Shown here: positions 1-64,000 of the stretch, in pieces | How positions within the stretch are numbered: position 1 is the stretch's first letter | Layout: each line of letters starts with the position of its first letter | Assembly (NCBI RefSeq): GCF_964036645.1 | Contig: NZ_OZ038525.1 | Coordinates: forward strand, 558,001 to 622,000 | Source of the DNA: Tenacibaculum sp. 190524A02b | Lineage (GTDB): Bacteria > Bacteroidota > Bacteroidia > Flavobacteriales > Flavobacteriaceae | Length of the DNA stretch: 64,000 nt | Reading direction: 5' to 3' | Position numbers and translations under genes: made by a program | The notes under the pieces: model-generated | Seen by the model: the letters and a program-made list of their open reading frames with translations, nothing else | Databases searched by the model: none | Told to the model about the DNA's origin: nothing

Positions 1-393
1 AGTCCAATTAATCTAGTAATGAAAAATTCTAGACGTATATCAAATACAATGTACAATTTTAAAAATGATTTATTGCGCTTTGGATCAACGGAAGGTAACA
101 GGCAGTTGAAAACTAAGATTAAAGGGGAGATTGAATACAAAGAAAGTCAAGATATAGCAGCTCATGATTTAGGTTTTCCAAATTTTTTACCTGAGGAAGT
201 ATCATTTGAACATGAGTTAGATTATAATTTGAAAAAATTAATTGAAGGAACAACAATTGTAAACGGCAAAGAAGTCATGAATATTTACGGGTTAATTGAA
301 TATATAAATGAAAAAGGAAAGATTGAAAAAGGGAGATTTTTAGGTCTAAAACCAAACGGAAAAGTGAAGTGGAAATTTCTAAAAGCTATATAG
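1..393 (+). CDS. Phage structural protein, C-terminal part (5' cut by window)
   Basis: The reading frame is open to the left edge of the window, so this is most likely the C-terminal part of a longer protein. The first ATG is at 19, but nothing marks it as a true start. I do not recognise a domain. The visible 124-130 residues are hydrophilic and end one base before the ATG of the next gene (TAG then ATG), which implies one transcript and translational coupling. Its place just upstream of a large tail-type protein and a tail fibre suggests a virion or tail-assembly protein. Function is inferred from context only. Confidence 0.55.
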   Translation, partial: SPINLVMKNSRRISNTMYNFKNDLLRFGSTEGNRQLKTKIKGEIEYKESQDIAAHDLGFPNFLPEEVSFEHELDYNLKKLIEGTTIVNGKEVMNIYGLIEYINEKGKIEKGRFLGLKPNGKVKWKFLKAI

Positions 394-2457
394 ATGTACT
401 CAGAAATTAAAATAACATTCAATGAAGAATTAAGGATTGGTAGTTTTATTACATTCTTAATAAATAGTCCTACAGGAACAATTCATGTGTTTGAAGAATG
501 GGTGAATTATAGAACAGCATCTAATCAAGTTATGCATGGTAATTCAACATGGAGACTTGGAGAAGGTACAGCTATAAACTTTATAAATTCTTTTAAATTG
601 GATTATGATGCAGCAGGTGCAAATTTCGATATTATTAGAAATGTTAATGAGGTTATTATTCAATCCAAAAGACCAGATATTACCTTTAGTAATGGATTTG
701 CTCAATATGTACCAATCAAGGATGTTAAGAATCCAAATCCTAACCCAGTTCCAGAGGATGTAAATGTTTTATTTGAATACAAAAATTTTACTGGTGATGT
801 ATTTAAAATTAATAAAATAGAGCTTTTAAAGTCAGACACGAAACCTTGTACCCATATAAAATTAAGAGTTGAAACAAATAAAAAGATTAAGAATGTCTAT
901 GGACCAAGATTAACCTATAATTTATCTTTTGATTTTTTTGAATCTGAGTTTTTAAGAGCTACAGGTGCTACACAAAAACTACTAAATGTTGAGTTAGAGG
1001 ATTATGATGGACAACGTGTTAGGGATGCTTTAATTCTGCCTAGTTTATTGAGTGTAGCAAATCTTGATGTTAAAGTCTATAACTCTCCAAATGGAGCAAC
1101 TTTAAATGTTAATGTAGATGAAGCTTTTGGGTTAAATTTAGAATATTCTCTTGATGATGTTAATTGGAAAACATCTAATTTTTATGATAGTTTACCAGCG
1201 GGAACTTATGAAGTCTACGTAAGAGATCAATTTGGGTGTAAAATATCTAAAAAAGTTTTAATTGATGAAATAGGGCAGAAAGAACCATTTTTTTACATTT
1301 CTAAATCTAACTCTATAAGATATGTAGCGTATTCTGTTAACGGAGAATTAACAGATAAAAGAATTGATGAAAATAGGTTTAGCTATGAAGATGATGTGAA
1401 TGAGGTTAATACAGAGTATTATTGTTTTAATAGTAATGATAGAGATAGAACACAATTTAAATCTAATTACTCAAATATAAATGTAAAAGCTGTTTTACAA
1501 GATGGTACAGAAGAGGTTTTATTTGTGACAAAATTAACTGATAATTTATTGATTAAAGATAGTAGAGATGCTAGAATATTTAAATTAGAAGGAGGGAAAG
1601 CTGGAGTATATTTTACAACAGGTAAAAGATATAATTTTGATACAGGCTTGTATACTGGTGATGATTATAAGCTGAATGGAAGTTTGCCAGAGTGGGGGAA
1701 AATAGGTGAATACATTAAGATTGATAATAGTTGGTTTAAAATTGAAAATACTACTATAAGTAGAGATAAAAATGCTGAAGTTTTAATAATTGACTATAAT
1801 TATACAAGTGATGAAGCTATAATCAAAACAGGAACGATTTACAATAGAGAAAATTATGATGTATTTGAATTTGAAGTAAATTTTAAAGATTTTATAGATC
1901 AGGTATTTACCATTGAAATAGAAAATAAAGAAGGAGGGTTACCAACTCTTATTCACAAAAGCGAGAATATAGAAGTAACAAACACAGATGATTTTGTAGA
2001 AATACTATATGCTAATGACACTAATACAGATGTAAACTATAAATCAGGAATATCTCACAAAATATGGATAAGAGTTGAAAGTATAAACGACAAACCAATA
2101 GGTAATGTTAATACACATAAAACCGACACTAAATCAGTTCTTTTAAGTGGAAATGTTTATGAAACTAAAGAAATTGAGTTTGAAGTTTGTACTAGAGGTA
2201 TGATGATTAAACTTTTTAGAGCGTTATTTCATCGAAAACTCTTTATAGATAAGATTCAATATGTACTCAGTGACGTGCCTGAGGTTGAAGGTGCATTAGA
2301 GGAAACAAACCTTTATGTAGTAAAAGCCAAGTTAATTAAATCATCAGAAGTTTATAATTCTAAATCATTCAAAAATAATTCTCCAATTCTAGGCGGAATT
2401 GTCGAGTTACCGAATTTAATTGAAGTAAATAGTGATGGAGGTTTTATTAAGATTTAG
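394..2457 (+). CDS. Large phage tail-associated protein with an Ig-like segment
   Basis: A 687-residue protein starting directly after the stop of the upstream gene. There is no signal peptide or membrane segment. Around residues 225-290 a segment containing LEYSLDDVNW, a PAGTYEVYVRD stretch and a following FGCK motif resembles the SprB/gliding-adhesin type of Ig-like repeat known from flavobacterial surface proteins; this is a resemblance by eye, not a domain hit. The rest is beta-rich and unrecognised. The position between a structural gene and a tail fibre gene, ahead of the lysis genes, fits a tail tip or baseplate protein. It could equally be a receptor-binding component. Confidence 0.55.
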   Translation: MYSEIKITFNEELRIGSFITFLINSPTGTIHVFEEWVNYRTASNQVMHGNSTWRLGEGTAINFINSFKLDYDAAGANFDIIRNVNEVIIQSKRPDITFSNGFAQYVPIKDVKNPNPNPVPEDVNVLFEYKNFTGDVFKINKIELLKSDTKPCTHIKLRVETNKKIKNVYGPRLTYNLSFDFFESEFLRATGATQKLLNVELEDYDGQRVRDALILPSLLSVANLDVKVYNSPNGATLNVNVDEAFGLNLEYSLDDVNWKTSNFYDSLPAGTYEVYVRDQFGCKISKKVLIDEIGQKEPFFYISKSNSIRYVAYSVNGELTDKRIDENRFSYEDDVNEVNTEYYCFNSNDRDRTQFKSNYSNINVKAVLQDGTEEVLFVTKLTDNLLIKDSRDARIFKLEGGKAGVYFTTGKRYNFDTGLYTGDDYKLNGSLPEWGKIGEYIKIDNSWFKIENTTISRDKNAEVLIIDYNYTSDEAIIKTGTIYNRENYDVFEFEVNFKDFIDQVFTIEIENKEGGLPTLIHKSENIEVTNTDDFVEILYANDTNTDVNYKSGISHKIWIRVESINDKPIGNVNTHKTDTKSVLLSGNVYETKEIEFEVCTRGMMIKLFRALFHRKLFIDKIQYVLSDVPEVEGALEETNLYVVKAKLIKSSEVYNSKSFKNNSPILGGIVELPNLIEVNSDGGFIKI

Positions 2458-2674
2458 TTAATCTTTTAAACTCATCTTCAGAAACATTTAAGTTGTTTTG
2501 AATATTTATTGTGTAGTTGTTTATTATAGTAGAGTCACTTTTTTGTTTTGATAGATATTCATCAATATCTATATAAGGTGATTCTTCTTCTTTAGGTACT
2601 AAAGATTTAAATATTTTTGAAATAGCGAGACCTAAGACTACAAAAAATAAAAAGATATTTAGAATTAACTCCAT
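2447..2674 (-). CDS. Small membrane-anchored prophage protein
   Basis: A 75-residue protein on the strand opposite to its neighbours. Residues about 3-23 form one hydrophobic segment, followed by a charged EEE stretch, a short acidic region and an Asn-rich tail (IINNYTINIQNN). Its 3' end overlaps the end of the upstream tail gene by 11 bp, convergently. The downstream 110 bp to the tail fibre gene hold no other gene, so the space would otherwise be unused. Proteins of this shape occur in prophages as superinfection-exclusion or lysogeny accessories, but nothing here proves that role. Confidence 0.45.
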   Translation of the reverse strand: MELILNIFLFFVVLGLAISKIFKSLVPKEEESPYIDIDEYLSKQKSDSTIINNYTINIQNNLNVSEDEFKRLTKS

Positions 2675-2784
2675 ATATCAAATATACAATAAAAATACTA
2701 ACACTACGACTTTGTAAGGTCTTTAAATACTGAAACTCAAAAACTTCATCTTAATTTAGTGATGGCTAAATATTTATAGGTAAA

Positions 2785-4701
2785 ATGAGCTTCGAGAATT
2801 GGGTAAAAGAGCAATTTATATTAATAAATCAGGAATTTCAGAAACTGAATTTTAATAGTAAGTCTATTAATGAGCTTACAGAAGAAACTTCTTATAAATT
2901 GGGTATGTTTATCCCAGTTTATGACCCAACTACAGGTAAAACTGTCAAATTTCCTCACATAGATAGATATGAAAGCTTATCAGGTTATCAGCTTAGGCAA
3001 GAAAAAGGCGAGCCTAACGGATATGTAGGACTTAATAGTTCAAGTAAAATCAATGAAGTATTCATACCTGATTTGCCTATATCACGAATTACTAGTCTAC
3101 AAAGTGGCTTAGATAGAGACATATCTGGTCTTTCAATAACTGGAGATACTAATAAAATACTTACGTTAACACGATATGACGGAAGTGTAATTAATGCATC
3201 TTTTAAAGATATTGATACTGATTCTGATGTGTTTCTGAATAGTTTGAATTTTAATATTTCAACTGGAGTTTTCACGGCAGTATTAAATGATAATGAGACA
3301 AGTTCAGTTTCATTAGATGGTCGTTACTCATTGTTAAGTCATAAACACTCTTTTAATGACTTAACAGATTTACCGACTTCATTTGTTCCGTCTGAGCATT
3401 ATCACGATGACAGGTATTTGAAACTTACGGGAGGTTTGGTAAGTGGAGATATGACTTTTGATGGAGAATCTACTTTCAATGGAACATCTAAATTCGATGA
3501 TGATGTTGAAGTTTATGGAGTTTTATCTACAGATGCAGAAGTTTTTTTGAGGGATAATGTTTTTTGTGAACATTCTATACAGGTCGAAAAATCAATAGTA
3601 ATAGATAAAAATAAAAGTTTATCAGGTATTGCAAATTCAATCTTTACAGTAAAAAAAGATTCTACGGTACCGGGTATAGATGTTGCTTCATTTATTGATG
3701 TAAATAGAAATACGCCGACCAATGCAACAAGTGATTGTTACGGTTCGGTAGTTCGTTTAAAAAACGCATCGAATTTTGATAGTAAAGGATTGATTGCAGC
3801 GAATTATGTTGCAAATCATGTTGGTGGTGGGAATGCTGATTATTTATACGGATCACTTTTTAAATCAGCCTATAACGGTAGTGGAAACATAGATTTTATG
3901 TTGCCAACATCTCATAAGTTGGAAATAAAAGGAATTGGCGTTGGAACCGTTGATTATGCTAGGGGATTGTCTCCGCATATACTTATCGATAATCCGAATA
4001 TTACAGTTAACAATGCACAAGGTATGCACCCTACTATCAAGTATGTAAATGGAACTATAAAAGATTCCCATGTACTTTATCTAGATGTTGATTATGATAC
4101 AAATGGAAGTGCAAAAATTATAGGTGATTTTGCTTATATTCAAGCAGGTAATGATCAATTACCCGCTGTTGAAGGATCAGCTCATTTTATAAAATCTCTA
4201 ACAACTCTTCCGAGTTTGTTTTCTGGAATAATCGAAATGAATGTGTCTACAAATGACATAAAAGAGGCTTCTAATCGATGCTTATTAAATAAACAGTATG
4301 CTGATGCTAATTACCTAAAAAATGCAGGGGATTTAGTTATAAGTGGAAGTTTAACGTCGAATGCTTTTTTAAGATCTACTACTTTAATTTCAAGAAGCCC
4401 ATTGCCATCATTTATACTTGAAAATTCATCTTCTGGTAAAAATGCGGTATTTATTCAAAATTCAGAATTAACAAAAAACATTACAGTTTCTAGCCCTAAA
4501 GAGAGTGGTACATTGGCTTTGATAAATGATATAAAATCTAGAATTAAATATTCTAGTACAACTCTGACTAATGAACAATTAAATTCTGATTTTCCTGCGG
4601 GAGCAAATAACCCAAATGGTATGTCAGTCTTAAACCCGTATAAAAAAGAGCTTCACTTTAGGCTTGATTCTATAACCTGGGGGAAAATAATTTTAACATA
4701 A
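2785..4701 (+). CDS. Phage tail fibre protein
   Basis: A 638-residue protein. The middle (about 175-225) has the collar typical of tail fibres: a DGRYSLLSHKHSFNDLTDLPT-like stretch (partly quoted: HKHSFNDLTDLPT) followed by EHYHDDRYLKL, which is the repeated His-containing fibre motif seen in many phage tail fibres and host-specificity proteins. The N-terminal 50 residues are probably the virion attachment part, and the C-terminal half (about 270-600) is a beta-rich shaft or tip. There is no recognisable intramolecular chaperone at the C-terminus. The gene precedes the lysis genes in the same direction. Host receptor recognition is inferred. Confidence 0.75.
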   Translation: MSFENWVKEQFILINQEFQKLNFNSKSINELTEETSYKLGMFIPVYDPTTGKTVKFPHIDRYESLSGYQLRQEKGEPNGYVGLNSSSKINEVFIPDLPISRITSLQSGLDRDISGLSITGDTNKILTLTRYDGSVINASFKDIDTDSDVFLNSLNFNISTGVFTAVLNDNETSSVSLDGRYSLLSHKHSFNDLTDLPTSFVPSEHYHDDRYLKLTGGLVSGDMTFDGESTFNGTSKFDDDVEVYGVLSTDAEVFLRDNVFCEHSIQVEKSIVIDKNKSLSGIANSIFTVKKDSTVPGIDVASFIDVNRNTPTNATSDCYGSVVRLKNASNFDSKGLIAANYVANHVGGGNADYLYGSLFKSAYNGSGNIDFMLPTSHKLEIKGIGVGTVDYARGLSPHILIDNPNITVNNAQGMHPTIKYVNGTIKDSHVLYLDVDYDTNGSAKIIGDFAYIQAGNDQLPAVEGSAHFIKSLTTLPSLFSGIIEMNVSTNDIKEASNRCLLNKQYADANYLKNAGDLVISGSLTSNAFLRSTTLISRSPLPSFILENSSSGKNAVFIQNSELTKNITVSSPKESGTLALINDIKSRIKYSSTTLTNEQLNSDFPAGANNPNGMSVLNPYKKELHFRLDSITWGKIILT

Positions 4702-4707
4702 GATAAA

Positions 4708-4887
4708 ATGGAAAAACAAAAAAAAGAGCAAAAACAGATTGATTTAACAGATGAGTTTAAATCAGCTTTAAACATATTATTAAACACTGCTGAATTGGCA
4801 AATTCTAGAGGTGTGTTAGGTACTTTAAGGGATTCTGCATTAGTGTACAATGCTGCAGAAATAGTAAAACGAAATATTAGCGATTAA
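4708..4887 (+). CDS. Small phage protein, 59 aa
   Basis: ATG at 4708, stop TAA at 4885-4887, 59 residues, Lys/Gln-rich at the N-terminus (MEKQKKEQKQ) and otherwise helical and soluble. It lies 6 bp after the tail fibre stop and 13 bp before the holin-like gene, so it fills the gap in what looks like one operon. No domain is recognised. Between tail fibre and holin, small proteins are often tail-fibre assembly or lysis-timing factors; that is only an inference from position. Confidence 0.6.
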   Translation: MEKQKKEQKQIDLTDEFKSALNILLNTAELANSRGVLGTLRDSALVYNAAEIVKRNISD

Positions 4888-4900
4888 ATTTAAATTCCCC

Positions 4901-5263
4901 ATGATTACAGTTATTACAAATAGCACACTATTAAAATGGATATTTGGGTATTCATTTACTCTAAGTTCATTAGCTTTTATTGAACAGGAGTTTACACAGA
5001 CTGATTTCTTTTTACAGATTCAAAATGCAATACCTAGTAAAATAGCTATGATTCTAGGTATTGTTTATGGTATTGTAATTCTTTTGGGAAGGGTTTCTAA
5101 AGAATGGAAACAACATGTATTGAATATCCAAGAGATTAAGAAGGGTAAGGAAGAAGTTGAGCAAGAAACAATCATAACAGATAGAATGAAAATTGATGTT
5201 AATTCCGTCCCTGTCAAATATGAAGAAATAGAATATCCAAACAATAAAATAGAAGATGAATAA
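4901..5263 (+). CDS. Holin-like phage membrane protein
   Basis: A 120-residue protein with two hydrophobic segments (about residues 10-27 and 45-64) and a long charged C-terminal tail (about 66-120). This topology, directly upstream of a peptidoglycan hydrolase whose start lies inside its 3' end (8 bp overlap), is that of a holin. No family motif can be recognised, so the call rests on topology and gene order. The overlap suggests coupled translation with the endolysin. Confidence 0.55.
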   Translation: MITVITNSTLLKWIFGYSFTLSSLAFIEQEFTQTDFFLQIQNAIPSKIAMILGIVYGIVILLGRVSKEWKQHVLNIQEIKKGKEEVEQETIITDRMKIDVNSVPVKYEEIEYPNNKIEDE

Positions 5264-5675
5264 GATTTTAGAAATAGCATTAAGCCAAATAGGTATCAAG
5301 GAAGTTAAAGGAAGTGCAGACAATCCTGAAGTATTAAAATACTTTGATGAAATAGGATTTAATGGTAGAAAATTACACGATGAAACTGCTTGGTGTAGTG
5401 CTTTTGCTAATTGGGTAGCTAAAACAGCAGGCATGCAATTTACAGGGAAGTTAAACGCTAGAAGTTGGTTAAAAGTAGGTAGAGAAGTTACAAGCCCACA
5501 AATGGGTGATGTAGTAGTTTTATGGAGAGAATCGCCAAATAGCTGGAAGGGACATGTAGGTTTTTTTATAAGGAAAACTAATCGACATATCTACATTCTT
5601 GGAGGCAATCAAAGAAATAGTGTATGTATTATAGCTTACCCTATAAACAGATTGTTACAATATAGAAGACTATGA
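5256..5675 (+). CDS. Phage endolysin, TIGR02594/CHAP-like family
   Basis: A 139-residue cell-wall hydrolase. It begins with the typical LSQIGIKEVKGSADNPEV-type start (IALSQIGIKEVKG), then DETAWCSAFANW containing the catalytic Cys (about residue 47), and GHVGFFI with the catalytic His (about residue 107). This arrangement is that of the TIGR02594 family of CHAP-like amidases or endopeptidases common in Bacteroidetes prophages. There is no signal peptide, so release needs the holin encoded immediately upstream. The stop overlaps the next start by 4 bp (ATGA). Confidence 0.85.
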   Translation: MNKILEIALSQIGIKEVKGSADNPEVLKYFDEIGFNGRKLHDETAWCSAFANWVAKTAGMQFTGKLNARSWLKVGREVTSPQMGDVVVLWRESPNSWKGHVGFFIRKTNRHIYILGGNQRNSVCIIAYPINRLLQYRRL

Positions 5676-6301
5676 AAAAAGATTTCATATATATAGGAAT
5701 CATTTTATTAATTCTAATAGTTTTTTTTAAGTGTGATTTTAATAAAACAAATGCTAATCCTGGCGGTACTTCTGTTGATAGTACTAAAGTAACTTTAAAG
5801 CTTCCTGAAAAAAAAGGAAGCTTTAGTGTTAAACAGCCTAGACCTATTGTAATACACAATTACATATCAGAAAATAAGAATTACGAAAAGTTAATTGATA
5901 AAATTGAGAAGAAACACAAACAAAAAGCCGATTCTCTTACTATTTTACGAGAACTATTACAGGCTACTAAAGTTAGAACCTATAAAGAGCATTTTGAAGA
6001 TTCTATAATTAGTGCTAATGTCACAACTGAAACTAAAGGGTATTTAAAATCAATAGATTTTGATTATAAACTAAAGCCTCAGAAAGTTTCTTTTTATGAA
6101 AAAACTATTACTAAAAATGTTAAACCTAAATTTTCTCTTTTAGTAGGAGGTAAGGTAAATACTTCATACGATTTCGAAAAAGCTTCATTTGAATTGAATT
6201 TGGGGTATCAGGACAAAAAAGGAAATATTATAGAGTTTGGTGCTAATACGCAAAAGCACTTTACTATAGGTTATAAGAAAAGTATATTTAGTAAGTATTA
6301 A
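5672..6301 (+). CDS. Spanin-like phage membrane protein
   Basis: A 209-residue protein with one N-terminal hydrophobic segment (residues about 5-20) ending in a Cys (FFKC), which could be either a membrane anchor or a lipobox. A coiled-coil-prone charged region follows (about 70-120, with KKHKQKADSLTILRELL), and then a beta-rich C-terminus ending in Ser-Lys-Tyr. Position as the last gene after holin and endolysin, with a 4-bp overlap, and the anchor-plus-coiled-coil design suggest an outer-membrane disruption (spanin) role. This is functional inference; no family is firmly recognised. Confidence 0.5.
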   Translation: MKKDFIYIGIILLILIVFFKCDFNKTNANPGGTSVDSTKVTLKLPEKKGSFSVKQPRPIVIHNYISENKNYEKLIDKIEKKHKQKADSLTILRELLQATKVRTYKEHFEDSIISANVTTETKGYLKSIDFDYKLKPQKVSFYEKTITKNVKPKFSLLVGGKVNTSYDFEKASFELNLGYQDKKGNIIEFGANTQKHFTIGYKKSIFSKY

Positions 6302-6418
6302 AATAAAATTGTCGTGTTTAATGCCGTGTTTAAATTAAAAAAAAGACTTATTTTTGTTGAATCAATATTTTTTAAACACCTGTAAAACAGTGTTTTAAGT
6401 ATGGTCTTATAAAGGTAG

Positions 6419-6466
6419 CTGGATTGTGGTTCCGGAGGTCGTGGGTTCGAGACCCATCTTTCACCC
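6419..6466 (+). other. Prophage attachment site: 3' half of tRNA-His
   Basis: The sequence is the 3' part of a tRNA: anticodon stem CTGGA/TCCGG with loop TTGTGGT (anticodon GTG, His), variable region, T arm GTGGG/CCCAT with TTCGAGA loop, and acceptor 3' strand CTTTCAC. The upstream DNA cannot supply a D arm or the matching 5' acceptor strand (GTGAAAG), so this is not a working tRNA gene. It is what remains when a phage integrates into the 3' end of a tRNA gene and rebuilds it at the other end. The intact tRNA-His should lie beyond the left edge of the window, at the far end of the prophage. Confidence 0.85.
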
Positions 6467-6472
6467 AAAACC

Positions 6473-6502
6473 AAAGCCCTTTATACAAAGGGCTTTTTTG
6501 TG
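6473..6502 (+). terminator. Terminator of the original tRNA-His transcript
   Basis: A 10-bp stem AAAGCCCTTT / AAAGGGCTTT (6473-6482, 6487-6496) with a 4-base loop and T run follows the tRNA fragment by 6 bases. It was presumably the host tRNA gene's own terminator, left on this side after integration. Confidence 0.85.
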
Positions 6503-6577
6503 TTTTTTACTTTCCTGTAAGTTTTGTTTTTATCGGTGCCGTCCCTACAAACGTCCCTATTTTTAAAATAAAACAAA

Positions 6578-6732
6578 ATGAAAAAAAACAAGATCAATTA
6601 AAATTATCCAACAGTTGTAAGTCTTCTATTCCTGTTGTTACTCCTAAAAATTGGAAAACTGGAGGAAAAGAGCTTTTAGAAAAAGAATGGAAGATTCAGT
6701 ATTACTTTAGAAATCCAAGATGTATAAATTAA
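6578..6732 (+). pseudogene. N-terminal remnant of a tyrosine-recombinase integrase
   Basis: From the ATG at 6578 the frame reads MKKNKIN then a stop. Adding one T after codon 7 restores a continuous protein: LKLSNSCKSS, then TPKNWKTGGKELLEKEW and YYFRNP, ending in a stop at 6732. The NWKTGGK...W...YYF.P pattern is typical of the N-terminal arm-binding region of Bacteroidetes phage integrases. The gene is thus frameshifted and truncated to about 50 codons. It lies 110 bp beyond the tRNA-His att fragment, outside the prophage, which suggests an older element that used the same tRNA. Family assignment is from recalled sequence patterns. Confidence 0.5.
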
Positions 6733-6764
6733 AAATAATCAGAATAAGAAAAATTTTTAATATT

Positions 6765-6842
6765 AAAAAAATCGGCTAACACCATAAGTTAGCCGATTCA
6801 TTTAAATAGATAAATAGAATAATCTTTTGTCTCCCCAAACAA
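6765..6842 (-). ncRNA. Candidate short RNA 1 with intrinsic terminator
   Basis: On the minus strand a TATAATTTTTG box (about 6840-6850) is followed by a small hairpin with a GGGGAG loop (TTTGT..ACAAA), an AT-rich linker and a perfect 10-bp stem ATCGGCTAAC / GTTAGCCGAT (6771-6780, 6788-6797) ending in a T run. This is the layout of an ~75-nt independent transcript. There is no experimental support and no recognised RNA family. Confidence 0.35.
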
Positions 6843-7084
6843 AAATTATACTACAAATGTATTAAGCAGTAAGTAATGATTTAACTTATTACAATAAGTA
6901 TAATTTATAGTGGTATAAGAAACTTTATTCAAAAAGATAAAAATACTATAGATGATAGATTTACTACTATTTTATTAGAAGAAAAAAGTGCTTGTAGTGT
7001 ACTAAAAGATTATTTAAGTTAGTAAATATAGCATTCATAACAGTCTCCATAAGTATACAGAGATTAAACGGTATAATTTTTTAA

Positions 7085-7175
7085 TTCATTGAGAAGTATA
7101 AGGGGAAAAAATGTTGGGGAGACTTCTCAATAATATTGGTTATATGTTTTTAAAACCTAGTACTAGGAGTTTTTA
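7085..7175 (+). ncRNA. Candidate short RNA 2 with GGGG-loop hairpin
   Basis: A TATAATTT box at 7072-7079 precedes a perfect 10-bp stem (7088-7097 / 7122-7131, ATTGAGAAGT with ACTTCTCAAT). Its 24-base loop carries AGGGGA and TGGGGA. About 25 bases later CCTAG-TA-CTAGG (7156-7167) and a T run look like a terminator. No coding potential is seen. The call is inferred from layout. Confidence 0.35.
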
Positions 7176-7397
7176 TAATATTTTTATCAGAGTTTATATA
7201 AATGTTTCTTTCTAGTGACCTCAGGGAAACAGGGGTGAGATTTATTTTATGTTTCATTTATATATTCAATAATAAAAAGAACAAGTTAACTTTCAGAAAC
7301 TAAAAACTGGTTATTTGTTATTTAGTTACATTCTTTTGACACACAATTTTTTAATAAGTCACAATTAATTTATTGTTTTTAAGTTGTTTATAAATAA

Positions 7398-7480
7398 AAC
7401 AAAAGCTTCTCAAAAAATTTGAGAAGCTAAACTAAACAATTGTATTAATTTTTTTAAGAACCCCTTCTCTTGTTCTAAAT
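7398..7480 (-). ncRNA. Candidate short RNA 3 with intrinsic terminator
   Basis: Minus strand: GTATAATTTG (plus 7481-7490), then a hairpin AGAAC/GTTCT enclosing AAGAGAAGGG, then an 11-bp terminator stem (7404-7414 / 7418-7428) followed by TTTGTTTTATTT. Same general plan as candidate 1. No family recognised. Confidence 0.35.
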
Positions 7481-7586
7481 CAAATTATACACTGCAATAG
7501 TCGTAAAATAAAGAGCTACTTACAATAGATTTATGTTAAAGTTCTTTTTTTTAACATAAGTTTTAGATTTGCTTCAATCATTTAAT

Positions 7587-7668
7587 AAAAAATGCCTCCC
7601 GTTGTTTGGGAGGCAGTCAATATAGCCGATTAATTTGTGTTACGGTATTAACCGTTAACTACTACACA
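7587..7668 (-). ncRNA. Candidate short RNA, copy A of a duplicated unit
   Basis: On the minus strand it starts near TGTGTAGTAGT (plus 7658-7668), folds ACGGT/ACCGT (7642-7655) and ends in the terminator TGCCTCCC/GGGAGGCA (7593-7600, 7608-7615) with a T run. Copy B at 8180-8260 has the same 11-mer, an equivalent CGG/CCG helix at the same distance and a terminator with different bases but intact pairing. The order is kept while bases drift, as expected of a structured RNA. Confidence 0.4.
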
Positions 7669-7850
7669 AGTTTAAGATACGTAAAATTTTGATAATAAAA
7701 TAATTAAATATAAAAAGAAAGCTCCCTAAGGAGCAATCTAATGTAATATATGAAAACATACGGGGGGATAATCTTTTGGAAAAGACTCTTGATTCAAGAG
7801 TCTTTATGAACCTACTGTAATAATGTATAAAGCTATGCTTTGTACATATG
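7590..7850. repeat. Duplicated hairpin module, copy A
   Basis: Three hairpins in order: TGCCTCCC stem (7593-7615), GCTCC-CTAA-GGAGC (7721-7734, preceded by AAAAAGAAA), and AAAGACTCTT/AAGAGTCTTT (7781-7805). Copy B at 8185-8450 has the same three in the same order, offset by about 594, 605 and 611 bp. The middle hairpin with its left flank is nearly identical. Confidence 0.6.
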
Positions 7851-8179
7851 CAATTTAGTGAAAATCAGTGTTGTATGAAAGAGGGGAAACACCTTATTGT
7901 TATATAGGTAGAAACCATTAAAAGCATACCTGATACCCCTTAGTGTAAAAATTACACATAATTAAACAGCTAATATTGAAAAAGCTGTAATAAGAAATCA
8001 GTCTAAATAAACAAAAGCCTATTTGTAATAAATTTTTTCTTGTTTATAAAAGAATATAATAAGAGAGATTTGCTGTGTAATTTATAGAAGGAAGTATATT
8101 TTAATTAATAAAATATAAATTTTAAATAAAGCAATGGTTTGTTTTACCAAAAGAAGTATTTAAAATACCAGTCATAAAA

Positions 8180-8260
8180 AGAAAAAACCTCTCTAAAAAG
8201 AGAGGTCAGCTAAATAAAGCCTATTTTTTCACGGTTATAAAAGCCGCTTACTACTACACA
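8180..8260 (-). ncRNA. Candidate short RNA, copy B of a duplicated unit
   Basis: Minus strand: a TAnnTTTG box (TAATTTTG, plus 8264-8271) lies 4 bases before TGTGTAGTAGT (plus 8250-8260). Then come a CGG/CCG helix (8232-8246) and a terminator ACCTCTCT/AGAGAGGT (8187-8194, 8199-8206) with a TTTTTT run. The predicted transcript is about 80 nt. See copy A at 7587-7668 for the comparison. Confidence 0.45.
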
Positions 8261-8450
8261 TTACAAAATTATACAATTAAAAATTTACTATTGTTAGATT
8301 AAAGTAAAATAAACTTAAAAAGAAAGCTCCCTAAGGAGCTAAAAATCTAATCTATAATCTATTTGTTGAGGAAGATTATTTCTTTTTTTAAAAAGACCCT
8401 TTAATTAATTAAAGAGTCTTTAAGAACAACATACTATATAACATTCGAAA
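8185..8450. repeat. Duplicated hairpin module, copy B
   Basis: Hairpins at 8187-8206, 8325-8340 (AGCTCC-CTAA-GGAGCT) and 8392-8421 (AAAGAC..GTCTTT around a TTAATTAATTAA core). They correspond to the three of copy A. The growing offset shows small indels since duplication. Confidence 0.6.
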
Positions 8451-8568
8451 CAATATTCAAGCATAAGCAAGTTACATAATAAAAAGAATAAAAAAAATGA
8501 GTAAAACTACTGTAAATCAAATACCTATAATCCATTAGAGCTGTTACCTATTTTCCCTTAATAAAAAA

Positions 8569-8602
8569 ACAGGGCTAAGTAAATTAATTTACCGAACCCT
8601 GT
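8569..8602 (-). terminator. Terminator of the 70-aa gene
   Basis: On the minus strand ACAGGG/CCCTGT with an inner GTAAA-TTAA-TTTAC helix, followed by a T run (plus A run 8563-8569). It lies 48 bp after the stop of the 8650-8862 gene. Confidence 0.65.
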
Positions 8603-8649
8603 ATCTAAATAAAAAACCGTATAAAATTTATAAAAAGTAATTCTCTAAC

Positions 8650-8862
8650 TTATAATTGCGCAATTATATTTGAAACTCTTTTTTGTAAGAAATTTAAAAC
8701 ATCTAAATATTTGATGTTAAATTGCGCTCTTTTACTAATCTCAATAGCTGGAATAATATTTCGTGCTCTAGCTTTAATTAATTCCTTAGACTCAGGTTTA
8801 GATAAGTCTAGTCTTTTAAAATCGAATTCTAACTTGTCAATTCTTTCAATTAAAATGTTCAT
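8650..8862 (-). CDS. Small hypothetical protein, 70 aa
   Basis: A 70-residue helical, soluble protein (MNILIERIDKLEFDF at the start), Lys/Arg/Ile-rich, with no signal peptide and no recognised domain. It is the only plausible gene between the prophage att site and the response regulator. A good terminator follows its stop, which supports it being expressed. The upstream sequence (GGGGGTT reversed to AACCCCCAAAAC on its strand) has no Shine-Dalgarno, as usual in Bacteroidetes. Function unknown. Confidence 0.5.
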   Translation of the reverse strand: MNILIERIDKLEFDFKRLDLSKPESKELIKARARNIIPAIEISKRAQFNIKYLDVLNFLQKRVSNIIAQL

Positions 8863-9241
8863 GATTTTTTGTTTTGGGGGTTAGTTAAATTATTTAAAAT
8901 ATTAATACACATATGTTGATAAACCTTATGTAGTTTAGTGTTAATAATTAACAGTCCAATTTTAAAGAGTAGGCTATAAAATTAATTGGATACACGTCGC
9001 GTTTACTAGCATAGTAACCTATACTTTGGTTAGTAAACTATAACAAATTAACAACATCTTGTAGTTTTTTAAAACCCCCAGTATCCCTAAAAGATTTCTA
9101 AGGGGAAACACTTAACTGTCTAAGGGTTATTGAGTAAGAGGTGTTAGGGGGATTGTGTACAGCATTTTTGTACTTATGTTTACAGTACAATTGTAAAGTT
9201 AAGGCTATATTTGTTGAGTAACCCCAATTAATTAAGAGTGA
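8863..9241. other. Intergenic stretch with a multi-branched RNA-like fold
   Basis: No gene. At 9075-9151 several short helices nest: CCCCC/GGGGG (9075-9079, 9147-9151), TCCCT/AGGGGA (9084-9088, 9102-9106) and AACAC/GTGTT (9107-9111, 9141-9145). A TATATTTG box at 9206-9213 lies 28 bp before the next gene, and TTTACA..TGTAAA (9179-9184, 9192-9197) just upstream could be an operator. Whether the fold is an RNA or chance is open. Confidence 0.4.
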
Positions 9242-9871
9242 ATGAAAGTACATATTGCAGATGATCACGTTATTATTTATGAAGGCGTTAAAGTTTTATT
9301 GGAAGCTTATGATATAGAAGTGGTTGGCCATAGCTTTAACGGAAAGCAAGTAATAGAGTGGTTTAAAAACAATGAAGCAGATGTATTAATAATGGATTAT
9401 AGAATGCCAGAAATGGATGGAGGTGATGTACTAGAGTATTTTGTAGCCAATAATATTGAGCAAAAAGTATTAATGGTATCAGAGTATGCCCATTACAATT
9501 TTATTAAACATGCTATAAATAATGATGCTAGCGGATACATATTAAAAACAGAAGCACATGAACTATTAGTAAATGCTTTAGAAAAAATACATAGCGGACA
9601 TTTTTATTTTTCTGATTATGTAAAAGACATTATAATAGGGTATGAAAGTGGTCATAAAAAAGACGATACACCTTTTGAAGATAAGTTATCTAGCAAACAA
9701 AAAGAAATTTTACGACTCATGTTACAAAATTTTTCCAATACAGAAATAGTAGAAAAATTAAACATGGATGATGCTACCTTACGAACGCATACCAAACGCA
9801 TGCGAGAAAAGGTAAATGTTAAAACAAATGTAGGTTTAGTAACCTTAGCTATAAAAGAAGAATTTAAGTAA
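9242..9871 (+). CDS. NarL/FixJ-type response regulator
   Basis: A 209-residue two-component response regulator. The receiver domain (about 1-120) has the acidic pair Asp7-Asp8, the phosphoacceptor Asp52 in IMDYRMPEMDG, a Ser near 80 and Lys in YILKTEA near 103. The C-terminal LuxR-type helix-turn-helix (about 147-205) contains LSSKQKEILRLM, NTEIVEKL and a recognition-helix region LRTHTKRMREK. No histidine kinase is adjacent, so it is an orphan in this window. The next genes encode a small lipoprotein and a membrane protein on the same strand, which may be targets. Confidence 0.88.
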   Translation: MKVHIADDHVIIYEGVKVLLEAYDIEVVGHSFNGKQVIEWFKNNEADVLIMDYRMPEMDGGDVLEYFVANNIEQKVLMVSEYAHYNFIKHAINNDASGYILKTEAHELLVNALEKIHSGHFYFSDYVKDIIIGYESGHKKDDTPFEDKLSSKQKEILRLMLQNFSNTEIVEKLNMDDATLRTHTKRMREKVNVKTNVGLVTLAIKEEFK

Positions 9872-9947
9872 CAAATAACCAGTATATTTATGTAAAAACG
9901 GCTTTTGTATCTTTATGTAATTGAATAACCAAAAAACATAAAGAAAC

Positions 9948-10115
9948 ATGAAAAAAATTTACGTATTGATTACCGTATTAAGTTTAGTTTTTACAGCCTG
10001 TACAGACAATACCACAGAACATGAAGAGCTTCTTAAAATTCAAGCAACAGATAAAGAGGGGAGTAGTACTTCAGAAGGAGAAAGTGGAGGCAACGGGGAT
10101 AATGATGAAGGCTAA
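9948..10115 (+). CDS. Small lipoprotein, 55 aa
   Basis: ATG at 9948, stop at 10113-10115. The N-terminus MKKIYVLITVLSLVFTAC is a lipoprotein signal with lipid-carrying Cys18. The mature part is only about 38 residues, acidic, and ends in a Gly/Ser/Asp-rich tail (GESGGNGDNDEG). The last codons overlap the start of the following membrane protein gene (ATGATG at 10102-10107), which points to coupled expression. No family is recognised. Its small size and pairing with a membrane protein suggest a partner or regulator of that protein. Confidence 0.75.
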   Translation: MKKIYVLITVLSLVFTACTDNTTEHEELLKIQATDKEGSSTSEGESGGNGDNDEG

Positions 10116-10773
10116 GCAGAGCTTAGTTTATATATCTGTTGTGTTTTGCGCTATACTCTTCTATTCTCATAAATTTATACAACCATATAGTAATGATTAT
10201 TGGAGTAAATTAAAAGAACATGAAAAACTTAAAAAAGAAAGAACAATAGCTTTAAGCAGGGTTAAAGATTATGCTAAAGGTACTGTTTATTATGAAGATT
10301 ATAAGCGGATAAGGGATAAGACAAATGAAGCTTGGAGTGTTTTTAAAAGAGCAGAAGAAAATGAAAAAATTTATGGTTTTAATTCAGTTCATTACTTTAT
10401 AGAAAGGTTAGGGTTAACTGTTTTGATTTTTATTTATTCCCTATATAACTTATTTCGTTCTTTTTATTACGAACGTAGAAATATGGCTAGTAAAGTATTT
10501 CATGGGTTTGTTATCTCTGTAGCGATGTTTTACTTCTTTTGGATATTTAGCGTATTTCAAGATTTTAGTAAAGTAACTTATTTAATAATGACGCTGTTTT
10601 CGGCAAGTTTGGTAGTTACAGGTGTTTACTTTTTTACTAGGTATAAAGAAAGCTATATTAACAAACTAAAAGGAAATGTACGAGAAATATCAAAATTTAC
10701 CATAAAGAATACCAAACCAGAGAAGCAAGCAGAAATGTTTGAAGTTTTAGAAAAAATAGCCAAAACCAATTAA
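10102..10773 (+). CDS. Hypothetical four-helix membrane protein
   Basis: The frame is open upstream to 10021, but that part runs across the lipoprotein gene in another frame. The start chosen is the ATG pair at 10102/10105 inside the lipoprotein's end, giving about 223 residues. Hydrophobic segments lie at about 7-23, 110-127, 143-162 and 169-189, with a charged periplasmic loop between the first two and a Lys-rich cytoplasmic tail. No known domain is recognised. Together with the lipoprotein and the response regulator upstream it may form an envelope-signalling unit; that is inference. Confidence 0.65.
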   Translation: MMKAKQSLVYISVVFCAILFYSHKFIQPYSNDYWSKLKEHEKLKKERTIALSRVKDYAKGTVYYEDYKRIRDKTNEAWSVFKRAEENEKIYGFNSVHYFIERLGLTVLIFIYSLYNLFRSFYYERRNMASKVFHGFVISVAMFYFFWIFSVFQDFSKVTYLIMTLFSASLVVTGVYFFTRYKESYINKLKGNVREISKFTIKNTKPEKQAEMFEVLEKIAKTN

Positions 10774-10806
10774 CAGTATTCTAAGTAAATAATTGTTTAT
10801 TAGTGT

Positions 10807-10848
10807 AAACAAACCTTGGTGATAATTTACTGAGGTTTGTTTTTTTAT
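10807..10848 (+). terminator. Rho-independent terminator after the membrane protein gene
   Basis: AAACAAACCT (10807-10816) pairs with AGGTTTGTTT (10833-10842), followed by a T run. Confidence 0.7.
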
Positions 10849-10895
10849 AACAGAACCTTTCGCGACACTCTTTTAGATTATAGGTAAAAGTAATA

Positions 10896-10926
10896 TTGTC
10901 TTGCAAATAATTTAGTTTTATATTTG
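10896..10926 (+). promoter_or_regulatory. Candidate promoter of the 274-aa lipoprotein gene
   Basis: TTG (10896-10898), 20 bp, TATATTTG (10919-10926) fits the Bacteroidetes primary-sigma pattern. The gene starts about 115 bp downstream, so the leader would be long and purine-rich. Confidence 0.45.
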
Positions 10927-11045
10927 ACCCAATAGAAGACAATAAAAAATATTTTTCTTACTAAGGAAAAGAGTATTAAGAAGAAAGTGTAAAAGGAAAG
11001 AAAAAGTGAGTTAAATTGTTAAAAACTAAACCTAATAATTGAAAT

Positions 11046-11870
11046 ATGAAAATATTAAAAGTACTACTATTAATAGTAACTTTTGTTACTTTTTATAGCT
11101 GCTCAAATAATTCAGATAATATTCAGGATGATAATAATATTCCTACTCCAAAGGAATATAACTTTTCTATTACTCAATCTTTAAACGATATTCAAGAATT
11201 AGATAAAGTAGAGTTTAAAATTGGAAATAAAGAAGATGTTAATATTAATGAAGTAAAATGGTATGTTAATAATAATTCAGTAGAAGGATATTATGATTTG
11301 CATTATACTTTTAGCGCTTTTGGAGAGTTTAAAATAAAAGCAGAAATTATTTACTATAAACCACAAAGCAGTAACTCAGAAACAAAAATTGTAGAAAAAA
11401 CAGTAACTGTTAAAGAAAAACCTAAATATTTAGTTACAGTTAAAAAGGTAGAAGTGTTGGCTTATAGTTATTTTGAAAATTTTAAATACAACCAATTTAA
11501 CCGTTGCTCAATGAAAAGCTATTTCCAAATAGAAGGTAAAGATGAAGTTGGAGGATATGCTATACTACATACTTCTTCTGAAAACTTGGAGAACGCTAGA
11601 GTGTATTTATATGATTTTAAGGTAATGAGTTGGGATATTTCAGCTGTAGATTATAAAATAAAAGTTTATAAAACAGGAAATTATTACCCAAATAGTCAAT
11701 GGTATAGTAGTATTTTTAAATTTTATGGAGCAAGTGTTGTATATGGAGAAGCTTATAAGGAGTTAACTTCGTATTATCTAGACTTAAATCCATATAGAAT
11801 TACTAAACCATCGGAAGTACTAGCTAATAGTGGAGGTTTACAAATAAAGTTAACCTTAGAGTGGAACTAA
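11046..11870 (+). CDS. Hypothetical lipoprotein, 274 aa
   Basis: The N-terminus MKILKVLLLIVTFVTFYSC is a lipoprotein signal (Cys19), followed by an Asn/Asp-rich linker. About residues 35-125 read like a PKD/Ig-type beta sandwich (VEFKIGNKEDVNINEVKWYV and FSAFGEFKIKAEI are PKD-like strands), and the C-terminal half is an unrecognised beta-rich domain with a DLNPY motif. It is likely surface- or periplasm-exposed and lipid-anchored. It has its own promoter-like sequence and a terminator at 11901-11925, so it is probably monocistronic. Function unknown. Confidence 0.7.
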   Translation: MKILKVLLLIVTFVTFYSCSNNSDNIQDDNNIPTPKEYNFSITQSLNDIQELDKVEFKIGNKEDVNINEVKWYVNNNSVEGYYDLHYTFSAFGEFKIKAEIIYYKPQSSNSETKIVEKTVTVKEKPKYLVTVKKVEVLAYSYFENFKYNQFNRCSMKSYFQIEGKDEVGGYAILHTSSENLENARVYLYDFKVMSWDISAVDYKIKVYKTGNYYPNSQWYSSIFKFYGASVVYGEAYKELTSYYLDLNPYRITKPSEVLANSGGLQIKLTLEWN

Positions 11871-11900
11871 AAATAGAAGTAAATTATAATATAGTAAAAG

Positions 11901-11925
11901 ACTCACCTATGTGGTGAGTTTTTTA
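11901..11925 (+). terminator. Terminator after the 274-aa lipoprotein gene
   Basis: ACTCACC-TATGT-GGTGAGT (11901-11919) with a T run. Confidence 0.7.
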
Positions 11926-11951
11926 TTTGAGTTAAAAACAAAAAGTAATTA

Positions 11952-12605
11952 ATGATAAGAATAGCCAAAAACATAGTAAGTATAATAATAACAGTAACAT
12001 TACTTTATAATTGCAAATCTGAAAAGAAACCCCAAAAGTTTGATTATGGTAAGGTAACAGGCAATATGTATACTAATTCTTTTTTTGATTTTGAGGTTAA
12101 AATTCCTGAAGGTTGGGCAGTACAGTCTCAAGAACAAACTCAAAAACTAGCAGAAAAAGGAGCAGAACTTGCTGCTGGTGATGACGAGTATTTGAAATCG
12201 GCGGTTAAATCTGCTGAGGTAGATTCAGCCAATTTGTTAGTAGTGTATGAGTATGAATTGGGAACAGAAGTAACTTATAACCCTAATTTTATGCTATTGG
12301 CAGAAAATTTAAAAAATACTCCAGAGGTTAAGAATCCGGGAGAGTATTTACTGCATGCAAAAAAGTTATTACAACGTTCCGCTATTGAATATCATTTTGA
12401 AGAAGACGAATTTGAAAAGGAAATAATAAGTGGAGAAACGTTTTATACAATGCGTTGTTCAATAAAATATCTAGGAACAGAAATAAAGCAAAAGTATTAT
12501 TGCGTATTTAAAAAAGGCTTTTGTTTAAGTATAATAGTTTCTTATTTAGATGTTTACCAAAAAAGGAAACTAGAAGCTATAGTAACTGAGAGTAAATTTA
12601 AATAA
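11952..12605 (+). CDS. Lipoprotein with PsbP/DUF1795-like fold
   Basis: 217 residues. The signal MIRIAKNIVSIIITVTLLYNC places the lipid Cys at 21. The mature part has NSFFDFEVKIPEGWAVQSQEQ near residues 40-60, the start typical of PsbP-like/DUF1795 proteins (F.F..PEGW), and an Ala/Glu-rich helix after it; the C-terminal strands (YYCVFKKGFCLSIIVSY) fit the same alpha-beta fold. Such proteins are periplasmic or outer-membrane lipoproteins of unclear function. The stop directly abuts the convergent DUF547 gene. Confidence 0.65.
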   Translation: MIRIAKNIVSIIITVTLLYNCKSEKKPQKFDYGKVTGNMYTNSFFDFEVKIPEGWAVQSQEQTQKLAEKGAELAAGDDEYLKSAVKSAEVDSANLLVVYEYELGTEVTYNPNFMLLAENLKNTPEVKNPGEYLLHAKKLLQRSAIEYHFEEDEFEKEIISGETFYTMRCSIKYLGTEIKQKYYCVFKKGFCLSIIVSYLDVYQKRKLEAIVTESKFK

Positions 12606-13406
12606 TTATTCGTCATTTAAATTCCAGTTGTATTCCATATAACTAATTGTAGCATCTTTTTGAATGTTTATTAAAACATATTTGTTAATATAGTCAATCA
12701 AGCTTTCATTCTGAGTGAAATCACCTTCATACCATTCAAATATTTTTGACAGTTTTAGTTTATTTTTAGTTACAATATTTCTAGTTGTGTCATTAATAAA
12801 ACCTTTCATTAATACTTCTAGTTGTTCATCAACGCCTTTTTCTGTAAAGGCAATAACGGCAACTTTTGGACTTGATTTACTGGCGGAATTAAACCCTGCG
12901 TGAATTCTTGGATCTTTAAACTTTTTTCTAATTATTTCATGTTCAACTTGGTTTAAAGTATATACCTTACTACCAACATTGACAAAAGGAATTTCCCATA
13001 CACTTTTCCCTTCTTTTTTTACGGAAAGTATACTACTTTTTTTACTTTCTTTATAAGAATAGTTAATGATAACTTCCATGTTTTTTTCCTTTTCTTGCTT
13101 AACTATGGAGCTTTTTTGAAATGGATAATTATCAATAATAATTTTTAAAACATACGCATTATAGACGTTCATCCAAAAAGCTTTCTCTTTGCTTATAGAC
13201 CATTTTTCTGTAGGACTTGTTTGAGCTAAAAAATTCAAATAAGTATCTAGATAATGTTTATCTTCTTTTAACATACAATAATTAACATCTCCTGTACTTG
13301 GGTTAACATGTTTTTTCAAAAGATAATTGTAAGCTTCTTCTTGGCTTACTACTGTTGAAGCTAGGAATAAATTAAGTATAAGAATGGTTGTAATTTTCGA
13401 GAACAT
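12606..13406 (-). CDS. Secreted DUF547 domain protein
   Basis: 266 residues with a signal peptide (about 1-21, LFLASTVVSQ). The DUF547 core is clear: KAFWMNVYNAYVLKIIIDNYP near residues 70-90, then LNQVEHEIIR and FKDPRIHAGFNSASKSSP near 150-180. The family includes a conserved Cys in SxxC, replaced here by Ser-Ala-Ser (NSASKSSP); DUF547 proteins with Cys at that place have been proposed to be thiol enzymes, so this copy may be altered. Exported, function unknown. Single gene, convergent with the PsbP-like gene. Confidence 0.8.
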   Translation of the reverse strand: MFSKITTILILNLFLASTVVSQEEAYNYLLKKHVNPSTGDVNYCMLKEDKHYLDTYLNFLAQTSPTEKWSISKEKAFWMNVYNAYVLKIIIDNYPFQKSSIVKQEKEKNMEVIINYSYKESKKSSILSVKKEGKSVWEIPFVNVGSKVYTLNQVEHEIIRKKFKDPRIHAGFNSASKSSPKVAVIAFTEKGVDEQLEVLMKGFINDTTRNIVTKNKLKLSKIFEWYEGDFTQNESLIDYINKYVLINIQKDATISYMEYNWNLNDE

Positions 13407-13590
13407 CTTATTTAAAGTTTATGGTTGGTTGTATTCCAAAGGTATTAGTTGTAATAATAATTTGACTGAAAGTTTAGATGAATTTAAGTAAAAGTATAGG
13501 TGAGTTGTAAGTATACAGAGTTAATTTAAAAACTTTATTGTGCCTGTAAAAATGTAATACAAAAGGGAGCTTACTAACGTATGTTTAATT

Positions 13591-13620
13591 AAAAAGCTCA
13601 CCAAAATTGGCGAGCTTTTT
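13591..13620. terminator. Bidirectional-looking terminator upstream of the peptidase genes' end
   Basis: AAAAAGCTCACCAAAA and its complement TTGGCGAGCTTTTT form a stem with A run on one side and T run on the other (13591-13620). It can end the minus-strand peptidase operon 48 bp after the stop at 13668. Confidence 0.6.
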
Positions 13621-13667
13621 TAGATTTAGTTGTTTGTTGTTTTAGTGTGTGTTGTGTGTAGGTGTAT

Positions 13668-14879
13668 TTATTGTAGCCCAAAAGGGTTTTCAATAGAAAG
13701 CATGGGTTCCGTAAACCATTTAGGCCCGTCTTCGGTCATATAAATATGATCTTCATGACGAATGCCAAAAGCATCTGGAACACATATCATAGGTTCGTTA
13801 CTAAAACACATACCCGGTTGTAGGTTTGTGTTGTCATTTTTAACAATATAAGGCCATTCATGAATGTCTAATCCAATTCCATGACCTGTACGATGAGGTA
13901 ATCCTGGTAATTTATAGTCAGGACCTAAGTTATGACTTTCTAATACTTTTCTAGAAGCATTATCAATATCAGCACACGTATTGCCTAGCTGCGCAGCATT
14001 AAAAGCAGCCAATTGTGTTTCCTTTTCAATGTTCCAAATAGTACGTTGCTGTTCAGTTGGTGTACCAAACACATAGGTTCTAGTAATATCTGAAATATAA
14101 TCATGAAGTTGGCATCCAGTATCTACTAAAACTACTTCATTTTCTTCTAAATTCTTAGGTGTTTTAACACCATGCGGAAAAGAAGAGTCTACACCAAAAA
14201 GAACAATACAAAAATAAGACCCCGATGGAATTCCATAACGTTTGTGCGCCTCATTAATAAAATCAGTAACCTCTTTGGTGCTAATACCAACACGTAAAAT
14301 TCTAGCAACTGCTTTTTGTACTTCTAAAGTAATATCCATAGCACGTTGCATAATAGCAATCTCAGCTTTAGATTTTATCATTCTACAAGTAGCAGTCACA
14401 GATTTAGCATCCTCAAACTGATAACTTGAAGTTAGTTTTATAATACCATTAGAAACAAAAAACGGAGTAGCTTCATCAATAAGAATAGTACCGCTAGTAA
14501 TGTTTTTTTCGTTTAATAAATCTAAAAATAAAACATATGGATTCTCATGTTCTTCCCAGCAACGAACAGTACCTTCTACCAGCATAAAGTCTAAAATAGT
14601 ACCTTCCTCAAATTTAGGAGCAATGTATTCTAGATTGCCATCAGCATATAAAATAGCTCCAACCATACGTTCACTAGAACTCCATCTTGTACCAGTAAAA
14701 TAATACAAGTTTGTTCCCGCATGTAAATACATAGCTTCAGCTCCTTGCTCTTTTAATAAAGCAGTAGCTTTTTCAATACGTTGTGCAAATTCTTCTTTTT
14801 GAATAGGTTGAACATCGCTTACATTTGGTTTAATTTTAGCTAATTCTTCAGCTATTGTAGAACCTCCAATACCAATCAT
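13668..14879 (-). CDS. M24 family Xaa-Pro aminopeptidase/prolidase-like
   Basis: 403 residues, creatinase-type N-domain plus pita-bread catalytic domain. Metal ligands are visible in order: DTGCQLHDYISDITR (two Asp), HRTGHGIGLDIHE (His), FSNEPMI (Glu), RHEDHIYMTEDG (Glu). No signal peptide, so it should act in the cytoplasm on short peptides carrying proline at the second position. It follows the S37 peptidase gene by 11 bp on the same strand, so both are probably co-transcribed. The divergent neighbours handle hydroxyproline, which supports proline-rich peptides as substrate. Whether it is an aminopeptidase P or a dipeptidase cannot be decided by eye. Confidence 0.85.
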   Translation of the reverse strand: MIGIGGSTIAEELAKIKPNVSDVQPIQKEEFAQRIEKATALLKEQGAEAMYLHAGTNLYYFTGTRWSSSERMVGAILYADGNLEYIAPKFEEGTILDFMLVEGTVRCWEEHENPYVLFLDLLNEKNITSGTILIDEATPFFVSNGIIKLTSSYQFEDAKSVTATCRMIKSKAEIAIMQRAMDITLEVQKAVARILRVGISTKEVTDFINEAHKRYGIPSGSYFCIVLFGVDSSFPHGVKTPKNLEENEVVLVDTGCQLHDYISDITRTYVFGTPTEQQRTIWNIEKETQLAAFNAAQLGNTCADIDNASRKVLESHNLGPDYKLPGLPHRTGHGIGLDIHEWPYIVKNDNTNLQPGMCFSNEPMICVPDAFGIRHEDHIYMTEDGPKWFTEPMLSIENPFGLQ

Positions 14880-14890
14880 GTATGTATAGT

Positions 14891-16216
14891 TTAATTATTG
14901 TATAATTTATAAATTGTTGTTTCTTGCCCTAACCAAGTTTGTAATTTAGCATATACTTTATCTTGATCTTCTTTAGAAAAATGTTTAATTCTTGTTGAAT
15001 GATCAGCTTTCTCTAATACCATTTTTAAAGCATCTACTTCAGGTTTAGGAGTTGGAGCACAAGCACCCCAAGGATCATAAGCACCGTATATGTATATAAT
15101 CTTATTACCTTTATTTTCAACAAAATCTCTAACCTTAGCAATATAATTAGGATTATAAGTTAAATCTACGCCTTCTGGAGCAAAACGTTTATTAGAAGTA
15201 CTTTTAACCACTTTTAATAAATCTTTCACAGGCTCAAAATCAAAACCATAATAACCTAATTCTTTCATGTGTTGGTAAAAAGAAGGTAAGTATTTATGAT
15301 AGCCTTTATCACTATAAAAACCAATACCAACATCTTTATGAAAATAAGCTACAATATCTTTTACAGAAGCATCTGAACTAGGTAACTTATCACAAGCACC
15401 GCCACCCCATTGCCAAAAAGAGAAAGGGAATTCCAATACCGTATATTCTAGAGCTTCTTCATGAGGCACTTTTGTAAAACTTAATTTGTTTTTCGTTGCA
15501 ATTTCATTAAAAGCTTCTAAAGCTTCTGTTCTATTTTCTAAAACTCTTCTTTGTAAAGTTTTGATTAAATCTCTACACTCTTTAGTTCCAACAGAATTAA
15601 TCAAGTCTGTAGTTCGTTGATCTTCGGTTCCGTTAATCAATGGAGCTACATAAGGAACTGCTACATCTACATCATTTGGATATTTAGATTTATAAATTAA
15701 AGTAGTTTCTCCTCCTTTACTAATTCCTGAAGAAAGCCATTTTCCTTTGTATAATGTTTTTAACTTAGTAACAATACCATGATAATCTTCAATAGCATTA
15801 TCATTAGTTAAATATTTCCAAGGAATAGAATCGGGTCTAGACTTACCATACATTCTATATTCTACAATTACTTGATTTCCTTTAAAAATCTTACTTAATT
15901 CAGTAGTTCTGTTGTAAGATCCATATCCATCAGTAATTAATACAGTTGGTTTAGTGTAGTCTGTATGTGATACATACATATGATGCTTAAAAGTACCTTC
16001 AGCAGGGTTTTTAGGATTTAAATGTTGATTTAAAACAACTTTATAAGCTTCAGTAAAATGATCTTTAGTTTTTATAGAGTCAATAGTTGCGTCTGGAAAC
16101 AGAGCTTGCAACTGTGTTTTAAAACTTTGAGGCTTTTTTTCTTCTTTGGAAGTTTTACAAGAAAAACTAACCGCTACTAGAAGAAAAAATGCTAGCGTAT
16201 TTGATAAATATTTCAT
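14891..16216 (-). CDS. S37-type tripeptidyl aminopeptidase, lipoprotein
   Basis: 441 residues. The N-terminus ends in VAVSFSC (Cys20), so it is lipid-anchored and periplasmic or surface-exposed. An alpha/beta hydrolase follows, with the nucleophile elbow GISKGGET (Ser166), VDVAVPYVAPL after it, and a late YGAYDPWGACAP segment carrying the expected Asp; a His should be near residue 415 (KADHSTRIKH). This matches PS-10/S37 peptidases, which in other bacteria remove prolyl tripeptides from N-termini. It is the first gene of a two-gene operon with the M24 peptidase, suggesting a chain from tripeptides outside to free amino acids inside. Confidence 0.78.
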   Translation of the reverse strand: MKYLSNTLAFFLLVAVSFSCKTSKEEKKPQSFKTQLQALFPDATIDSIKTKDHFTEAYKVVLNQHLNPKNPAEGTFKHHMYVSHTDYTKPTVLITDGYGSYNRTTELSKIFKGNQVIVEYRMYGKSRPDSIPWKYLTNDNAIEDYHGIVTKLKTLYKGKWLSSGISKGGETTLIYKSKYPNDVDVAVPYVAPLINGTEDQRTTDLINSVGTKECRDLIKTLQRRVLENRTEALEAFNEIATKNKLSFTKVPHEEALEYTVLEFPFSFWQWGGGACDKLPSSDASVKDIVAYFHKDVGIGFYSDKGYHKYLPSFYQHMKELGYYGFDFEPVKDLLKVVKSTSNKRFAPEGVDLTYNPNYIAKVRDFVENKGNKIIYIYGAYDPWGACAPTPKPEVDALKMVLEKADHSTRIKHFSKEDQDKVYAKLQTWLGQETTIYKLYNN

Positions 16217-16269
16217 TAAAGTAAGTTATTAGAAAAGGTAAATATACAAGCTCTAAGATAAGAAGAAGT

Positions 16270-16303
16270 AATATAATATTATCTATATCTTATATTATAT
16301 TTG
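16270..16303 (+). promoter_or_regulatory. Promoter with overlapping inverted repeat, hydroxyproline operon
   Basis: TATATTTG (16296-16303) is a good -7 box 55 bp before the reductase gene. A perfect 10-bp inverted repeat AATATAATAT / ATATTATATT (16270-16279, 16292-16301) overlaps it, a place where a repressor would block transcription from the promoter. The same intergenic region serves the divergent peptidase operon. Confidence 0.45.
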
Positions 16304-16358
16304 TGTGTTAAAAGGTAATATTGAATGTGATTTATAGGAAATAGTTATTTTTAACCCT

Positions 16359-17318
16359 ATGAATAAAATTAGCCAGATATCCGATACGTTTATTGAGGAA
16401 AACACAGTGTTTTTAGAATTAATTAACGAACTACACACTACATTTTCCGCTAACGATGTAATAGTGCCTATGCGTCATCATCATGATTTTCCTAACCCAG
16501 AAGTAAATGCAGATTCTACTTTATTACTAATGCCAGCATGGAGTCCAAGTAAAAGTGCAGGGGTTAAAATAGTAACAGTGAGCCCAGAAAACGCTCAGTT
16601 TGATTTGCCATCAATTAATGGAACCTATTTATATTTAGATGCCGTAAAGGGAACTATTAAAGCTATTTTAGAAGCTAAAAGTTTAACAGCAAAAAGAACT
16701 GCTGCTGCATCTGCATTGGCTTCTTCTTTTTTGTCAAGAAAAGATGCAAGTAGTTTGTTAATGATTGGTACAGGAGCGTTATCAACAAACCTAATCAAAG
16801 CACATGCTTCGGTAAGACCTATAAAAGAAGTGTTTGTTTGGGGACGTAATTTAGACAAAGCTAAAGTCATATGTGAAGTTTTAAAAGAAGAATCGTTTAC
16901 GATAATTCCCATAGAAAAAATAGAAGATAAAATATCAGAAGTAGATATTATTTCTAGTGCAACTTTATCACCAACGCCATTAGTATTTGGAAAGTATTTA
17001 AAAGAAGGACAACATTTAGATTTAGTTGGAGCTTACAGAAAAGATACTAGAGAGGCTGATGATGAAGCAGTTCAAAAATCATCAGTATATATTGATACTT
17101 ATCAAGGAGGATTAAAAGAAGGAGGAGATATTGTAATTCCTTTAAAAACCGGAGTATTAAAAGAAGATGAGGTACAAGCAGATTTATTTGAATTATGTTC
17201 GGGTAAAAAGTCAGGAAGAAAATCTGATAATGAAATTACATTCTTTAAATCTGTAGGACATGCTTTGGAAGATTTAACAGCGGCTAACTATTACTATAAA
17301 AAATTCACGAATGAGTAA
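16359..17318 (+). CDS. Ornithine cyclodeaminase-family delta1-pyrroline-2-carboxylate reductase
   Basis: 319 residues of the ornithine cyclodeaminase/mu-crystallin family: PMRHHHDFPNP near the N-terminus, LLMPAWSP, a TAAASALASSFLSRKDASSL-type helix (TAAASALASSFLSR), then the Rossmann motif MIGTGALSTNL and DLVGAYRKDTREADDEAV. The family covers several activities. Here the start of the next gene overlaps it by 8 bp, and that gene encodes a trans-3-hydroxyproline dehydratase, whose product is delta1-pyrroline-2-carboxylate. Reduction of this product to L-proline with NAD(P)H is therefore the best assignment; a true ornithine cyclodeaminase is less likely. Confidence 0.78.
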   Translation: MNKISQISDTFIEENTVFLELINELHTTFSANDVIVPMRHHHDFPNPEVNADSTLLLMPAWSPSKSAGVKIVTVSPENAQFDLPSINGTYLYLDAVKGTIKAILEAKSLTAKRTAAASALASSFLSRKDASSLLMIGTGALSTNLIKAHASVRPIKEVFVWGRNLDKAKVICEVLKEESFTIIPIEKIEDKISEVDIISSATLSPTPLVFGKYLKEGQHLDLVGAYRKDTREADDEAVQKSSVYIDTYQGGLKEGGDIVIPLKTGVLKEDEVQADLFELCSGKKSGRKSDNEITFFKSVGHALEDLTAANYYYKKFTNE

Positions 17319-18378
17319 AGTATATCAAAATATTTTAAAACAAACTGATTTTCAAACACCCAAAGATTGGTTACAAATAAAAACCATTGATATGCATACT
17401 GGAGGTGAGCCTTTACGTATAGTTGTAGATGGTTTTCCTGAATTAAAAGGGAGTTGTGTATTAGATTATAGAAGGTATTGTAAAGAAAATTATGATACTT
17501 TAAGAAAAGCCCTGATGTTTGAACCTAGAGGTCATGCAGATATGTATGGTTGTATTTTATTACCTCCTAATGACGATGAAGGTGATTTTGGAATTATCTT
17601 TTTGCATAATGAAGGGTATTCAACTATGTGCGGACATGCAATTATAGCCATTTCAACATTAGCTATAGAAATGAATTGGGTAAATGTTAAAGAAGGAGAT
17701 AATGTATTAAAAATTGATGCGCCTTGTGGAAGAATAGTGTCTTATACTAGTGTTAAAGAAGGTAAAGTAACTGGAGTTCGTTTTCATTGTGTACCTAGTT
17801 TTGTAGTAGGTTTAGATAGGGTAGTAGATGTGAAAGGAATAGGTAAAGTAACTTATGATTTGGCTTATGGAGGTGCTTTTTATGCCTATGTAGATATGGC
17901 AAAAAACAATTTCGATTTTGACTTAACTACCAATAATTACAGAAAGTTAATTTCTACTGGTATGCAGATAAAACATGCTGTAATGAATTCGGACAATGAG
18001 ATAGAACATCCTTTTGAAAAAGATTTAAGCTTTTTATACGGAACCATTTTTGTTGATAATACTAAACAAGCATCAGGAGTTGATAGTAGAAATGTATGTA
18101 TTTTTGCAGAAGGAGAAGTTGATCGTTGCCCAACAGGTTCGGGAGTATCTGGACGTATGGCAATTCATAAAGCAAGAAAAGAAATTGGTTGTGAAGAAAC
18201 TATGACCATTGAGAGTATTACAGGATCAGTATTTACAGGATCAGTAGTGGCAGAAGAAGATTATGGTACTTTTAAAGCTGTGATTCCACAAGTAGAAGGA
18301 ACTGCTTATATTACTGGTAAACATACTTTTGTGATTGATCCAAATGATCCAATGAAAGATGGTTTTATATTAAGATAA
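17311..18378 (+). CDS. Trans-3-hydroxy-L-proline dehydratase (proline racemase family)
   Basis: 355 residues of the proline racemase superfamily. The first catalytic site STMCGHA has Cys107; the second is DRCPTGSGVSGR, with Thr275 in the place where racemases and 4-hydroxyproline epimerases carry Cys (SPCGTG). The Cys/Thr pair is the hallmark of trans-3-hydroxy-L-proline dehydratases, which make delta1-pyrroline-2-carboxylate and water. THTGGEPLR-type N-terminus (MHTGGEPLR) is intact. Coupled to the reductase gene upstream by overlapping ATGAGTAA. Together they convert trans-3-hydroxyproline to proline. Cys273, two residues before the Thr, is an unusual extra feature. Confidence 0.82.
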   Translation: MSKVYQNILKQTDFQTPKDWLQIKTIDMHTGGEPLRIVVDGFPELKGSCVLDYRRYCKENYDTLRKALMFEPRGHADMYGCILLPPNDDEGDFGIIFLHNEGYSTMCGHAIIAISTLAIEMNWVNVKEGDNVLKIDAPCGRIVSYTSVKEGKVTGVRFHCVPSFVVGLDRVVDVKGIGKVTYDLAYGGAFYAYVDMAKNNFDFDLTTNNYRKLISTGMQIKHAVMNSDNEIEHPFEKDLSFLYGTIFVDNTKQASGVDSRNVCIFAEGEVDRCPTGSGVSGRMAIHKARKEIGCEETMTIESITGSVFTGSVVAEEDYGTFKAVIPQVEGTAYITGKHTFVIDPNDPMKDGFILR

Positions 18379-18410
18379 TTTTTCAATATCAAAATACATA
18401 TAAAAAGAAA

Positions 18411-18434
18411 AAGGCTGTCAGAAAAGACAGCCTT
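18411..18434. terminator. Bidirectional terminator between two convergent genes
   Basis: AAGGCTGTC (18411-18419) pairs with GACAGCCTT (18426-18434), A-rich on the left. It lies between the convergent dehydratase gene and fumC. Confidence 0.75.
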
Positions 18435-18462
18435 TAGTTATATAAAATAACGGAAGTTATAA

Positions 18463-19860
18463 TTATTTTAAACTCCCAGTCATATCTTCAGGTTTTACCC
18501 ATTGGTCATATTCCTCAGCAGTAACATAACCTAAGTTAATTGCCTCTTCTTTTAAAGTTGTACCATTAGCGTGCGCAGTATTAGCTATTTCAGCAGCTTT
18601 ATAGTATCCTATTTTAGTGTTTAATGCTGTAACTAACATTAATGAGTTATTTACAAGTTCATTAATTCTTGTATGATTAGGCATTATACCAGCAGCACAA
18701 TTTACATCAAAAGATACACACGCATCTCCAATTAATTGGGCAGATTGTAAAACATTAGCAGCCATCATTGGTTTAAATACATTTAATTCATAATGACCTT
18801 GAGTACCTCCAACAGTTACTGCTACATCATTCCCCATAACTTGCGCGCACACCATGGTAATAGCTTCTGCTTGAGTTGGGTTTACTTTACCTGGCATAAT
18901 TGAAGAACCAGGCTCATTGGCAGGAATAATAATTTCACCAATACCTGAACGAGGTCCGGATGCCATTAAGCGAATATCGTTAGCAATTTTATTTAAAGAA
19001 ACGGCTAATTGTTTTAAAGCACCATGTGTTTCTACCAATGCATCATGAGCAGCTAAAGCTTCAAATTTATTTTCAGCAGTAACAAATGGTAATCCAGTAA
19101 ATTCAGCAATGTATTTAGCTACAAGAACATCATAGCCTTTAGGTGTATTTAAACCTGTACCTACCGCAGTTCCACCTAATGCTAATTGAGCTAAATGAAC
19201 TAAAGAGTTTTTTAAGGCTTTTAATCCAAAGTTTAATTGGGCTACATATCCTGAAAATTCTTGACCTAAGGTTAGGGGAGTAGCATCCATTAAATGCGTA
19301 CGTCCAATTTTTACTACATCATTAAAAGCTTCAGATTTTGCTTGTAAAGTATCGCGTAATTGTTCAATACCAGGAATAGTAACTTCCACAATCTTTTTAT
19401 AGGCAGCAATATGCATTCCAGTCGGGAAAGTATCGTTTGATGACTGCGATTTGTTTACATCATCATTTGGTTGAATTGTTTTTTCACCTTCACCAATCAC
19501 TTTTCCAGCAATCTCATGAGCACGGTTAGCAACAACCTCATTTACATTCATGTTTGATTGTGTTCCAGAACCTGTTTGCCAAATTACTAAAGGAAATTGA
19601 TCATCATGTTTACCAGCTAAAATCTCATCACAAACCTGTCCAATTAAATCGCGTTTTTCTTCTGCTAAAACACCTAACTCACAGTTAGTAAAAGCAGCTG
19701 CTTTTTTTAGATAAGCAAATCCGTAAACAACCTCTAAAGGCATAGAAGCAGGAGCACCGATTTTAAAGTTATTACGAGAACGTTCTGTTTGTGCTCCCCA
19801 ATATTTATCAGCAGGAACTTCTACTTGTCCCATAGTATCTTTTTCGATTCTGTATTTCAT
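18463..19860 (-). CDS. fumC: Class II fumarate hydratase
   Basis: 465 residues, full length for FumC. The family signature [15 protein letters not shown] is intact (about residues 315-330), as are [14 protein letters not shown] near 95-110, [22 protein letters not shown] stretch ([19 protein letters not shown]) and [16 protein letters not shown] near 185-200. Reversible hydration of fumarate to L-malate in the TCA cycle, cytoplasmic homotetramer. Single gene transcribed leftwards, with a shared terminator. Very confident. Confidence 0.97.
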
Positions 19861-19948
19861 TTGTATAGTGATTTTAATATGCTTTAATTATTGATGTCCA
19901 AAATTACAAATTCTAATAGTTTTACTTATTGATTTTTACTATATTTTA

Positions 19949-19984
19949 TTGTCGGATACAAAAAATAATTATAATTTTGTATCC
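19949..19984 (+). promoter_or_regulatory. Promoter with perfect inverted repeat before the 57-aa gene
   Basis: TTG (19949-19951), 20 bp, TAATTTTG (19972-19979). A perfect 10-bp inverted repeat GGATACAAAA / TTTTGTATCC (19954-19963, 19975-19984) covers the spacer, the -7 box and the expected start site, so it is a likely operator. Confidence 0.5.
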
Positions 19985-20010
19985 CGATAACAATTTATAA
20001 TAATAGACAA

Positions 20011-20184
20011 ATGTTAGATTTTTCAGAATTCTCAGGTTTAGTTTTATTCATGTTTATATTTACAGCTGGATTTTGGTTGTTAATTTTCTTATTGACATTT
20101 GTAGTTCCTTACTGGATTGGTGGAACTATCTGGGAAAACATCAAATTAAAGAAAGAAGCTAAGAAAGCTGCTCAAGGTAAATAA
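20011..20184 (+). CDS. Small single-span membrane protein, 57 aa
   Basis: ATG at 20011, stop TAA at 20182-20184. Residues about 9-37 are strongly hydrophobic (GLVLFMFIFTAGFWLLIFLL), followed by PYWIGGTIWENIK and a Lys/Ala-rich cytoplasmic end (KLKKEAKKAAQGK). It has its own promoter-like sequence and a strong terminator at 20211-20240, so it is an independent transcript. No family name is known to me. Similar small membrane proteins are common and conserved in Flavobacteriaceae, but that is recollection, not a search. Confidence 0.75.
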   Translation: MLDFSEFSGLVLFMFIFTAGFWLLIFLLTFVVPYWIGGTIWENIKLKKEAKKAAQGK

Positions 20185-20210
20185 GAGTAGTTATTTATAA
20201 AATATTTTTA

Positions 20211-20241
20211 AGCCCGTTCATTTTTGAGCGGGCTTTTTTTC
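20211..20241 (+). terminator. Terminator after the 57-aa gene
   Basis: AGCCCG (20211-20216) with CGGGCT (20229-20234) and a run of T. Confidence 0.8.
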
Positions 20242-20307
20242 AAGTTAATGCGAACTGTAACACTTTAAAGTTTTAGGGGGCTATTTAGTAGTGTAAAAAT
20301 AACTACG

Positions 20308-20913
20308 ATGAAAAAACTACTTTGGATTTTATTTGGGATATTATGTTCGTTGATAGGTTTATATCCTATTACTTATTTTTTAATTGATAGAAAGTTTGGA
20401 TTATTAGCTTCAAAATCGACAGAGCTTTTAAGTGATAACGTATGGAATATAGCTTTCTATGCTCATATTATACTTGGAGGGTTGGCATTATTAATAGGTT
20501 GGTTACAGTTTAATAAAAAGTTAAGAAAAAGAAATATTAAATTACATAGGTTAATTGGAAAAATTTATACCATTGCCGTTTTAATTAGTGGATTAGGAGG
20601 TTTATATATTGCCTTATTTGCTACAGGAGGTATTATTAGTGGAACTGGTTTTTTTTTATTAGGTATAGTTTGGTTAACCACAACCATTTTTGGTTTTAAT
20701 GCTATTAAAAAAGGAAAAGTTGAGTTACATAAAAAGTTTATGATTTATAGTTATGCAGCATGTTTTGCAGCGGTAACTTTAAGAATTTGGCTGCCATTAT
20801 TAATAGCAGGTTTAGGTGGTTTTACGGTAGCTTATAAAATAGTAGCATGGCTTTCTTGGGTTCCAAATATATTGGTAGCATATTGGATAACTAGAAAAAG
20901 TAATGCTTTTTGA
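20308..20913 (+). CDS. DUF2306 family membrane protein
   Basis: 201 residues with about five to six membrane segments (near 5-25, 47-65, 83-105, 108-128, 146-165, 170-192). HIILGGLALLIGWLQF near residue 53 and KLHRLIGKIYTIAVLISGLGG near 77-97 carry the conserved His residues of the DUF2306 family, and HKKFMIYSYAAC near 142 repeats the pattern. These are predicted haem-binding or b-type-cytochrome-like membrane proteins of unknown role. Transcribed alone. Assignment is by pattern. Confidence 0.75.
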   Translation: MKKLLWILFGILCSLIGLYPITYFLIDRKFGLLASKSTELLSDNVWNIAFYAHIILGGLALLIGWLQFNKKLRKRNIKLHRLIGKIYTIAVLISGLGGLYIALFATGGIISGTGFFLLGIVWLTTTIFGFNAIKKGKVELHKKFMIYSYAACFAAVTLRIWLPLLIAGLGGFTVAYKIVAWLSWVPNILVAYWITRKSNAF

Positions 20914-20949
20914 AAGGATAATAGTTGTCTGCAAAAAGAACTTAAAATA

Positions 20950-21063
20950 TTAATATCCCCCACTCTTATTTTCCCAAAAAACTTTTAAAGCATCTATTAT
21001 AGTGATAACAGGGCTAATGATAAGAATTAGGATGGATAGTAGTATTTCGGTAATTCTTTTCAT
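20950..21063 (-). CDS. Possible very small membrane protein, 37 aa
   Basis: From the internal ATG at 21063 this gives MKRITEILLSILILIISPVI and a short charged tail ending in KSGGY: one transmembrane span. A longer form up to 21141 is also open. There is no convincing promoter. It may be real, but could also be chance in AT-rich DNA. Confidence 0.3.
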   Translation of the reverse strand: MKRITEILLSILILIISPVITIIDALKVFWENKSGGY

Positions 21064-21208
21064 AAAGAGAGAAACTTTTCTCGTTTCTAAAAATTCAGTT
21101 TTAAGATAATCACAGCTTTTTTCATAAATCAAAAATAACATAACAAATTGAATAAAAGCTTATTCGATGTAGAATAAGCTTTTATTGGTCTCAAAAAAAG
21201 TTAAAACT

Positions 21209-21470
21209 ATGCACTTTAGTGCATCTGGCTTTAGCTTCTAAAAACTTTCGTTATATTTATATAATATCAGTTAGTCAAAGAAGAAATAGCCATTCAGTAA
21301 GTCGTTTAACAGTACATATAGTTTGGAGTACAGGCAATATTACAGATAAAATGGTAAATGAATATTAAGAGCATCATAGAAAACCATATGATGACGGTTC
21401 AAACTTTATATTAGAATGACTTTTAGTTGTAACAAAAACTTTGGCACTTTCAGTCCATAATGGTTTATTT
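21209..21470 (+). mobile_element. Degenerate IS200/IS605-type element
   Basis: A perfect hairpin ATGCACT-TT-AGTGCAT (21209-21224) resembles the subterminal left-end palindrome of IS200/IS605 elements. 50-200 bp later lies a broken TnpA gene (21273-21419). The right end is unclear; CACTTTCAGTCC near 21445-21456 is the only candidate. The element is internally deleted and cannot move by itself. Confidence 0.6.
21273..21419 (+). pseudogene. TnpA (Y1 transposase) with internal deletion and nonsense mutation
   Basis: The frame reads RNSHSVSRLTVHIVWST, the N-terminus of one branch of IS200-type TnpA, and continues directly as GNITDKMVNEY, stop, EHHRKPYDDGSNFILE, which is the C-terminus of the same protein (WSTGNITDEMV.EYLEHH.. 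in relatives). About 100 central residues, including the catalytic HUH motif and Tyr, are absent. Both parts meet at the shared WST codons, so the loss probably went through a short repeat. The in-frame stop replaces a Leu codon (TTA to TAA). Confidence 0.65.
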
Positions 21471-21479
21471 TCTTCTGAA

Positions 21480-21839
21480 TTATCTATTTACTTTTCTATC
21501 TAAAACATAAGTAGTTATTAAAAATAGTAAGGCAACAGTTGCAGGATAAAATTCATTATCATTTACTGCTATATGTGCTGAAATTGCTAATAAAAAATTA
21601 AAGAAAAAACCAGCATATGCCCATTCTTTTACTGTTTGTGGAACTCGAAACCAAATAGCAATTAAGCCTAAAATTTTAACAATACCCATTGGGTAAATTA
21701 AATAGGTAGGGTAATTAATTTGTGTAAACATTCCTTTTACCATTTCATGATTAAAAAAGTATTGCAAGGCTCCCACCAATACTAATAGGGTGAATACTAT
21801 TTTTACTACTTTTCTCGTGATGATCATTTTTTTAGTCAT
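21480..21839 (-). CDS. DoxX-like membrane protein
   Basis: 119 residues with four hydrophobic segments (about 12-30, 46-62, 73-90, 97-113). NYPTYLIYPMGIVKILGLIAIW near residues 42-63 and EWAYAGFFFNFLLAISAH near 71-88 are typical of the DoxX-like family in Bacteroidetes. The family members are inner-membrane proteins; some have been linked to redox or quinone metabolism. It lies 64 bp downstream of a marR gene on the same strand. A perfect 20-bp palindrome sits in between (21871-21890) that also occurs before marR, so it is likely a target of that regulator. Confidence 0.78.
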   Translation of the reverse strand: MTKKMIITRKVVKIVFTLLVLVGALQYFFNHEMVKGMFTQINYPTYLIYPMGIVKILGLIAIWFRVPQTVKEWAYAGFFFNFLLAISAHIAVNDNEFYPATVALLFLITTYVLDRKVNR

Positions 21840-21870
21840 AATATTTAATTTTAATTTATTTTAAGTGTTT

Positions 21871-21890
21871 ATATTTTACATGTAAAATAT
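21871..21890. promoter_or_regulatory. MarR operator before the DoxX-like gene
   Basis: Perfect 20-bp palindrome ATATTTTACATGTAAAATAT, 31 bp upstream of the DoxX-like start. Its 16-bp core is identical to the palindrome in front of marR (22379-22394). Confidence 0.75.
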
Positions 21891-21903
21891 TTGGATAAAT
21901 TTT

Positions 21904-22356
21904 TTATTCCTTCAATTTGTCTAATATGTCACTGCTGAATTGGGCTTCTTCAACAGAAATATTGTTTAAAAAATCCATTAAACCTATTTCATCACTTTTT
22001 TTATCAATATTTTCTAATAACAAAAGCCCTTTATCGGTAATACGAACATAAACAACTCGTCTATCTGTATCAGATCGTTTTCTTTCTATTAATTCTTTCT
22101 CTAATAATTTGTCAGATAATCGTGTAGTATTAGGAGTTTTATCTATCATTAAAGATTTAACATCATTCATGTTTCTCCAGTCATTAGATCCTTTTAAAAT
22201 TCTGAGAATATTAAATTGTTGCATAGATATTCCAAATGGTTTAAGAAAATTAGAATAGGTGTTTCTAAACCAATTTCCAGTATGTATAATATTGGCTATT
22301 AAACGGTGTCTACTGTTTTCAAAATTAGTTTTTATGTCGTCATCTATTTTTGCCAT
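21904..22356 (-). CDS. MarR family transcriptional regulator
   Basis: 150 residues from the ATG at 22356 (MAKIDDDIKTNFEN); an upstream in-frame TTG exists but is less likely. The winged helix-turn-helix spans about 45-110: ISMQQFNILRILKG, then MIDKTPNTTRLSDKLLEKELIERKRSDTDRR (in part: NTTRLSDKLLEKELIERK), wing with RRVVYVRITDKG. The palindromes ATTTTACATGTAAAAT upstream of its own start and before the next gene indicate autoregulation and control of the DoxX-like gene. The inducing ligand cannot be read; phenolic or oxidant signals are common in the family. Confidence 0.88.
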   Translation of the reverse strand: MAKIDDDIKTNFENSRHRLIANIIHTGNWFRNTYSNFLKPFGISMQQFNILRILKGSNDWRNMNDVKSLMIDKTPNTTRLSDKLLEKELIERKRSDTDRRVVYVRITDKGLLLLENIDKKSDEIGLMDFLNNISVEEAQFSSDILDKLKE

Positions 22357-22378
22357 GCAAGGCAAAGGTAGTTAATTT

Positions 22379-22409
22379 ATTTTACATGTAAAATATTTAC
22401 AAGTGTAAA
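22379..22409. promoter_or_regulatory. MarR operator before marR, with a second half-matching site
   Basis: Perfect palindrome ATTTTACATGTAAAAT (22379-22394), 23 bp before the marR start, followed at once by TTTACA-AG-TGTAAA (22396-22409), a looser copy with a 2-bp spacer. Confidence 0.72.
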
Positions 22410-22470
22410 AATAAAAAACCAATGTAGTAAGTATAAATACATTGGCTTTTATTATAAAAATTCTTCACGA

Positions 22471-24945
22471 TTACCCACCAAATTCTTCACCGCCACCATC
22501 ATATTGTCTACTAGGGCGTTCACGTTTTTTCTTCTGATTAAATCGGTACGTAAAACTTAAAGAAATTTGTCTTTCTCTCCATTGAAAAGCACCTTCAGAA
22601 ATGGAAGTAGGCATTTCTCTTCCTCCAAAATAAGTTGTGTTTTCTCTTTTACGAGTATTAAATAAATCACTTACGTTTAATACAAGAGAAGCTTTGTCTT
22701 TAAATAAGTCTTTGCTAAAAGCTAAGTTTGTAACAAACATTCCTTTTCGGTCACTTTGAGCATCTGATCTTGGTCCACGGTACATTAAACGAGTTTGCCA
22801 TTGTATTTTTCCTGGTAAGGTAATTCTAGAATTAAAACGAGCAAACCAACTACTTTCATTAACTTCGTTTAATATAACAGATTGATTAGCTCCTTGTATA
22901 TCTGTATAATTATAAGTAAAAGCTTCTGTGTTAAACTTAAAATAGTTAAAAGTTGCTGATAAACGTGCCCATCTTGCAGGCGAATAATTACTAGTAAATT
23001 CAAAACCGTACCTGTTTTCGGTACCTAAATTAACAGGGGTTCTAACAAAAACAGTTTGCTCTTTTCCGTTTACAATTCTTTCTTCTCTAAAAGAAATTCC
23101 TTGCATAATATCTGTTGAATACTGATAATAGATAGAAGAATTTAACGTAAGCTTTTTAATTTTTGTAGTATAACCTAAGTCAAAAGAACTGGTGAAAGTA
23201 GGGTCAATATCTGGGTTACCTTTAAAAATATTGGTGGCAGAACTACGAGACTCAAAAGGATTAATAAACCAGTAACGAGGTCTTCTAAGTCTTCTACTAT
23301 AGCCAAGGGTTAAATTATCAGTGTCATTTAATTCATAACCTAAATTCACAGTTGGGAACCATTCTGTATAATTTTTGTCGGAGAAAGAGTTATCGGTAAG
23401 TACTCTCAAGTCAATATCAGTAATTTCTGTACGCAGTCCTAATAAATAAGAGAATTTGTTTATTTTATTACCGTATTGTGCATAAAAAGCATAAATATTT
23501 TGTTTAAACTCAATAGCATTAGAAGGGTCATACTGAAAAGGATTTCCCAATTGATCTCGTACTTTAAAATCAGAGAATAAATCTTGTAAAGTGGATTTGT
23601 GCCCTAATTCTATTTGACTATTTTCTCCAATAGGATGCACGTAATCTATTTGAATTAAATAATCCTGAGAATTTGTTATTTGTGAGTTTTGTTCAGACAA
23701 AACATTGTTAACTACTACAGGGGAATTTTCTTGTTCTTCACTATTACTATATTGCAAGTCAATAATTAATTTTTTACCCTTTCCATCAAAATTATTTGTA
23801 TAATTTAGGGCGTATTGTGTATCAGTTCCATCTTCTTCTTCTGTTTCAATACGAGTTTCTTTAAATAGATTTAGAGAAGTGTCTGTAAATAAGTATCTAT
23901 CTGTTAAATTCGTTGCAACATCATCGCCTTTAGAGTTACGATAGAAGAAAGAACCAGTAATAGAACTATTTTTTGTTAAATAATACTCTAAACCTAAAGA
24001 GGCATTAAAATTGTTGTTTTTTCTATCAAATACACGGTCCTCTACCTGTGTACTATCAATAGTTCTAGTGTTTCTATTAATATAAGAAAACTCAGAAAAA
24101 GAATTACCAGGTCCTTTCCTATAAGAATAACCTAGATTTGAAAATAAGTTAAACTTTTTAGTTCTGTAATTAAGGTTGGGTGAAAAGCTAAATTGAGTAG
24201 GGATTCCTACAGTGGTATTTATAGAACCATTAAAACCAGTAATTTTACCTTTTCTTAAAATAATATTTAAAATACCTGCGGTTCCTTCAGCGTCATACCT
24301 AGCAGATGGAGAAGTAATCACTTCAACCTTTTCAATAGCTTCAGCAGGTAAGTTGCGTAAAGCATCCGTACCATTAAGTCCAACCAAAGCAGAAGGTTTA
24401 CCATCAATTAAAATACGTACATTTTCATTTCCACGTAAACTTACGGCTCCTTCGGCATCAACATTTACAGAAGGAACATTATCGAGCACATCACTTGCAT
24501 TTCCTCCTTTTACTGTCATATCTTTACCAACGTTATATATTTTTTTATCCAATCGGATTTCAACAGTAGATTTTTCCGCTATAATTTCAACTTCTTCTAA
24601 AGTTTCTGCATCTTCACTTAATGTTATAGTACCTAAATTGGTGTCAGTAAATAATTTTTGGTTAGGAAGGCTTTTAGATTTAAAACCAATAAATTCAACT
24701 TTAACGGCATAGATTCCTTTTGGAATTTCTATTTCAAAATTACCATTATTATCGGTAACTCCACCAGTAACTTTTTTTCTTTTCAAGTGTGTTAAAATAA
24801 TAGTTGCATATTCCAAAGGTTGTTGGGTTTGGGTTTCAATTATTTTTCCTGTCAACTTCACTTTAGGTATATTTCCTTTAAAATTGGGTCTTTGTGCAAA
24901 TAAGGAAGCACTAAGGAATAAAAAAAGTAGTGTTATGTTCTTCAT
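22471..24945 (-). CDS. TonB-dependent receptor-like outer-membrane protein
   Basis: 824 residues with signal peptide (1-17). A carboxypeptidase-regulatory-like domain follows (about 28-115: GKIIETQTQQPLEYATI, FEIEIPKGIYAVKVEFIGFK), then a TonB plug (about 125-230: NAS DVLDNVPSVNVDAEG, SLRGNENVRILIDGKPS, SPSARYDAEGTAGILNI), and a C-terminal beta barrel of the OMP_b-brl_3 type ending in LSFTYRFNQKKKRERPS. The last ~20 residues are charged and extend past the barrel's usual aromatic end. No SusD partner or sigma/anti-sigma genes are adjacent, so the substrate is unknown. A pair of direct repeats lies 150-180 bp upstream. Confidence 0.88.
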   Translation of the reverse strand: MKNITLLFLFLSASLFAQRPNFKGNIPKVKLTGKIIETQTQQPLEYATIILTHLKRKKVTGGVTDNNGNFEIEIPKGIYAVKVEFIGFKSKSLPNQKLFTDTNLGTITLSEDAETLEEVEIIAEKSTVEIRLDKKIYNVGKDMTVKGGNASDVLDNVPSVNVDAEGAVSLRGNENVRILIDGKPSALVGLNGTDALRNLPAEAIEKVEVITSPSARYDAEGTAGILNIILRKGKITGFNGSINTTVGIPTQFSFSPNLNYRTKKFNLFSNLGYSYRKGPGNSFSEFSYINRNTRTIDSTQVEDRVFDRKNNNFNASLGLEYYLTKNSSITGSFFYRNSKGDDVATNLTDRYLFTDTSLNLFKETRIETEEEDGTDTQYALNYTNNFDGKGKKLIIDLQYSNSEEQENSPVVVNNVLSEQNSQITNSQDYLIQIDYVHPIGENSQIELGHKSTLQDLFSDFKVRDQLGNPFQYDPSNAIEFKQNIYAFYAQYGNKINKFSYLLGLRTEITDIDLRVLTDNSFSDKNYTEWFPTVNLGYELNDTDNLTLGYSRRLRRPRYWFINPFESRSSATNIFKGNPDIDPTFTSSFDLGYTTKIKKLTLNSSIYYQYSTDIMQGISFREERIVNGKEQTVFVRTPVNLGTENRYGFEFTSNYSPARWARLSATFNYFKFNTEAFTYNYTDIQGANQSVILNEVNESSWFARFNSRITLPGKIQWQTRLMYRGPRSDAQSDRKGMFVTNLAFSKDLFKDKASLVLNVSDLFNTRKRENTTYFGGREMPTSISEGAFQWRERQISLSFTYRFNQKKKRERPSRQYDGGGEEFGG

Positions 24946-25429
24946 GAAATTAGTTTATAAACCTCTTTGACTGCTAAGTTCTTTATTGGTTTAAAAACGT
25001 CTTGTTAAAGCTATGTTAAATTAAGTTTATTATCTAGTTTGACTTAATAAAAAAGTATCCGTTTTATTAATTATATAGCTTATTATTTTTCATTAGGAAA
25101 TAAAAACGTTTAGTTAGGAAATAAAAATATTTTTTGATTTTGTATAGTTTTTACATTTGAAGAATTATTTAAATTTTTTAGGTAGAGTAAGTTAGTGGCT
25201 ATTGTTGTTTTCTAAGATTAATTTAAAGAGTGTAATAACAACTATTTTACCTTCATTTTCAAAGGCTATTTTTTCGGAAACATTACTAAGTTGAAACTAA
25301 ACTGTATGTATAAATTAATACTTCGGTTTAGGTGTTACATGTATTGTAAATGTTAAAGGAGGAAACTGAAAATCCTTATTAAAAGAGTAGGTATTATATG
25401 ATTTTTAAATAAAAAACAATCTTTAAAAG
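24946..25429. other. Intergenic region between divergent outer-membrane and T9SS genes
   Basis: No gene. It holds two exact copies of TTAGGAAATAAAAA (25093-25106 and 25114-25127, repeat period 21 bp) and a TACATTTG box (25152-25159). The rest is AT-rich without recognisable structure. Confidence 0.55.
25093..25127. promoter_or_regulatory. Candidate operator: 14-bp direct repeats, 21-bp period
   Basis: TTAGGAAATAAAAA occurs twice, two helical turns apart. Direct repeats on one DNA face are typical for LytTR- or AraC-type regulators. It is upstream of the minus-strand receptor gene by about 150 bp and of the plus-strand gene by 300 bp. No cognate regulator is adjacent. Confidence 0.4.
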
Positions 25430-27148
25430 ATGAAGAACCAAGTCAATCAAAAAACAACAATTATAAGCTTATTGATGAGCTTATTTCTTATTCAATTTTG
25501 TTTATCACAAAATTTAGTTGAAAACCCAAGTTTTGAACAGGGAACTCCCCCAAATAATCAAGGAGAGCTACATAGAGCTACATATTGGACACATTATAAA
25601 GGAGAATGTATTGCTTATAACCCAAATATTCAAAGTACATTTCCAAGCTCAGATTTATTTGACAAAAATAGTTCTTCTGCTCAGATAGGTGTTCCAAATA
25701 ATAAGTTTACAACGTCAGCAGGATTAGCAGAAAGAACAGGGAAAAATAGATATGCAGGAATATACACAGCTATATATCCACCTAGTCCAGCTAGCGAAGA
25801 ACGAATTAGAGGAACTTTAAAAAATGTTTTACAAGCTGGAGGATATGATTTGTCTCTTTATTTGGCTAGAGCAAAAAACTTTTATGCATTATCTAATCCA
25901 CAATTAGATCCTGTTAACTATTATAATGTGGAGGTTGTATTACGTAAAGGTAATTCTTGTATACAGAGTAAAATCATTTATACCTCACCAAGCATTACTA
26001 ATTTTCAATGGCAGAAATATAGTACTGTTTTTAGTATTTCTCAATCTGAAGCCAATATTTATGATAAGGTAGAAATAAGACTAAAAATGTGGCCTATTGA
26101 AAAAATGGGGAATAATAATGCTAGAGCTATTTTAGTAGATGATGTTAGCATTTCTAAAGTAGTGTGTAATTTAAATGCAGCTTTCACTAATAATTTAACA
26201 TGTAATGAGAAATCCAATACTGTTTCTATTAATGTTAATAATACAGGAACTAATCCAAATGGTACGGCACATATGTATGAAATATCAGAAATGAATAGTT
26301 TAAGCATAGCAGATGCGGATGTTGTAAGTGTAGTAGGATATGTGTATGCAGCATCTGGTACATATAACGTTCCTAAAATTGCAGGAAAATATTACATGAT
26401 TAAGCATGGAGTATGGACATCGATTTGTACCTGGAAAGAGCAAAGAAAAGTAATACAAATTCCTTATTCTTTTAACCAAATGGTGGATTCAGGTTTTAAT
26501 GGTTATATTAATTCGTCATCAAATGGAAGCTTAACTATTGATGTAAATGCTGCAGTACACACTAATGTAGTTAGTAATTGGATTGTTTTTAAAAATACAG
26601 TAAATACTTACCCTAGTCTTACTACATGGAGTTTACATACTTGGGTAAGTTCTAATACCCCAACTCATGCTTATAATGTGCCTAATGTACAAAATGGAAT
26701 GTTCTATTTAGTAAGGCATATATCAAGAACAAATTGCTCTCAAATTAGTTATACAGATAAAGTATTTTATGTGTTTATGAATGAAGAGATGTTAAGTAAG
26801 AAAGAAAGTAAATTTAGCTATAAATTAGTTTCTGAAAAGCAATATTTTGTTTCAAAAATTAATCATGAAAAAAATATGAGCCAAATAAAAAACATGAAAA
26901 ATGAAATTAATGAAGTGAATTACATAAAACTTTACCCTAATCCATCTGTAGAGGAAGTATTTGTAAAAAGTAATATTAGCTTAAAAGGAGCAAAAATAGA
27001 AATAGCTGATAAATATGGGGAAGTAATTTACCATGGTATTTGGAGTAAAGATACTTCTATTAAAATAAATACTCTAAAGTCAGGAGTGTATATAGTTACT
27101 GTTAGAACATTAAAAGAGACTTTCTATGATAAACTGTTAATAGAATAG
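25430..27148 (+). CDS. Secreted T9SS cargo protein with carbohydrate-binding-like N-terminus
   Basis: 572 residues. Signal peptide about 1-27 (SLFLIQFCLSQ). NLVENPSFEQGTPPNNQGELH at 29-49 starts a jelly-roll type module like those in CBM-like domains (NPSFE..). About 245-460 contain two related beta modules with NVP..GKYYMIKHG and NVP..GMFYLVRH. The end (about 495-572) is a type IX secretion sorting domain: YPNPSVEEVFVKS, KGAKIEIADKYGEVI, INTLKSGVYIVTV, KLLIE. It should be exported through the outer membrane and cleaved or anchored. No catalytic domain is seen, so it may be an adhesin or lectin. Confidence 0.85.
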   Translation: MKNQVNQKTTIISLLMSLFLIQFCLSQNLVENPSFEQGTPPNNQGELHRATYWTHYKGECIAYNPNIQSTFPSSDLFDKNSSSAQIGVPNNKFTTSAGLAERTGKNRYAGIYTAIYPPSPASEERIRGTLKNVLQAGGYDLSLYLARAKNFYALSNPQLDPVNYYNVEVVLRKGNSCIQSKIIYTSPSITNFQWQKYSTVFSISQSEANIYDKVEIRLKMWPIEKMGNNNARAILVDDVSISKVVCNLNAAFTNNLTCNEKSNTVSINVNNTGTNPNGTAHMYEISEMNSLSIADADVVSVVGYVYAASGTYNVPKIAGKYYMIKHGVWTSICTWKEQRKVIQIPYSFNQMVDSGFNGYINSSSNGSLTIDVNAAVHTNVVSNWIVFKNTVNTYPSLTTWSLHTWVSSNTPTHAYNVPNVQNGMFYLVRHISRTNCSQISYTDKVFYVFMNEEMLSKKESKFSYKLVSEKQYFVSKINHEKNMSQIKNMKNEINEVNYIKLYPNPSVEEVFVKSNISLKGAKIEIADKYGEVIYHGIWSKDTSIKINTLKSGVYIVTVRTLKETFYDKLLIE

Positions 27149-27188
27149 ATTTCAGAAAATAACCCAATATAGTTTTTTTATAAATCAA

Positions 27189-27226
27189 AGGCCAGAAGAA
27201 TTTATTTTCTTCTGGCCTTATTTATT
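27189..27226. terminator. Bidirectional terminator between T9SS gene and yidC
   Basis: AGGCCAGAAGAA (27189-27200) and TTCTTCTGGCCT (27207-27218), a perfect 12-bp stem between convergent genes. Confidence 0.85.
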
Positions 27227-27254
27227 TAACTTTTATAGTTTAAAAACTATAATG

Positions 27255-29135
27255 CTATTTTTTATTTTTAGCTCTTTGTTGAGCTGCTTGTTGTTCTTGA
27301 GCTTGTTTCATTGCGGCGTCTAAGCGTTCACGGAACTTACTCTTTTTAACAGGTTTCTTCTTGTTTTCTTCTATCTGTGCGTGAATTTTAGCTTCATCAA
27401 TAACAAAGTTTTTAATAACAAACATAATAGCAATGGTTAATAAGTTTGAAATAAAGTAGTATAAACTTAATCCACTTGCGTAGTTGTTAAAGAAGAATAA
27501 CATCATAATAGGAGAGAAGTATATCATATACTTCATCATTTTGCTCATATCAGGCATTCCTTCTTGAGGAGGAGCTTGCATGTTTGCTTGTTGACTTTGG
27601 TTCATTTTCATGTAAAAGAAAATAGCAATAGAAGCTAGTATTGGGAATAAACTTACATGATCACCATACCATGGAATTTCAAATGGTAACTTGAAGATAA
27701 TATCATATGATGATAAATCATTAGCCCATAAGAAACTTTTTTGTCTAAAGTCTATGTTAGTAGGGAAAAACTTAAATAAAGCAAAGAATACTGGCATTTG
27801 TAATAAAGCAGGAATACAACCAGACATCATACTAACTCCTGCTTTTCGTTGTACAGCCATAATTTCTTGCTGGCGTTTCATAGCATTTTCATTACCAGGA
27901 TATTTTTTGTTAATTTCTTCCATTTCTGGACGAATAACTTTCATTTTAGCACTAGATAAATACGATTTATAAAGCACTGGTGACATGATAATACGAACTA
28001 CAATAGTCATTAAAATAATGATTAATCCATAGTTCCCAATAAAACCTTTTAACATGTTAAATACAGGGTAAAATATAACACGGTTAAGTGTTCCAAAGAT
28101 ACCCCAACCTAAATCGGCAGTTTCATCTAAATCTGTTCCTTTGTATGTTTTTAATAAATTATAGTCAGTAGGCCCATAAAACCATTGCATGTTATAATTT
28201 AATTCACCATTGCTAAGTGCTAGAGGAGTTTTTAACTCATAAGCTTTAGTAAATACAACATCATTTTCTTTGTCTTTAACTAAATCAGTAGAGGTTAAGG
28301 TAGCATTGTTAAATGGAGTGTCAGAAAGTAAAACAGATGAGAAAAAGTGTTGTTTATAGGAAACCCAGTTTACTTCATTAACAACTTCTGAATTTCCAGG
28401 TCTTAAATAATCCACTTCATCATCAGCTTTGTAATAGTACCAAGAATACATTGTATTTTCAGTTTTCATACTCTTTTCTTGACGAAACGCATTTAATTTC
28501 CAGTTTAAGTTGATTTGTTGCGAGCTATTAATAGTATTACTTAAACCTTGAGAACGAACAGCAAAACCAACTCTATAGTCATTAGGTTTAATTTCGTAAC
28601 GATATTCTAAAAACTTATCTTCGGCTACCTTTAATTTCATTGATAACACCTGCGTATCACCAATTTTTGATAATGTAGGTATAAATAATAAATCTGAAGT
28701 ATTTAAAATTCGGTTATCAGTGGTACCAAAGTTTATGTTAAAAGAAGCATTCTTGTCTTTGATTAAATATAATGGTAAAGAATCGTGGCTTTTAAAGTTT
28801 TTAATTAAAGCTTCAGAAATTTGCCCACCTTTATTATCTATAGTTAGTTTTAATAATTCATTTTCAATAATAGAAGTTCCTTGCTTTGCTGTTAAGGCAC
28901 TATATGCAAAAGCACCTAGTTTGTTTTGTAAAGCAATTTGTTTCAATGAGTCATTTGATACAGTAGCAGTTGTATTTTCTGAAATTGTAGTAGGTGAGGT
29001 AACTTGTTCTGTAGTAGTTTCAGTTGAAGTTTCTGTATTCTCTTCTGGTTTTTGAGTATTCATCCACCAAAGTAAAATTCCCCCTAATAATAACATTCCT
29101 ATAAAGGAATTAAAATCGAATTTTTTTTGTTCCAT
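27255..29135 (-). CDS. yidC: Membrane protein insertase YidC
   Basis: 626 residues. N-terminal span about 7-25 (IGMLLLGGILLWW), then a Thr/Glu-rich linker and the large periplasmic beta domain (about 60-350), then the conserved insertase core of five spans starting near GNYGLIIILMTIVVR (about 365) with KSYLSSAKMKVIRPEM, MKRQQEIMAVQRKAGVS, GCIPALLQMPVFFALFKFFP and ASGLSLYYFISN. The C-terminus is Lys/Gln-rich, as in ribosome-binding YidC forms. Inserts inner-membrane proteins with or without SecYEG. It follows pyrG, from which a terminator separates it. Confidence 0.97.
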   Translation of the reverse strand: MEQKKFDFNSFIGMLLLGGILLWWMNTQKPEENTETSTETTTEQVTSPTTISENTTATVSNDSLKQIALQNKLGAFAYSALTAKQGTSIIENELLKLTIDNKGGQISEALIKNFKSHDSLPLYLIKDKNASFNINFGTTDNRILNTSDLLFIPTLSKIGDTQVLSMKLKVAEDKFLEYRYEIKPNDYRVGFAVRSQGLSNTINSSQQINLNWKLNAFRQEKSMKTENTMYSWYYYKADDEVDYLRPGNSEVVNEVNWVSYKQHFFSSVLLSDTPFNNATLTSTDLVKDKENDVVFTKAYELKTPLALSNGELNYNMQWFYGPTDYNLLKTYKGTDLDETADLGWGIFGTLNRVIFYPVFNMLKGFIGNYGLIIILMTIVVRIIMSPVLYKSYLSSAKMKVIRPEMEEINKKYPGNENAMKRQQEIMAVQRKAGVSMMSGCIPALLQMPVFFALFKFFPTNIDFRQKSFLWANDLSSYDIIFKLPFEIPWYGDHVSLFPILASIAIFFYMKMNQSQQANMQAPPQEGMPDMSKMMKYMIYFSPIMMLFFFNNYASGLSLYYFISNLLTIAIMFVIKNFVIDEAKIHAQIEENKKKPVKKSKFRERLDAAMKQAQEQQAAQQRAKNKK

Positions 29136-29290
29136 TGATTTATTTTATAAATGTCAACCTGTCAGGTTATCTGTTCTTTAATATTTGAAAAACCCGACAA
29201 ATGTAGTAAAACTAGCATTATTTTACTTAGTTTTCTTCTGATTAATTTTATTATGGTTAGTAGCTCAAAGGCTATTCCAAAACACAAAAA

Positions 29291-29320
29291 AAATCCTGCA
29301 ATTCATATGCAGGATTTTGA
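29291..29320 (-). terminator. Terminator after pyrG
   Basis: On the minus strand AATCCTGCAT..ATGCAGGATT-type stem (plus 29293-29317) followed by a T run (plus A run 29285-29293). It separates pyrG from yidC. Confidence 0.75.
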
Positions 29321-29323
29321 AAT

Positions 29324-31018
<1,695 letters not shown>

Positions 31019-31053
31019 TTAAAAAATAATTATCAAAAAAAAATGAATTTGGA

Positions 31054-31084
31054 TTTGCGGAACAAAAAAACTGTTGTATATTTG
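31054..31084 (+). promoter_or_regulatory. Promoter of rpmH
   Basis: TTTG (31054-31057), exactly 19 bp, TATATTTG (31077-31084). The leader to rpmH is about 70 bases. Divergent from the pyrG promoter. Confidence 0.8.
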
Positions 31085-31157
31085 CCCACGCTTTTAGCAG
31101 ACGGAATTTCACAAAAGCAAAACATTTTTTTAAAGAAGATTTTAAAGATATACTGTA

Positions 31158-31319
31158 ATGAGTAAAAGAACGTATCAACCATCAAAACGTAAGAGAAGAA
31201 ACAAACACGGTTTCAGAGAAAGAATGGCTTCTGCTAACGGTAGAAAAGTACTAGCTAGAAGAAGAGCAAAAGGAAGAAAGAAATTAACTGTTTCATCTGA
31301 GGCAAGACCTAAGAAATAA
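31158..31319 (+). CDS. rpmH: 50S ribosomal protein L34
   Basis: 53 residues, ATG at 31158. [25 protein letters not shown] start ([18 protein letters not shown]), then [20 protein letters not shown], which is the L34 signature. C-terminal extension [11 protein letters not shown] is usual in Bacteroidetes. Part of the large ribosomal subunit. Unlike in many bacteria, it does not sit beside rnpA and dnaA here. Confidence 0.97.
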
Positions 31320-31342
31320 TGATATTACTATCATTCATATAG

Positions 31343-31377
31343 AGGTGTTACTTTTTATTAGTAGCACCTTTTTTTTA
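31343..31377 (+). terminator. Terminator of rpmH
   Basis: AGGTGTTAC (31343-31351) with GTAGCACCT (31361-31369), then T run; one G-T pair. Confidence 0.85.
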
Positions 31378-31425
31378 TACCATAACAAAATTTTTTTACA
31401 CACAACTATACAAGAAAATTAAGTA

Positions 31426-34278
31426 ATGCCAAAAAGACAAGACCTTAAGTCAATTTTAATTATCGGATCAGGACCAATTGTAATTGGTCAAGCATGTGAA
31501 TTTGATTATTCTGGATCTCAGGCCTTGCGTTCTTTACGCGAGGATGGAATTGAAACTATTTTAATCAATTCTAACCCAGCAACTATTATGACAGATCCAT
31601 CTATGGCGGATCATGTTTATCTTTTGCCTTTAACTACCAAATCATTAATTCAAATATTAAAAGATCATCCTCAAATTGATGCAGTATTACCTACTATGGG
31701 AGGGCAAACTGCATTAAATTTATGTATCGAGGCAGATGAAAAAGGAATATGGGAAGATTTTGGAGTTGAGATTATAGGAGTAGATATTGATGCGATAAAC
31801 ATTACAGAGGACAGGGAGAAGTTTAGAGAGTTAATGACGCAGATAGGTATTCCTATGGCGCCTCAGGCTACAGCGACATCTTATTTGAAAGGTAAGGAAA
31901 TAGCTCAAGAATTTGGTTTTCCATTATGTATTAGAGCTTCATTTACCTTAGGAGGAGCAGGAGCTTCAATTGTTTATAATGAAGAGGAGTTTGAAAAATC
32001 ATTAACTAGAGGGTTGGAAATCTCTCCAATCCATGAGGTAATGATTGATAAAGCAATGATGGGATGGAAGGAGTTTGAGTTAGAATTACTTCGTGATGAT
32101 AATGATAATGTAGTTATTATCTGTTCTATTGAAAATATGGATCCAATGGGAATCCATACAGGAGATTCTATTACGGTTGCGCCAGCTATGACACTTTCTG
32201 ATAAAACGTATCAGAAAATGAGAGATATGGCTATAAAAATGATGCGATCTATTGGTGAGTTTGCAGGAGGCTGTAATGTTCAGTTTGCTGTATCGCCAGA
32301 TGAAAAAGAAGAGATTATTGCTATTGAAATTAATCCACGTGTATCACGTTCATCAGCATTGGCTTCAAAAGCAACTGGGTATCCAATTGCAAAGATAGCT
32401 GCGAAATTAGCAATGGGATATACATTAGATGAGCTAGATAATCAAATTACGAAATCAACATCAGCGTTGTTTGAGCCTACTTTGGATTATGTAATTGTGA
32501 AAATTCCACGTTGGAATTTTGATAAGTTTGAAGGTTCGGATAGAACTTTAGGTTTACAAATGAAAGCAGTAGGTGAAGTAATGGGGATTGGACGTTCTTT
32601 CCAGGAAGCATTGCATAAGGCTACACAATCTTTAGAGATTAAACGTAATGGTATTGGTGCAGATGGTAAGAGTTATACAGACTATAATAAGATAAAAGAG
32701 AAATTGAAATTTGCTTCTTGGGATCGTGTTTTTGCTATCTATGATGCTATTCAGATAGGAATGCCTCTAAGTAAGATTCATGAAATAACAAGAATTGATA
32801 TGTGGTTCTTAAAGCAGTATGAAGAGCTTTATGAATTAGAGCAAGAAATTTCAAAATATTCTATTGAAAATTTAGATAGAGAACTATTATTAGAAGCGAA
32901 GCAAAAAGGATATGGTGATCGTCAGATAGCACATATGTTAGGTTGTTTAGAAAGTCAAGTATACAAGAAGCGTGAAGAATTAAGTATTAAACGTGTTTAT
33001 AAATTAGTTGATACTTGTGCTGCTGAGTTTACTGCGAAAACACCTTACTATTATTCTACATTTGAAAATGAAATGGAGAGTGCTAATGGTGATAAAAAGC
33101 CTGCGAATGAGAGTGTTGTTTCTGATAAAAAGAAAATAATTGTATTAGGGTCAGGACCAAATAGAATAGGACAGGGTATTGAGTTTGATTATTGTTGTGT
33201 ACATGGAGTTTATGCAGCTAAAGAGTGCGGTTATGAAACAATTATGATTAATTGTAACCCTGAAACTGTTTCTACTGATTTTGATACAGCGGATAAATTA
33301 TACTTTGAACCAGTATTTTGGGAACATATTTATGATATTATTAAGCATGAGAAGCCAGAAGGTGTTATCGTACAGTTAGGAGGTCAAACAGCATTAAAAT
33401 TAGCTGAAAAACTAGATCGTTATGGTATTCCAATTATTGGAACTAGCTACAAAGCATTAGATTTGGCTGAAGATAGAGGTAGTTTCTCAACTTTATTAAA
33501 AGATAATAACATACCTTACCCAAGATTTGGTGTTGCTGAGAATGCTGATGAGGCTTTAGCTTTAGCAGATGAATTAGATTTTCCAATTTTAGTACGTCCA
33601 TCTTATGTATTAGGAGGACAAGGAATGAAGATTGTAATCAATAAAGAAGAGCTTTTAGAGCATGTAGTAGATTTATTACGTAAAATACCTAATAATAAAC
33701 TTTTATTAGATCATTATTTAGAAGGAGCTATAGAAGCAGAGGCTGATGCTATTTGTGATGGGGAGAATGTATATATTATAGGTATTATGGAGCATATTGA
33801 ACCTTGTGGAATTCACTCAGGAGACTCAAATGCAACCTTGCCAGCGTTTAATTTAGGAGAGTTAGTTTTAGAGCAAATTAGAGAATATACTAAAACAATT
33901 GCATTAGCATTGGATACTGTAGGTTTAATAAATATTCAGTTCGCTATTAAAGATGATAAGGTGTACATAATTGAAGCCAATCCAAGGGCGTCAAGGACAG
34001 TACCTTTTATAGCAAAAGCTTATAAGGAGCCTTATGTAAATTATGCAACTAAAGTGATGTTGAGAGAAAAGAAAGTTACAGACTTTAATTTCAATCCACA
34101 GTTAGAAGGTTTTGCAATCAAGCAACCTGTTTTCTCTTTCAATAAATTTCCTAATGTAAATAAGAAGCTTGGGCCAGAAATGAAGAGTACTGGTGAGAGT
34201 ATTTTGTTTATAGATAATTTACGAGACGATCAGTTTTATGATTTATATTCAAGACGAAAAATGTACTTAAGTAAATAA
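31426..34278 (+). CDS. carB: Carbamoyl-phosphate synthase large subunit, short form
   Basis: 950 residues, against about 1070 in enterobacteria. Both ATP-grasp halves are complete: first half LIIGSGPIVIGQACEFDYSG to about 400, oligomerisation part about 400-560, second half starting VLGSGPNRIGQGIEFDYC near 575 with GQTALKLAEKL and PRASRTVPFIAK. The end FSFNKFPNVNKKLGPEMKSTGE is reached near 920 and the protein stops about 30 residues later, so the C-terminal MGS-like allosteric domain is missing. This short form is usual in the group. Makes carbamoyl phosphate with the CarA subunit, which is not in this window. Confidence 0.95.
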   Translation: MPKRQDLKSILIIGSGPIVIGQACEFDYSGSQALRSLREDGIETILINSNPATIMTDPSMADHVYLLPLTTKSLIQILKDHPQIDAVLPTMGGQTALNLCIEADEKGIWEDFGVEIIGVDIDAINITEDREKFRELMTQIGIPMAPQATATSYLKGKEIAQEFGFPLCIRASFTLGGAGASIVYNEEEFEKSLTRGLEISPIHEVMIDKAMMGWKEFELELLRDDNDNVVIICSIENMDPMGIHTGDSITVAPAMTLSDKTYQKMRDMAIKMMRSIGEFAGGCNVQFAVSPDEKEEIIAIEINPRVSRSSALASKATGYPIAKIAAKLAMGYTLDELDNQITKSTSALFEPTLDYVIVKIPRWNFDKFEGSDRTLGLQMKAVGEVMGIGRSFQEALHKATQSLEIKRNGIGADGKSYTDYNKIKEKLKFASWDRVFAIYDAIQIGMPLSKIHEITRIDMWFLKQYEELYELEQEISKYSIENLDRELLLEAKQKGYGDRQIAHMLGCLESQVYKKREELSIKRVYKLVDTCAAEFTAKTPYYYSTFENEMESANGDKKPANESVVSDKKKIIVLGSGPNRIGQGIEFDYCCVHGVYAAKECGYETIMINCNPETVSTDFDTADKLYFEPVFWEHIYDIIKHEKPEGVIVQLGGQTALKLAEKLDRYGIPIIGTSYKALDLAEDRGSFSTLLKDNNIPYPRFGVAENADEALALADELDFPILVRPSYVLGGQGMKIVINKEELLEHVVDLLRKIPNNKLLLDHYLEGAIEAEADAICDGENVYIIGIMEHIEPCGIHSGDSNATLPAFNLGELVLEQIREYTKTIALALDTVGLINIQFAIKDDKVYIIEANPRASRTVPFIAKAYKEPYVNYATKVMLREKKVTDFNFNPQLEGFAIKQPVFSFNKFPNVNKKLGPEMKSTGESILFIDNLRDDQFYDLYSRRKMYLSK

Positions 34279-34298
34279 AAGTATTTTAATATATTAAA

Positions 34299-34332
34299 AA
34301 AGAGGTTGTTTTACTTTTAAACAACCTCTTTT
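34299..34332 (+). terminator. Terminator of carB
   Basis: AAAAAAGAGGTTGTTT pairs with AAACAACCTCTTTTTT (about 34298-34331), strong stem with T run. Confidence 0.85.
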
Positions 34333-34595
34333 TTGTTTGTATTTTCTTCCATCTGTAATTTCAAATAATTACTAATATAATTTCTGTTTATGTTAAAGAA
34401 AATAACAAATTATGGGTAAGCGGCGTTTTCAAAGTAAAAAAGCTTGAATTTTTATAGCTATTTTTATATGCTTTACAGTTAAAGTAAAGAAATAATAACA
34501 GTAAATTTAATAAGCTTTTTAATCTGGTATGGTTAGTAATATCTTTAAAAATAGATACTTTTTTATTGTAAAATGGTATTTTATTAACATGTTTT

Positions 34596-34627
34596 TTTGT
34601 TAAAATTAAAAAAATAAACTATATTTG
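34596..34627 (+). promoter_or_regulatory. Promoter of the candidate sRNA at 34632
   Basis: TTTG (34596-34599), 20 bp, TATATTTG (34620-34627). Full Bacteroidetes-type promoter in a region with no gene on this strand downstream. Confidence 0.65.
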
Positions 34628-34631
34628 AGAT

Positions 34632-34739
34632 CTAAGCAAAATAATTAGGGGTATTTTGCATAGCGTATGATATGTTTCAAATAAGGGGATGAAACGTATA
34701 GGAATTCCAATCTTCGAGAGAAAAGATTGGAATTTTTTT
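34632..34739 (+). ncRNA. Candidate small RNA with two AGGGG-loop hairpins
   Basis: A stand-alone unit of ~108 nt between carB (already terminated at 34300) and convergent lysA. It has a promoter (34596-34627); hairpin 1 GCAAAATA/TATTTTGC (34636-34643, 34652-34659) with loop ATTAGGGG; hairpin 2 with a 10-bp stem (34670-34679, 34690-34699, one G-T pair) and loop AATAAGGGGA; and a 12-bp terminator stem AATTCCAATCTT/AAGATTGGAATT (34703-34714, 34723-34734) with a T run. Both loops present AGGGG. No small ORF fits. It should be compared with the Flavo-1 RNA family; I cannot confirm membership. Confidence 0.65.
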
Positions 34740-34740
34740 A

Positions 34741-35946
34741 TTAGATTGTAACTTGTTCTTGGTTCCTTAAAATATCGTCAAACGTTTCTCTTTTTCTAAT
34801 TAAGTAGTCTTTACCTTTGTAAAGCATAACTTCTGCAGGTTTAAACCTTGAATTGTAGTTGGAAGCCATAGAGTAACAATAAGCGCCAGCATTGTGAAAA
34901 CATAAAATATCACCTTCAGCTATTTCTGAAATTCTTCTATTAGAACCAAAAGTGTCAGTTTCACAAATATACCCTACTACACTATAAAAACGTTCTCTTC
35001 CTTTTGGATTAGAAATGTTTTCAATTTCATGGTAAGAGTTGTAAAACATTGGTCTAATTAAGTGATTTAAACCACTATCAATACCAGCAAAGACAGTTGA
35101 GGTGGTTTGCTTGATAACGTTTACTTTTGCTAAGAAATAACCAGACTGACTAACTAAAAATTTACCGGGTTCAAACATTAGCGTAACGTCTTTACCGTAA
35201 TTTTTACAGAATTCATTAAATCTGGTAGATAGTTTTTTACCAAGTTCATCAATATTAGTTGAAATATCATCTTTTTTATAAGGAACTTTAAAGCCGCTTC
35301 CAAAATCTATAAAATCAATATTTTTAAATTGCTTAGCTACTTCAAATAATATTTCGGTGGCACGCAAAAAAGTATCTATATCTAAAATATCTGAGCCTGT
35401 ATGCATATGTATTCCATTAATTCGCATACCAGTATTTTCAACAACTCTTTTAATATGTGGTACTTGGTGTATTGAAATACCAAATTTAGAATCTATATGT
35501 CCAACAGATATTTTACTGTTGCCTCCAGCCATAACATGTGGATTGATACGGATACAAACAGGGATTTCTGGGTGCTTTTGTCCAAATAGTTCAAGTATAG
35601 ATAAATTATCAATGTTAATTTGAACACCTAATTTAGCTACTTCTTCAATCTCTTGCAAAGAAACACCGTTTGGGGTATAAATAATATTCTTTGGCTCAAA
35701 TCCAGCAAGTAAGCCAAGTTTGACTTCTTGAATAGAAACGGTATCTAATCCACTTTTAAGAGAATTAAAAACCTTTAAGATGTTAATGTTAGATAATGCT
35801 TTGGTAGCGTAATTAATTTTTACATTTTTAACCTTAGAAAAAGCATTGGTGATTTTCTTATATTGATTAATAATCACATCTGTATCATAAACATACAAAG
35901 GACACCCATAAGTGTCTGCCAACTTTAATAAGTCTTTTCTATTCAT
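34741..35946 (-). CDS. lysA: Diaminopimelate decarboxylase
   Basis: 401 residues of the fold-type III PLP decarboxylases. The PLP lysine is in KINYATKALSN (near 48). Later motifs are HIDSKFGI, GIHMHTGSDI, FIDFGSGF (glycine loop), EPGKFLV, and near the end CETDTFG with Cys and GAYCYSMASNYNSR, all as in LysA. Last step of lysine synthesis from meso-diaminopimelate, cytoplasmic. Single gene, convergent with the sRNA candidate, whose terminator ends at its stop codon. Confidence 0.93.
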   Translation of the reverse strand: MNRKDLLKLADTYGCPLYVYDTDVIINQYKKITNAFSKVKNVKINYATKALSNINILKVFNSLKSGLDTVSIQEVKLGLLAGFEPKNIIYTPNGVSLQEIEEVAKLGVQINIDNLSILELFGQKHPEIPVCIRINPHVMAGGNSKISVGHIDSKFGISIHQVPHIKRVVENTGMRINGIHMHTGSDILDIDTFLRATEILFEVAKQFKNIDFIDFGSGFKVPYKKDDISTNIDELGKKLSTRFNEFCKNYGKDVTLMFEPGKFLVSQSGYFLAKVNVIKQTTSTVFAGIDSGLNHLIRPMFYNSYHEIENISNPKGRERFYSVVGYICETDTFGSNRRISEIAEGDILCFHNAGAYCYSMASNYNSRFKPAEVMLYKGKDYLIRKRETFDDILRNQEQVTI

Positions 35947-36063
35947 TTTATAAACTGTTTTACGGTGTCAAATGTAGAAAAGGGTTGTGTTAGCTCAAAT
36001 TAATTAAAAGAAATAAACACAATCTGTTTTTTTGTAAAAATAAATTAAAGACTTATTTCTGTA

Positions 36064-36906
36064 TTATATTAAGGAAGCTTTTATCATTCTATCATTTCCA
36101 AATAGATCTTTCTTTAATTCAATATGCTTAAAACCTTTAATAGCTAGCATTTCAACTGTTTCTTTTCCTAGATATTGATTTATTTCAAAAAACAAAAAAC
36201 CACCTTTTTTGAGATGTTTAGTAGCTAAATCTGCAATTTTCTTATAAAAAATTAAAGGGTTTTTATCCTCAACAAACAAAGCCAAATGAGGTTCATTGTT
36301 TAGAACATTATTTTTAATCTCAGTTTTTTCCAAGTTTCTTACATAAGGAGGATTGGAAACAATTACATCAAATGTATTTGGTAAATTATTAATTTTTAAA
36401 ATATCAGATTCTATAAACTGGATAGAAGTATTATTAATTTTTGCATTTTGTTTCGCTACTTCTAATGCTTTATAAGAAATATCAATGGCACTAACAGTTG
36501 CTTTGGGTAAATGTTTTTTTAGGCTAATAGGAATACAGCCAGTACCAGTACCTATGTCAAGCATATTTGCGTTTTCAATTGTGTCTTTTAAAATCCATTC
36601 AACTAGTTCTTCGGTTTCTGGACGTGGAATCAAAGTATCAGTTGTAACTTTAAAAGTGAGGCCATAAAACTCTGTTTTGCCAAGTATATATTGAATAGGT
36701 TCCTCTTTTAAGAGACGTTCAATAGCTGTGTTGAATAAAATTTGTTTATTCTCAGGTATTTCAAAGTTAGGTTGTAAGGAGTAGTCAATACGATGTAATC
36801 CTAAGTATTCCTCAATTAAATAAAAGAAAAAAGTATCTATTTCTGTTTGTGGATATATAGATATTAGTTGATTGTTAAAAGATATTCTGTATTCCTTTAA
36901 TCTCAT
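36064..36906 (-). CDS. prmC: Peptide chain release factor N5-glutamine methyltransferase
   Basis: 280 residues. N-terminal helical part to about 85 (EPIQYILGKTEFYGL is the PrmC entry motif), then a SAM-dependent methyltransferase with PRPETEELVEW, LDIGTGTGCIPISL and the glutamine-binding NPPY in IVSNPPYVRN (near 185). Methylates the GGQ glutamine of release factors. A GNAT gene lies 28 bp upstream on the same strand, so the two may be co-transcribed. Confidence 0.94.
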   Translation of the reverse strand: MRLKEYRISFNNQLISIYPQTEIDTFFFYLIEEYLGLHRIDYSLQPNFEIPENKQILFNTAIERLLKEEPIQYILGKTEFYGLTFKVTTDTLIPRPETEELVEWILKDTIENANMLDIGTGTGCIPISLKKHLPKATVSAIDISYKALEVAKQNAKINNTSIQFIESDILKINNLPNTFDVIVSNPPYVRNLEKTEIKNNVLNNEPHLALFVEDKNPLIFYKKIADLATKHLKKGGFLFFEINQYLGKETVEMLAIKGFKHIELKKDLFGNDRMIKASLI

Positions 36907-36934
36907 GCTTCAGTTTATATTAATTTAAAACAGT

Positions 36935-37426
36935 TTACAAATCTTTTAACATCCAAACATTACAAGAGTAATGTCCAGTATTTCCCATGGGTTTATCAAT
37001 ATTTAAAAAACCATTCTTTTTATATAAGTTTCGTGCCGCTTCCATATACGGCATAGTTTCTAAATAGCATTTTTCATAACCATTTTTCTTAGCATTTAGT
37101 AAACAATGTTCTATTAATTTTGAGCCGAGCCCTTTTCCTCTTGTAATTGGTAAAAAGTACATTTTTTGAAGCTCACAAACATTACCATCAAAATTATCAA
37201 GCTTAGCATAACCAGCTCCGCCAACTATTTTATTATTGTATTCTACAACATAATAATTAGTGTTTTTTTCTTGATAAGCTTCAAACATAGCGTCGGTAGC
37301 TTCATCCTCATAAGCAGTTCCTACTTTAGGTACACCAAATTCAATGAGAACAGAACGAATAACGGTAGCTATTTGTTTATTATCACCTGGTTTAATATCT
37401 CTAATAATAAAATCAGAAGGAGTCAT
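36935..37426 (-). CDS. GNAT family N-acetyltransferase
   Basis: 163 residues from the ATG at 37426 (MTPSDFIIRDIKPGDN); the frame is open further up but without an ATG and across the divergent promoter. Acetyl-CoA binding motif A is RGKGLGSKLIEHCL after the strand ELQKMYFLP; ETMPYMEAARNLYKKNGF is the usual C-terminal part (Y and GF). Substrate unknown. The start lies 51 bp from the divergent lipoprotein gene, with the promoter between. Confidence 0.85.
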   Translation of the reverse strand: MTPSDFIIRDIKPGDNKQIATVIRSVLIEFGVPKVGTAYEDEATDAMFEAYQEKNTNYYVVEYNNKIVGGAGYAKLDNFDGNVCELQKMYFLPITRGKGLGSKLIEHCLLNAKKNGYEKCYLETMPYMEAARNLYKKNGFLNIDKPMGNTGHYSCNVWMLKDL

Positions 37427-37436
37427 AGGAATATAG

Positions 37437-37444
37437 TATTTTTG
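37437..37444 (+). promoter_or_regulatory. Candidate -7 box for the 37477-41062 operon
   Basis: TATTTTTG fits TAnnTTTG and lies 32 bp before the lipoprotein gene. No good TTTG is found at 19 bp upstream, so confidence is moderate. Confidence 0.4.
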
Positions 37445-37476
37445 CGAGAGCAAATTACCAAAAAACAATTATACAA

Positions 37477-37938
37477 ATGAAAAATGTTATCTGTTTTTTA
37501 TCCGTTATATTCTTAGTGAGTTGTACAGTGAAAGAAAAGCCTATTTTTTTAAAAGTAGATGATGTTGAGTTTTTATCAATGAGAGCAGATACCTTAAAAA
37601 TAGGTGCAAACGCTTATTTTGGAAACCCTAATGATATTGGAGGGAAGATAGCAACAGATGGAATAAAGGTAATTGTTGATGGAGTAGAAGTTGCAGAAGT
37701 ATTTTCAGAAGAGTTTAAAGTACCTGCAAAAAAAGAGTTTGCTCTACCTTTAAAGGTAGTAATTCCTACTAAAAAAGTTTTTGAAAATAACAAGAATGGA
37801 GTTTTAGGAGGGATTATTTCTTCTTTGTTAAGTCAGCGTTTAAAAATTCAATTGAAAGGAGATTTAAAGTACAAAGTTTTAGGCTTTTCTCATACGTATA
37901 CTATTGATAAAACAGAGGAATTAAAAATTAAATTGTAA
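37477..37938 (+). CDS. LEA14-like lipoprotein
   Basis: 153 residues with lipoprotein signal (FLSVIFLVSC, Cys15). The mature part reads as a single LEA2/WHy-type beta sandwich: LKIGANAYFGNPNDIGGKI near 46-60, then DGVEVAEVFSEEFKVPAKKEFALPLKV. Such proteins are periplasmic or outer-membrane anchored, and implicated in desiccation tolerance only in plants; the bacterial role is unknown. First gene of a tight series reaching to 41062 (gaps 3, -8, 1, -1 bp). Confidence 0.72.
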   Translation: MKNVICFLSVIFLVSCTVKEKPIFLKVDDVEFLSMRADTLKIGANAYFGNPNDIGGKIATDGIKVIVDGVEVAEVFSEEFKVPAKKEFALPLKVVIPTKKVFENNKNGVLGGIISSLLSQRLKIQLKGDLKYKVLGFSHTYTIDKTEELKIKL

Positions 37939-37941
37939 AGC

Positions 37942-38988
37942 TTGAATCACGAAAAATATATCCAAAGGTGTTTACAGTTAGCTAAAAATGGTATTGGAAC
38001 TACTAGGCCAAATCCATCAGTAGGAGCTGTTATTGTTTATGATAATAAAATAATAGGAGAAGGATATACAAGTCCCTATGGAGGACCGCATGCGGAAGTC
38101 AATGCAATAAATTCGGTTAAGAACCAAGACTTACTAAAAAAATCAACAATTTATGTAACACTTGAGCCATGCTCACATCATGGAAAAACACCACCTTGTG
38201 CAGATTTAATTATAGAAAAAAAAATTCCTAAAGTAGTTATAGGCTGTTTGGATACAAATTCATTAGTGGCAGGAAAAGGAATTGAACGATTGAAGAAAGC
38301 AGGGTGTAATGTTGTTGTAGGTGTTTTAGAAGAAGAGTGTTTCAACCAACATAAAAGGTTTTTTGCCGTTCAAAATAAGCAGAGACCATATATAATTTTA
38401 AAATGGGCAGAATCTAAAGATGGATTTATAGCGCCTGAAACCAAAGATAGTAGAAATCCGGTTTGGATATCTAATTCTTATTCTCAGCAATTAGTACATA
38501 AATTTAGAGCTGAAGAACATGCAATATTAGTGGGAACAAATACAGTTTTAGATGATAACCCTAAGTTGAATGTGCGTAGTTGGTATGGTAATAATCCTGT
38601 GCGAATTATTCTAGATAGAGAGTTAAAAATCCCTAAAAACAGTAATGTTTTTGATGCTAGTATAAAGACAATTGTTTTAAAGCAGATTGATAAAGAGAAT
38701 AATTTAAGTTTGTCAGAAAAGATAATTGTTGAATCTATTGATTTTGCACAAGAATTGTCTAATCAAATATGTGAAGTTTTACAAAAATATAAAATACAAT
38801 CTGTGATTATTGAAGGAGGAAGGCAAACTATTCAAACTTTTATAGATGCTAATTTATGGGATGAAGCTTACGTTTTTATTGGAAATAGTAAACTAAAAAA
38901 AGGAGTTGAGAAGCCTAATATTTCAGCTTTACAAATAGAAGAGAAAAAAATAGATAACGACATATTAAGAATATATAAGAATGATTAA
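37942..38988 (+). CDS. ribD: Riboflavin biosynthesis deaminase/reductase RibD, TTG start
   Basis: 348 residues. Starts at TTG 37942 (reading MNHEKYIQRC), since a stop codon lies just upstream and no ATG fits. The deaminase domain has the zinc motifs HAEVNAI (near 51) and PCSHHGKTPPCADLI (near 76). The C-terminal reductase domain (from about 148: RPYIILKWAESKDGFIA) has a VGTNTVLDDNPKLNVR segment. Two steps of riboflavin synthesis. The TTG start is unusual for the neighbourhood and may keep expression low. Overlaps the next gene by 8 bp. Confidence 0.93.
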   Translation: MNHEKYIQRCLQLAKNGIGTTRPNPSVGAVIVYDNKIIGEGYTSPYGGPHAEVNAINSVKNQDLLKKSTIYVTLEPCSHHGKTPPCADLIIEKKIPKVVIGCLDTNSLVAGKGIERLKKAGCNVVVGVLEEECFNQHKRFFAVQNKQRPYIILKWAESKDGFIAPETKDSRNPVWISNSYSQQLVHKFRAEEHAILVGTNTVLDDNPKLNVRSWYGNNPVRIILDRELKIPKNSNVFDASIKTIVLKQIDKENNLSLSEKIIVESIDFAQELSNQICEVLQKYKIQSVIIEGGRQTIQTFIDANLWDEAYVFIGNSKLKKGVEKPNISALQIEEKKIDNDILRIYKND

Positions 38989-39589
38989 AAATATCATTTT
39001 CGATTTTGGAGACGTGTTTATCAATCTTGATAAACAGGCTACCTATAAAGAATTAGAGAAACTTGGGGTTACGGAAGTATCAGATGAAATGATGCAGGTT
39101 TATTATAAGTATGAAATGGGATTACTATCTACTGATGAGTTTGTAACTTTTTTTCATGATAAATTCAATTTGGATAAGCAAAGTTTGGTTAATGCATGGA
39201 ATGCTATTCTTTTAGATTTTCCTTTACATAGACTTGAGTTTTTAAAAGAGTTAGCAGAAAACAAACAATACCGTTTGTTTTTATTAAGTAATACAAATGA
39301 TTTACATATTACTTGGATACAAAATGATTGGGGACAAAAACTATATAATGAGTTTAAAAACTGTTTTGAAAAATTTTATTTGTCACATGAAATTCATTTA
39401 AGAAAACCTAATCAGGATATTTATGAATTTGTTTTAGAAGAAAATGAATTAAAAGCAGAAGAGACTTTTTTTATAGATGATACAGAAGAAAATACGTTAG
39501 CTGCTAAAGATTTAGGGATAAAAATATGGAATATCATTCCTGGTGAAGAAGATGTGACTAAATTATTAGATAGAAAAGAGTTTTTATAA
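38981..39589 (+). CDS. HAD family hydrolase
   Basis: 202 residues of the HAD-IA type. Motif I is IIFDFGDVFINLD (Asp8, Asp10-position is Gly-Asp, so FGDV rather than DxDxT-like; usual in the YihX/GD subgroup), motif II LFLLSNTND, motif III Lys in LSHEIHLRKPNQDIY, motif IV FFIDDTEEN. Likely a sugar phosphatase or epoxide-hydrolase-like phosphatase. Start overlaps ribD by 8 bp, which raises the possibility that it serves as the dephosphorylating step of riboflavin synthesis; that step uses HAD enzymes in other bacteria. This is inference. Confidence 0.82.
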   Translation: MIKNIIFDFGDVFINLDKQATYKELEKLGVTEVSDEMMQVYYKYEMGLLSTDEFVTFFHDKFNLDKQSLVNAWNAILLDFPLHRLEFLKELAENKQYRLFLLSNTNDLHITWIQNDWGQKLYNEFKNCFEKFYLSHEIHLRKPNQDIYEFVLEENELKAEETFFIDDTEENTLAAKDLGIKIWNIIPGEEDVTKLLDRKEFL

Positions 39590-39590
39590 T

Positions 39591-40451
39591 ATGATATACT
39601 TAATATTAAGTATAGTTTTTTCAACTTCATTATTTGTAATATTTAAGTATTTCAATGTTTTTAAGGTAAATACATTACAAGCAATAGTTGTCAACTATAT
39701 CGTGGCATTTGTTTTAGGGATATTTTCTGCAGGTGCATATACAAAATTAGCAACAATTAATGCTCAACCTTGGATGTACGGAGCAGTCGTTTTAGGTTTT
39801 CTATTCGTGACTATATTTTTTGTAATGGCAAAAACAGCACAAAATAATGGGGTCTCAGTAGCTTCCATAGCAGGGAAAATGTCGGTAGTAGTTCCTATTG
39901 TTTTTGGAATAGTATTATACAATGAAAGTATTACCATACTTAAAGTTTTAGGAATATTAATAGCTTTAATAGCAGTATACTTATCTTCTGTAAAAGAAGA
40001 AAGGTCAAATACAAAAGCAGGAATTGTTTTACCAATACTTTTGTTTCTAGGGTCAGGGATAATTGATACTACAATAAAATATGTTGAAACTAATTTTGTT
40101 CCAGAGGATGGTGTTGATTTTTTTTCAGGTAGTTTATTTGGTTTTGCAGCTTTTTTTGGAATAGTAATTCTGTTAGGGAAACAGTTTGTCGTTAAAGAAA
40201 AACTTGAAGTTAAAAGTGTTTTAGCTGGGCTTGTATTAGGGGTTCCGAATTACTATTCTATAGTATTTTTAATAAAAGCACTTCAAAATAAAAACTTTGA
40301 AAGCTCTACATTATTTACTATTAATAATGTAGGGGTTGTAATATTTTCCACAGTAGTTGGACTTTTATTATTTAGAGAAAATTTTAGTACAAAGAATAAG
40401 ATAGGAGTAGGTTTAGCTATTCTGGGAATTATACTAGTAACCATTGCTTAA
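39591..40451 (+). CDS. EamA/DMT family transporter
   Basis: 286 residues with about ten hydrophobic segments in two repeats (IVFSTSLFVIFKYF at the start; SIAGKMSVVVPIVFGIVLY near 95; ILIALIAVYLSS near 125; second half from about 145 ending in GVGLAILGIILVTIA). These are the marks of the drug/metabolite transporter superfamily. Substrate cannot be deduced; being within the riboflavin series, a role with a flavin precursor is possible but unproven. Shares its stop with the next start (1 bp). Confidence 0.82.
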   Translation: MIYLILSIVFSTSLFVIFKYFNVFKVNTLQAIVVNYIVAFVLGIFSAGAYTKLATINAQPWMYGAVVLGFLFVTIFFVMAKTAQNNGVSVASIAGKMSVVVPIVFGIVLYNESITILKVLGILIALIAVYLSSVKEERSNTKAGIVLPILLFLGSGIIDTTIKYVETNFVPEDGVDFFSGSLFGFAAFFGIVILLGKQFVVKEKLEVKSVLAGLVLGVPNYYSIVFLIKALQNKNFESSTLFTINNVGVVIFSTVVGLLLFRENFSTKNKIGVGLAILGIILVTIA

Positions 40452-41062
40452 TGAGTGATATAAAAGACACATATAAAACAATTACAAATCCATCTAAAGA
40501 AACGTTATTTAAAGATAGGAACAGTAAGTTTTTTGGGTATGCTTTCCCAGTTTTTTCAGAAGATGATGTAAAACAACGATTAGAGGAGCTTAGAAAGTTA
40601 CATCATACAGCAAGACATCATTGCTATGCATGGCAAATAGGAACGGAAAGTATAAGATTTAGAGCAAATGATGATGGAGAGCCAAGTAATTCAGCAGGAC
40701 AACCTATTTATGGACAAATCCAAGCATTTGATTTAACAAATGTGTTAATTGTTTCAGTACGTTATTTTGGAGGGACTAAACTTGGGGTTGGAGGTTTGAT
40801 AAATGCATATAGATCCTCAGCTAAATTGGCTATTGAAGCTTCTGAAATTGTAGAAAAGACAATTGATGTTCATTTCAAATTATTGTTTGGATACGATATG
40901 ATGAATAAAGTTCAGAGAATTATTAAGGAAAGAAGCTTAAGTATTATTAATCAAAAATTAGAGTTAGATTGTGAGTATATAATTTCTGTTAGAAAAAAAG
41001 AGGCTGAAGTAATTTTTAATGTTTTTGATTCTCTTTTTAAAGTTGAAATAAAGAAAGTATAG
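40451..41062 (+). CDS. IMPACT/YigZ family protein
   Basis: 203 residues. The UPF0029 N-terminal domain signature is clear: RHHCYAWQIG, RFRANDDGEPSNSAGQPI, VLIVSVRYFGGTKLGVGGL. The C-terminal domain (about 135-200) is of the short DUF1949 type. Family members are linked to regulation of translation or peptidase-like activity, but the molecular role is not settled. Last gene of the series from 37477. Confidence 0.88.
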   Translation: MSDIKDTYKTITNPSKETLFKDRNSKFFGYAFPVFSEDDVKQRLEELRKLHHTARHHCYAWQIGTESIRFRANDDGEPSNSAGQPIYGQIQAFDLTNVLIVSVRYFGGTKLGVGGLINAYRSSAKLAIEASEIVEKTIDVHFKLLFGYDMMNKVQRIIKERSLSIINQKLELDCEYIISVRKKEAEVIFNVFDSLFKVEIKKV

Positions 41063-41113
41063 CTTACCTAATTACTTATTGAGTTAATGTTAGGATAAAT
41101 GACTAATAATCCG

Positions 41114-41121
41114 TACATTTG
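41114..41121 (+). promoter_or_regulatory. Candidate -7 box of rpsA with long leader
   Basis: TACATTTG at 41114-41121 predicts a leader of about 115 nt before rpsA, longer than its neighbours have. No good TTTG at the expected distance. The leader could hold an autoregulatory site for S1. Confidence 0.45.
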
Positions 41122-41242
41122 CACGCCTTTTTGCGAGAACAGATTAAAAAAAGGTAAAAAGAATTATAATAAGTTTAATTTCTCTTAGCGTTAGTGTCGT
41201 TAAAAATCTGGCTAACAAAAAGATACAAAATTTTATTCAGAC

Positions 41243-43012
41243 ATGTCTGAAGAAACAAAAAAAACAGCAGAAGCTGTAAATCCAGCAGAATTTTTAGCAA
41301 CTTTTAACTGGCATAAATACGAAGAAGGTATTGATGAAGTTGATGAGTCTAAATTAAAAGAATTTGAAAAGGCCTTAGAAGGTACAGTAGGTTTTGTAAA
41401 TGAGCGTGATGTAATTGAAGGATTAGTAGTTCGTATTACTGATCGTGATGCTATTATTGATATCAACTCTAAGTCAGAAGGTGTAATTTCTTTAAATGAG
41501 TTCCGTTACAACCCAAATTTAGCTGTTGGAGATAAAGTAGAAGTATTAGTTGATAAAAGAGAAGATTCTTCTGGTCAATTAGTATTATCTCACAAAAAAG
41601 CGCGTGTAATCAAAGCTTGGGATCGTGTTAATAATGCACACGAAACTGGAGAAATCGTTAATGGTTTTGTTAAGTGTAGAACACGTGGAGGTATGATTGT
41701 AGATGTATTTGGTATTGAAGCTTTCTTACCAGGTTCTCAAATCGACGTGAAGCCTATCCGTGATTACGATCAATATGTTGAAAAAACTATGGAATTCAAG
41801 GTTGTTAAGATTAACCATGAATTTAAGAACGTAGTTGTATCTCATAAAGCGTTAATTGAAGCTGATTTAGAAGATCAAAAACGTGAAATTATCGGTCAAT
41901 TAGAAAAAGGACAAGTATTAGAAGGAGTTGTTAAGAATGTAACTTCTTATGGTGTATTTGTTGACTTAGGTGGTGTTGACGGATTAATTCATATTACTGA
42001 TTTATCTTGGTCTCGTATCAACCATCCAAATGAAGTTGTTGAGTTAGATCAAAAATTAAACGTTGTAATTTTAGACTTTGATGATAACAAGTCAAGAATT
42101 CAATTAGGATTAAAGCAATTATCTGCTCACCCATGGGAAGCATTAAATCCAGAATTAAAAGTTGGAGATACTGTTAAAGGTAAAGTAGTTGTTTTAGCTG
42201 ATTATGGAGCATTTGTAGAAGTTGAAGATGGAGTAGAAGGTTTAATCCACGTATCTGAAATGTCTTGGTCTACGCACTTACGTTCAGCTCAAGATTTTGT
42301 AACAGTTGGAGATGAAGTAGAGGCTCAAATCTTAACATTAGATCGCGAGGAGCGTAAAATGTCTTTAGGTATGAAGCAATTACACCCAGATCCTTGGACT
42401 GATATTACAACTAAATACCCAGTTGGTTCTAAGCATTCAGGAACAGTTCGTAATTATACTAATTTTGGTGTATTTATTGAATTAGAAGAAGGAATTGATG
42501 GATTAGTATATATTTCTGATTTATCTTGGACTAAGAAAATTAAGCACCCATCTGATTTTGTAACAGTTGGTGATAAGTTAGAGGTTCAAGTATTAGAACT
42601 AGATGTTGAAAACCGTAAGTTAAACTTAGGTCATAAGCAAACTCAAGATAATCCATGGGATGCTCATGAAACAACTTATGCTATCGGATCTGTTCATGAA
42701 GGTACTGTAAAAGAGAAGAATGATAAAGGAGCTACAGTTGCTTTTGCTGATGGAGTAGAGGCTTTTGCACCGTCTCGTTATTTAGATAAAGAAGAAGGTG
42801 GAAAGTTAGGAAAAGGTGAAACTGTTAAATTCCAAGTAGTAGAATTTAGCAAGGAATACCGTAGAATTGTTGTTTCTCACTCGTCTATCTTTAGAGAAGA
42901 AGAGCAAAGAAATGTTAAAGCTGCGGCTAAAAAAGCTCAAGAGGTAGAAAAAACTACTTTAGGAGATATTGGAGGCTTAGCAGAGTTAAAGAAAAAGATG
43001 GAAGGAAAATAA
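41243..43012 (+). CDS. rpsA: 30S ribosomal protein S1
   Basis: 589 residues with six S1 repeats, beginning about 55, 135, 225, 310, 398 and 483. The best preserved are GVVKNVTSYGVFVDLGGVDG, GKVVVLADYGAFVEVEDGVEG and GTVRNYTNFGVFIELEEGIDG. The last (GTVKEKNDKGATVAFADGVE) is diverged, as usual. N-terminal extension of about 50 residues and a Lys/Glu/Ala tail. Binds mRNA on the small ribosomal subunit; in Bacteroidetes, where Shine-Dalgarno use is low, it is expected to be central in initiation. Codon use is strongly biased, as in highly expressed genes. Confidence 0.96.
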   Translation: MSEETKKTAEAVNPAEFLATFNWHKYEEGIDEVDESKLKEFEKALEGTVGFVNERDVIEGLVVRITDRDAIIDINSKSEGVISLNEFRYNPNLAVGDKVEVLVDKREDSSGQLVLSHKKARVIKAWDRVNNAHETGEIVNGFVKCRTRGGMIVDVFGIEAFLPGSQIDVKPIRDYDQYVEKTMEFKVVKINHEFKNVVVSHKALIEADLEDQKREIIGQLEKGQVLEGVVKNVTSYGVFVDLGGVDGLIHITDLSWSRINHPNEVVELDQKLNVVILDFDDNKSRIQLGLKQLSAHPWEALNPELKVGDTVKGKVVVLADYGAFVEVEDGVEGLIHVSEMSWSTHLRSAQDFVTVGDEVEAQILTLDREERKMSLGMKQLHPDPWTDITTKYPVGSKHSGTVRNYTNFGVFIELEEGIDGLVYISDLSWTKKIKHPSDFVTVGDKLEVQVLELDVENRKLNLGHKQTQDNPWDAHETTYAIGSVHEGTVKEKNDKGATVAFADGVEAFAPSRYLDKEEGGKLGKGETVKFQVVEFSKEYRRIVVSHSSIFREEEQRNVKAAAKKAQEVEKTTLGDIGGLAELKKKMEGK

Positions 43013-43335
43013 AAATCCATTTTACAATCTATAAAAAAACCCGTTGTTTTACAACGGGTTTTTTGTTGTTTTGAAAAGTTTTCAAAAAACATTAGCGATT
43101 TCTGTTTTTTTATAAAAAAAATGATTAAATTTATAAGTAGCTGCTAACCAATATCTTTGGAATATTATGCTGAAAAGAATCCTTGTATTAATTTTTAACC
43201 AGTTTTGACTTAATGAAAAATAAACAATAACGAAAAATACTAGTTAGAATTTTACTCGTTTATCTTGTCTGAAAATATAAAGTTTAAAAGTTTCATCCCC
43301 CCATCCCCCCAGTTTAACTTAAAAACTTATATCTA
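43013..43335. other. Intergenic region with a tandem C-rich octamer
   Basis: Apart from the rpsA terminator the 323 bp hold a TATCTTTG box (43152-43159) and, 25 bp before the next gene, two adjacent copies of ATCCCCCC (43295-43302, 43303-43310). On the minus strand this is a G-rich tract. No gene or RNA is seen. Confidence 0.5.
43038..43066 (+). terminator. Terminator of rpsA
   Basis: AACCCGTTGT / ACAACGGGTT (43039-43048, 43051-43060) with T run. Confidence 0.85.
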
Positions 43336-44739
43336 ATGAAAAGAGCAAGAAATTTATTTGTGATACTGTTAATTTTGTGCAGTATCCAGATTTTCCCCCA
43401 AGGAGAAATTCAACAGTTGTTAGAAGAAGAAAAGCTAAAATTAAATGAAGTAGAAGATTATGTCAGTAAAAATTTTATTTCCTTACCTAGGTGTATTGAA
43501 TCTAAAAATTATATTGACAATGGAAAAGGGCTAGGACTTAATCAAAGTCATATACCTATTGATAATGGTGAAATTTACGTTTTTAACATTTATTTTCACA
43601 TTTTAAATGAAAACGGAGGCTCTAGGTCATTTCCAATTTCAGAAGATGATATTCAAGAAGCTGTTGCTATTTTGAATAAAACATTTAATCCGTTCAAGAT
43701 ATTTTTTAAATATCAAGGACATGGAAATATAGATAGCACATGGCGTTCTGTAGTGTACTTAAGAGGAAGAAGAACTTTTGGTCAATTAGTAGATTATGCC
43801 AAAAGTCTTAATGTTTATAAGGAGAATAGTTTAAACATCTTCATAGCTTCAACTATCCGTTATAGCCAATATGATGATTCACCTCTTGTTGGGATTGCAG
43901 ATAAACCAGGTACCAACTCAGTTATAGAAGATGAATACTTATTAACTTCTAGTTTACCTCATGAGGTTGCTCATAATTTTCTATTACATCATACACATTA
44001 TAGGTCAACAAGTGAAAATTGTGATTTGGTTGTTCAGAATGATTTGGTAGATGACACAAGGCCTTCTCTAATATACAAAGCTGCTGAAATAGGAAGTGAT
44101 TGTATAACATATACAGGGAATAAATCAAAAACTAAATGCGGAATTGATTATTCGTATTTACCAACCAATAATTTTATGAGTGCAAATATTTTGCCTTGTA
44201 GATCTCTTAAGAATGCGATGTTTACAAAAGGTCAAGGTGATAGAATGAGAAAAATAATAAAAGAAAGAATGCAGACAGACTATAATAGAGTTTTAGGGAC
44301 AGTTGAAAGTCTTTATGAACCATATAATAAGCGAAAAAATCAGACTTTTATGAGTATAAAGGGGAATACTTTAAAGTATCAAAAAGGATTTGACTATCAG
44401 TTTGTAGATTGTAATGATTATAATACGATTTTTGAGTCCTATTCATCTAAAGAGTTAGTTCAGAATCATCCATATTATACAGCTGTAAAAATATTGCAAT
44501 TATCAAAAGAAAAAGCATATAACTGTAATTTTCCAGAGAATAAAAAATATGTTTCAGGAGTCGTGTTGAGTTTTGGTGCTACAATTTCTAATCATTATAA
44601 GTTAAAAGATTTAAGTGAAGTTGAACTGTATAACCCAACAATGATTATGAAAAACCTCCCTAAAGGGTTCAACCTAGTAAAAACTGTTTGTATTGAAGGT
44701 AAAGAAGAAAAAAAGTTAGTGTATAAACTAGATAATTAA
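43336..44739 (+). CDS. Secreted metzincin-like zinc metallopeptidase
   Basis: 467 residues with signal peptide (about 1-20). The zinc site HEVAHNFLLHH (His209, Glu210, His213, His219) has the HExxHxxxxxH spacing of metzincins, but Leu216 takes the place of the usual Gly. NNFMSAN about 55 residues later is the probable Met-turn. General layout (VNIYFHIL..., ISEDDIQEAVAILN, a zinc site around 210) resembles the M43 pappalysin-like family common in flavobacteria. No type IX sorting domain is visible, so it may stay periplasmic. Terminator follows at 44767-44793. Confidence 0.7.
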   Translation: MKRARNLFVILLILCSIQIFPQGEIQQLLEEEKLKLNEVEDYVSKNFISLPRCIESKNYIDNGKGLGLNQSHIPIDNGEIYVFNIYFHILNENGGSRSFPISEDDIQEAVAILNKTFNPFKIFFKYQGHGNIDSTWRSVVYLRGRRTFGQLVDYAKSLNVYKENSLNIFIASTIRYSQYDDSPLVGIADKPGTNSVIEDEYLLTSSLPHEVAHNFLLHHTHYRSTSENCDLVVQNDLVDDTRPSLIYKAAEIGSDCITYTGNKSKTKCGIDYSYLPTNNFMSANILPCRSLKNAMFTKGQGDRMRKIIKERMQTDYNRVLGTVESLYEPYNKRKNQTFMSIKGNTLKYQKGFDYQFVDCNDYNTIFESYSSKELVQNHPYYTAVKILQLSKEKAYNCNFPENKKYVSGVVLSFGATISNHYKLKDLSEVELYNPTMIMKNLPKGFNLVKTVCIEGKEEKKLVYKLDN

Positions 44740-44766
44740 TAGTTTAAACAAAGTCATTTATAAAAA

Positions 44767-44795
44767 AAAACGTTGTACTTCCAACGTTTTTTTTA
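44767..44795 (+). terminator. Terminator after the metallopeptidase gene
   Basis: AAAACGTTG (44767-44775) / CAACGTTTT (44782-44790) with T run. Confidence 0.75.
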
Positions 44796-44895
44796 TATCT
44801 GTTATAATGTAACAAAAGTTACATCATATTAAACAAATTGTGATTCCAGATTCTTAGAATACTATTATATTTGTTATAAATTTTAAGAAGTTAAT

Positions 44896-46287
44896 ATGAC
44901 ATTAATCAAATCTATATCAGGAATTCGAGGGACAATTGGTGGAAGAATTGGAAATAATTTAACTCCAATTGATGCAGTTAAGTTTGCTGCAGCTTATGGA
45001 ACTTTTATTTTAAATAAAAATAAAGGAAAGAAAAAAGTAAAAATAGTTATCGGAAGAGATGCTCGAATTTCAGGTAAAATGATTACTAGTTTAGTGGCAA
45101 ATACATTAGTAGGCCTAGGTATAGATGTACTAGATTTAGGATTGTCTACAACTCCTACGGTTGAAGTAGCTGTTCCTATAGAAAAAGCAGATGGAGGAAT
45201 AATTTTAACAGCTTCACATAATCCTAAACAATGGAATGCCTTAAAACTATTAAATGAAAAAGGAGAGTTTATTGATGGTGAAGATGGAGCAGAAGTTTTA
45301 AGGTTAGCTGATAGTGCTGATTTACAGTTTGCTGAGGTTGATGGTTTAGGAATCTATAAAAAGAAAAAGAATTACATTAAAAAGCATATAAAAGAAGTTC
45401 TAAAGTTAGATTTAGTAGATAAAAAAGCTATTAAAAAAGCTAAGTTTAAAGTAGTAGTTGATGGTGTTAATTCTACAGGGGGGATTGCGGTACCAATGTT
45501 GTTGGAAGAATTAGGAGTAAAATGTATTAAATTATATTGTGAGCCTAATGGAGAGTTTCCTCATAATCCAGAACCACTAAAAGAGCATTTAACAGATATA
45601 TCTGAATTGGTAGTAAAAAAGAAAGCGGATTTCGGAATTGTTGTAGACCCAGATGTTGATCGTTTAGCTTTAATATCGGAAGATGGTTCTATGTTTGGAG
45701 AAGAATATACATTAGTTGCTTGTGCTGACTATGTTTTAGGGAAGCTAGGTGGCGGAAATACAGTATCAAATTTATCTTCTTCAAGGGCATTAAGAGATGT
45801 TACCGAAAAGCATGGGGGTGTTTATACAGCTAGTGCAGTAGGTGAAGTTAATGTCGTGAAAAAAATGAAAGAAACGGGTACAGTTATAGGAGGAGAAGGA
45901 AATGGAGGTATTATTTATCCTGATTCTCACTATGGTAGAGATTCATTAGTTGGTATAGCTTTATTTTTATCGCATTTAGCTAAAAAGAAAGTTTCCTGTA
46001 AAGAGTTAAGAGATAGTTATCCAAGCTATTTTATGAGTAAAAATAAAATTCAGTTAACTCCCAAGATAAATGTGGATGAATTATTAGTTCAGATGGCTGA
46101 AAAGTATAAAAATGAAGAAGTGAATACAATTGATGGAGTAAAAATTGACTTTACTGAAGAATGGATTCATTTAAGAAAATCTAACACAGAACCAATAATT
46201 AGAATCTATACAGAATCTAAGTCTCAAGAACAGGCAGATAATTTAGCAGAAAGATTTATAAAAGAAATTCAAGCTATTATTGATTAA
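44896..46287 (+). CDS. glmM: Phosphoglucosamine mutase
   Basis: 463 residues of the alpha-D-phosphohexomutase family. Active-site Ser is in ILTASHNPKQWNALK (near 105), the metal loop is VDPDVDRLALI (near 252), the sugar-binding loop GEGNGGIIYPDSHYGRD (near 335) and the phosphate-binding loop RKSNTEPIIRIY (near 435). The GEGNGG form fits GlmM or a related phosphomannomutase/phosphoglucomutase; GlmM is the usual annotation for this archaeal-like type in flavobacteria. Would make glucosamine-1-phosphate for UDP-GlcNAc. Confidence 0.82.
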   Translation: MTLIKSISGIRGTIGGRIGNNLTPIDAVKFAAAYGTFILNKNKGKKKVKIVIGRDARISGKMITSLVANTLVGLGIDVLDLGLSTTPTVEVAVPIEKADGGIILTASHNPKQWNALKLLNEKGEFIDGEDGAEVLRLADSADLQFAEVDGLGIYKKKKNYIKKHIKEVLKLDLVDKKAIKKAKFKVVVDGVNSTGGIAVPMLLEELGVKCIKLYCEPNGEFPHNPEPLKEHLTDISELVVKKKADFGIVVDPDVDRLALISEDGSMFGEEYTLVACADYVLGKLGGGNTVSNLSSSRALRDVTEKHGGVYTASAVGEVNVVKKMKETGTVIGGEGNGGIIYPDSHYGRDSLVGIALFLSHLAKKKVSCKELRDSYPSYFMSKNKIQLTPKINVDELLVQMAEKYKNEEVNTIDGVKIDFTEEWIHLRKSNTEPIIRIYTESKSQEQADNLAERFIKEIQAIID

Positions 46288-46376
46288 ATATGGAAAGTTG
46301 ATTGTTTATTAAACTTTTTTATAAATAAAGGAGAGGTGTTTATAAATAAGTAGTATCATAAAAACAAAGTTTGAGT

Positions 46377-47843
46377 ATGAGTTTAGAAGTTTATTTTAAT
46401 TCGTTTAGAAATAATATTGTAGGTGTTAATCAAACCTTTAAAACACCTTATGGAGAAAAAAGGTTAATATATACAGATTGGACTGCGAGTGGTAGGTTGT
46501 ATAAAGAAATAGAAGAAAAGTTGTTGTATAAATTTGGCCCTTTTGTAGCTAATACACATACAGAAACCTCTACGTCTGGAGCTGCCATGACATTAGCATA
46601 TCATAAAGCTAGAAATATTATCAAAAGACATGTAAATGCAAATGAAGATGATGTATTAATTACTGAAGGTTCTGGAATGACTGGTGTTATCAATAAATTT
46701 CAGAGAATTTTAGGACTTAAAGTTTCGGAAAGCTTAAAAGAATACACTCAAATACCAGATGAAAAAAGACCTGTTGTATTTATAAGTCATATGGAGCATC
46801 ATTCTAATCAAACTTCATGGTATGAGACAATCGCAGATGTAGAAATTGTACCTTGTAATAGTGCTGGTTTGGTTTGTTTGGATAAGTTTGAAGAGAGTAT
46901 AAAAAAATATCAAGATAGACCCATAAAAATAGCTTCAATAATAGCAGCGTCAAATGTTACAGGTATAAAAACTGATTATCATAAGGTTGCTGCTTTAATA
47001 CATAAGTACAACGGACTTTGTTTTGTTGATTTTGCATGTTCTGCACCCTATGTAGATATTAATATGCATCCTGAAAAAGAAGATGAATATTTAGATGGAA
47101 TATTCTTTTCGCCACACAAATTTTTAGGTGGACCAGGAAGCTCAGGTGTATTATTGTTTAATAAAAAACTGTATAAAAATACGATTCCTGATAATCCAGG
47201 TGGTGGAACTGTTACTTACACTAACCCTTGGGGAGAGCATGACTATATAGATGATGTAGAAACTAGAGAAGATGGTGGTACACCTGCTTTTTTACAAACA
47301 ATTCGTATTGCATTATCAATGCAACTGAAAGAGCAGATGGGAACGGATAATATGGAGAAAAGAGAAGAAGAAATTAACGCTGTTATGTTTGAGTGTTTAG
47401 AAAATTTATCAGGAGTTACAATATTGGCTCCTTTACACAAGCAAAGACTAAGTATTTTTTCCTTTTATTTTCAAGAGTATCATTTTAATTTGGTAGTGAA
47501 ACTATTGAACGATCGATTTGGAATTCAAACTAGAGGAGGATGTTCATGTGCAGGTACTTATGGGCATTATTTATTAAATGTAGATCAATATTCTTCTCAT
47601 AAAATTCAAGATCAAATTATAGAAGGTTGTAGTATGGATAAGCCAGGTTGGATTCGTTTATCAATGCATCCAACAATAACTAATGAAGAAGTTAGTTATA
47701 TATGTGATTCGTTAAAAGAATTAGCAGAGAATATAGAAAACTGGTCTAAAGACTATCATTATGACTTGTCAAAAGATGATTATGTACATAATACTGTTGA
47801 ACCAGTAGAAAAGAAACTTGTTTCTGATTGGTTTGCTATTTAG
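46377..47843 (+). CDS. Class V aminotransferase, SufS-like fold
   Basis: 488 residues from the ATG at 46377 (MSLEVYFNSF); an in-frame TTG two codons upstream is a weaker choice. PLP fold type I: EGSGMTGVINKF, HMEHHSNQTSWYE, SNVTGIKTD, VDFACSAPYVDI, and the PLP lysine in FFSPHKFLGGPGSSG (near 247). RGGCSCAGTYG near residue 385 has two Cys in the place of the SufS catalytic loop, but the protein is longer than SufS. Possible cysteine desulfurase or kynureninase-like enzyme; substrate not known. The M14 gene starts at the base after its stop. Confidence 0.75.
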   Translation: MSLEVYFNSFRNNIVGVNQTFKTPYGEKRLIYTDWTASGRLYKEIEEKLLYKFGPFVANTHTETSTSGAAMTLAYHKARNIIKRHVNANEDDVLITEGSGMTGVINKFQRILGLKVSESLKEYTQIPDEKRPVVFISHMEHHSNQTSWYETIADVEIVPCNSAGLVCLDKFEESIKKYQDRPIKIASIIAASNVTGIKTDYHKVAALIHKYNGLCFVDFACSAPYVDINMHPEKEDEYLDGIFFSPHKFLGGPGSSGVLLFNKKLYKNTIPDNPGGGTVTYTNPWGEHDYIDDVETREDGGTPAFLQTIRIALSMQLKEQMGTDNMEKREEEINAVMFECLENLSGVTILAPLHKQRLSIFSFYFQEYHFNLVVKLLNDRFGIQTRGGCSCAGTYGHYLLNVDQYSSHKIQDQIIEGCSMDKPGWIRLSMHPTITNEEVSYICDSLKELAENIENWSKDYHYDLSKDDYVHNTVEPVEKKLVSDWFAI

Positions 47844-48905
47844 ATGAAAAGAATGAAAATATTAGATATAAGTTTTTTAGAAGAAAACTACTTAAGGATA
47901 AAAGAAAATACCCTTCAAGGAAGGTGGATAACATTCAATGAAATCAAAGAATTGTTTGCTTCTTTACCAAGTTTTATAGAGTATGAATTAATAGGAGAGT
48001 CAGAGCGAGAAGTACCTATTTATAAACTTAAACTAGGAAATGGAAGTAAGAAGATTTTAATGTGGAGTCAGATGCACGGTAATGAAAGTACTGGAACTAA
48101 AGCAGTGTTTGATTTTTTAAACTTCCTTAAATATGAGTCAACAACTGAAATAGTAAAAACGATTCTTTCAAATACAGAAATACATATTATTCCAATGTTA
48201 AACCCAGATGGAGCTCAAGCTTATACAAGAGTTAACTCATTTGGAGTAGATTTAAATAGAGACGCTGTTGCTTTACAAGCAAAAGAAAGTAAATTACTAA
48301 GGAAGATTTTGGATAAAATAAATCCTGAGTTTTGTTTTAATTTACATGATCAAAGAACAATATTTGGAGTAGAAGGAACTAAAAACCCAGCAACAATTTC
48401 TTTCTTGGCTCCATCAGAAGAAGAGAGTAGAAAAATAACTGATGGAAGAAAAGAGACTATGAATGTAATAGTAGTTATGAATGAATTGTTGCAAAAAGTG
48501 ATACCTAATCATGTAGGAAGATACACAGATGAGTTTTATCCTACCGCAACAGGAGATAATTTTCAAAAACTAGGTCATAACACAATTTTAATTGAAGCAG
48601 GTCATTATCCAAATGACTATGAAAGAGAGTTGGTAAGAAAGTTTAATTTTTATGCCATCCTTCAAGGAGTATATCATATATCAATTACAGAAGACTTTAA
48701 AATATATGAAAAATACTTTTCAATACCTAATAATGTAAAGAACTTTTTTGATGTAATTTATAGGTCAAAAAATAATAAAAAAGATATAGCATATCAGTAC
48801 GTAGAAAAGATAGAAAGTAATAAATTTGCACTCGATTTAGTTAAAGAGAAGGAAGGTGACTTATCATCATATTTATCTCACAAAGAATTCAATATAAATG
48901 AATGA
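47844..48905 (+). CDS. M14 family zinc carboxypeptidase
   Basis: 353 residues without a signal peptide. Zinc ligands are in SQMHGNES (His78, Glu81) and in FCFNLHDQ (His near 168). Substrate-binding residues lie in IPMLNPDGAQAYTR and DLNRDA (near 137-142), and the catalytic Glu in ILIEAGHYPND (near 253). These are the M14 family marks. The start follows the aminotransferase stop directly (TAGATG), so both form an operon; the AsnC-type regulator comes next. A peptide or amidated amino acid catabolic role is inferred. Confidence 0.82.
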   Translation: MKRMKILDISFLEENYLRIKENTLQGRWITFNEIKELFASLPSFIEYELIGESEREVPIYKLKLGNGSKKILMWSQMHGNESTGTKAVFDFLNFLKYESTTEIVKTILSNTEIHIIPMLNPDGAQAYTRVNSFGVDLNRDAVALQAKESKLLRKILDKINPEFCFNLHDQRTIFGVEGTKNPATISFLAPSEEESRKITDGRKETMNVIVVMNELLQKVIPNHVGRYTDEFYPTATGDNFQKLGHNTILIEAGHYPNDYERELVRKFNFYAILQGVYHISITEDFKIYEKYFSIPNNVKNFFDVIYRSKNNKKDIAYQYVEKIESNKFALDLVKEKEGDLSSYLSHKEFNINE

Positions 48906-48985
48906 TAATTGTCTTTCTTTCAAACAAATCATTTAATTATTAAAAAAAAAACATATTTTAGCAATATTATTTGAATAAAAATAAG

Positions 48986-49465
48986 ATGAAGAAATTTGTA
49001 TTAGATGAAATAGATCATCAAATCTTAGACATTTTAATAGAGAATGCTCGGACACCATTTACAGATATAGCCAAAAAATTACTTGTATCAGCAGGGACTA
49101 TTCATGTTCGTGTTAAGAAGATGGAAGATGAAGGGATTATAGAAGGTTCTACCTTAACCCTTAATTACGAAAAAATGGGGTATTCTTTTATAGCTCATGT
49201 AGGTGTTTTTCTTGAAAAAACATCAATGACACAACATGTTTTGGATAACTTAAGACTTATTCCTAATGTAACAGTGGCTTATGTAACTGCTGGAAAGTAT
49301 AATATTTTCTGTAAAGTAAGAGCAAGAAGCACAAATGATGCGAAGGATATTATTTATAGGGTGGATGATATTCATGGGGTTAACAGAACAGAAACTATGA
49401 TATCATTAGAAGAAAGTATAAATGATAAAAAGCGTCTAATGCACGCAATTTTTAAAGAAATTTAA
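48986..49465 (+). CDS. Lrp/AsnC family transcriptional regulator
   Basis: 159 residues from the ATG at 48986 (MKKFVLDEIDHQILD); an in-frame TTG five codons upstream is less likely. N-terminal helix-turn-helix: ILDILIENARTPFTDIAKKL, SAGTIHVRVKKMEDEGII. C-terminal RAM domain: NYEKMGYSFIAHVGV, HVLDNLRLIPNVTVAYVTAGKYNI. Controls amino-acid-related genes, probably as an octamer. Located 80 bp after the M14 peptidase on the same strand. Terminator at 49478-49510. Confidence 0.92.
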   Translation: MKKFVLDEIDHQILDILIENARTPFTDIAKKLLVSAGTIHVRVKKMEDEGIIEGSTLTLNYEKMGYSFIAHVGVFLEKTSMTQHVLDNLRLIPNVTVAYVTAGKYNIFCKVRARSTNDAKDIIYRVDDIHGVNRTETMISLEESINDKKRLMHAIFKEI

Positions 49466-49477
49466 GTATTAAAAATA

Positions 49478-49511
49478 AAAGGGTTGCAAATTTTGCAGCC
49501 CTTTTTTTTAT
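49478..49511 (+). terminator. Terminator after the Lrp/AsnC gene
   Basis: AAAGGGTTGCAAA / TTTTGCAGCCCTTT (49478-49490, 49491-49504) with T run; long stem with small mismatches. Confidence 0.75.
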
Positions 49512-49553
49512 TAATTAACTTTTTTATTTTAGTTTTAATTGATTAACCTAGGA

Positions 49554-50414
49554 TTATAGTTTTTCATATTCTTCTTTAGAAATTTCTCCAGAGCGAATTT
49601 TACGTAACTCTTGTATTTTAGAGAGTATAAAATTATGTATATCTGATCTAATATCTTTAGGTTTTTTTAAGCCTTTACGTAAATTACCAGGTAAAACATA
49701 ATTATCATAGTAGTAGAAGAAATTGTAGTCGAAATCACCAACTGATAAATTATATTGACCTAACAAATAACCTAAACGAAAAGCTGAGCGACGCTGAGCT
49801 GCAGTTCCATGATGGTTTGGACTATTTATGTTATTGTCTCCAATTGAACCAGCAAAATTATAAGCAGGAGCAGCTTGTGTCCATGTAGCATTGTAACCAT
49901 TAGGTTTTCTTATATAATAACCAGCAAAAGCATCAGCTTCTAACTCTCCAGCTCTAGCAGTGTTTTCTCTTCTTGAAGGAAAATTATTTCTAAATTGTAA
50001 TTGATGGCCTACCTCATGAGCTTGAACCATAGCACAAGAAATTCTTCCGCCTCTGTTTAGGGCTAAATTATATAATTGCTCACCAAAAATAATATAACCA
50101 CGTCCATATGAAATGGCATTAGCCGTACCATCTCCTTTTGCAAAATATAAAGGAATTGGATTAATGTTGAAAACACTAGCAATTTTATTGTTTTGATTTT
50201 TTAAAAAGTTAGTCTCTGATTGATTCACAATAGTAGAACCGATATAGGCATTTTGCCCCCAGTATTGATCAATAAAGCTACACTCTTTGTGAGAATGTTT
50301 ACTGTTTAGTTCAATAGAAGAAGGTGATTCTACTGGAGTAGATTCGTTATTGTTACAACTATTAAATAATATAGAAGCAACGAATATTAGTGTGAAGGGT
50401 TTAAAATTTTTCAT
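49554..50414 (-). CDS. Zinc metallopeptidase-like lipoprotein
   Basis: 286 residues with lipoprotein signal (VASILFNSC, Cys20). VQAHEVGHQLQF at 131-142 is an HEXXH site (His133, Glu134, His137), and ELEADAFAGYY about 22 residues later supplies the third ligand, as in YpfJ/neutral zinc peptidases and M48-like families (E.EAD.FAG.Y). GDNNINSPNHHGTAAQRRSAFRLGY resembles the end part of these peptidases (HGT...R..AF..G). Exported and membrane-anchored. Single gene, substrate unknown. Confidence 0.75.
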   Translation of the reverse strand: MKNFKPFTLIFVASILFNSCNNNESTPVESPSSIELNSKHSHKECSFIDQYWGQNAYIGSTIVNQSETNFLKNQNNKIASVFNINPIPLYFAKGDGTANAISYGRGYIIFGEQLYNLALNRGGRISCAMVQAHEVGHQLQFRNNFPSRRENTARAGELEADAFAGYYIRKPNGYNATWTQAAPAYNFAGSIGDNNINSPNHHGTAAQRRSAFRLGYLLGQYNLSVGDFDYNFFYYYDNYVLPGNLRKGLKKPKDIRSDIHNFILSKIQELRKIRSGEISKEEYEKL

Positions 50415-50669
50415 TTAATTAAATTGGGTTTATAAAAAGTTAATTAATTGATAATATTATACTATATATAGGGAATAAAGTATAAAAATTGCAACGTGTT
50501 TAAAATAAAACAAATGAGAGTTATTTGTTTTATTATAAACATTTAATAAGAGCGTAGCTATATTTTAACTACTTTTTTGTTTTGGTTGGAGTAATTACGG
50601 TAATAAAGTATTTTTCGTAAGGACGAGGTTAGTGAATTAGATAAAATAATTTATAATGCTAAAAATAAC

Positions 50670-51368
50670 TTAGTACACTTCCCAATCAAACTTTTTTAAT
50701 AAATCATTCCAGTCTTCAGGTAAAGATGATTTGAGAACTAGCTCTTCGTTAGTAAAAGGATGCTTAAAGATTAGTTTATAAGCATGGAGAAATAAGTTTT
50801 CATAACTAAACTCTTTAATAAACATTAGATTATGGTTCTTGTCACCATATTTAGGATCACCAATTAATGGATGACTAATTTTATTGGTGTGTATTCGTAA
50901 TTGATGTAATCTACCAGTTTTTGGAGTTAATTTAACTAGACTATATCTAGAGGTATCGTAAGGTTTTACAGGAATATTTAAGGTAATAGTTTGAAGAGTA
51001 TTTAACTCTGTTTCCGCTTCCTTGTGTATCTTTGCATCTCTACCTTTTACAGGAGAGTCCATAATGAGTTTATCTGGAGCATGACCTCTTACAACGCCTA
51101 AATAAGCTTTTTCGATTTGATTTTGAGTAAAAAGTTGCTGAAATTTGGAAACAAATTTTTTGTCTTTACACAAAAGAATAATACCAGAAGTTTTTCTATC
51201 TAGTCTATGAATAGGGTAGAGTTTATTTCCAGTTTGATCTAAAAGTAATTGCAAAAGAGATTTTTCATCAGCAACATTTCTAGAATGATGTGCATGATGA
51301 ACAACAACGTTATTGGGTTTTGTTACACAAATAAAATATTCATCTTGATAAATTATTTCAACTTTCAA
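50670..51368 (-). CDS. RluA-family tRNA pseudouridine synthase, TruC-like
   Basis: 232 residues. The catalytic motif HRLDRKTSGIILLCKD holds the Asp (about residue 56), followed by the KAYLGVVRG strand, the GRLHQLRIHTNKISHPLIGDPKYG segment and a late FLHAYKLIFKHPF. There is no S4 domain. The N-terminus IYQDEYFICVTKPNNVVVHHA is typical of TruC (tRNA U65) enzymes. It ends 11 bp after the start of the MFS gene on the same strand, so it forms a pair with it. Confidence 0.87.
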   Translation of the reverse strand: MKVEIIYQDEYFICVTKPNNVVVHHAHHSRNVADEKSLLQLLLDQTGNKLYPIHRLDRKTSGIILLCKDKKFVSKFQQLFTQNQIEKAYLGVVRGHAPDKLIMDSPVKGRDAKIHKEAETELNTLQTITLNIPVKPYDTSRYSLVKLTPKTGRLHQLRIHTNKISHPLIGDPKYGDKNHNLMFIKEFSYENLFLHAYKLIFKHPFTNEELVLKSSLPEDWNDLLKKFDWEVY

Positions 51369-51378
51369 AATACAAAAA

Positions 51379-52578
51379 TTAATGATTAAACTTATTTTTT
51401 ACACTGACTAATAAAACAAAACTAATTACCCCGCAAACAAGAAAGCCTGTAAATAAAGGAACAACATTTATAGTAATATATTTACCAATATAAGTAGCAA
51501 TAGGAACAGCCATAATAGTTGATATAAATCCATTAAAAGCAGCACCAACTCCTGCTATGTGTCCAATAGGTTCCATGGCTAAAGCTCTTAAATTTCCAAA
51601 TAAAAAACCAATAGCAAAAAATTGACAGCCGAAAAATAATAATAAAATAGAGATGCTAGGATTAGCATTTCCAGAAAAAAGGAAAATATAAATTATAGGA
51701 ATAATTATGAAAATAATTGTGAAAAAATAAACAAGTTTAAACATTCCATATTTCATAACAAATTTACCGTTTAAAAAGGTAGCTAACCCGACAGAAATAG
51801 CTAAACAGGCAAAAATAAAAGGAAATTCTTCAATTAGGTTATATTGTACTTCAAATATATGCTGGGAAGCACTTAAATAAACCATAAAAGACCCTGTAAT
51901 AAAACCAGAAATAAGTGTAAAAACAACAGCTTGTTTAAATTTAATAAACTCTTTAAATCCACTGTAAAATAAAGATAAAGAAAGTTTAGATTTAAAGTTC
52001 TCATTTAAAGTTTCGGGTTGTCTTTTCCATAGCCAAATCATTACTATAAATCCAAAAATAAGTTGGCTAGTAAATATTGATTTCCATCCCCAAAAATCTA
52101 AAAATACCTTACCTATAGATGGCGCTACTACTGGTACTAATATAAAAATGACAACAATAAAAGACATAATTCTGGCCATGTAATTTCCACTAAAACTATC
52201 TCTAACCATAGCTATACTTATAGTTCTTGGAGCTGATAAACCAATACCTTGTAGTATTCTTCCAAAGATCATAGTTTCTAAAGAATTAGCTGTAATGCAT
52301 ATAAAACTAGCAATGGTAAAGATTAAAAAGCCAAGATAGATAATAGGTTTTCTTCCCAGACTATCAGATAAAGGACCAGAAATTAGTTGGCCAAAACCTA
52401 AGCCTAAAAATATCATAGTAATTAAAAGTTGTTTATCTTCACTATTAGTAGCTTTAATAGAGGTGCCTATTTGTGATAAAGCGGGCAAGAGGGCATCAAT
52501 TGCTAGAGCAACAAGAGACATTAAAGAAGCCATTAAAAAAATAAACTCTAAACCAGAGGAATCTTTAGATTTTTGCAT
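51379..52578 (-). CDS. Bcr/CflA-type MFS multidrug exporter
   Basis: 399 residues with twelve hydrophobic segments. FLGLGFGQLISGPLSDSLGRKPIIYLG (about 52-78) carries the MFS motif between helices 2 and 3 (GPLSDSLGRKP), and LQGIGLSAPRTISIAMVRD (about 112-130) is the Bcr/CflA motif. The second half lacks a clear repeat of motif A. Substrate unknown, probably drug or small-molecule export. It is the first gene of a pair with the pseudouridine synthase gene. Divergent from the ECF sigma gene. Confidence 0.85.
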   Translation of the reverse strand: MQKSKDSSGLEFIFLMASLMSLVALAIDALLPALSQIGTSIKATNSEDKQLLITMIFLGLGFGQLISGPLSDSLGRKPIIYLGFLIFTIASFICITANSLETMIFGRILQGIGLSAPRTISIAMVRDSFSGNYMARIMSFIVVIFILVPVVAPSIGKVFLDFWGWKSIFTSQLIFGFIVMIWLWKRQPETLNENFKSKLSLSLFYSGFKEFIKFKQAVVFTLISGFITGSFMVYLSASQHIFEVQYNLIEEFPFIFACLAISVGLATFLNGKFVMKYGMFKLVYFFTIIFIIIPIIYIFLFSGNANPSISILLLFFGCQFFAIGFLFGNLRALAMEPIGHIAGVGAAFNGFISTIMAVPIATYIGKYITINVVPLFTGFLVCGVISFVLLVSVKNKFNH

Positions 52579-52639
52579 TGGGCAAAATTAATGTACTTCG
52601 TATAAAATTTTATGTAAATTATTAAGTTTTTATTAAATT

Positions 52640-52735
52640 GGTGCTATTAGCAAGATTGAAGGGTAGGGTAAGACTAATAGCACCTCTATCTAATTAATTT
52701 GTATTTAAAACAATTAAAAATGATTTTACCCTACC
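52640..52735 (+). promoter_or_regulatory. Interlocking inverted repeats, possible pseudoknot
   Basis: Two perfect inverted repeats interlock: an 11-bp pair GGTGCTATTAG / CTAATAGCACC (52640-52650, 52674-52684), and a 10-bp pair GGTAGGGTAA / TTACCCTACC (52662-52671, 52726-52735), whose first arm lies within the loop of the first. As RNA this is an H-type pseudoknot; as DNA, two operators. It lies 31 bp before the ECF sigma gene. Confidence 0.55.
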
Positions 52736-52753
52736 AATTTTTTAAAAAAATAG

Positions 52754-52761
52754 TAAGTTTG
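52754..52761 (+). promoter_or_regulatory. Promoter -7 box of the ECF sigma gene, near-leaderless
   Basis: TAAGTTTG (52754-52761) is 5 bp before the ATG at 52767. With the usual spacing the transcript would begin at or next to the start codon. If so, the pseudoknot region upstream is not in this transcript. Confidence 0.45.
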
Positions 52762-52766
52762 TTGCA

Positions 52767-53282
52767 ATGAAAGTAAAAAAATCAATTTGCGAACCCAAAG
52801 TATTCAATGAGGTTTATGAAGAGCATTCAAAAACCTTATACAACTTTATGTACTACAAATGTGGTGATAAAAGTTTAGCAGAGGACTTTGTACAAGACTC
52901 TTATGTTAAGTTGTGGGGTAATTGTTCAAAAGTACTCATAGAAAAAGCAAAATCTTTTTTGTTTACAGTTGCTAATAACTTATTTTTAAATCATGTAGCA
53001 CATAATAAGATAGTTTTAAAACATTCTTCAGAACATAAAAAAGATTATACTAATGAAACTCCTGAGTTTTTAATTGAAGAACAAGAATTTTTACAAAAGC
53101 TTAAAAAGGCAATAGCCGATTTACCAGAAAAGCAAAGAGAGGTATTTTTGCTAAATAGAATAGATAAAAAGAAGTATAAAGAAATATCTGAAATGCTTGG
53201 AATATCTGTTAAAGCAGTTGAAAAAAGAATGTCTTTAGCATTAAAAGTATTGAGAGAAAAAATAGGGAGTAATTTTAAGTAG
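52767..53282 (+). CDS. ECF-type RNA polymerase sigma factor (FecI-like)
   Basis: 171 residues. Sigma region 2 about 15-80: NEVYEEHSKTLYNFMYYK, DKSLAEDFVQDSYVKLW. Region 4 about 115-165: DLPEKQREVFLLNRIDKKKYKEI and SEMLGISVKAVEKRMSLALKVL. No extra domain. It is followed by FecR and a receptor with an STN domain, i.e. the complete outer-membrane-to-cytoplasm signalling chain. It should recognise the receptor operon's promoter once freed by FecR. A small hairpin GGTAATTT-TT-AAATTACC (53283-53300) lies between it and the fecR gene. Confidence 0.92.
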   Translation: MKVKKSICEPKVFNEVYEEHSKTLYNFMYYKCGDKSLAEDFVQDSYVKLWGNCSKVLIEKAKSFLFTVANNLFLNHVAHNKIVLKHSSEHKKDYTNETPEFLIEEQEFLQKLKKAIADLPEKQREVFLLNRIDKKKYKEISEMLGISVKAVEKRMSLALKVLREKIGSNFK

Positions 53283-53332
53283 GGTAATTTTTAAATTACC
53301 TGTTATAATAGTAGATAGATAGACAGAAAATA

Positions 53333-54247
53333 ATGAAAAATAATAAAAATGATGATGTTTTTTTAGCCCGATGGCTAAATCAAGAGCTTACAGAAGAGGA
53401 GCTTGCAGGCTTTAAGGAGTCTTCAGATTACTCTTTGTATGATAAGATAGCTAAAGTATCAGCTGAATTTGAAGCTCCAGAATTTGAAAAAGAAAAAGTT
53501 TTAGGAGGTATTAAAGCTAAGTTGGCTACTACTAATATTAAAGAAAAGAAGTCAAAGGTTATAAAGATGAACTGGGTTTATGGTGCTGCTGCTTCGGTAT
53601 TACTTCTTTTTAGTTTATTCTATTATGTAAACCAACCTGTTTGTTATAAAACAGGGTATGGAGAGCAAATGGCAGTTACATTACCTGATGGTTCTGAGGT
53701 TATTTTAAATTCCAAGTCATCAATTGAATATGATGAGAATAAATGGGATGCTCAAAGAAAAATTAACTTGAGTGGAGAAGCTTTTTTTAAAGTAGAGAAA
53801 GGGCAGAAATTTAGTGTTTTAACTGAGTATGGAGAGGTTAATGTGTTAGGAACTCAATTTAATGTAAACGCAAGTAACAAGTTTATTGAAGTGCATTGTT
53901 TTGAAGGTAAAGTAAAGGTGGTTTCAGAGGAAGTAGAAAGTATTTTAACTAAAGGTCGTGCGTTTAGAAATATGGATAAACCTGAAGAGTGGGAAATATT
54001 ACAATCTGAACCTTCATGGAAAAACGGAGAAACCTCGTTTAAAAGTATACCTTTAAAATATGTAATAAGGTCTATAGAAAATCAATATGGAATTGAAATA
54101 AAATCTACAAATTTAGACTTAAAACAAAAGTTTACAGGAAGTTTTACTCATGCTAATTTAGAAGTTGCTTTAAAAACTGTTTTTGAACCTATGAAAATAG
54201 GAGTTATATTTACAGACTCAAAAACAGTGAGATTAGTTAAGCAATAA
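53333..54247 (+). CDS. FecR family anti-sigma/sigma regulator
   Basis: 304 residues. A cytoplasmic N-terminal part (1-80), a single span (about 81-99, WVYGAAASVLLLFSLFYYV), and a periplasmic FecR domain (about 105-210): YGEQMAVTLPDGSEVILNSKSSI is the usual opening and GEAFFKVEKGQKFSV the second motif. DUF4974 C-terminal domain follows from about 230 (FKSIPLKYVIRSIENQYGIEIKS). It receives the signal from the receptor's STN domain and controls the sigma factor. Stop abuts the receptor gene directly (TAAATG). Confidence 0.92.
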   Translation: MKNNKNDDVFLARWLNQELTEEELAGFKESSDYSLYDKIAKVSAEFEAPEFEKEKVLGGIKAKLATTNIKEKKSKVIKMNWVYGAAASVLLLFSLFYYVNQPVCYKTGYGEQMAVTLPDGSEVILNSKSSIEYDENKWDAQRKINLSGEAFFKVEKGQKFSVLTEYGEVNVLGTQFNVNASNKFIEVHCFEGKVKVVSEEVESILTKGRAFRNMDKPEEWEILQSEPSWKNGETSFKSIPLKYVIRSIENQYGIEIKSTNLDLKQKFTGSFTHANLEVALKTVFEPMKIGVIFTDSKTVRLVKQ

Positions 54248-56830
54248 ATGATTAAAACAAGGAATTATGTATTTATAATTTTTGTGTTCTTAAGCTGCTT
54301 TCAGCATGTATCTGCACAAAAAATAACAAAAAATAAAAGGACTTCTTTAAAAGAAGTCCTTATTTTGGTTGAAAAAAAATACAATGTAAAATTTTCTTAC
54401 AAGGATTCCTTAGTAAAAGAAAAACAACTCTACTTAGATTTTTCTGAAAATTACAGTATTGAAGATATTCTTAGTGAACTTATTTCTAAAACAAATTTAA
54501 GTTTCGAAAGAGTTACTAAACGTTATATTACTATTACAGATATAAATATTAATAAAGAGAATAGTATTTGTGGTTTTATAATGGATGGTAAACTTAATAA
54601 ACCTATCCAAGGAGCAACTATTTTTTCACTTCATAACTCTAAAGGTACAGTTTCAGCAAAGAATGGTTTTTTTAATTTAAAAAATCTTTCAGAGTTAGAT
54701 AGTATCAAGGTGTCTTTTGTAGGATATGAAACTCAAATAATACCTGTAAAAGATAGATTAGGTACCAAATGTTCAAAAGTTGATTTAAAGCATCATAGTA
54801 TGCTTTTAGAAGAAGTAATTGTTTCTGATTATATGGTTGGAGGAATTGATAAAGATATTGATGGTTCAATTGTGATATCACCGCAAAAGTTAGGGGTGGT
54901 TTCTGGATTAACAGAACCAGATGTTTTGCAAAGCATACAATTACTTCCTGGCGTTAATAGTCCAAACGAGACAGCTTCAGGTTTGTATATTAGAGGAGGA
55001 GCTCCTGATCAGAATTTAGTACTGTATGACGGCATTAAAATGTACAACTCTTCTCATTTTTTTGGAACAATATCAGCTTTTAATCCTTATATAGTTGACA
55101 AAGTTAAAGTGTTTAAAAGTGCAGCTAAAGCTGAATATGGAAATCACTCATCTGGAGTAATTGATATAGAAACAAATAATAAAGTAGGAGAAGCTATTAA
55201 AGGAGGCTTTGGAGCTAATATGACTCATTTTGATGTATTTGTAAGTGTTCCGGTAACCAAGAATTTAGGTATTGCAGCTTCGGTAAGAAGATCTTTTACA
55301 GATTTTTTTGATACTCCAACATTTACAAAACTATCTAAAAAAGTATTTCAAAATTCTGTTATAGATAGCAATGAAGAGGTTGGAACTGAGCAATATCAAA
55401 ATACTAATGACTTTTATTTTTTCGATATAAACTCTAAAATAACATATAACTTATCAGACAAAGATGTGTTAACATTTAATTATTTATGGGTGAGAAATAG
55501 GTTAGATTATGAGTTTAGTTCAAAAAACAATAGTTCTTATAATACTAAAGATCATTTACAAATAAGAAATACAGGGTATAGGTTAAAATGGAATCATGAA
55601 TGGAGTGAAAAAGTATCACAGCGTACAAGTGTTTATTATTCTAATTATGATTTAGATTATGGTTATGATGGGAAGTTTGATTTTGGGAATCCATTTACAC
55701 AATCTGCTTTTAAGAAAAATATGATTAAAGATTATGGAGGAAAGACGGTTTTTGAAAGTGAGTTAAATAAAAACACATTACTTTCATTAGGTTATGAGTT
55801 TGTAAAGAATGGAGTGGATTTTAAGATCAGTAGAAAAGATTCAAGAATAACAAATAAAACGTATGTTTATGGTTATGATTATAATGATACTCATGCTTTG
55901 TTTGTTGATTATGGGTATAATAAAGAAGATAAAACAATTTTAAATATTGGTGCTAGAACAAATTACTTCTCTCATACTAATAGAACTTTTTTTGCTCCTA
56001 GAGTTTACGTAGAGCAACAAATTTGGCCTAAATTTTCTCTTAAATCATCTTTAGAGTTTAAGCAACAAAATATTGTGCAATTTTTAGAGACACATACACA
56101 AGATTTTGGTTTAGGTAATCAAATATGGCTTTTGGCTGATAATGATGTTTTTCCAATTTTAAAAAGTAATCAATATACAATAGGAGCATTATATAAGGAA
56201 AATAACTTTTTAATAGATGTTGAGTTTTATAGGAAAACAAGTGATGGGTTAACATCTTTTACTGCAGGTACGGAAAATACATTAAGTGGTTTTTATTCTG
56301 GTAAAGGAGATGTGGTAGGTGTTGATTTTTTAATAAGAAAAAGATTTAATAATTATAATACTTGGATTAATTATAGTTATAGTAAAACAGATTTTAGGTT
56401 TGATGAAGTGAATAATGGAAATTCTTTTCCTAGTGATTTTGACGTAAGAAATAATTTTTTATGGGTTCACAATTTGAAATTAGGTAATTTCGATTTTTCT
56501 TTGTCATGGGTATTAAAAACAGGAACACCTTTTACTCCTGTTTCTTTAAATAATGAAACCAACAAAGCTACTTTTGGAGAAATAAACTCTAAACGTTTAC
56601 CATCATACCATAAACTTGACTTTTCCTCTGGATATTCGTTTAATATAGATAAAAAAGGGAAATGGAGAGGTAAATTGGGAGTTTCATTGTTAAATGTTTA
56701 TGATAAGGTGAATGTTTTAAGTAGACGTAATGAAGTGCTTATAACTGATGATAAACATCGAATTAATACAGTAGAAGATATTTCACTAGGTATAACTCCA
56801 AATTTTGTTTTTAGGGTTTTTATAAAATAA
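54248..56830 (+). CDS. TonB-dependent receptor with STN signalling domain
   Basis: 860 residues. Signal peptide about 1-23 (SCFQHVSAQ). STN domain about 30-97 (RTSLKEVLILVEKKYNVKFSY), carboxypeptidase-like domain about 105-190, plug domain about 200-310 (GLTEPDVLQSIQLLPGVNS, ASGLYIRGGAPDQNLVLYDG) and C-terminal barrel to 860, ending IRPNFVFRVFIK-like (ITPNFVFRVFIK). The STN domain and the upstream sigma/FecR pair make it a transducing receptor. No SusD follows, so a siderophore or other small nutrient is more likely than a glycan. Same operon as the sigma factor. Confidence 0.93.
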   Translation: MIKTRNYVFIIFVFLSCFQHVSAQKITKNKRTSLKEVLILVEKKYNVKFSYKDSLVKEKQLYLDFSENYSIEDILSELISKTNLSFERVTKRYITITDININKENSICGFIMDGKLNKPIQGATIFSLHNSKGTVSAKNGFFNLKNLSELDSIKVSFVGYETQIIPVKDRLGTKCSKVDLKHHSMLLEEVIVSDYMVGGIDKDIDGSIVISPQKLGVVSGLTEPDVLQSIQLLPGVNSPNETASGLYIRGGAPDQNLVLYDGIKMYNSSHFFGTISAFNPYIVDKVKVFKSAAKAEYGNHSSGVIDIETNNKVGEAIKGGFGANMTHFDVFVSVPVTKNLGIAASVRRSFTDFFDTPTFTKLSKKVFQNSVIDSNEEVGTEQYQNTNDFYFFDINSKITYNLSDKDVLTFNYLWVRNRLDYEFSSKNNSSYNTKDHLQIRNTGYRLKWNHEWSEKVSQRTSVYYSNYDLDYGYDGKFDFGNPFTQSAFKKNMIKDYGGKTVFESELNKNTLLSLGYEFVKNGVDFKISRKDSRITNKTYVYGYDYNDTHALFVDYGYNKEDKTILNIGARTNYFSHTNRTFFAPRVYVEQQIWPKFSLKSSLEFKQQNIVQFLETHTQDFGLGNQIWLLADNDVFPILKSNQYTIGALYKENNFLIDVEFYRKTSDGLTSFTAGTENTLSGFYSGKGDVVGVDFLIRKRFNNYNTWINYSYSKTDFRFDEVNNGNSFPSDFDVRNNFLWVHNLKLGNFDFSLSWVLKTGTPFTPVSLNNETNKATFGEINSKRLPSYHKLDFSSGYSFNIDKKGKWRGKLGVSLLNVYDKVNVLSRRNEVLITDDKHRINTVEDISLGITPNFVFRVFIK

Positions 56831-56835
56831 TTAGT

Positions 56836-56849
56836 TATCTTTGTTTAAC
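56836..56849 (+). promoter_or_regulatory. Promoter and repeated 10-mer before the CarH-like gene
   Basis: TATCTTTG (56836-56843) is a -7 box; TTTGTTTAAC (56840-56849) overlaps its end and the expected start of transcription. The same 10-mer occurs twice before crtI (57775-57784 and 57821-57830). Confidence 0.55.
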
Positions 56850-56864
56850 TAAATATCTGATTAG

Positions 56865-57758
56865 TTGAACAATATAAAGACGATTTTTACGATAAAAGAC
56901 CTTGAAAATATTTCAGGTATAAAAGCTCATACTATTAGAATATGGGAAAAAAGGTATAATTTACTTCAGCCTAAAAGAACAGATACTAACATAAGGTATT
57001 ATTCTTCAGAAAGTTTACAAAAACTTTTAAATGTAGTATTGCTAAATAAGCATAGGTATAAGATTTCGAAGATAGCCGAAATGTCTGAAGAACAAATCAA
57101 GGTTACTGCGAGAGAGTTGGCTTTTAAATTTGCTGTGGATGATGAAGCTATTAATGCTTTTAAAGTTTCTATGTTTCAGTTTGATAAAGTCCTTTTTAAT
57201 AATACGTATAATAAACTGTTACATAAAAAAACTTTTAGACAAATTTTTAAAGAAGTTTTTATTCCTTTTTTAAATAATATTGGAATGTTATGGCAAACAG
57301 ATACTTTGTTGCCTGCTCATGAACATTTTATTTCTAACTTAATAATTCAAAAGATTCAAATTAATACAGAGAAGTTAGAGTATTCGGTTAATAACAATAG
57401 TCGTACTTATGTTTTGTTTCTTCCAGATGGTGAGATCCATGAAATAGGGTTGTTGTACTTAAACTATGAATTAGTTTTAAGAGGGTTTCCAACTATTTAT
57501 CTTGGGCAAAGTTTACCTCTAGATAATTTAAATTACTTTTTCAACAGTGAAACAGCAATTAGTTTTGTTTCATCAATGACAGTAAAACCTTATGAGGATA
57601 GAGTGTTGGGGTATTTTAAAGAGATAGAAGAAGTGTTAAAGGGTACTAACCACGAGTTTATAGGTTTAGGCTGTAAAGCAGCTTTAGTAGAAAAAGAAAA
57701 ATTTAATTCGAATATAAAAGTTTTTCCTTCAGTAGTAAATTTTTTAGAGACTATTTAA
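56865..57758 (+). CDS. CarH/LitR-like MerR regulator with B12-binding domain
   Basis: 297 residues, starting at TTG 56865 (no ATG fits before the helix-turn-helix). MerR-type DNA-binding domain about 8-75: FTIKDLENISGIKAHTIRIWEKRYNLLQP. The four-helix part carries the Wx9EH motif (Trp143, Glu153-His154, in LWQTDTLLPAHEH). The cobalamin domain has ExHxxG (Glu190-Ile-His192-Glu-Ile-Gly195), which supplies the lower axial His ligand. These are the signature motifs of adenosylcobalamin-dependent, light-sensing CarH repressors. It lies directly before the carotenoid operon on the same strand, with its own promoter. Light-dependent release of crt transcription is the likely role. Confidence 0.85.
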   Translation: MNNIKTIFTIKDLENISGIKAHTIRIWEKRYNLLQPKRTDTNIRYYSSESLQKLLNVVLLNKHRYKISKIAEMSEEQIKVTARELAFKFAVDDEAINAFKVSMFQFDKVLFNNTYNKLLHKKTFRQIFKEVFIPFLNNIGMLWQTDTLLPAHEHFISNLIIQKIQINTEKLEYSVNNNSRTYVLFLPDGEIHEIGLLYLNYELVLRGFPTIYLGQSLPLDNLNYFFNSETAISFVSSMTVKPYEDRVLGYFKEIEEVLKGTNHEFIGLGCKAALVEKEKFNSNIKVFPSVVNFLETI

Positions 57759-57774
57759 TTAAATCAAATTATGA

Positions 57775-57834
57775 TTTGTTTAACAAAAAATAGTAGTAAA
57801 AAAATGCAATCTATTAATATTTTGTTTAACTTTG
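57775..57834 (+). promoter_or_regulatory. crt operon promoter with two copies of a candidate operator
   Basis: TTTGTTTAAC at 57775-57784 and 57821-57830; the second overlaps TAACTTTG (57827-57834), a -7 box only 7 bp before the crtI ATG. Together with the copy before the regulator gene this makes a candidate CarH binding motif. The mRNA would be almost leaderless. Confidence 0.55.
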
Positions 57835-57841
57835 TTTGAGT

Positions 57842-59308
57842 ATGGTTAAACAAAAAATAACACTCATTGGTTCGGGGTTTTCTTCTTTATCTGCAGCTTG
57901 CTATTTGGCAAAGTATGGATATGAGGTAGTAATTTACGAAAAAAACAATACACTTGGCGGAAGAGCAAGGCAGTATTTAAATAAAGGATTTACATTTGAT
58001 ATAGGGCCTACTTGGTATTGGATGCCTGATGTTTTTGAAAAGTTTTTTGCAGACTTCGGTAAAAAACCTTCTGATTATTATCAACTTGAAAAACTTTCTC
58101 CAGCATATCAAGTGTATTTTGGAAAAGAAGATTTTGTTACAATACCAGATAACTTTGAAGATATTTGTGCAGTTTTTGAACAAGAAGAAAAAGGAAGTTC
58201 AAAACATTTAAGAAAATTTATTAAGTCTGCTGAAAATAACTACAACATAGCAGTAAAAGGTATGGTATATAAGCCAGGAGTATCTCCTTTAGAATTAATA
58301 ACACCACAAACTGCTATTAGAGTCAATCAATTTTTTTCTACTATACGAAAACAAGTTCGTAAAAAAATAAAAAGCAAAAAACTTATACAAATATTAGAGT
58401 TTCCTGTTTTATTCCTTGGAGCTAAACCTAGTAATACTCCAGCATTCTATAACTTTATGAACTATGCTGATTTTTCCTTAGGAACTTGGCATCCTATAGG
58501 AGGTATGTATAAAGTAATTGAAGGGATGGTTAAATTAGCCAAAGATTTAGGGGTAGAATTTAAAACAAATACTACAGTTAATGAAATAGTTATTAAAGAT
58601 AGTAAAGTAGCTGGAGTAAGTGTAAATGGAAAATTTATAGAAACTGATTTAGTACTCAGTGGAGCAGATTATCATCATACAGAAACATTATTACCAAAAA
58701 ATTATAGACAATATTCAGATTCATATTGGGCAAAAAAAACATTTGCTCCGTCTTCATTATTATTCTATATTGGTTTTGATAAAAAATTGAAGAATGTAAA
58801 TCATCATACGTTGTTTTTTGATACGGATTTTGATGTACATGCTAAAACAATTTATGATACGCCTAGTTGGCCAAAAGATCCATTGTTTTATGCTAGCTTT
58901 CCTTCAATGACCGATGATTCCTTTGCCCCAGAAGGAAAAGAAGCTGGAACTTTTTTAATTCCGTTAGCACCTGGAATAGAAGATACGCCAGAGATAAGAG
59001 AAAAGTACTTTGATTTGATAATTGATAGGTTTGAAAAATTGACCAATCAAAAAGTAAAGAGCCATATTGTTTCTAAAGAAAGTTATTGTGTAAATAACTT
59101 TATAAAAGATTATAACTCTTATAAAGGAAATGCGTATGGATTGGCTAATATATTAACCCAAACGGCTTTTTTAAGGCCTAAAATCAAAAGTAGTAAAGTA
59201 ACAAACTTATACTTTACAGGACAATTAACGGTTCCAGGACCGGGAGTACCACCGTCATTAATTTCGGGAAAAGTAGCATCAGAACTAATCTTAACCACAC
59301 ATAAATAA
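57842..59308 (+). CDS. crtI: Phytoene desaturase
   Basis: 488 residues from the ATG at 57842 (MVKQKITLIGSGFSS); an in-frame TTG two codons upstream is less likely. FAD-binding GSGFSSLSAACYLAKYG with acidic VVIYEKN at the end of the second strand, then GGRARQYLNKGFTFDIGPTWYW, and at the end LYFTGQLTVPGPGVPPSLISGKV, the bacterial CrtI signature. Converts phytoene to lycopene at the membrane. First gene of the crt operon; its stop overlaps the crtB start by one base (TAATG). Confidence 0.94.
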   Translation: MVKQKITLIGSGFSSLSAACYLAKYGYEVVIYEKNNTLGGRARQYLNKGFTFDIGPTWYWMPDVFEKFFADFGKKPSDYYQLEKLSPAYQVYFGKEDFVTIPDNFEDICAVFEQEEKGSSKHLRKFIKSAENNYNIAVKGMVYKPGVSPLELITPQTAIRVNQFFSTIRKQVRKKIKSKKLIQILEFPVLFLGAKPSNTPAFYNFMNYADFSLGTWHPIGGMYKVIEGMVKLAKDLGVEFKTNTTVNEIVIKDSKVAGVSVNGKFIETDLVLSGADYHHTETLLPKNYRQYSDSYWAKKTFAPSSLLFYIGFDKKLKNVNHHTLFFDTDFDVHAKTIYDTPSWPKDPLFYASFPSMTDDSFAPEGKEAGTFLIPLAPGIEDTPEIREKYFDLIIDRFEKLTNQKVKSHIVSKESYCVNNFIKDYNSYKGNAYGLANILTQTAFLRPKIKSSKVTNLYFTGQLTVPGPGVPPSLISGKVASELILTTHK

Positions 59309-60150
59309 TGAAACAATTATTTGATCAAGTTTCCTATACATGTAGTAAACTAGTAACCCAAAAATATAGCACATCTTTTTCTTTAGCAACCCGAATGTTA
59401 GCTCCAGAAATAAGAGCAGCAATATATAATATCTATGGATTTGTAAGGTTTGCAGATGAAATTGTAGATAGTTTTCATGATTATGATAAAGAAGCATTGT
59501 TGTTACAATTTGAAAAAAACTATTACTTAGGGAAGCAGCAAGGAATTAGCACTAATCCTATTTTAAACTCTTTTATACATACAGTAAATAAATATCATAT
59601 AGAAGATGAATTAGTACAGGCTTTTTTAAAAAGTATGAGAGCAGACTTATACAAAACAGTATATACTACAAAAGAAGAGTATGATGAATATATTTATGGG
59701 TCAGCAGATGTAGTTGGTTTAATGTGTTTACGAGTTTTCGTAAAAGGAGATGATAAAAAATATAACGAGCTTAAAGATGCCGCTATGCGTTTAGGTTCCG
59801 CTTTTCAAAAAGTAAATTTTTTACGTGATTTAAAAGATGATGTTGAGTTACTGAACAGGTCTTATTTTCCAAATGTAAACCTTAAAAATCTAGATACTCA
59901 AGCTAAACAACAAATCATAGAAGAAATTGAAGCTGATTTTGAGTATGCATATAAACATGGGGTGCTAAAGCTACCTGTAGAAGCTAAGTTTGGAGTATAT
60001 ATTGCTTACAGATATTACAGGAGGTTGTTAAAAAAATTAAAATCAGTGCCATCTTCTCAAATCATGGATACTCGTATTAGAATTTCAAATACGTTAAAAA
60101 TAAGTTTGTTAATGAGAGGGTATGCAAGGTATAAACTTAATCTATTATAA
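59308..60150 (+). CDS. crtB: Phytoene synthase
   Basis: 280 residues of the squalene/phytoene synthase family. The two Asp-rich motifs are FVRFADEIVD (about 46-55) and the second in FLRDLKDDVE (about 172-180), with YGSADVVGLMCLRVF and GSAFQKVNFLRD in between. Condenses two geranylgeranyl diphosphates to phytoene. Coupled with crtI by overlap, and the next gene starts at the base after its stop. Confidence 0.94.
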   Translation: MKQLFDQVSYTCSKLVTQKYSTSFSLATRMLAPEIRAAIYNIYGFVRFADEIVDSFHDYDKEALLLQFEKNYYLGKQQGISTNPILNSFIHTVNKYHIEDELVQAFLKSMRADLYKTVYTTKEEYDEYIYGSADVVGLMCLRVFVKGDDKKYNELKDAAMRLGSAFQKVNFLRDLKDDVELLNRSYFPNVNLKNLDTQAKQQIIEEIEADFEYAYKHGVLKLPVEAKFGVYIAYRYYRRLLKKLKSVPSSQIMDTRIRISNTLKISLLMRGYARYKLNLL

Positions 60151-60585
60151 ATGAAGTTACTTGCTTTATTAATAACTCTTTTATTTATAAATGTAAAAGC
60201 ACCAGAGTATTTAGAAGCTTTTCATAAAGCTACTACAAAAGAGCAAGAAGAGGCATTTATAATTAAGTATAAGCGTTCTAATAAAACCAGTGTAAAAGCG
60301 TATGTAGTTTCTTTAAAAATGAAACAAGCTAAGTATAAATTTTTCCCTTGGAAAAAACTTTCTGTATTCAATAAAGGGAAAAAAGAGTTAGAACAATTGA
60401 TTAAAGAGCATCCTGAAAATGTTGATTTAAGATATGTAAGGTTAGTAATACAAGAAAATATACCAGCTATATTAAATTACAAATCAAGCATCACTGAAGA
60501 TAAAGAATTTTTAAAAAGAAAATTAGAAGAAGTAGATAATTCTGATTATTTGGATTATTATATAAAAAAGAACACGTCATTATGA
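60151..60585 (+). CDS. Conserved hypothetical protein in the crt operon
   Basis: 144 residues with signal peptide (about 1-17, LALLITLLFINVKA). Mature part is helical, Lys/Glu-rich, with PEYLEAFHKATTKEQEEAF near 18-36 and KELEQLIKEHPENVDLRYVRLVIQ near 80-105, TPR-like in feel. It overlaps crtZ by 4 bp and follows crtB directly, so it belongs to the operon. Genes like this are often found between crtB and crtZ in flavobacteria, which suggests a role in carotenoid placement or enzyme assembly; this is from memory and unproven. Confidence 0.75.
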   Translation: MKLLALLITLLFINVKAPEYLEAFHKATTKEQEEAFIIKYKRSNKTSVKAYVVSLKMKQAKYKFFPWKKLSVFNKGKKELEQLIKEHPENVDLRYVRLVIQENIPAILNYKSSITEDKEFLKRKLEEVDNSDYLDYYIKKNTSL

Positions 60586-61043
60586 TTGTATTATTTATAA
60601 TAACAACAATAGTTACATTTATAATTATGGAAGGCATAACTTGGTGTACCCATAAGTATGTAATGCATGGTTTTGGGTGGTTTTTACATGAAGATCATCA
60701 TCAGCCTGGATATCCACATATTTTTGAAAAAAATGATGCCTTTTTTGTTGTTTTTGCTATACCAAGTATTTTACTTTTTTACTTTGGAATTCGTCCAGAG
60801 CTAAATTATTTATTTTTTATAGGTTTTGGAATTCTATTATACGGGTTAGCTTATTTTTTGGTGCATGATGTTTTAATACATAGACGATTTAACTGGTTTA
60901 AAAACACTAAAAATAGATATTTAAGAGGATTGCGAAAGGCTCATAAAATTCATCATAAACATCTAGGAAAAGAAGAAGGAGAATGCTTTGGAATGCTTTA
61001 TGTTCCTTTTAAATACTTTAAAAAGCCCAAGTGGAATGAGTAA
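60582..61043 (+). CDS. crtZ: Beta-carotene hydroxylase
   Basis: 153 residues, three to four membrane spans, with the His boxes of the fatty acid hydroxylase superfamily: HKYVMH (about 23-28), HEDHH (about 36-40), HDVLIHRR (about 101-108) and HKIHHKH (about 125-131). These bind the di-iron centre. Hydroxylates the rings of beta-carotene to give zeaxanthin. Overlaps both the upstream gene (4 bp) and the lycopene cyclase start (ATG at 61036). Confidence 0.94.
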   Translation: MIVLFIITTIVTFIIMEGITWCTHKYVMHGFGWFLHEDHHQPGYPHIFEKNDAFFVVFAIPSILLFYFGIRPELNYLFFIGFGILLYGLAYFLVHDVLIHRRFNWFKNTKNRYLRGLRKAHKIHHKHLGKEEGECFGMLYVPFKYFKKPKWNE

Positions 61044-61734
61044 TTATTTATACCTCATATTAAATTTAGGTAGCTTAAGTATTCCTTTACTTTACAGCAT
61101 TTTTGAAAAAAAGTTTCATTTTATTAAATACTTTAAAATAGCCTTAATAAGTATTGTTTTAGTGGCAATTCCTTTTCTAATTTGGGATGCTTATTTTACT
61201 CATAATGGTTTTTGGGGATTTAATTCAACCTATTTTTTAGGATTGAAACTGGCAGCAATGCCAATGGAAGAATGGATGTTTTTTATTTGTATTCCTTATG
61301 CTTGCTTATTTACACATGAGGTATTAAAGTACTATTTACCAAATTTCAAAGTATCTGAAAAAAATGTAAGAATTATAAGTTTTATTATAATTAGTTTAAT
61401 AGCAATATTACTTTTCCTAAACTTTGGAAAATGGTATACAACGGTAAATTTTATTTTTTTCTTAATATTAATCTTATATGCTTTAAAATATCATATAACA
61501 ACATTACAAACCTATTATCCAAGTTTTTTAGTAATCCTAATCCCTTTTTTTATAGTAAATGGAATTTTAACAGGTAGTTTTATAGAAGAACCTGTAGTTT
61601 GGTATAATAACAATGAAAACCTTGGTTTTAGATTATTTACAATACCATTTGAAGATATATTTTATGCTTTTAATTTATTGTTTTCAATACAGTTAATCTT
61701 TAACTACCTAAAAAGTAAAAACTATGGAGAATAA
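61036..61734 (+). CDS. Lycopene beta-cyclase, CrtYcd-type fusion
   Basis: 232 residues from the ATG at 61036, in the end of crtZ; a longer in-frame start at 60988 would overlap crtZ widely and was not chosen. Two homologous halves, each with a PxE[ED] motif: AMPMEEWMFFICIP (about 76-89) and IPFEDIFYAFN (about 205-215). This is the fused C-type/D-type lycopene cyclase typical of Bacteroidetes, corresponding to CrtYc plus CrtYd. About seven membrane spans. Converts lycopene to beta-carotene. Overlaps the next gene by 11 bp. Confidence 0.92.
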   Translation: MSNYLYLILNLGSLSIPLLYSIFEKKFHFIKYFKIALISIVLVAIPFLIWDAYFTHNGFWGFNSTYFLGLKLAAMPMEEWMFFICIPYACLFTHEVLKYYLPNFKVSEKNVRIISFIIISLIAILLFLNFGKWYTTVNFIFFLILILYALKYHITTLQTYYPSFLVILIPFFIVNGILTGSFIEEPVVWYNNNENLGFRLFTIPFEDIFYAFNLLFSIQLIFNYLKSKNYGE

Positions 61735-62197
61735 TAAATATGTACGATTTATCATTTTTCTAATAGCTAATTTTTCTGCTTTAGCAATTGGCGTATGGTT
61801 AATGAATAATGGTCCTAGAACAGATTGGTATTTATCATTAAATAAAGCACCTTGGACACCGCCTAATTGGATGTTTGGTGCAGCATGGTCGTTTATTATG
61901 TTTTGTTTCTCATTTTACATGACTAAATTGAGTTTCAACTATCAGTATTTAAATAAAAAGTTAATTGTTTTATATGTAGTTCAATGGATGTTGAATGTGT
62001 ATTGGAATTATGCATTTTTTAATCAGCATTTAACAGAAGTAGGATTGTTAATAATCGTAGCATTATGGTTACTTATCGGATTTTTTACATTTAACTTTAA
62101 AAAAGAGTTAAAATGGGTAACACTATTAATAGTTCCCTATCTAATATGGATGACAATAGCAACTAGCTTAAATGCATACATTGTTTTTAATAATTAA
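61724..62197 (+). CDS. TspO/MBR family protein
   Basis: 157 residues with five spans. The signature is NNGPRTDWYLSLNKAPWTPPNWMFGAAWSFIM (in part: APWTPPNWMFGAAW, about 41-54), and further Trp-rich segments QWMLNVYWNYAFF near 94-106. Members bind porphyrins and other hydrophobic ligands and affect pigment gene regulation in photosynthetic bacteria. Its place at the end of the crt operon, after an 11-bp overlap, supports a role in photo-oxidative stress here. Confidence 0.9.
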   Translation: MENNKYVRFIIFLIANFSALAIGVWLMNNGPRTDWYLSLNKAPWTPPNWMFGAAWSFIMFCFSFYMTKLSFNYQYLNKKLIVLYVVQWMLNVYWNYAFFNQHLTEVGLLIIVALWLLIGFFTFNFKKELKWVTLLIVPYLIWMTIATSLNAYIVFNN

Positions 62198-62208
62198 TCT
62201 TAAAAGTT

Positions 62209-62859
62209 ATGGCGAGAAAACAAATTACCGCACAAAAAATTATAGAATTATATATGGATGAAGTATTAATGGATGGTACTTCAAAAACTATTTACGCTTT
62301 TGCAAAGAAGCATGAGTTTGAAGAAAATGAGTTTTATCAGCATTTTAGCAGTTTTGAAACATTAGAAAAAGAAATTTTTGCAATTTTTCATGATAAAACA
62401 ATTGAATTACTTCATAACAATGAAGAATATAAAACCTACGATGAAAAAAGTAAGTTATTAAGCTTCTATTATACGTTTTTTGAATTATTAACAGCAAATA
62501 GGTCTTATGTACATTTAAAGCTTAAAGGAAATAAAAATAAGTTGGAATCTGTTAAGTTGTTATCTAAATTAAAAGAAGCTCATATACGATACATAAAAGA
62601 AGAGTTCCATTCAGATAAAATCGATTTTAAGAATGAAAAAGTAAATAAAGTAAGAGACAAAGGAATGGAAGAAACTGCATGGATACAGTTATTATTTGCC
62701 TTGCAATTTTGGTTAGAAGATGAATCAAAGAACTTTGAAAAAACTGATGTTTTTATTGAAAAAGCAGTAAAAGCAAGTTTTGATTTAAAAGATATAACAC
62801 CTTTAAAAAGTGTATTTGATTTTGCAAAGTTTTTATGGAAAGAAAAAATGCCCGTATAG
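62209..62859 (+). CDS. TetR-type regulator
   Basis: 216 residues. The N-terminal part (about 5-55) is a TetR helix-turn-helix in diverged form: TAQKIIELYMDEVLMDGTSKT and FAKKHEFEENEFYQHFSSFETLEKEIF (in part FYQHFSSFETLEKEI), where YxHF is the family mark. The rest is helical. It starts 11 bp after tspO and ends 3 bp before the ABC1 kinase gene. A regulator paired with an AarF-like protein may control membrane lipid or quinone metabolism. Ligand unknown. Confidence 0.75.
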   Translation: MARKQITAQKIIELYMDEVLMDGTSKTIYAFAKKHEFEENEFYQHFSSFETLEKEIFAIFHDKTIELLHNNEEYKTYDEKSKLLSFYYTFFELLTANRSYVHLKLKGNKNKLESVKLLSKLKEAHIRYIKEEFHSDKIDFKNEKVNKVRDKGMEETAWIQLLFALQFWLEDESKNFEKTDVFIEKAVKASFDLKDITPLKSVFDFAKFLWKEKMPV

Positions 62860-62862
62860 TGA

Positions 62863-64000
62863 ATGAAAACAATAGATAATATACCAACAGGAAAAATACA
62901 GAGAGCCTCTAAACTAGTAACAACAGGTTTAAAAATAGGGGTGAACTATGCAAAATATTACGGAGAAAAAATTGTAAAATCAGAAGAAGAAGCAAAAGAA
63001 AATTTAAATGAAGCAAATGCAGCTGATATTTATGATGGCTTAAAAACTTTAAAAGGTTCAGCGTTAAAAGTTGCTCAAATGCTAAGTATGGAAAAGAACA
63101 TATTGCCTAGAGCTTATGTTGAGAAATTTTCATTATCACAATTTTCAGTACCACCTTTATCTGCGCCATTAGTTGTTAAGACATTTAAAAAATATTTTAA
63201 AAAAGCACCAACAGAGGTGTTTGATACCTTTACTTCAGAATCTGTAAATGCTGCTAGTATAGGTCAAGTGCATAAAGCAACATTAGCTGATAAAAACTTG
63301 GCTGTTAAAATCCAGTATCCAGGAGTTGCAGATAGTATATCTTCAGATTTAGCTATGGTAAAACCTATAGCTATTAAAATGTTCAATATTAAGGGAGAAG
63401 GCTCAGATGAATATTTTAAAGAAGTAGAAAATAAGTTGTTAGAAGAAACTAATTATACACTTGAACTAAAACAAAGTCAAGAAATAGCTGAAAAATGTAG
63501 TATAATTCCTAATTTAAAATTTCCAAACTATTATCCAGAATATTCCTCTGAACGAATTTTAACGATGGATTGGATGATGGGTGTACATCTTTCTGAATAT
63601 GTAGCCAAAGAAAACTCACAAGAAAGTTTAAATAAGATAGGGCAAGCTTTATGGGATTTTTATATGTATCAAATGCATGTGTTAAAAAAAGTACATGCAG
63701 ATCCGCATCCAGGTAATTTTTTAGTATCAGAAAAAGACGAGTTAATTGTTATTGACTTTGGTTGTATGAAAGAAGTTCCTAACAGTTTTTATATTCCTTA
63801 TTTTGAGTTAGCTAAAAAAGAAAATATAGAAAATCCTGAGTTTTTTGAAGCAAAATTATATGAGCTTGAAATTTTAAGAAAGGATGATACAGCTGAAGAA
63901 AAGCAATTTTTTAAAGCACTTTTCCATGAAATGCTTTCATTGTTTACACAACCTTTTCATAAAGAAGAATTTGATTTTTCAGATGCTGTTTTCTTTGGGA
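62863..64000 (+). CDS. ABC1/AarF/UbiB atypical kinase, 3' cut by window
   Basis: ATG at 62863; about 379 residues seen, no stop before the window end. The ADCK/UbiB marks are present: LKGSALKVAQMLSME (a KxGQ-type motif, here with Ala in KVAQ), ESVNAASIGQVHKATL (A-rich loop), VKIQYPGV (Lys), ELKQSQEIAEK, HADPHPGNFL (catalytic loop) and VIDFGCMKEV (DFG). Members support ubiquinone or menaquinone synthesis or lipid transport. Preceded by a TetR-type gene with a 3-bp gap. Expected full length about 430-450 residues. Confidence 0.88.
   Translation, partial: MKTIDNIPTGKIQRASKLVTTGLKIGVNYAKYYGEKIVKSEEEAKENLNEANAADIYDGLKTLKGSALKVAQMLSMEKNILPRAYVEKFSLSQFSVPPLSAPLVVKTFKKYFKKAPTEVFDTFTSESVNAASIGQVHKATLADKNLAVKIQYPGVADSISSDLAMVKPIAIKMFNIKGEGSDEYFKEVENKLLEETNYTLELKQSQEIAEKCSIIPNLKFPNYYPEYSSERILTMDWMMGVHLSEYVAKENSQESLNKIGQALWDFYMYQMHVLKKVHADPHPGNFLVSEKDELIVIDFGCMKEVPNSFYIPYFELAKKENIENPEFFEAKLYELEILRKDDTAEEKQFFKALFHEMLSLFTQPFHKEEFDFSDAVFFG

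Follow-up and report, generated by a model that had tools for sequence, protein, structure and literature searches.

LhrC1-5 of Listeria monocytogenes (RF00616) are multicopy sRNAs with a short repeated loop motif that pair with a surface-protein mRNA ahead of its start codon, and the five copies are described as needing the regulator LisR (PMC4132741). sX13 of Xanthomonas, which we compare by its description, is a single structured sRNA that acts via C-rich loops on four-letter homopolymer target motifs (GGGG) near translation starts (PMC3771888). Loop-to-leader pairing is also described for GsrN of Caulobacter, where experiments place a C-rich loop on a G-tract leader and katG is activated, and where a G-rich loop is predicted in Rhizobiaceae homologues (PMC5869019). 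Within the phylum of the genome studied here, the FopS family of Bacteroides, described together with RbpB, comprises multicopy paralogous sRNAs with a single-stranded 5′ seed followed by a terminator (PMC11697453). Rfp18 of Flavobacterium psychrophilum, again set beside our RNA by its description, is a strongly structured flavobacterial sRNA that affects metalloprotease mRNAs, predictedly via a stem-loop (PMC9723704). Flavo-1 (RF01705) is a non-coding RNA motif reported from Bacteroidetes (PMC2864571), and a published account lists Tenacibaculum with other organisms in which sRNAs had yet to be studied (PMC9029176).

Here we describe a lysA-linked family of predicted AGGGG-loop RNAs in Tenacibaculum that resembles, by analogy, LhrC and sX13 with the letters exchanged. 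LhrC is described with UCCC motifs and a G-rich leader (PMC4132741), whereas the Tenacibaculum family has AGGGG loops and C-rich candidate leaders, and the two have no sequence relation. Membership of the FopS family was rejected, as the fold and the predicted start of the Tenacibaculum RNA place a hairpin, rather than a single-stranded seed, at the 5′ end.

The window, that is, the whole stretch of 64,000 nucleotides that was analysed, contains one member of this family, lying between carB and lysA. Its parts, its neighbours and a candidate target site are as follows.

34295-34335, plus strand: terminator behind carB (terminator scan), separating the unit from carB
34596-34599, plus strand: TTTG, the upstream element of the promoter, separated from the -7 box by 20 bp, read from the sequence
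34620-34627, plus strand: -7 box TATATTTG, which fits the flavobacterial TAnnTTTG
34632-34663, plus strand: hairpin 1, 5′-terminal in the predicted RNA, loop ATTAGGGG with AGGGG at 34647-34651 (fold and sequence)
34670-34699, plus strand: hairpin 2, 10 bp, loop AATAAGGGGA with AGGGG at 34684-34688 (fold and sequence)
34703-34739, plus strand: intrinsic terminator, a 12-bp stem (34703-34734) and a T run to 34739, adjoining the lysA stop codon
34741-35946, minus strand: lysA (diaminopimelate decarboxylase, named as in the preliminary description), convergent with the unit and the conserved neighbour of the sRNA family
43297-43310, plus strand: candidate target site formed by two C6 tracts, 26-39 nt upstream of the start codon of 43336-44739

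The preliminary description of this DNA had proposed a complete sRNA unit at 34596-34739, and its anatomy holds: the promoter, the twin AGGGG-loop hairpins of 8 and 10 bp and the 12-bp terminator with its T run are all present, and the carB terminator that it placed upstream is real. It had also held that the region is free of plus-strand protein genes, in agreement with which we find no ORF of at least 50 aa between carB and lysA, and no open stretch of more than 26 codons between stops in three frames of 34591-34760. The flavobacterial -7 box reads TAnnTTTG and occupies positions -12 to -5 (PMC9723704); because TTTG, the 20-bp spacing and TATATTTG fit this arrangement, the RNA is predicted to start at about 34632, the first base of hairpin 1. 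The same promoter region can also be read as TTGTTA-17-TATATT in a sigma-70-type scan (7 sites found against 4.4 in shuffles). The 8-bp core stem of hairpin 1 is extensible, and the terminator at 34703-34739 is absent from the terminator-scan list, yet plain in both the sequence and the fold.

The fold of 34629-34742 has a z-score of -5.6, and none of 200 shuffles was as stable. When we scanned for pairs of AGGGG-loop hairpins no more than 25 nt apart, the 64-kb window gave a single match, namely the 34596-34739 unit with its terminator behind, and there was none in 400 kb of each of three genomes (its own and two others of the genus) or in 40 order-1 Markov windows. Single AGGGG hairpins, by comparison, are at chance level (2 in the window vs 2.4 per Markov window). 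We take 34632-34739 to be very probably a real sRNA gene.

Flavo-1 had been put forward as the known family to be compared first, and membership is not borne out: there is no match to RF01705 at E<=10 in 34280-34760, none at the gathering threshold in the whole window, and, at that threshold, no Rfam match, Flavo-1 included, at 10 loci with family copies. Seventeen sub-threshold Rfam matches at E<=10 fall in 34280-34760, among them terminators and AT-rich stretches. LhrC (RF00616), with a sole match on the minus strand at 34.2 bits against a gathering threshold of 110, and BTnc231 (RF04180), with 18.3 bits against 80.4 (E 0.23), were both rejected. The lysA-linked AGGGG-loop RNA is a separate, apparently undescribed family, and no account of a lysA-linked twin-loop RNA was found in searches of open-licence PMC papers. 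Elsewhere in the window, DUF805b RNA (RF02914) is the only Rfam match at gathering (25356-25393, plus strand; 46.4 bits vs 35.6), and a hairpin TTGAGAAGT...ACTTCTCAA at about 7088-7131 on the plus strand has a loop with two GGGG runs, which are two CCCC runs on the other strand.

The unit had further been called an orphan, which is wrong at the level of the genus, since in relatives there is a multicopy family around lysA. LysA matches loci titled Tenacibaculum at 85-96%, which groups the genome with Tenacibaculum. A nucleotide search with the unit gave matches in 5 of 59 relatives, all short pieces and none full-length, four of these relatives matching the promoter only; among 166 genus genomes, 55 had a match (the own genome included), again in short pieces except in the own genome, which alone had a full-length one. 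The DNA 3′ of lysA in named relatives has the same layout with other stems: a -7 box is followed by a 5′ hairpin whose loop has AGGGG, in many cases by another such hairpin, and by a terminator. More copies lie 5′ of lysA, sometimes in tandem.

We sampled 60 lysA loci, chosen from the top by identity among 152 genus genomes with a match, and found an AGGGG-loop hairpin within 160 nt 3′ of lysA at 37 of the 60 and within 450 nt 5′ of lysA at 27. Control loops were rarer at the same loci (3′ and 5′ of lysA, respectively): GGAGG at 1 and 9, GGGAG at 4 and 5, TGGGG at 3 and 1, the complement CCCCT at 0 and 0, and GAGGG, which overlaps GAGGGG loops, at 19 and 2. The genomes nearest to that of the window (G002, G177 and G155) have one AGGGG hairpin in the slot 3′ of lysA and the window genome (G000) has two. 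Loci titled T. finnmarkense, T. dicentrarchi and T. piscium show no clear copy 3′ of lysA, and some species have lost the copy in this slot. The window unit shares with the family the slot 3′ of lysA, AGGGG-loop hairpins, a promoter box before hairpin 1 and a terminator, and looks like one diverged copy of it.

Poor conservation of stems and loops, which the preliminary description held would count against the RNA, is found for the raw stem sequence by nucleotide search, but the pairing of the stems and the loop core are kept. Pairing was assessed with an arm-swap test rather than by counting columns, because alignments A1 and A6 misplaced hairpin 2; each 5′ arm was joined to 3′ arms taken from other species within its class, with 10000 permutations per class that treat species as independent (kinship ignored). 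For hairpin 1 of the 3′-slot copies the stem score was 18.9 for own arms and 13.3 for swapped arms (14 arm pairs less than 85% identical), and for hairpin 2 it was 21.2 and 12.9 (9 such pairs), with no permutation reaching the own value in either case. The 5′-side copies gave 19.3 against 16.7 for hairpin 1 (13 such pairs; 3 of 10000 permutations reach the own value) and 21.8 against 18.9 for hairpin 2 (16 such pairs; 0 of 10000). Thus, the stem arms vary between species and still pair with their own partners. With stems that change together and a loop core that stays constant, the RNA structure of the lysA-linked family is conserved.

Covariance model R1, built from nine 5′-side copies with the window copy left out, matched 27 of the 166 genus genomes at E<=0.05, one of which (G077) has five tandem copies. 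Neither R1 nor a wider model, R2, built from 46 copies, found the window copy in searches of its own genome; given a 201-base stretch with the window copy, R1 scored 30.4 bits, with hairpin 2 and the terminator aligned where the model has hairpins 1 and 2. Since both models miss the window copy in its own genome and the upstream element described below is lacking from it, it is assigned to the family by slot, layout and loops. Among 397 genomes of the taxonomic family, sampled from a larger group, R2 gave 13 matches at E<=0.5 (best 0.06), none convincing: the match in the own genome is not the 34596-34739 unit, and of the other twelve, nine are listed without two AGGGG cores and three have no [AG]GGG in the stretch examined. 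Because R2 finds nothing convincing there, the RNA is unseen outside the genus, where divergent members would be missed in the same way as the window copy, and the lysA-linked family is so far known only from the Tenacibaculum genus.

Three other candidates in the own genome were rejected, one being a single hairpin behind an ORF (L159), one lying within a coding stretch (L160) and one having AAGGGG repeats without the layout of the unit (L256). As a separate observation, L256 (G000:C1:150582-150655) and L262, L263 and L264, from the own and neighbouring genomes, carry apparently intergenic AAGGGGAA repeats, which in L262 and L263 stand directly behind a hairpin.

Most family copies have an element like AAAGGNGNTTTTCCT, of the AGG-N7-CCT type, roughly 25 nt upstream of the -7 box, and in some copies this element is an ACAGG-N6-CCTGT dyad. 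An element score of at least 12 of 16 is reached by 31 of the 41 units listed (7 of the other 10 being cut by the end of the locus) and by 148 of 3000 random 110-nt stretches of the window. The AAAGGNGNTTTTCCT-like element is not found at the window copy, which scores 11 of 16 (14% of random stretches do at least as well); the 16 relatives chosen for comparison score 12-15. Since a score of 11 lies within the background, the window copy is probably outside the control that the upstream element would provide. Across the 166 genomes the element is not enriched away from family copies: AAGGNGNTTTTCCT-N-ATTTG matches in 22 genomes against 15 for the reversed pattern, and 11 of the 22 matches are at family copies, so the remaining 11 are at chance level. 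In species of the genus, a AAGGNGNTTTTCCT-like element also lies, in intergenic DNA, before two related proteins without a Pfam family (L169 and L170, near 1500-2200) and before L171; because non-copy matches do not exceed the reversed pattern, the element at L169 and L170 may be there by chance.

As candidate targets we sought CCCCTTA within 30 nt of ATGAA in 12 genomes with family copies. CCCCTTA-N-ATGAA showed no overall excess in these genomes (117 matches vs 128 for the reversed pattern). Seven of the 20 loci fetched (L276-L280, L284 and L287) were dropped because the site fell within an open frame or had no sizeable ORF after it, and L281-L283 and L286 are single-site leaders. A pair of C tracts in front of the AUG was seen repeatedly at two genes, with a spacer that drifts at one of them: P0001, which encodes a CAP-domain lipoprotein, and P0002, which encodes a small lipocalin-like exported protein with a DUF4923 match below the curated cut-off. 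At a further locus (L285, near 1430-1520, minus strand), CCCCTTACCCC lies 17 nt before the start codon in two genomes; its product, a 518-aa exported protein that is DsbD-like by eye, is another possible target.

P0001 homologues occur in 43 of the 166 genomes, 30 of which entered our count of C4 runs, and P0002 occurs in 29 of the 166, all of which were counted. For P0001, 22 of 30 genomes have at least two C4 runs no more than 45 nt from the AUG, and for P0002, 24 of 29 do; the counts are 16 of 24 and 15 of 20, respectively, when genomes already matched at the gene in the target search are left out. In samples of three genomes, at least two runs precede 1 of 1063 genes and at least one run precedes 29 of 1063. 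Two C4 runs are present in all 22 P0001 homologues above 59% identity and in none of the 8 below it, a cut seen afterwards. None of 16 further P0001 homologues, nearly all 44-58% identical and one a second copy at 60%, has two C4 runs, and these are probably paralogues for the most part. Because a -7 box stands shortly before the tracts in many orthologues, the tracts fill a leader of roughly 25-35 nt.

In the own genome, the P0002 orthologue (L345; 39% identical, Lipocalin_4) has TTAACCCCCAAATTCCCCAAGAATA before its ATG, with two tracts, and the P0001 homologue (50% identical) has no C tract. The one leader with two C4 runs among the 1063 sampled genes is the site at 43297-43310, in this window. 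The protein encoded by 43336-44739 is secreted-looking, 467 aa long and without a Pfam match, and contains HEVAH, which we take to be a zincin-like motif, making it a possible zinc protease.

The number of tracts goes with the number of loops. Counting genomes as independent, a twin unit beside lysA is accompanied by a two-tract leader in 20 of 20 genomes for P0001 and 23 of 24 for P0002, and a single unit or none in 2 of 8 and 1 of 5, respectively; these counts leave out two P0001 genomes for which no lysA locus was fetched (G011 and G163), and the classes follow cut-offs by which G112 is single though nearly twin, G061 is none though the arm-swap set shows a hairpin, and G072 counts as single because of an unrelated hairpin. 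In the group of closest genomes, G000 has two hairpins and two tracts, and G002, G155 and G177 have one hairpin and one tract. This association fits a two-point clamp, though it reflects few independent events. When loops and targets were swapped between species, own-species pairing was not significantly better (the own value was attained in 844 and 846 of 10000 permutations). Predicted contacts between loops and leader reach -23.6 kcal/mol in G021 and consist of a five-pair core only in the own genome, at -9.5 and -10.0 kcal/mol. Comparison between genomes lends good support to the sRNA unit of the preliminary description, whose repeated AGGGG loops, as suggested there, may pair with C-rich targets.

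We lean towards a mechanism in which a multicopy sRNA pairs with C-tract leaders. On this view, 34632-34739 would be a single, diverged copy belonging to a Tenacibaculum-group family, and its product would be an sRNA of about 108 nt that acts in trans. Each family member would have a promoter, a hairpin at the 5′ end of the RNA, in most cases another one behind it, and an intrinsic terminator, with AGGGG presented in the hairpin loops. We infer that the RNA is transcribed in response to a signal and that, directly before the AUG of mRNAs for exported proteins, its loops pair with the CCCC tracts (typically two) of the short leader, most likely blocking translation initiation, with activation as the alternative. 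Shine-Dalgarno sites are scarce in this phylum. In relatives, a single regulator may act on the copies jointly through the dyad-like element that precedes the -7 box. A more tentative proposal, which we hold to be plausible but a little short of probable, is that this genus-specific, tandemly amplified family acts as a two-point clamp, its two G-rich loops gripping a pair of C tracts that occupy much of the short exported-protein leader, with loop number and site number co-evolving and the copies co-controlled by the upstream element.

A short repeated loop core, variable stems and several copies with a common upstream element would also suit RNAs that titrate an RNA-binding protein of the Csr/Rsm type, with the C-rich leaders unrelated or reached indirectly, and the loop-target swap, not being significant, leans the same way. 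Titrating RNAs of this type carry repeated GGA in hairpin loops. The loops of the family are likewise G-rich and repeated, but their core is AGGGG, some reading AGGGGT, and need not hold GGA; moreover, CsrA was found in none of the 166 genus genomes against 3 of 14 control genomes, and the twin C tracts complement the loops. We therefore consider titration unlikely, though a protein other than CsrA could be the one captured. Somewhat less likely again, the hairpins would form a double-sided structure at the end of lysA or be, in this genome, a functionless copy in decay. The unit does adjoin the lysA stop codon, the window copy is without the upstream element and some species have lost their copy, but both stems and both loop cores are intact, the -7 box stands at the family's place before hairpin 1, the loops are G-rich rather than C-rich and on one strand only, and more copies lie 5′ of lysA and in tandem. 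Mimicry of a Shine-Dalgarno sequence, in which the loops would be bound by the anti-SD sequence of 16S rRNA (CUCCUU), with which AAGGGG can pair with one G-U pair, is highly improbable, since the conserved core is GGGG and not GGAGG: of the 60 loci, only 1 and 9 have hairpins with GGAGG in the loop, and 37 and 27 have AGGGG.

Few sRNA families have been described for marine flavobacteria, and the lysA-linked family bears on the question of how sRNAs find their targets in bacteria that mostly lack Shine-Dalgarno sites. If pairing with C-tract leaders takes the form of a two-point clamp, the family would invert, letter for letter, the C-rich-loop sRNAs known from other phyla, and would do so in a phylum where Shine-Dalgarno sequences are hardly used. 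The repeated loop seeds and the repeated matching sites in mRNAs make such pairing directly testable, and the related species provide a natural series of one-hairpin and two-hairpin copies.
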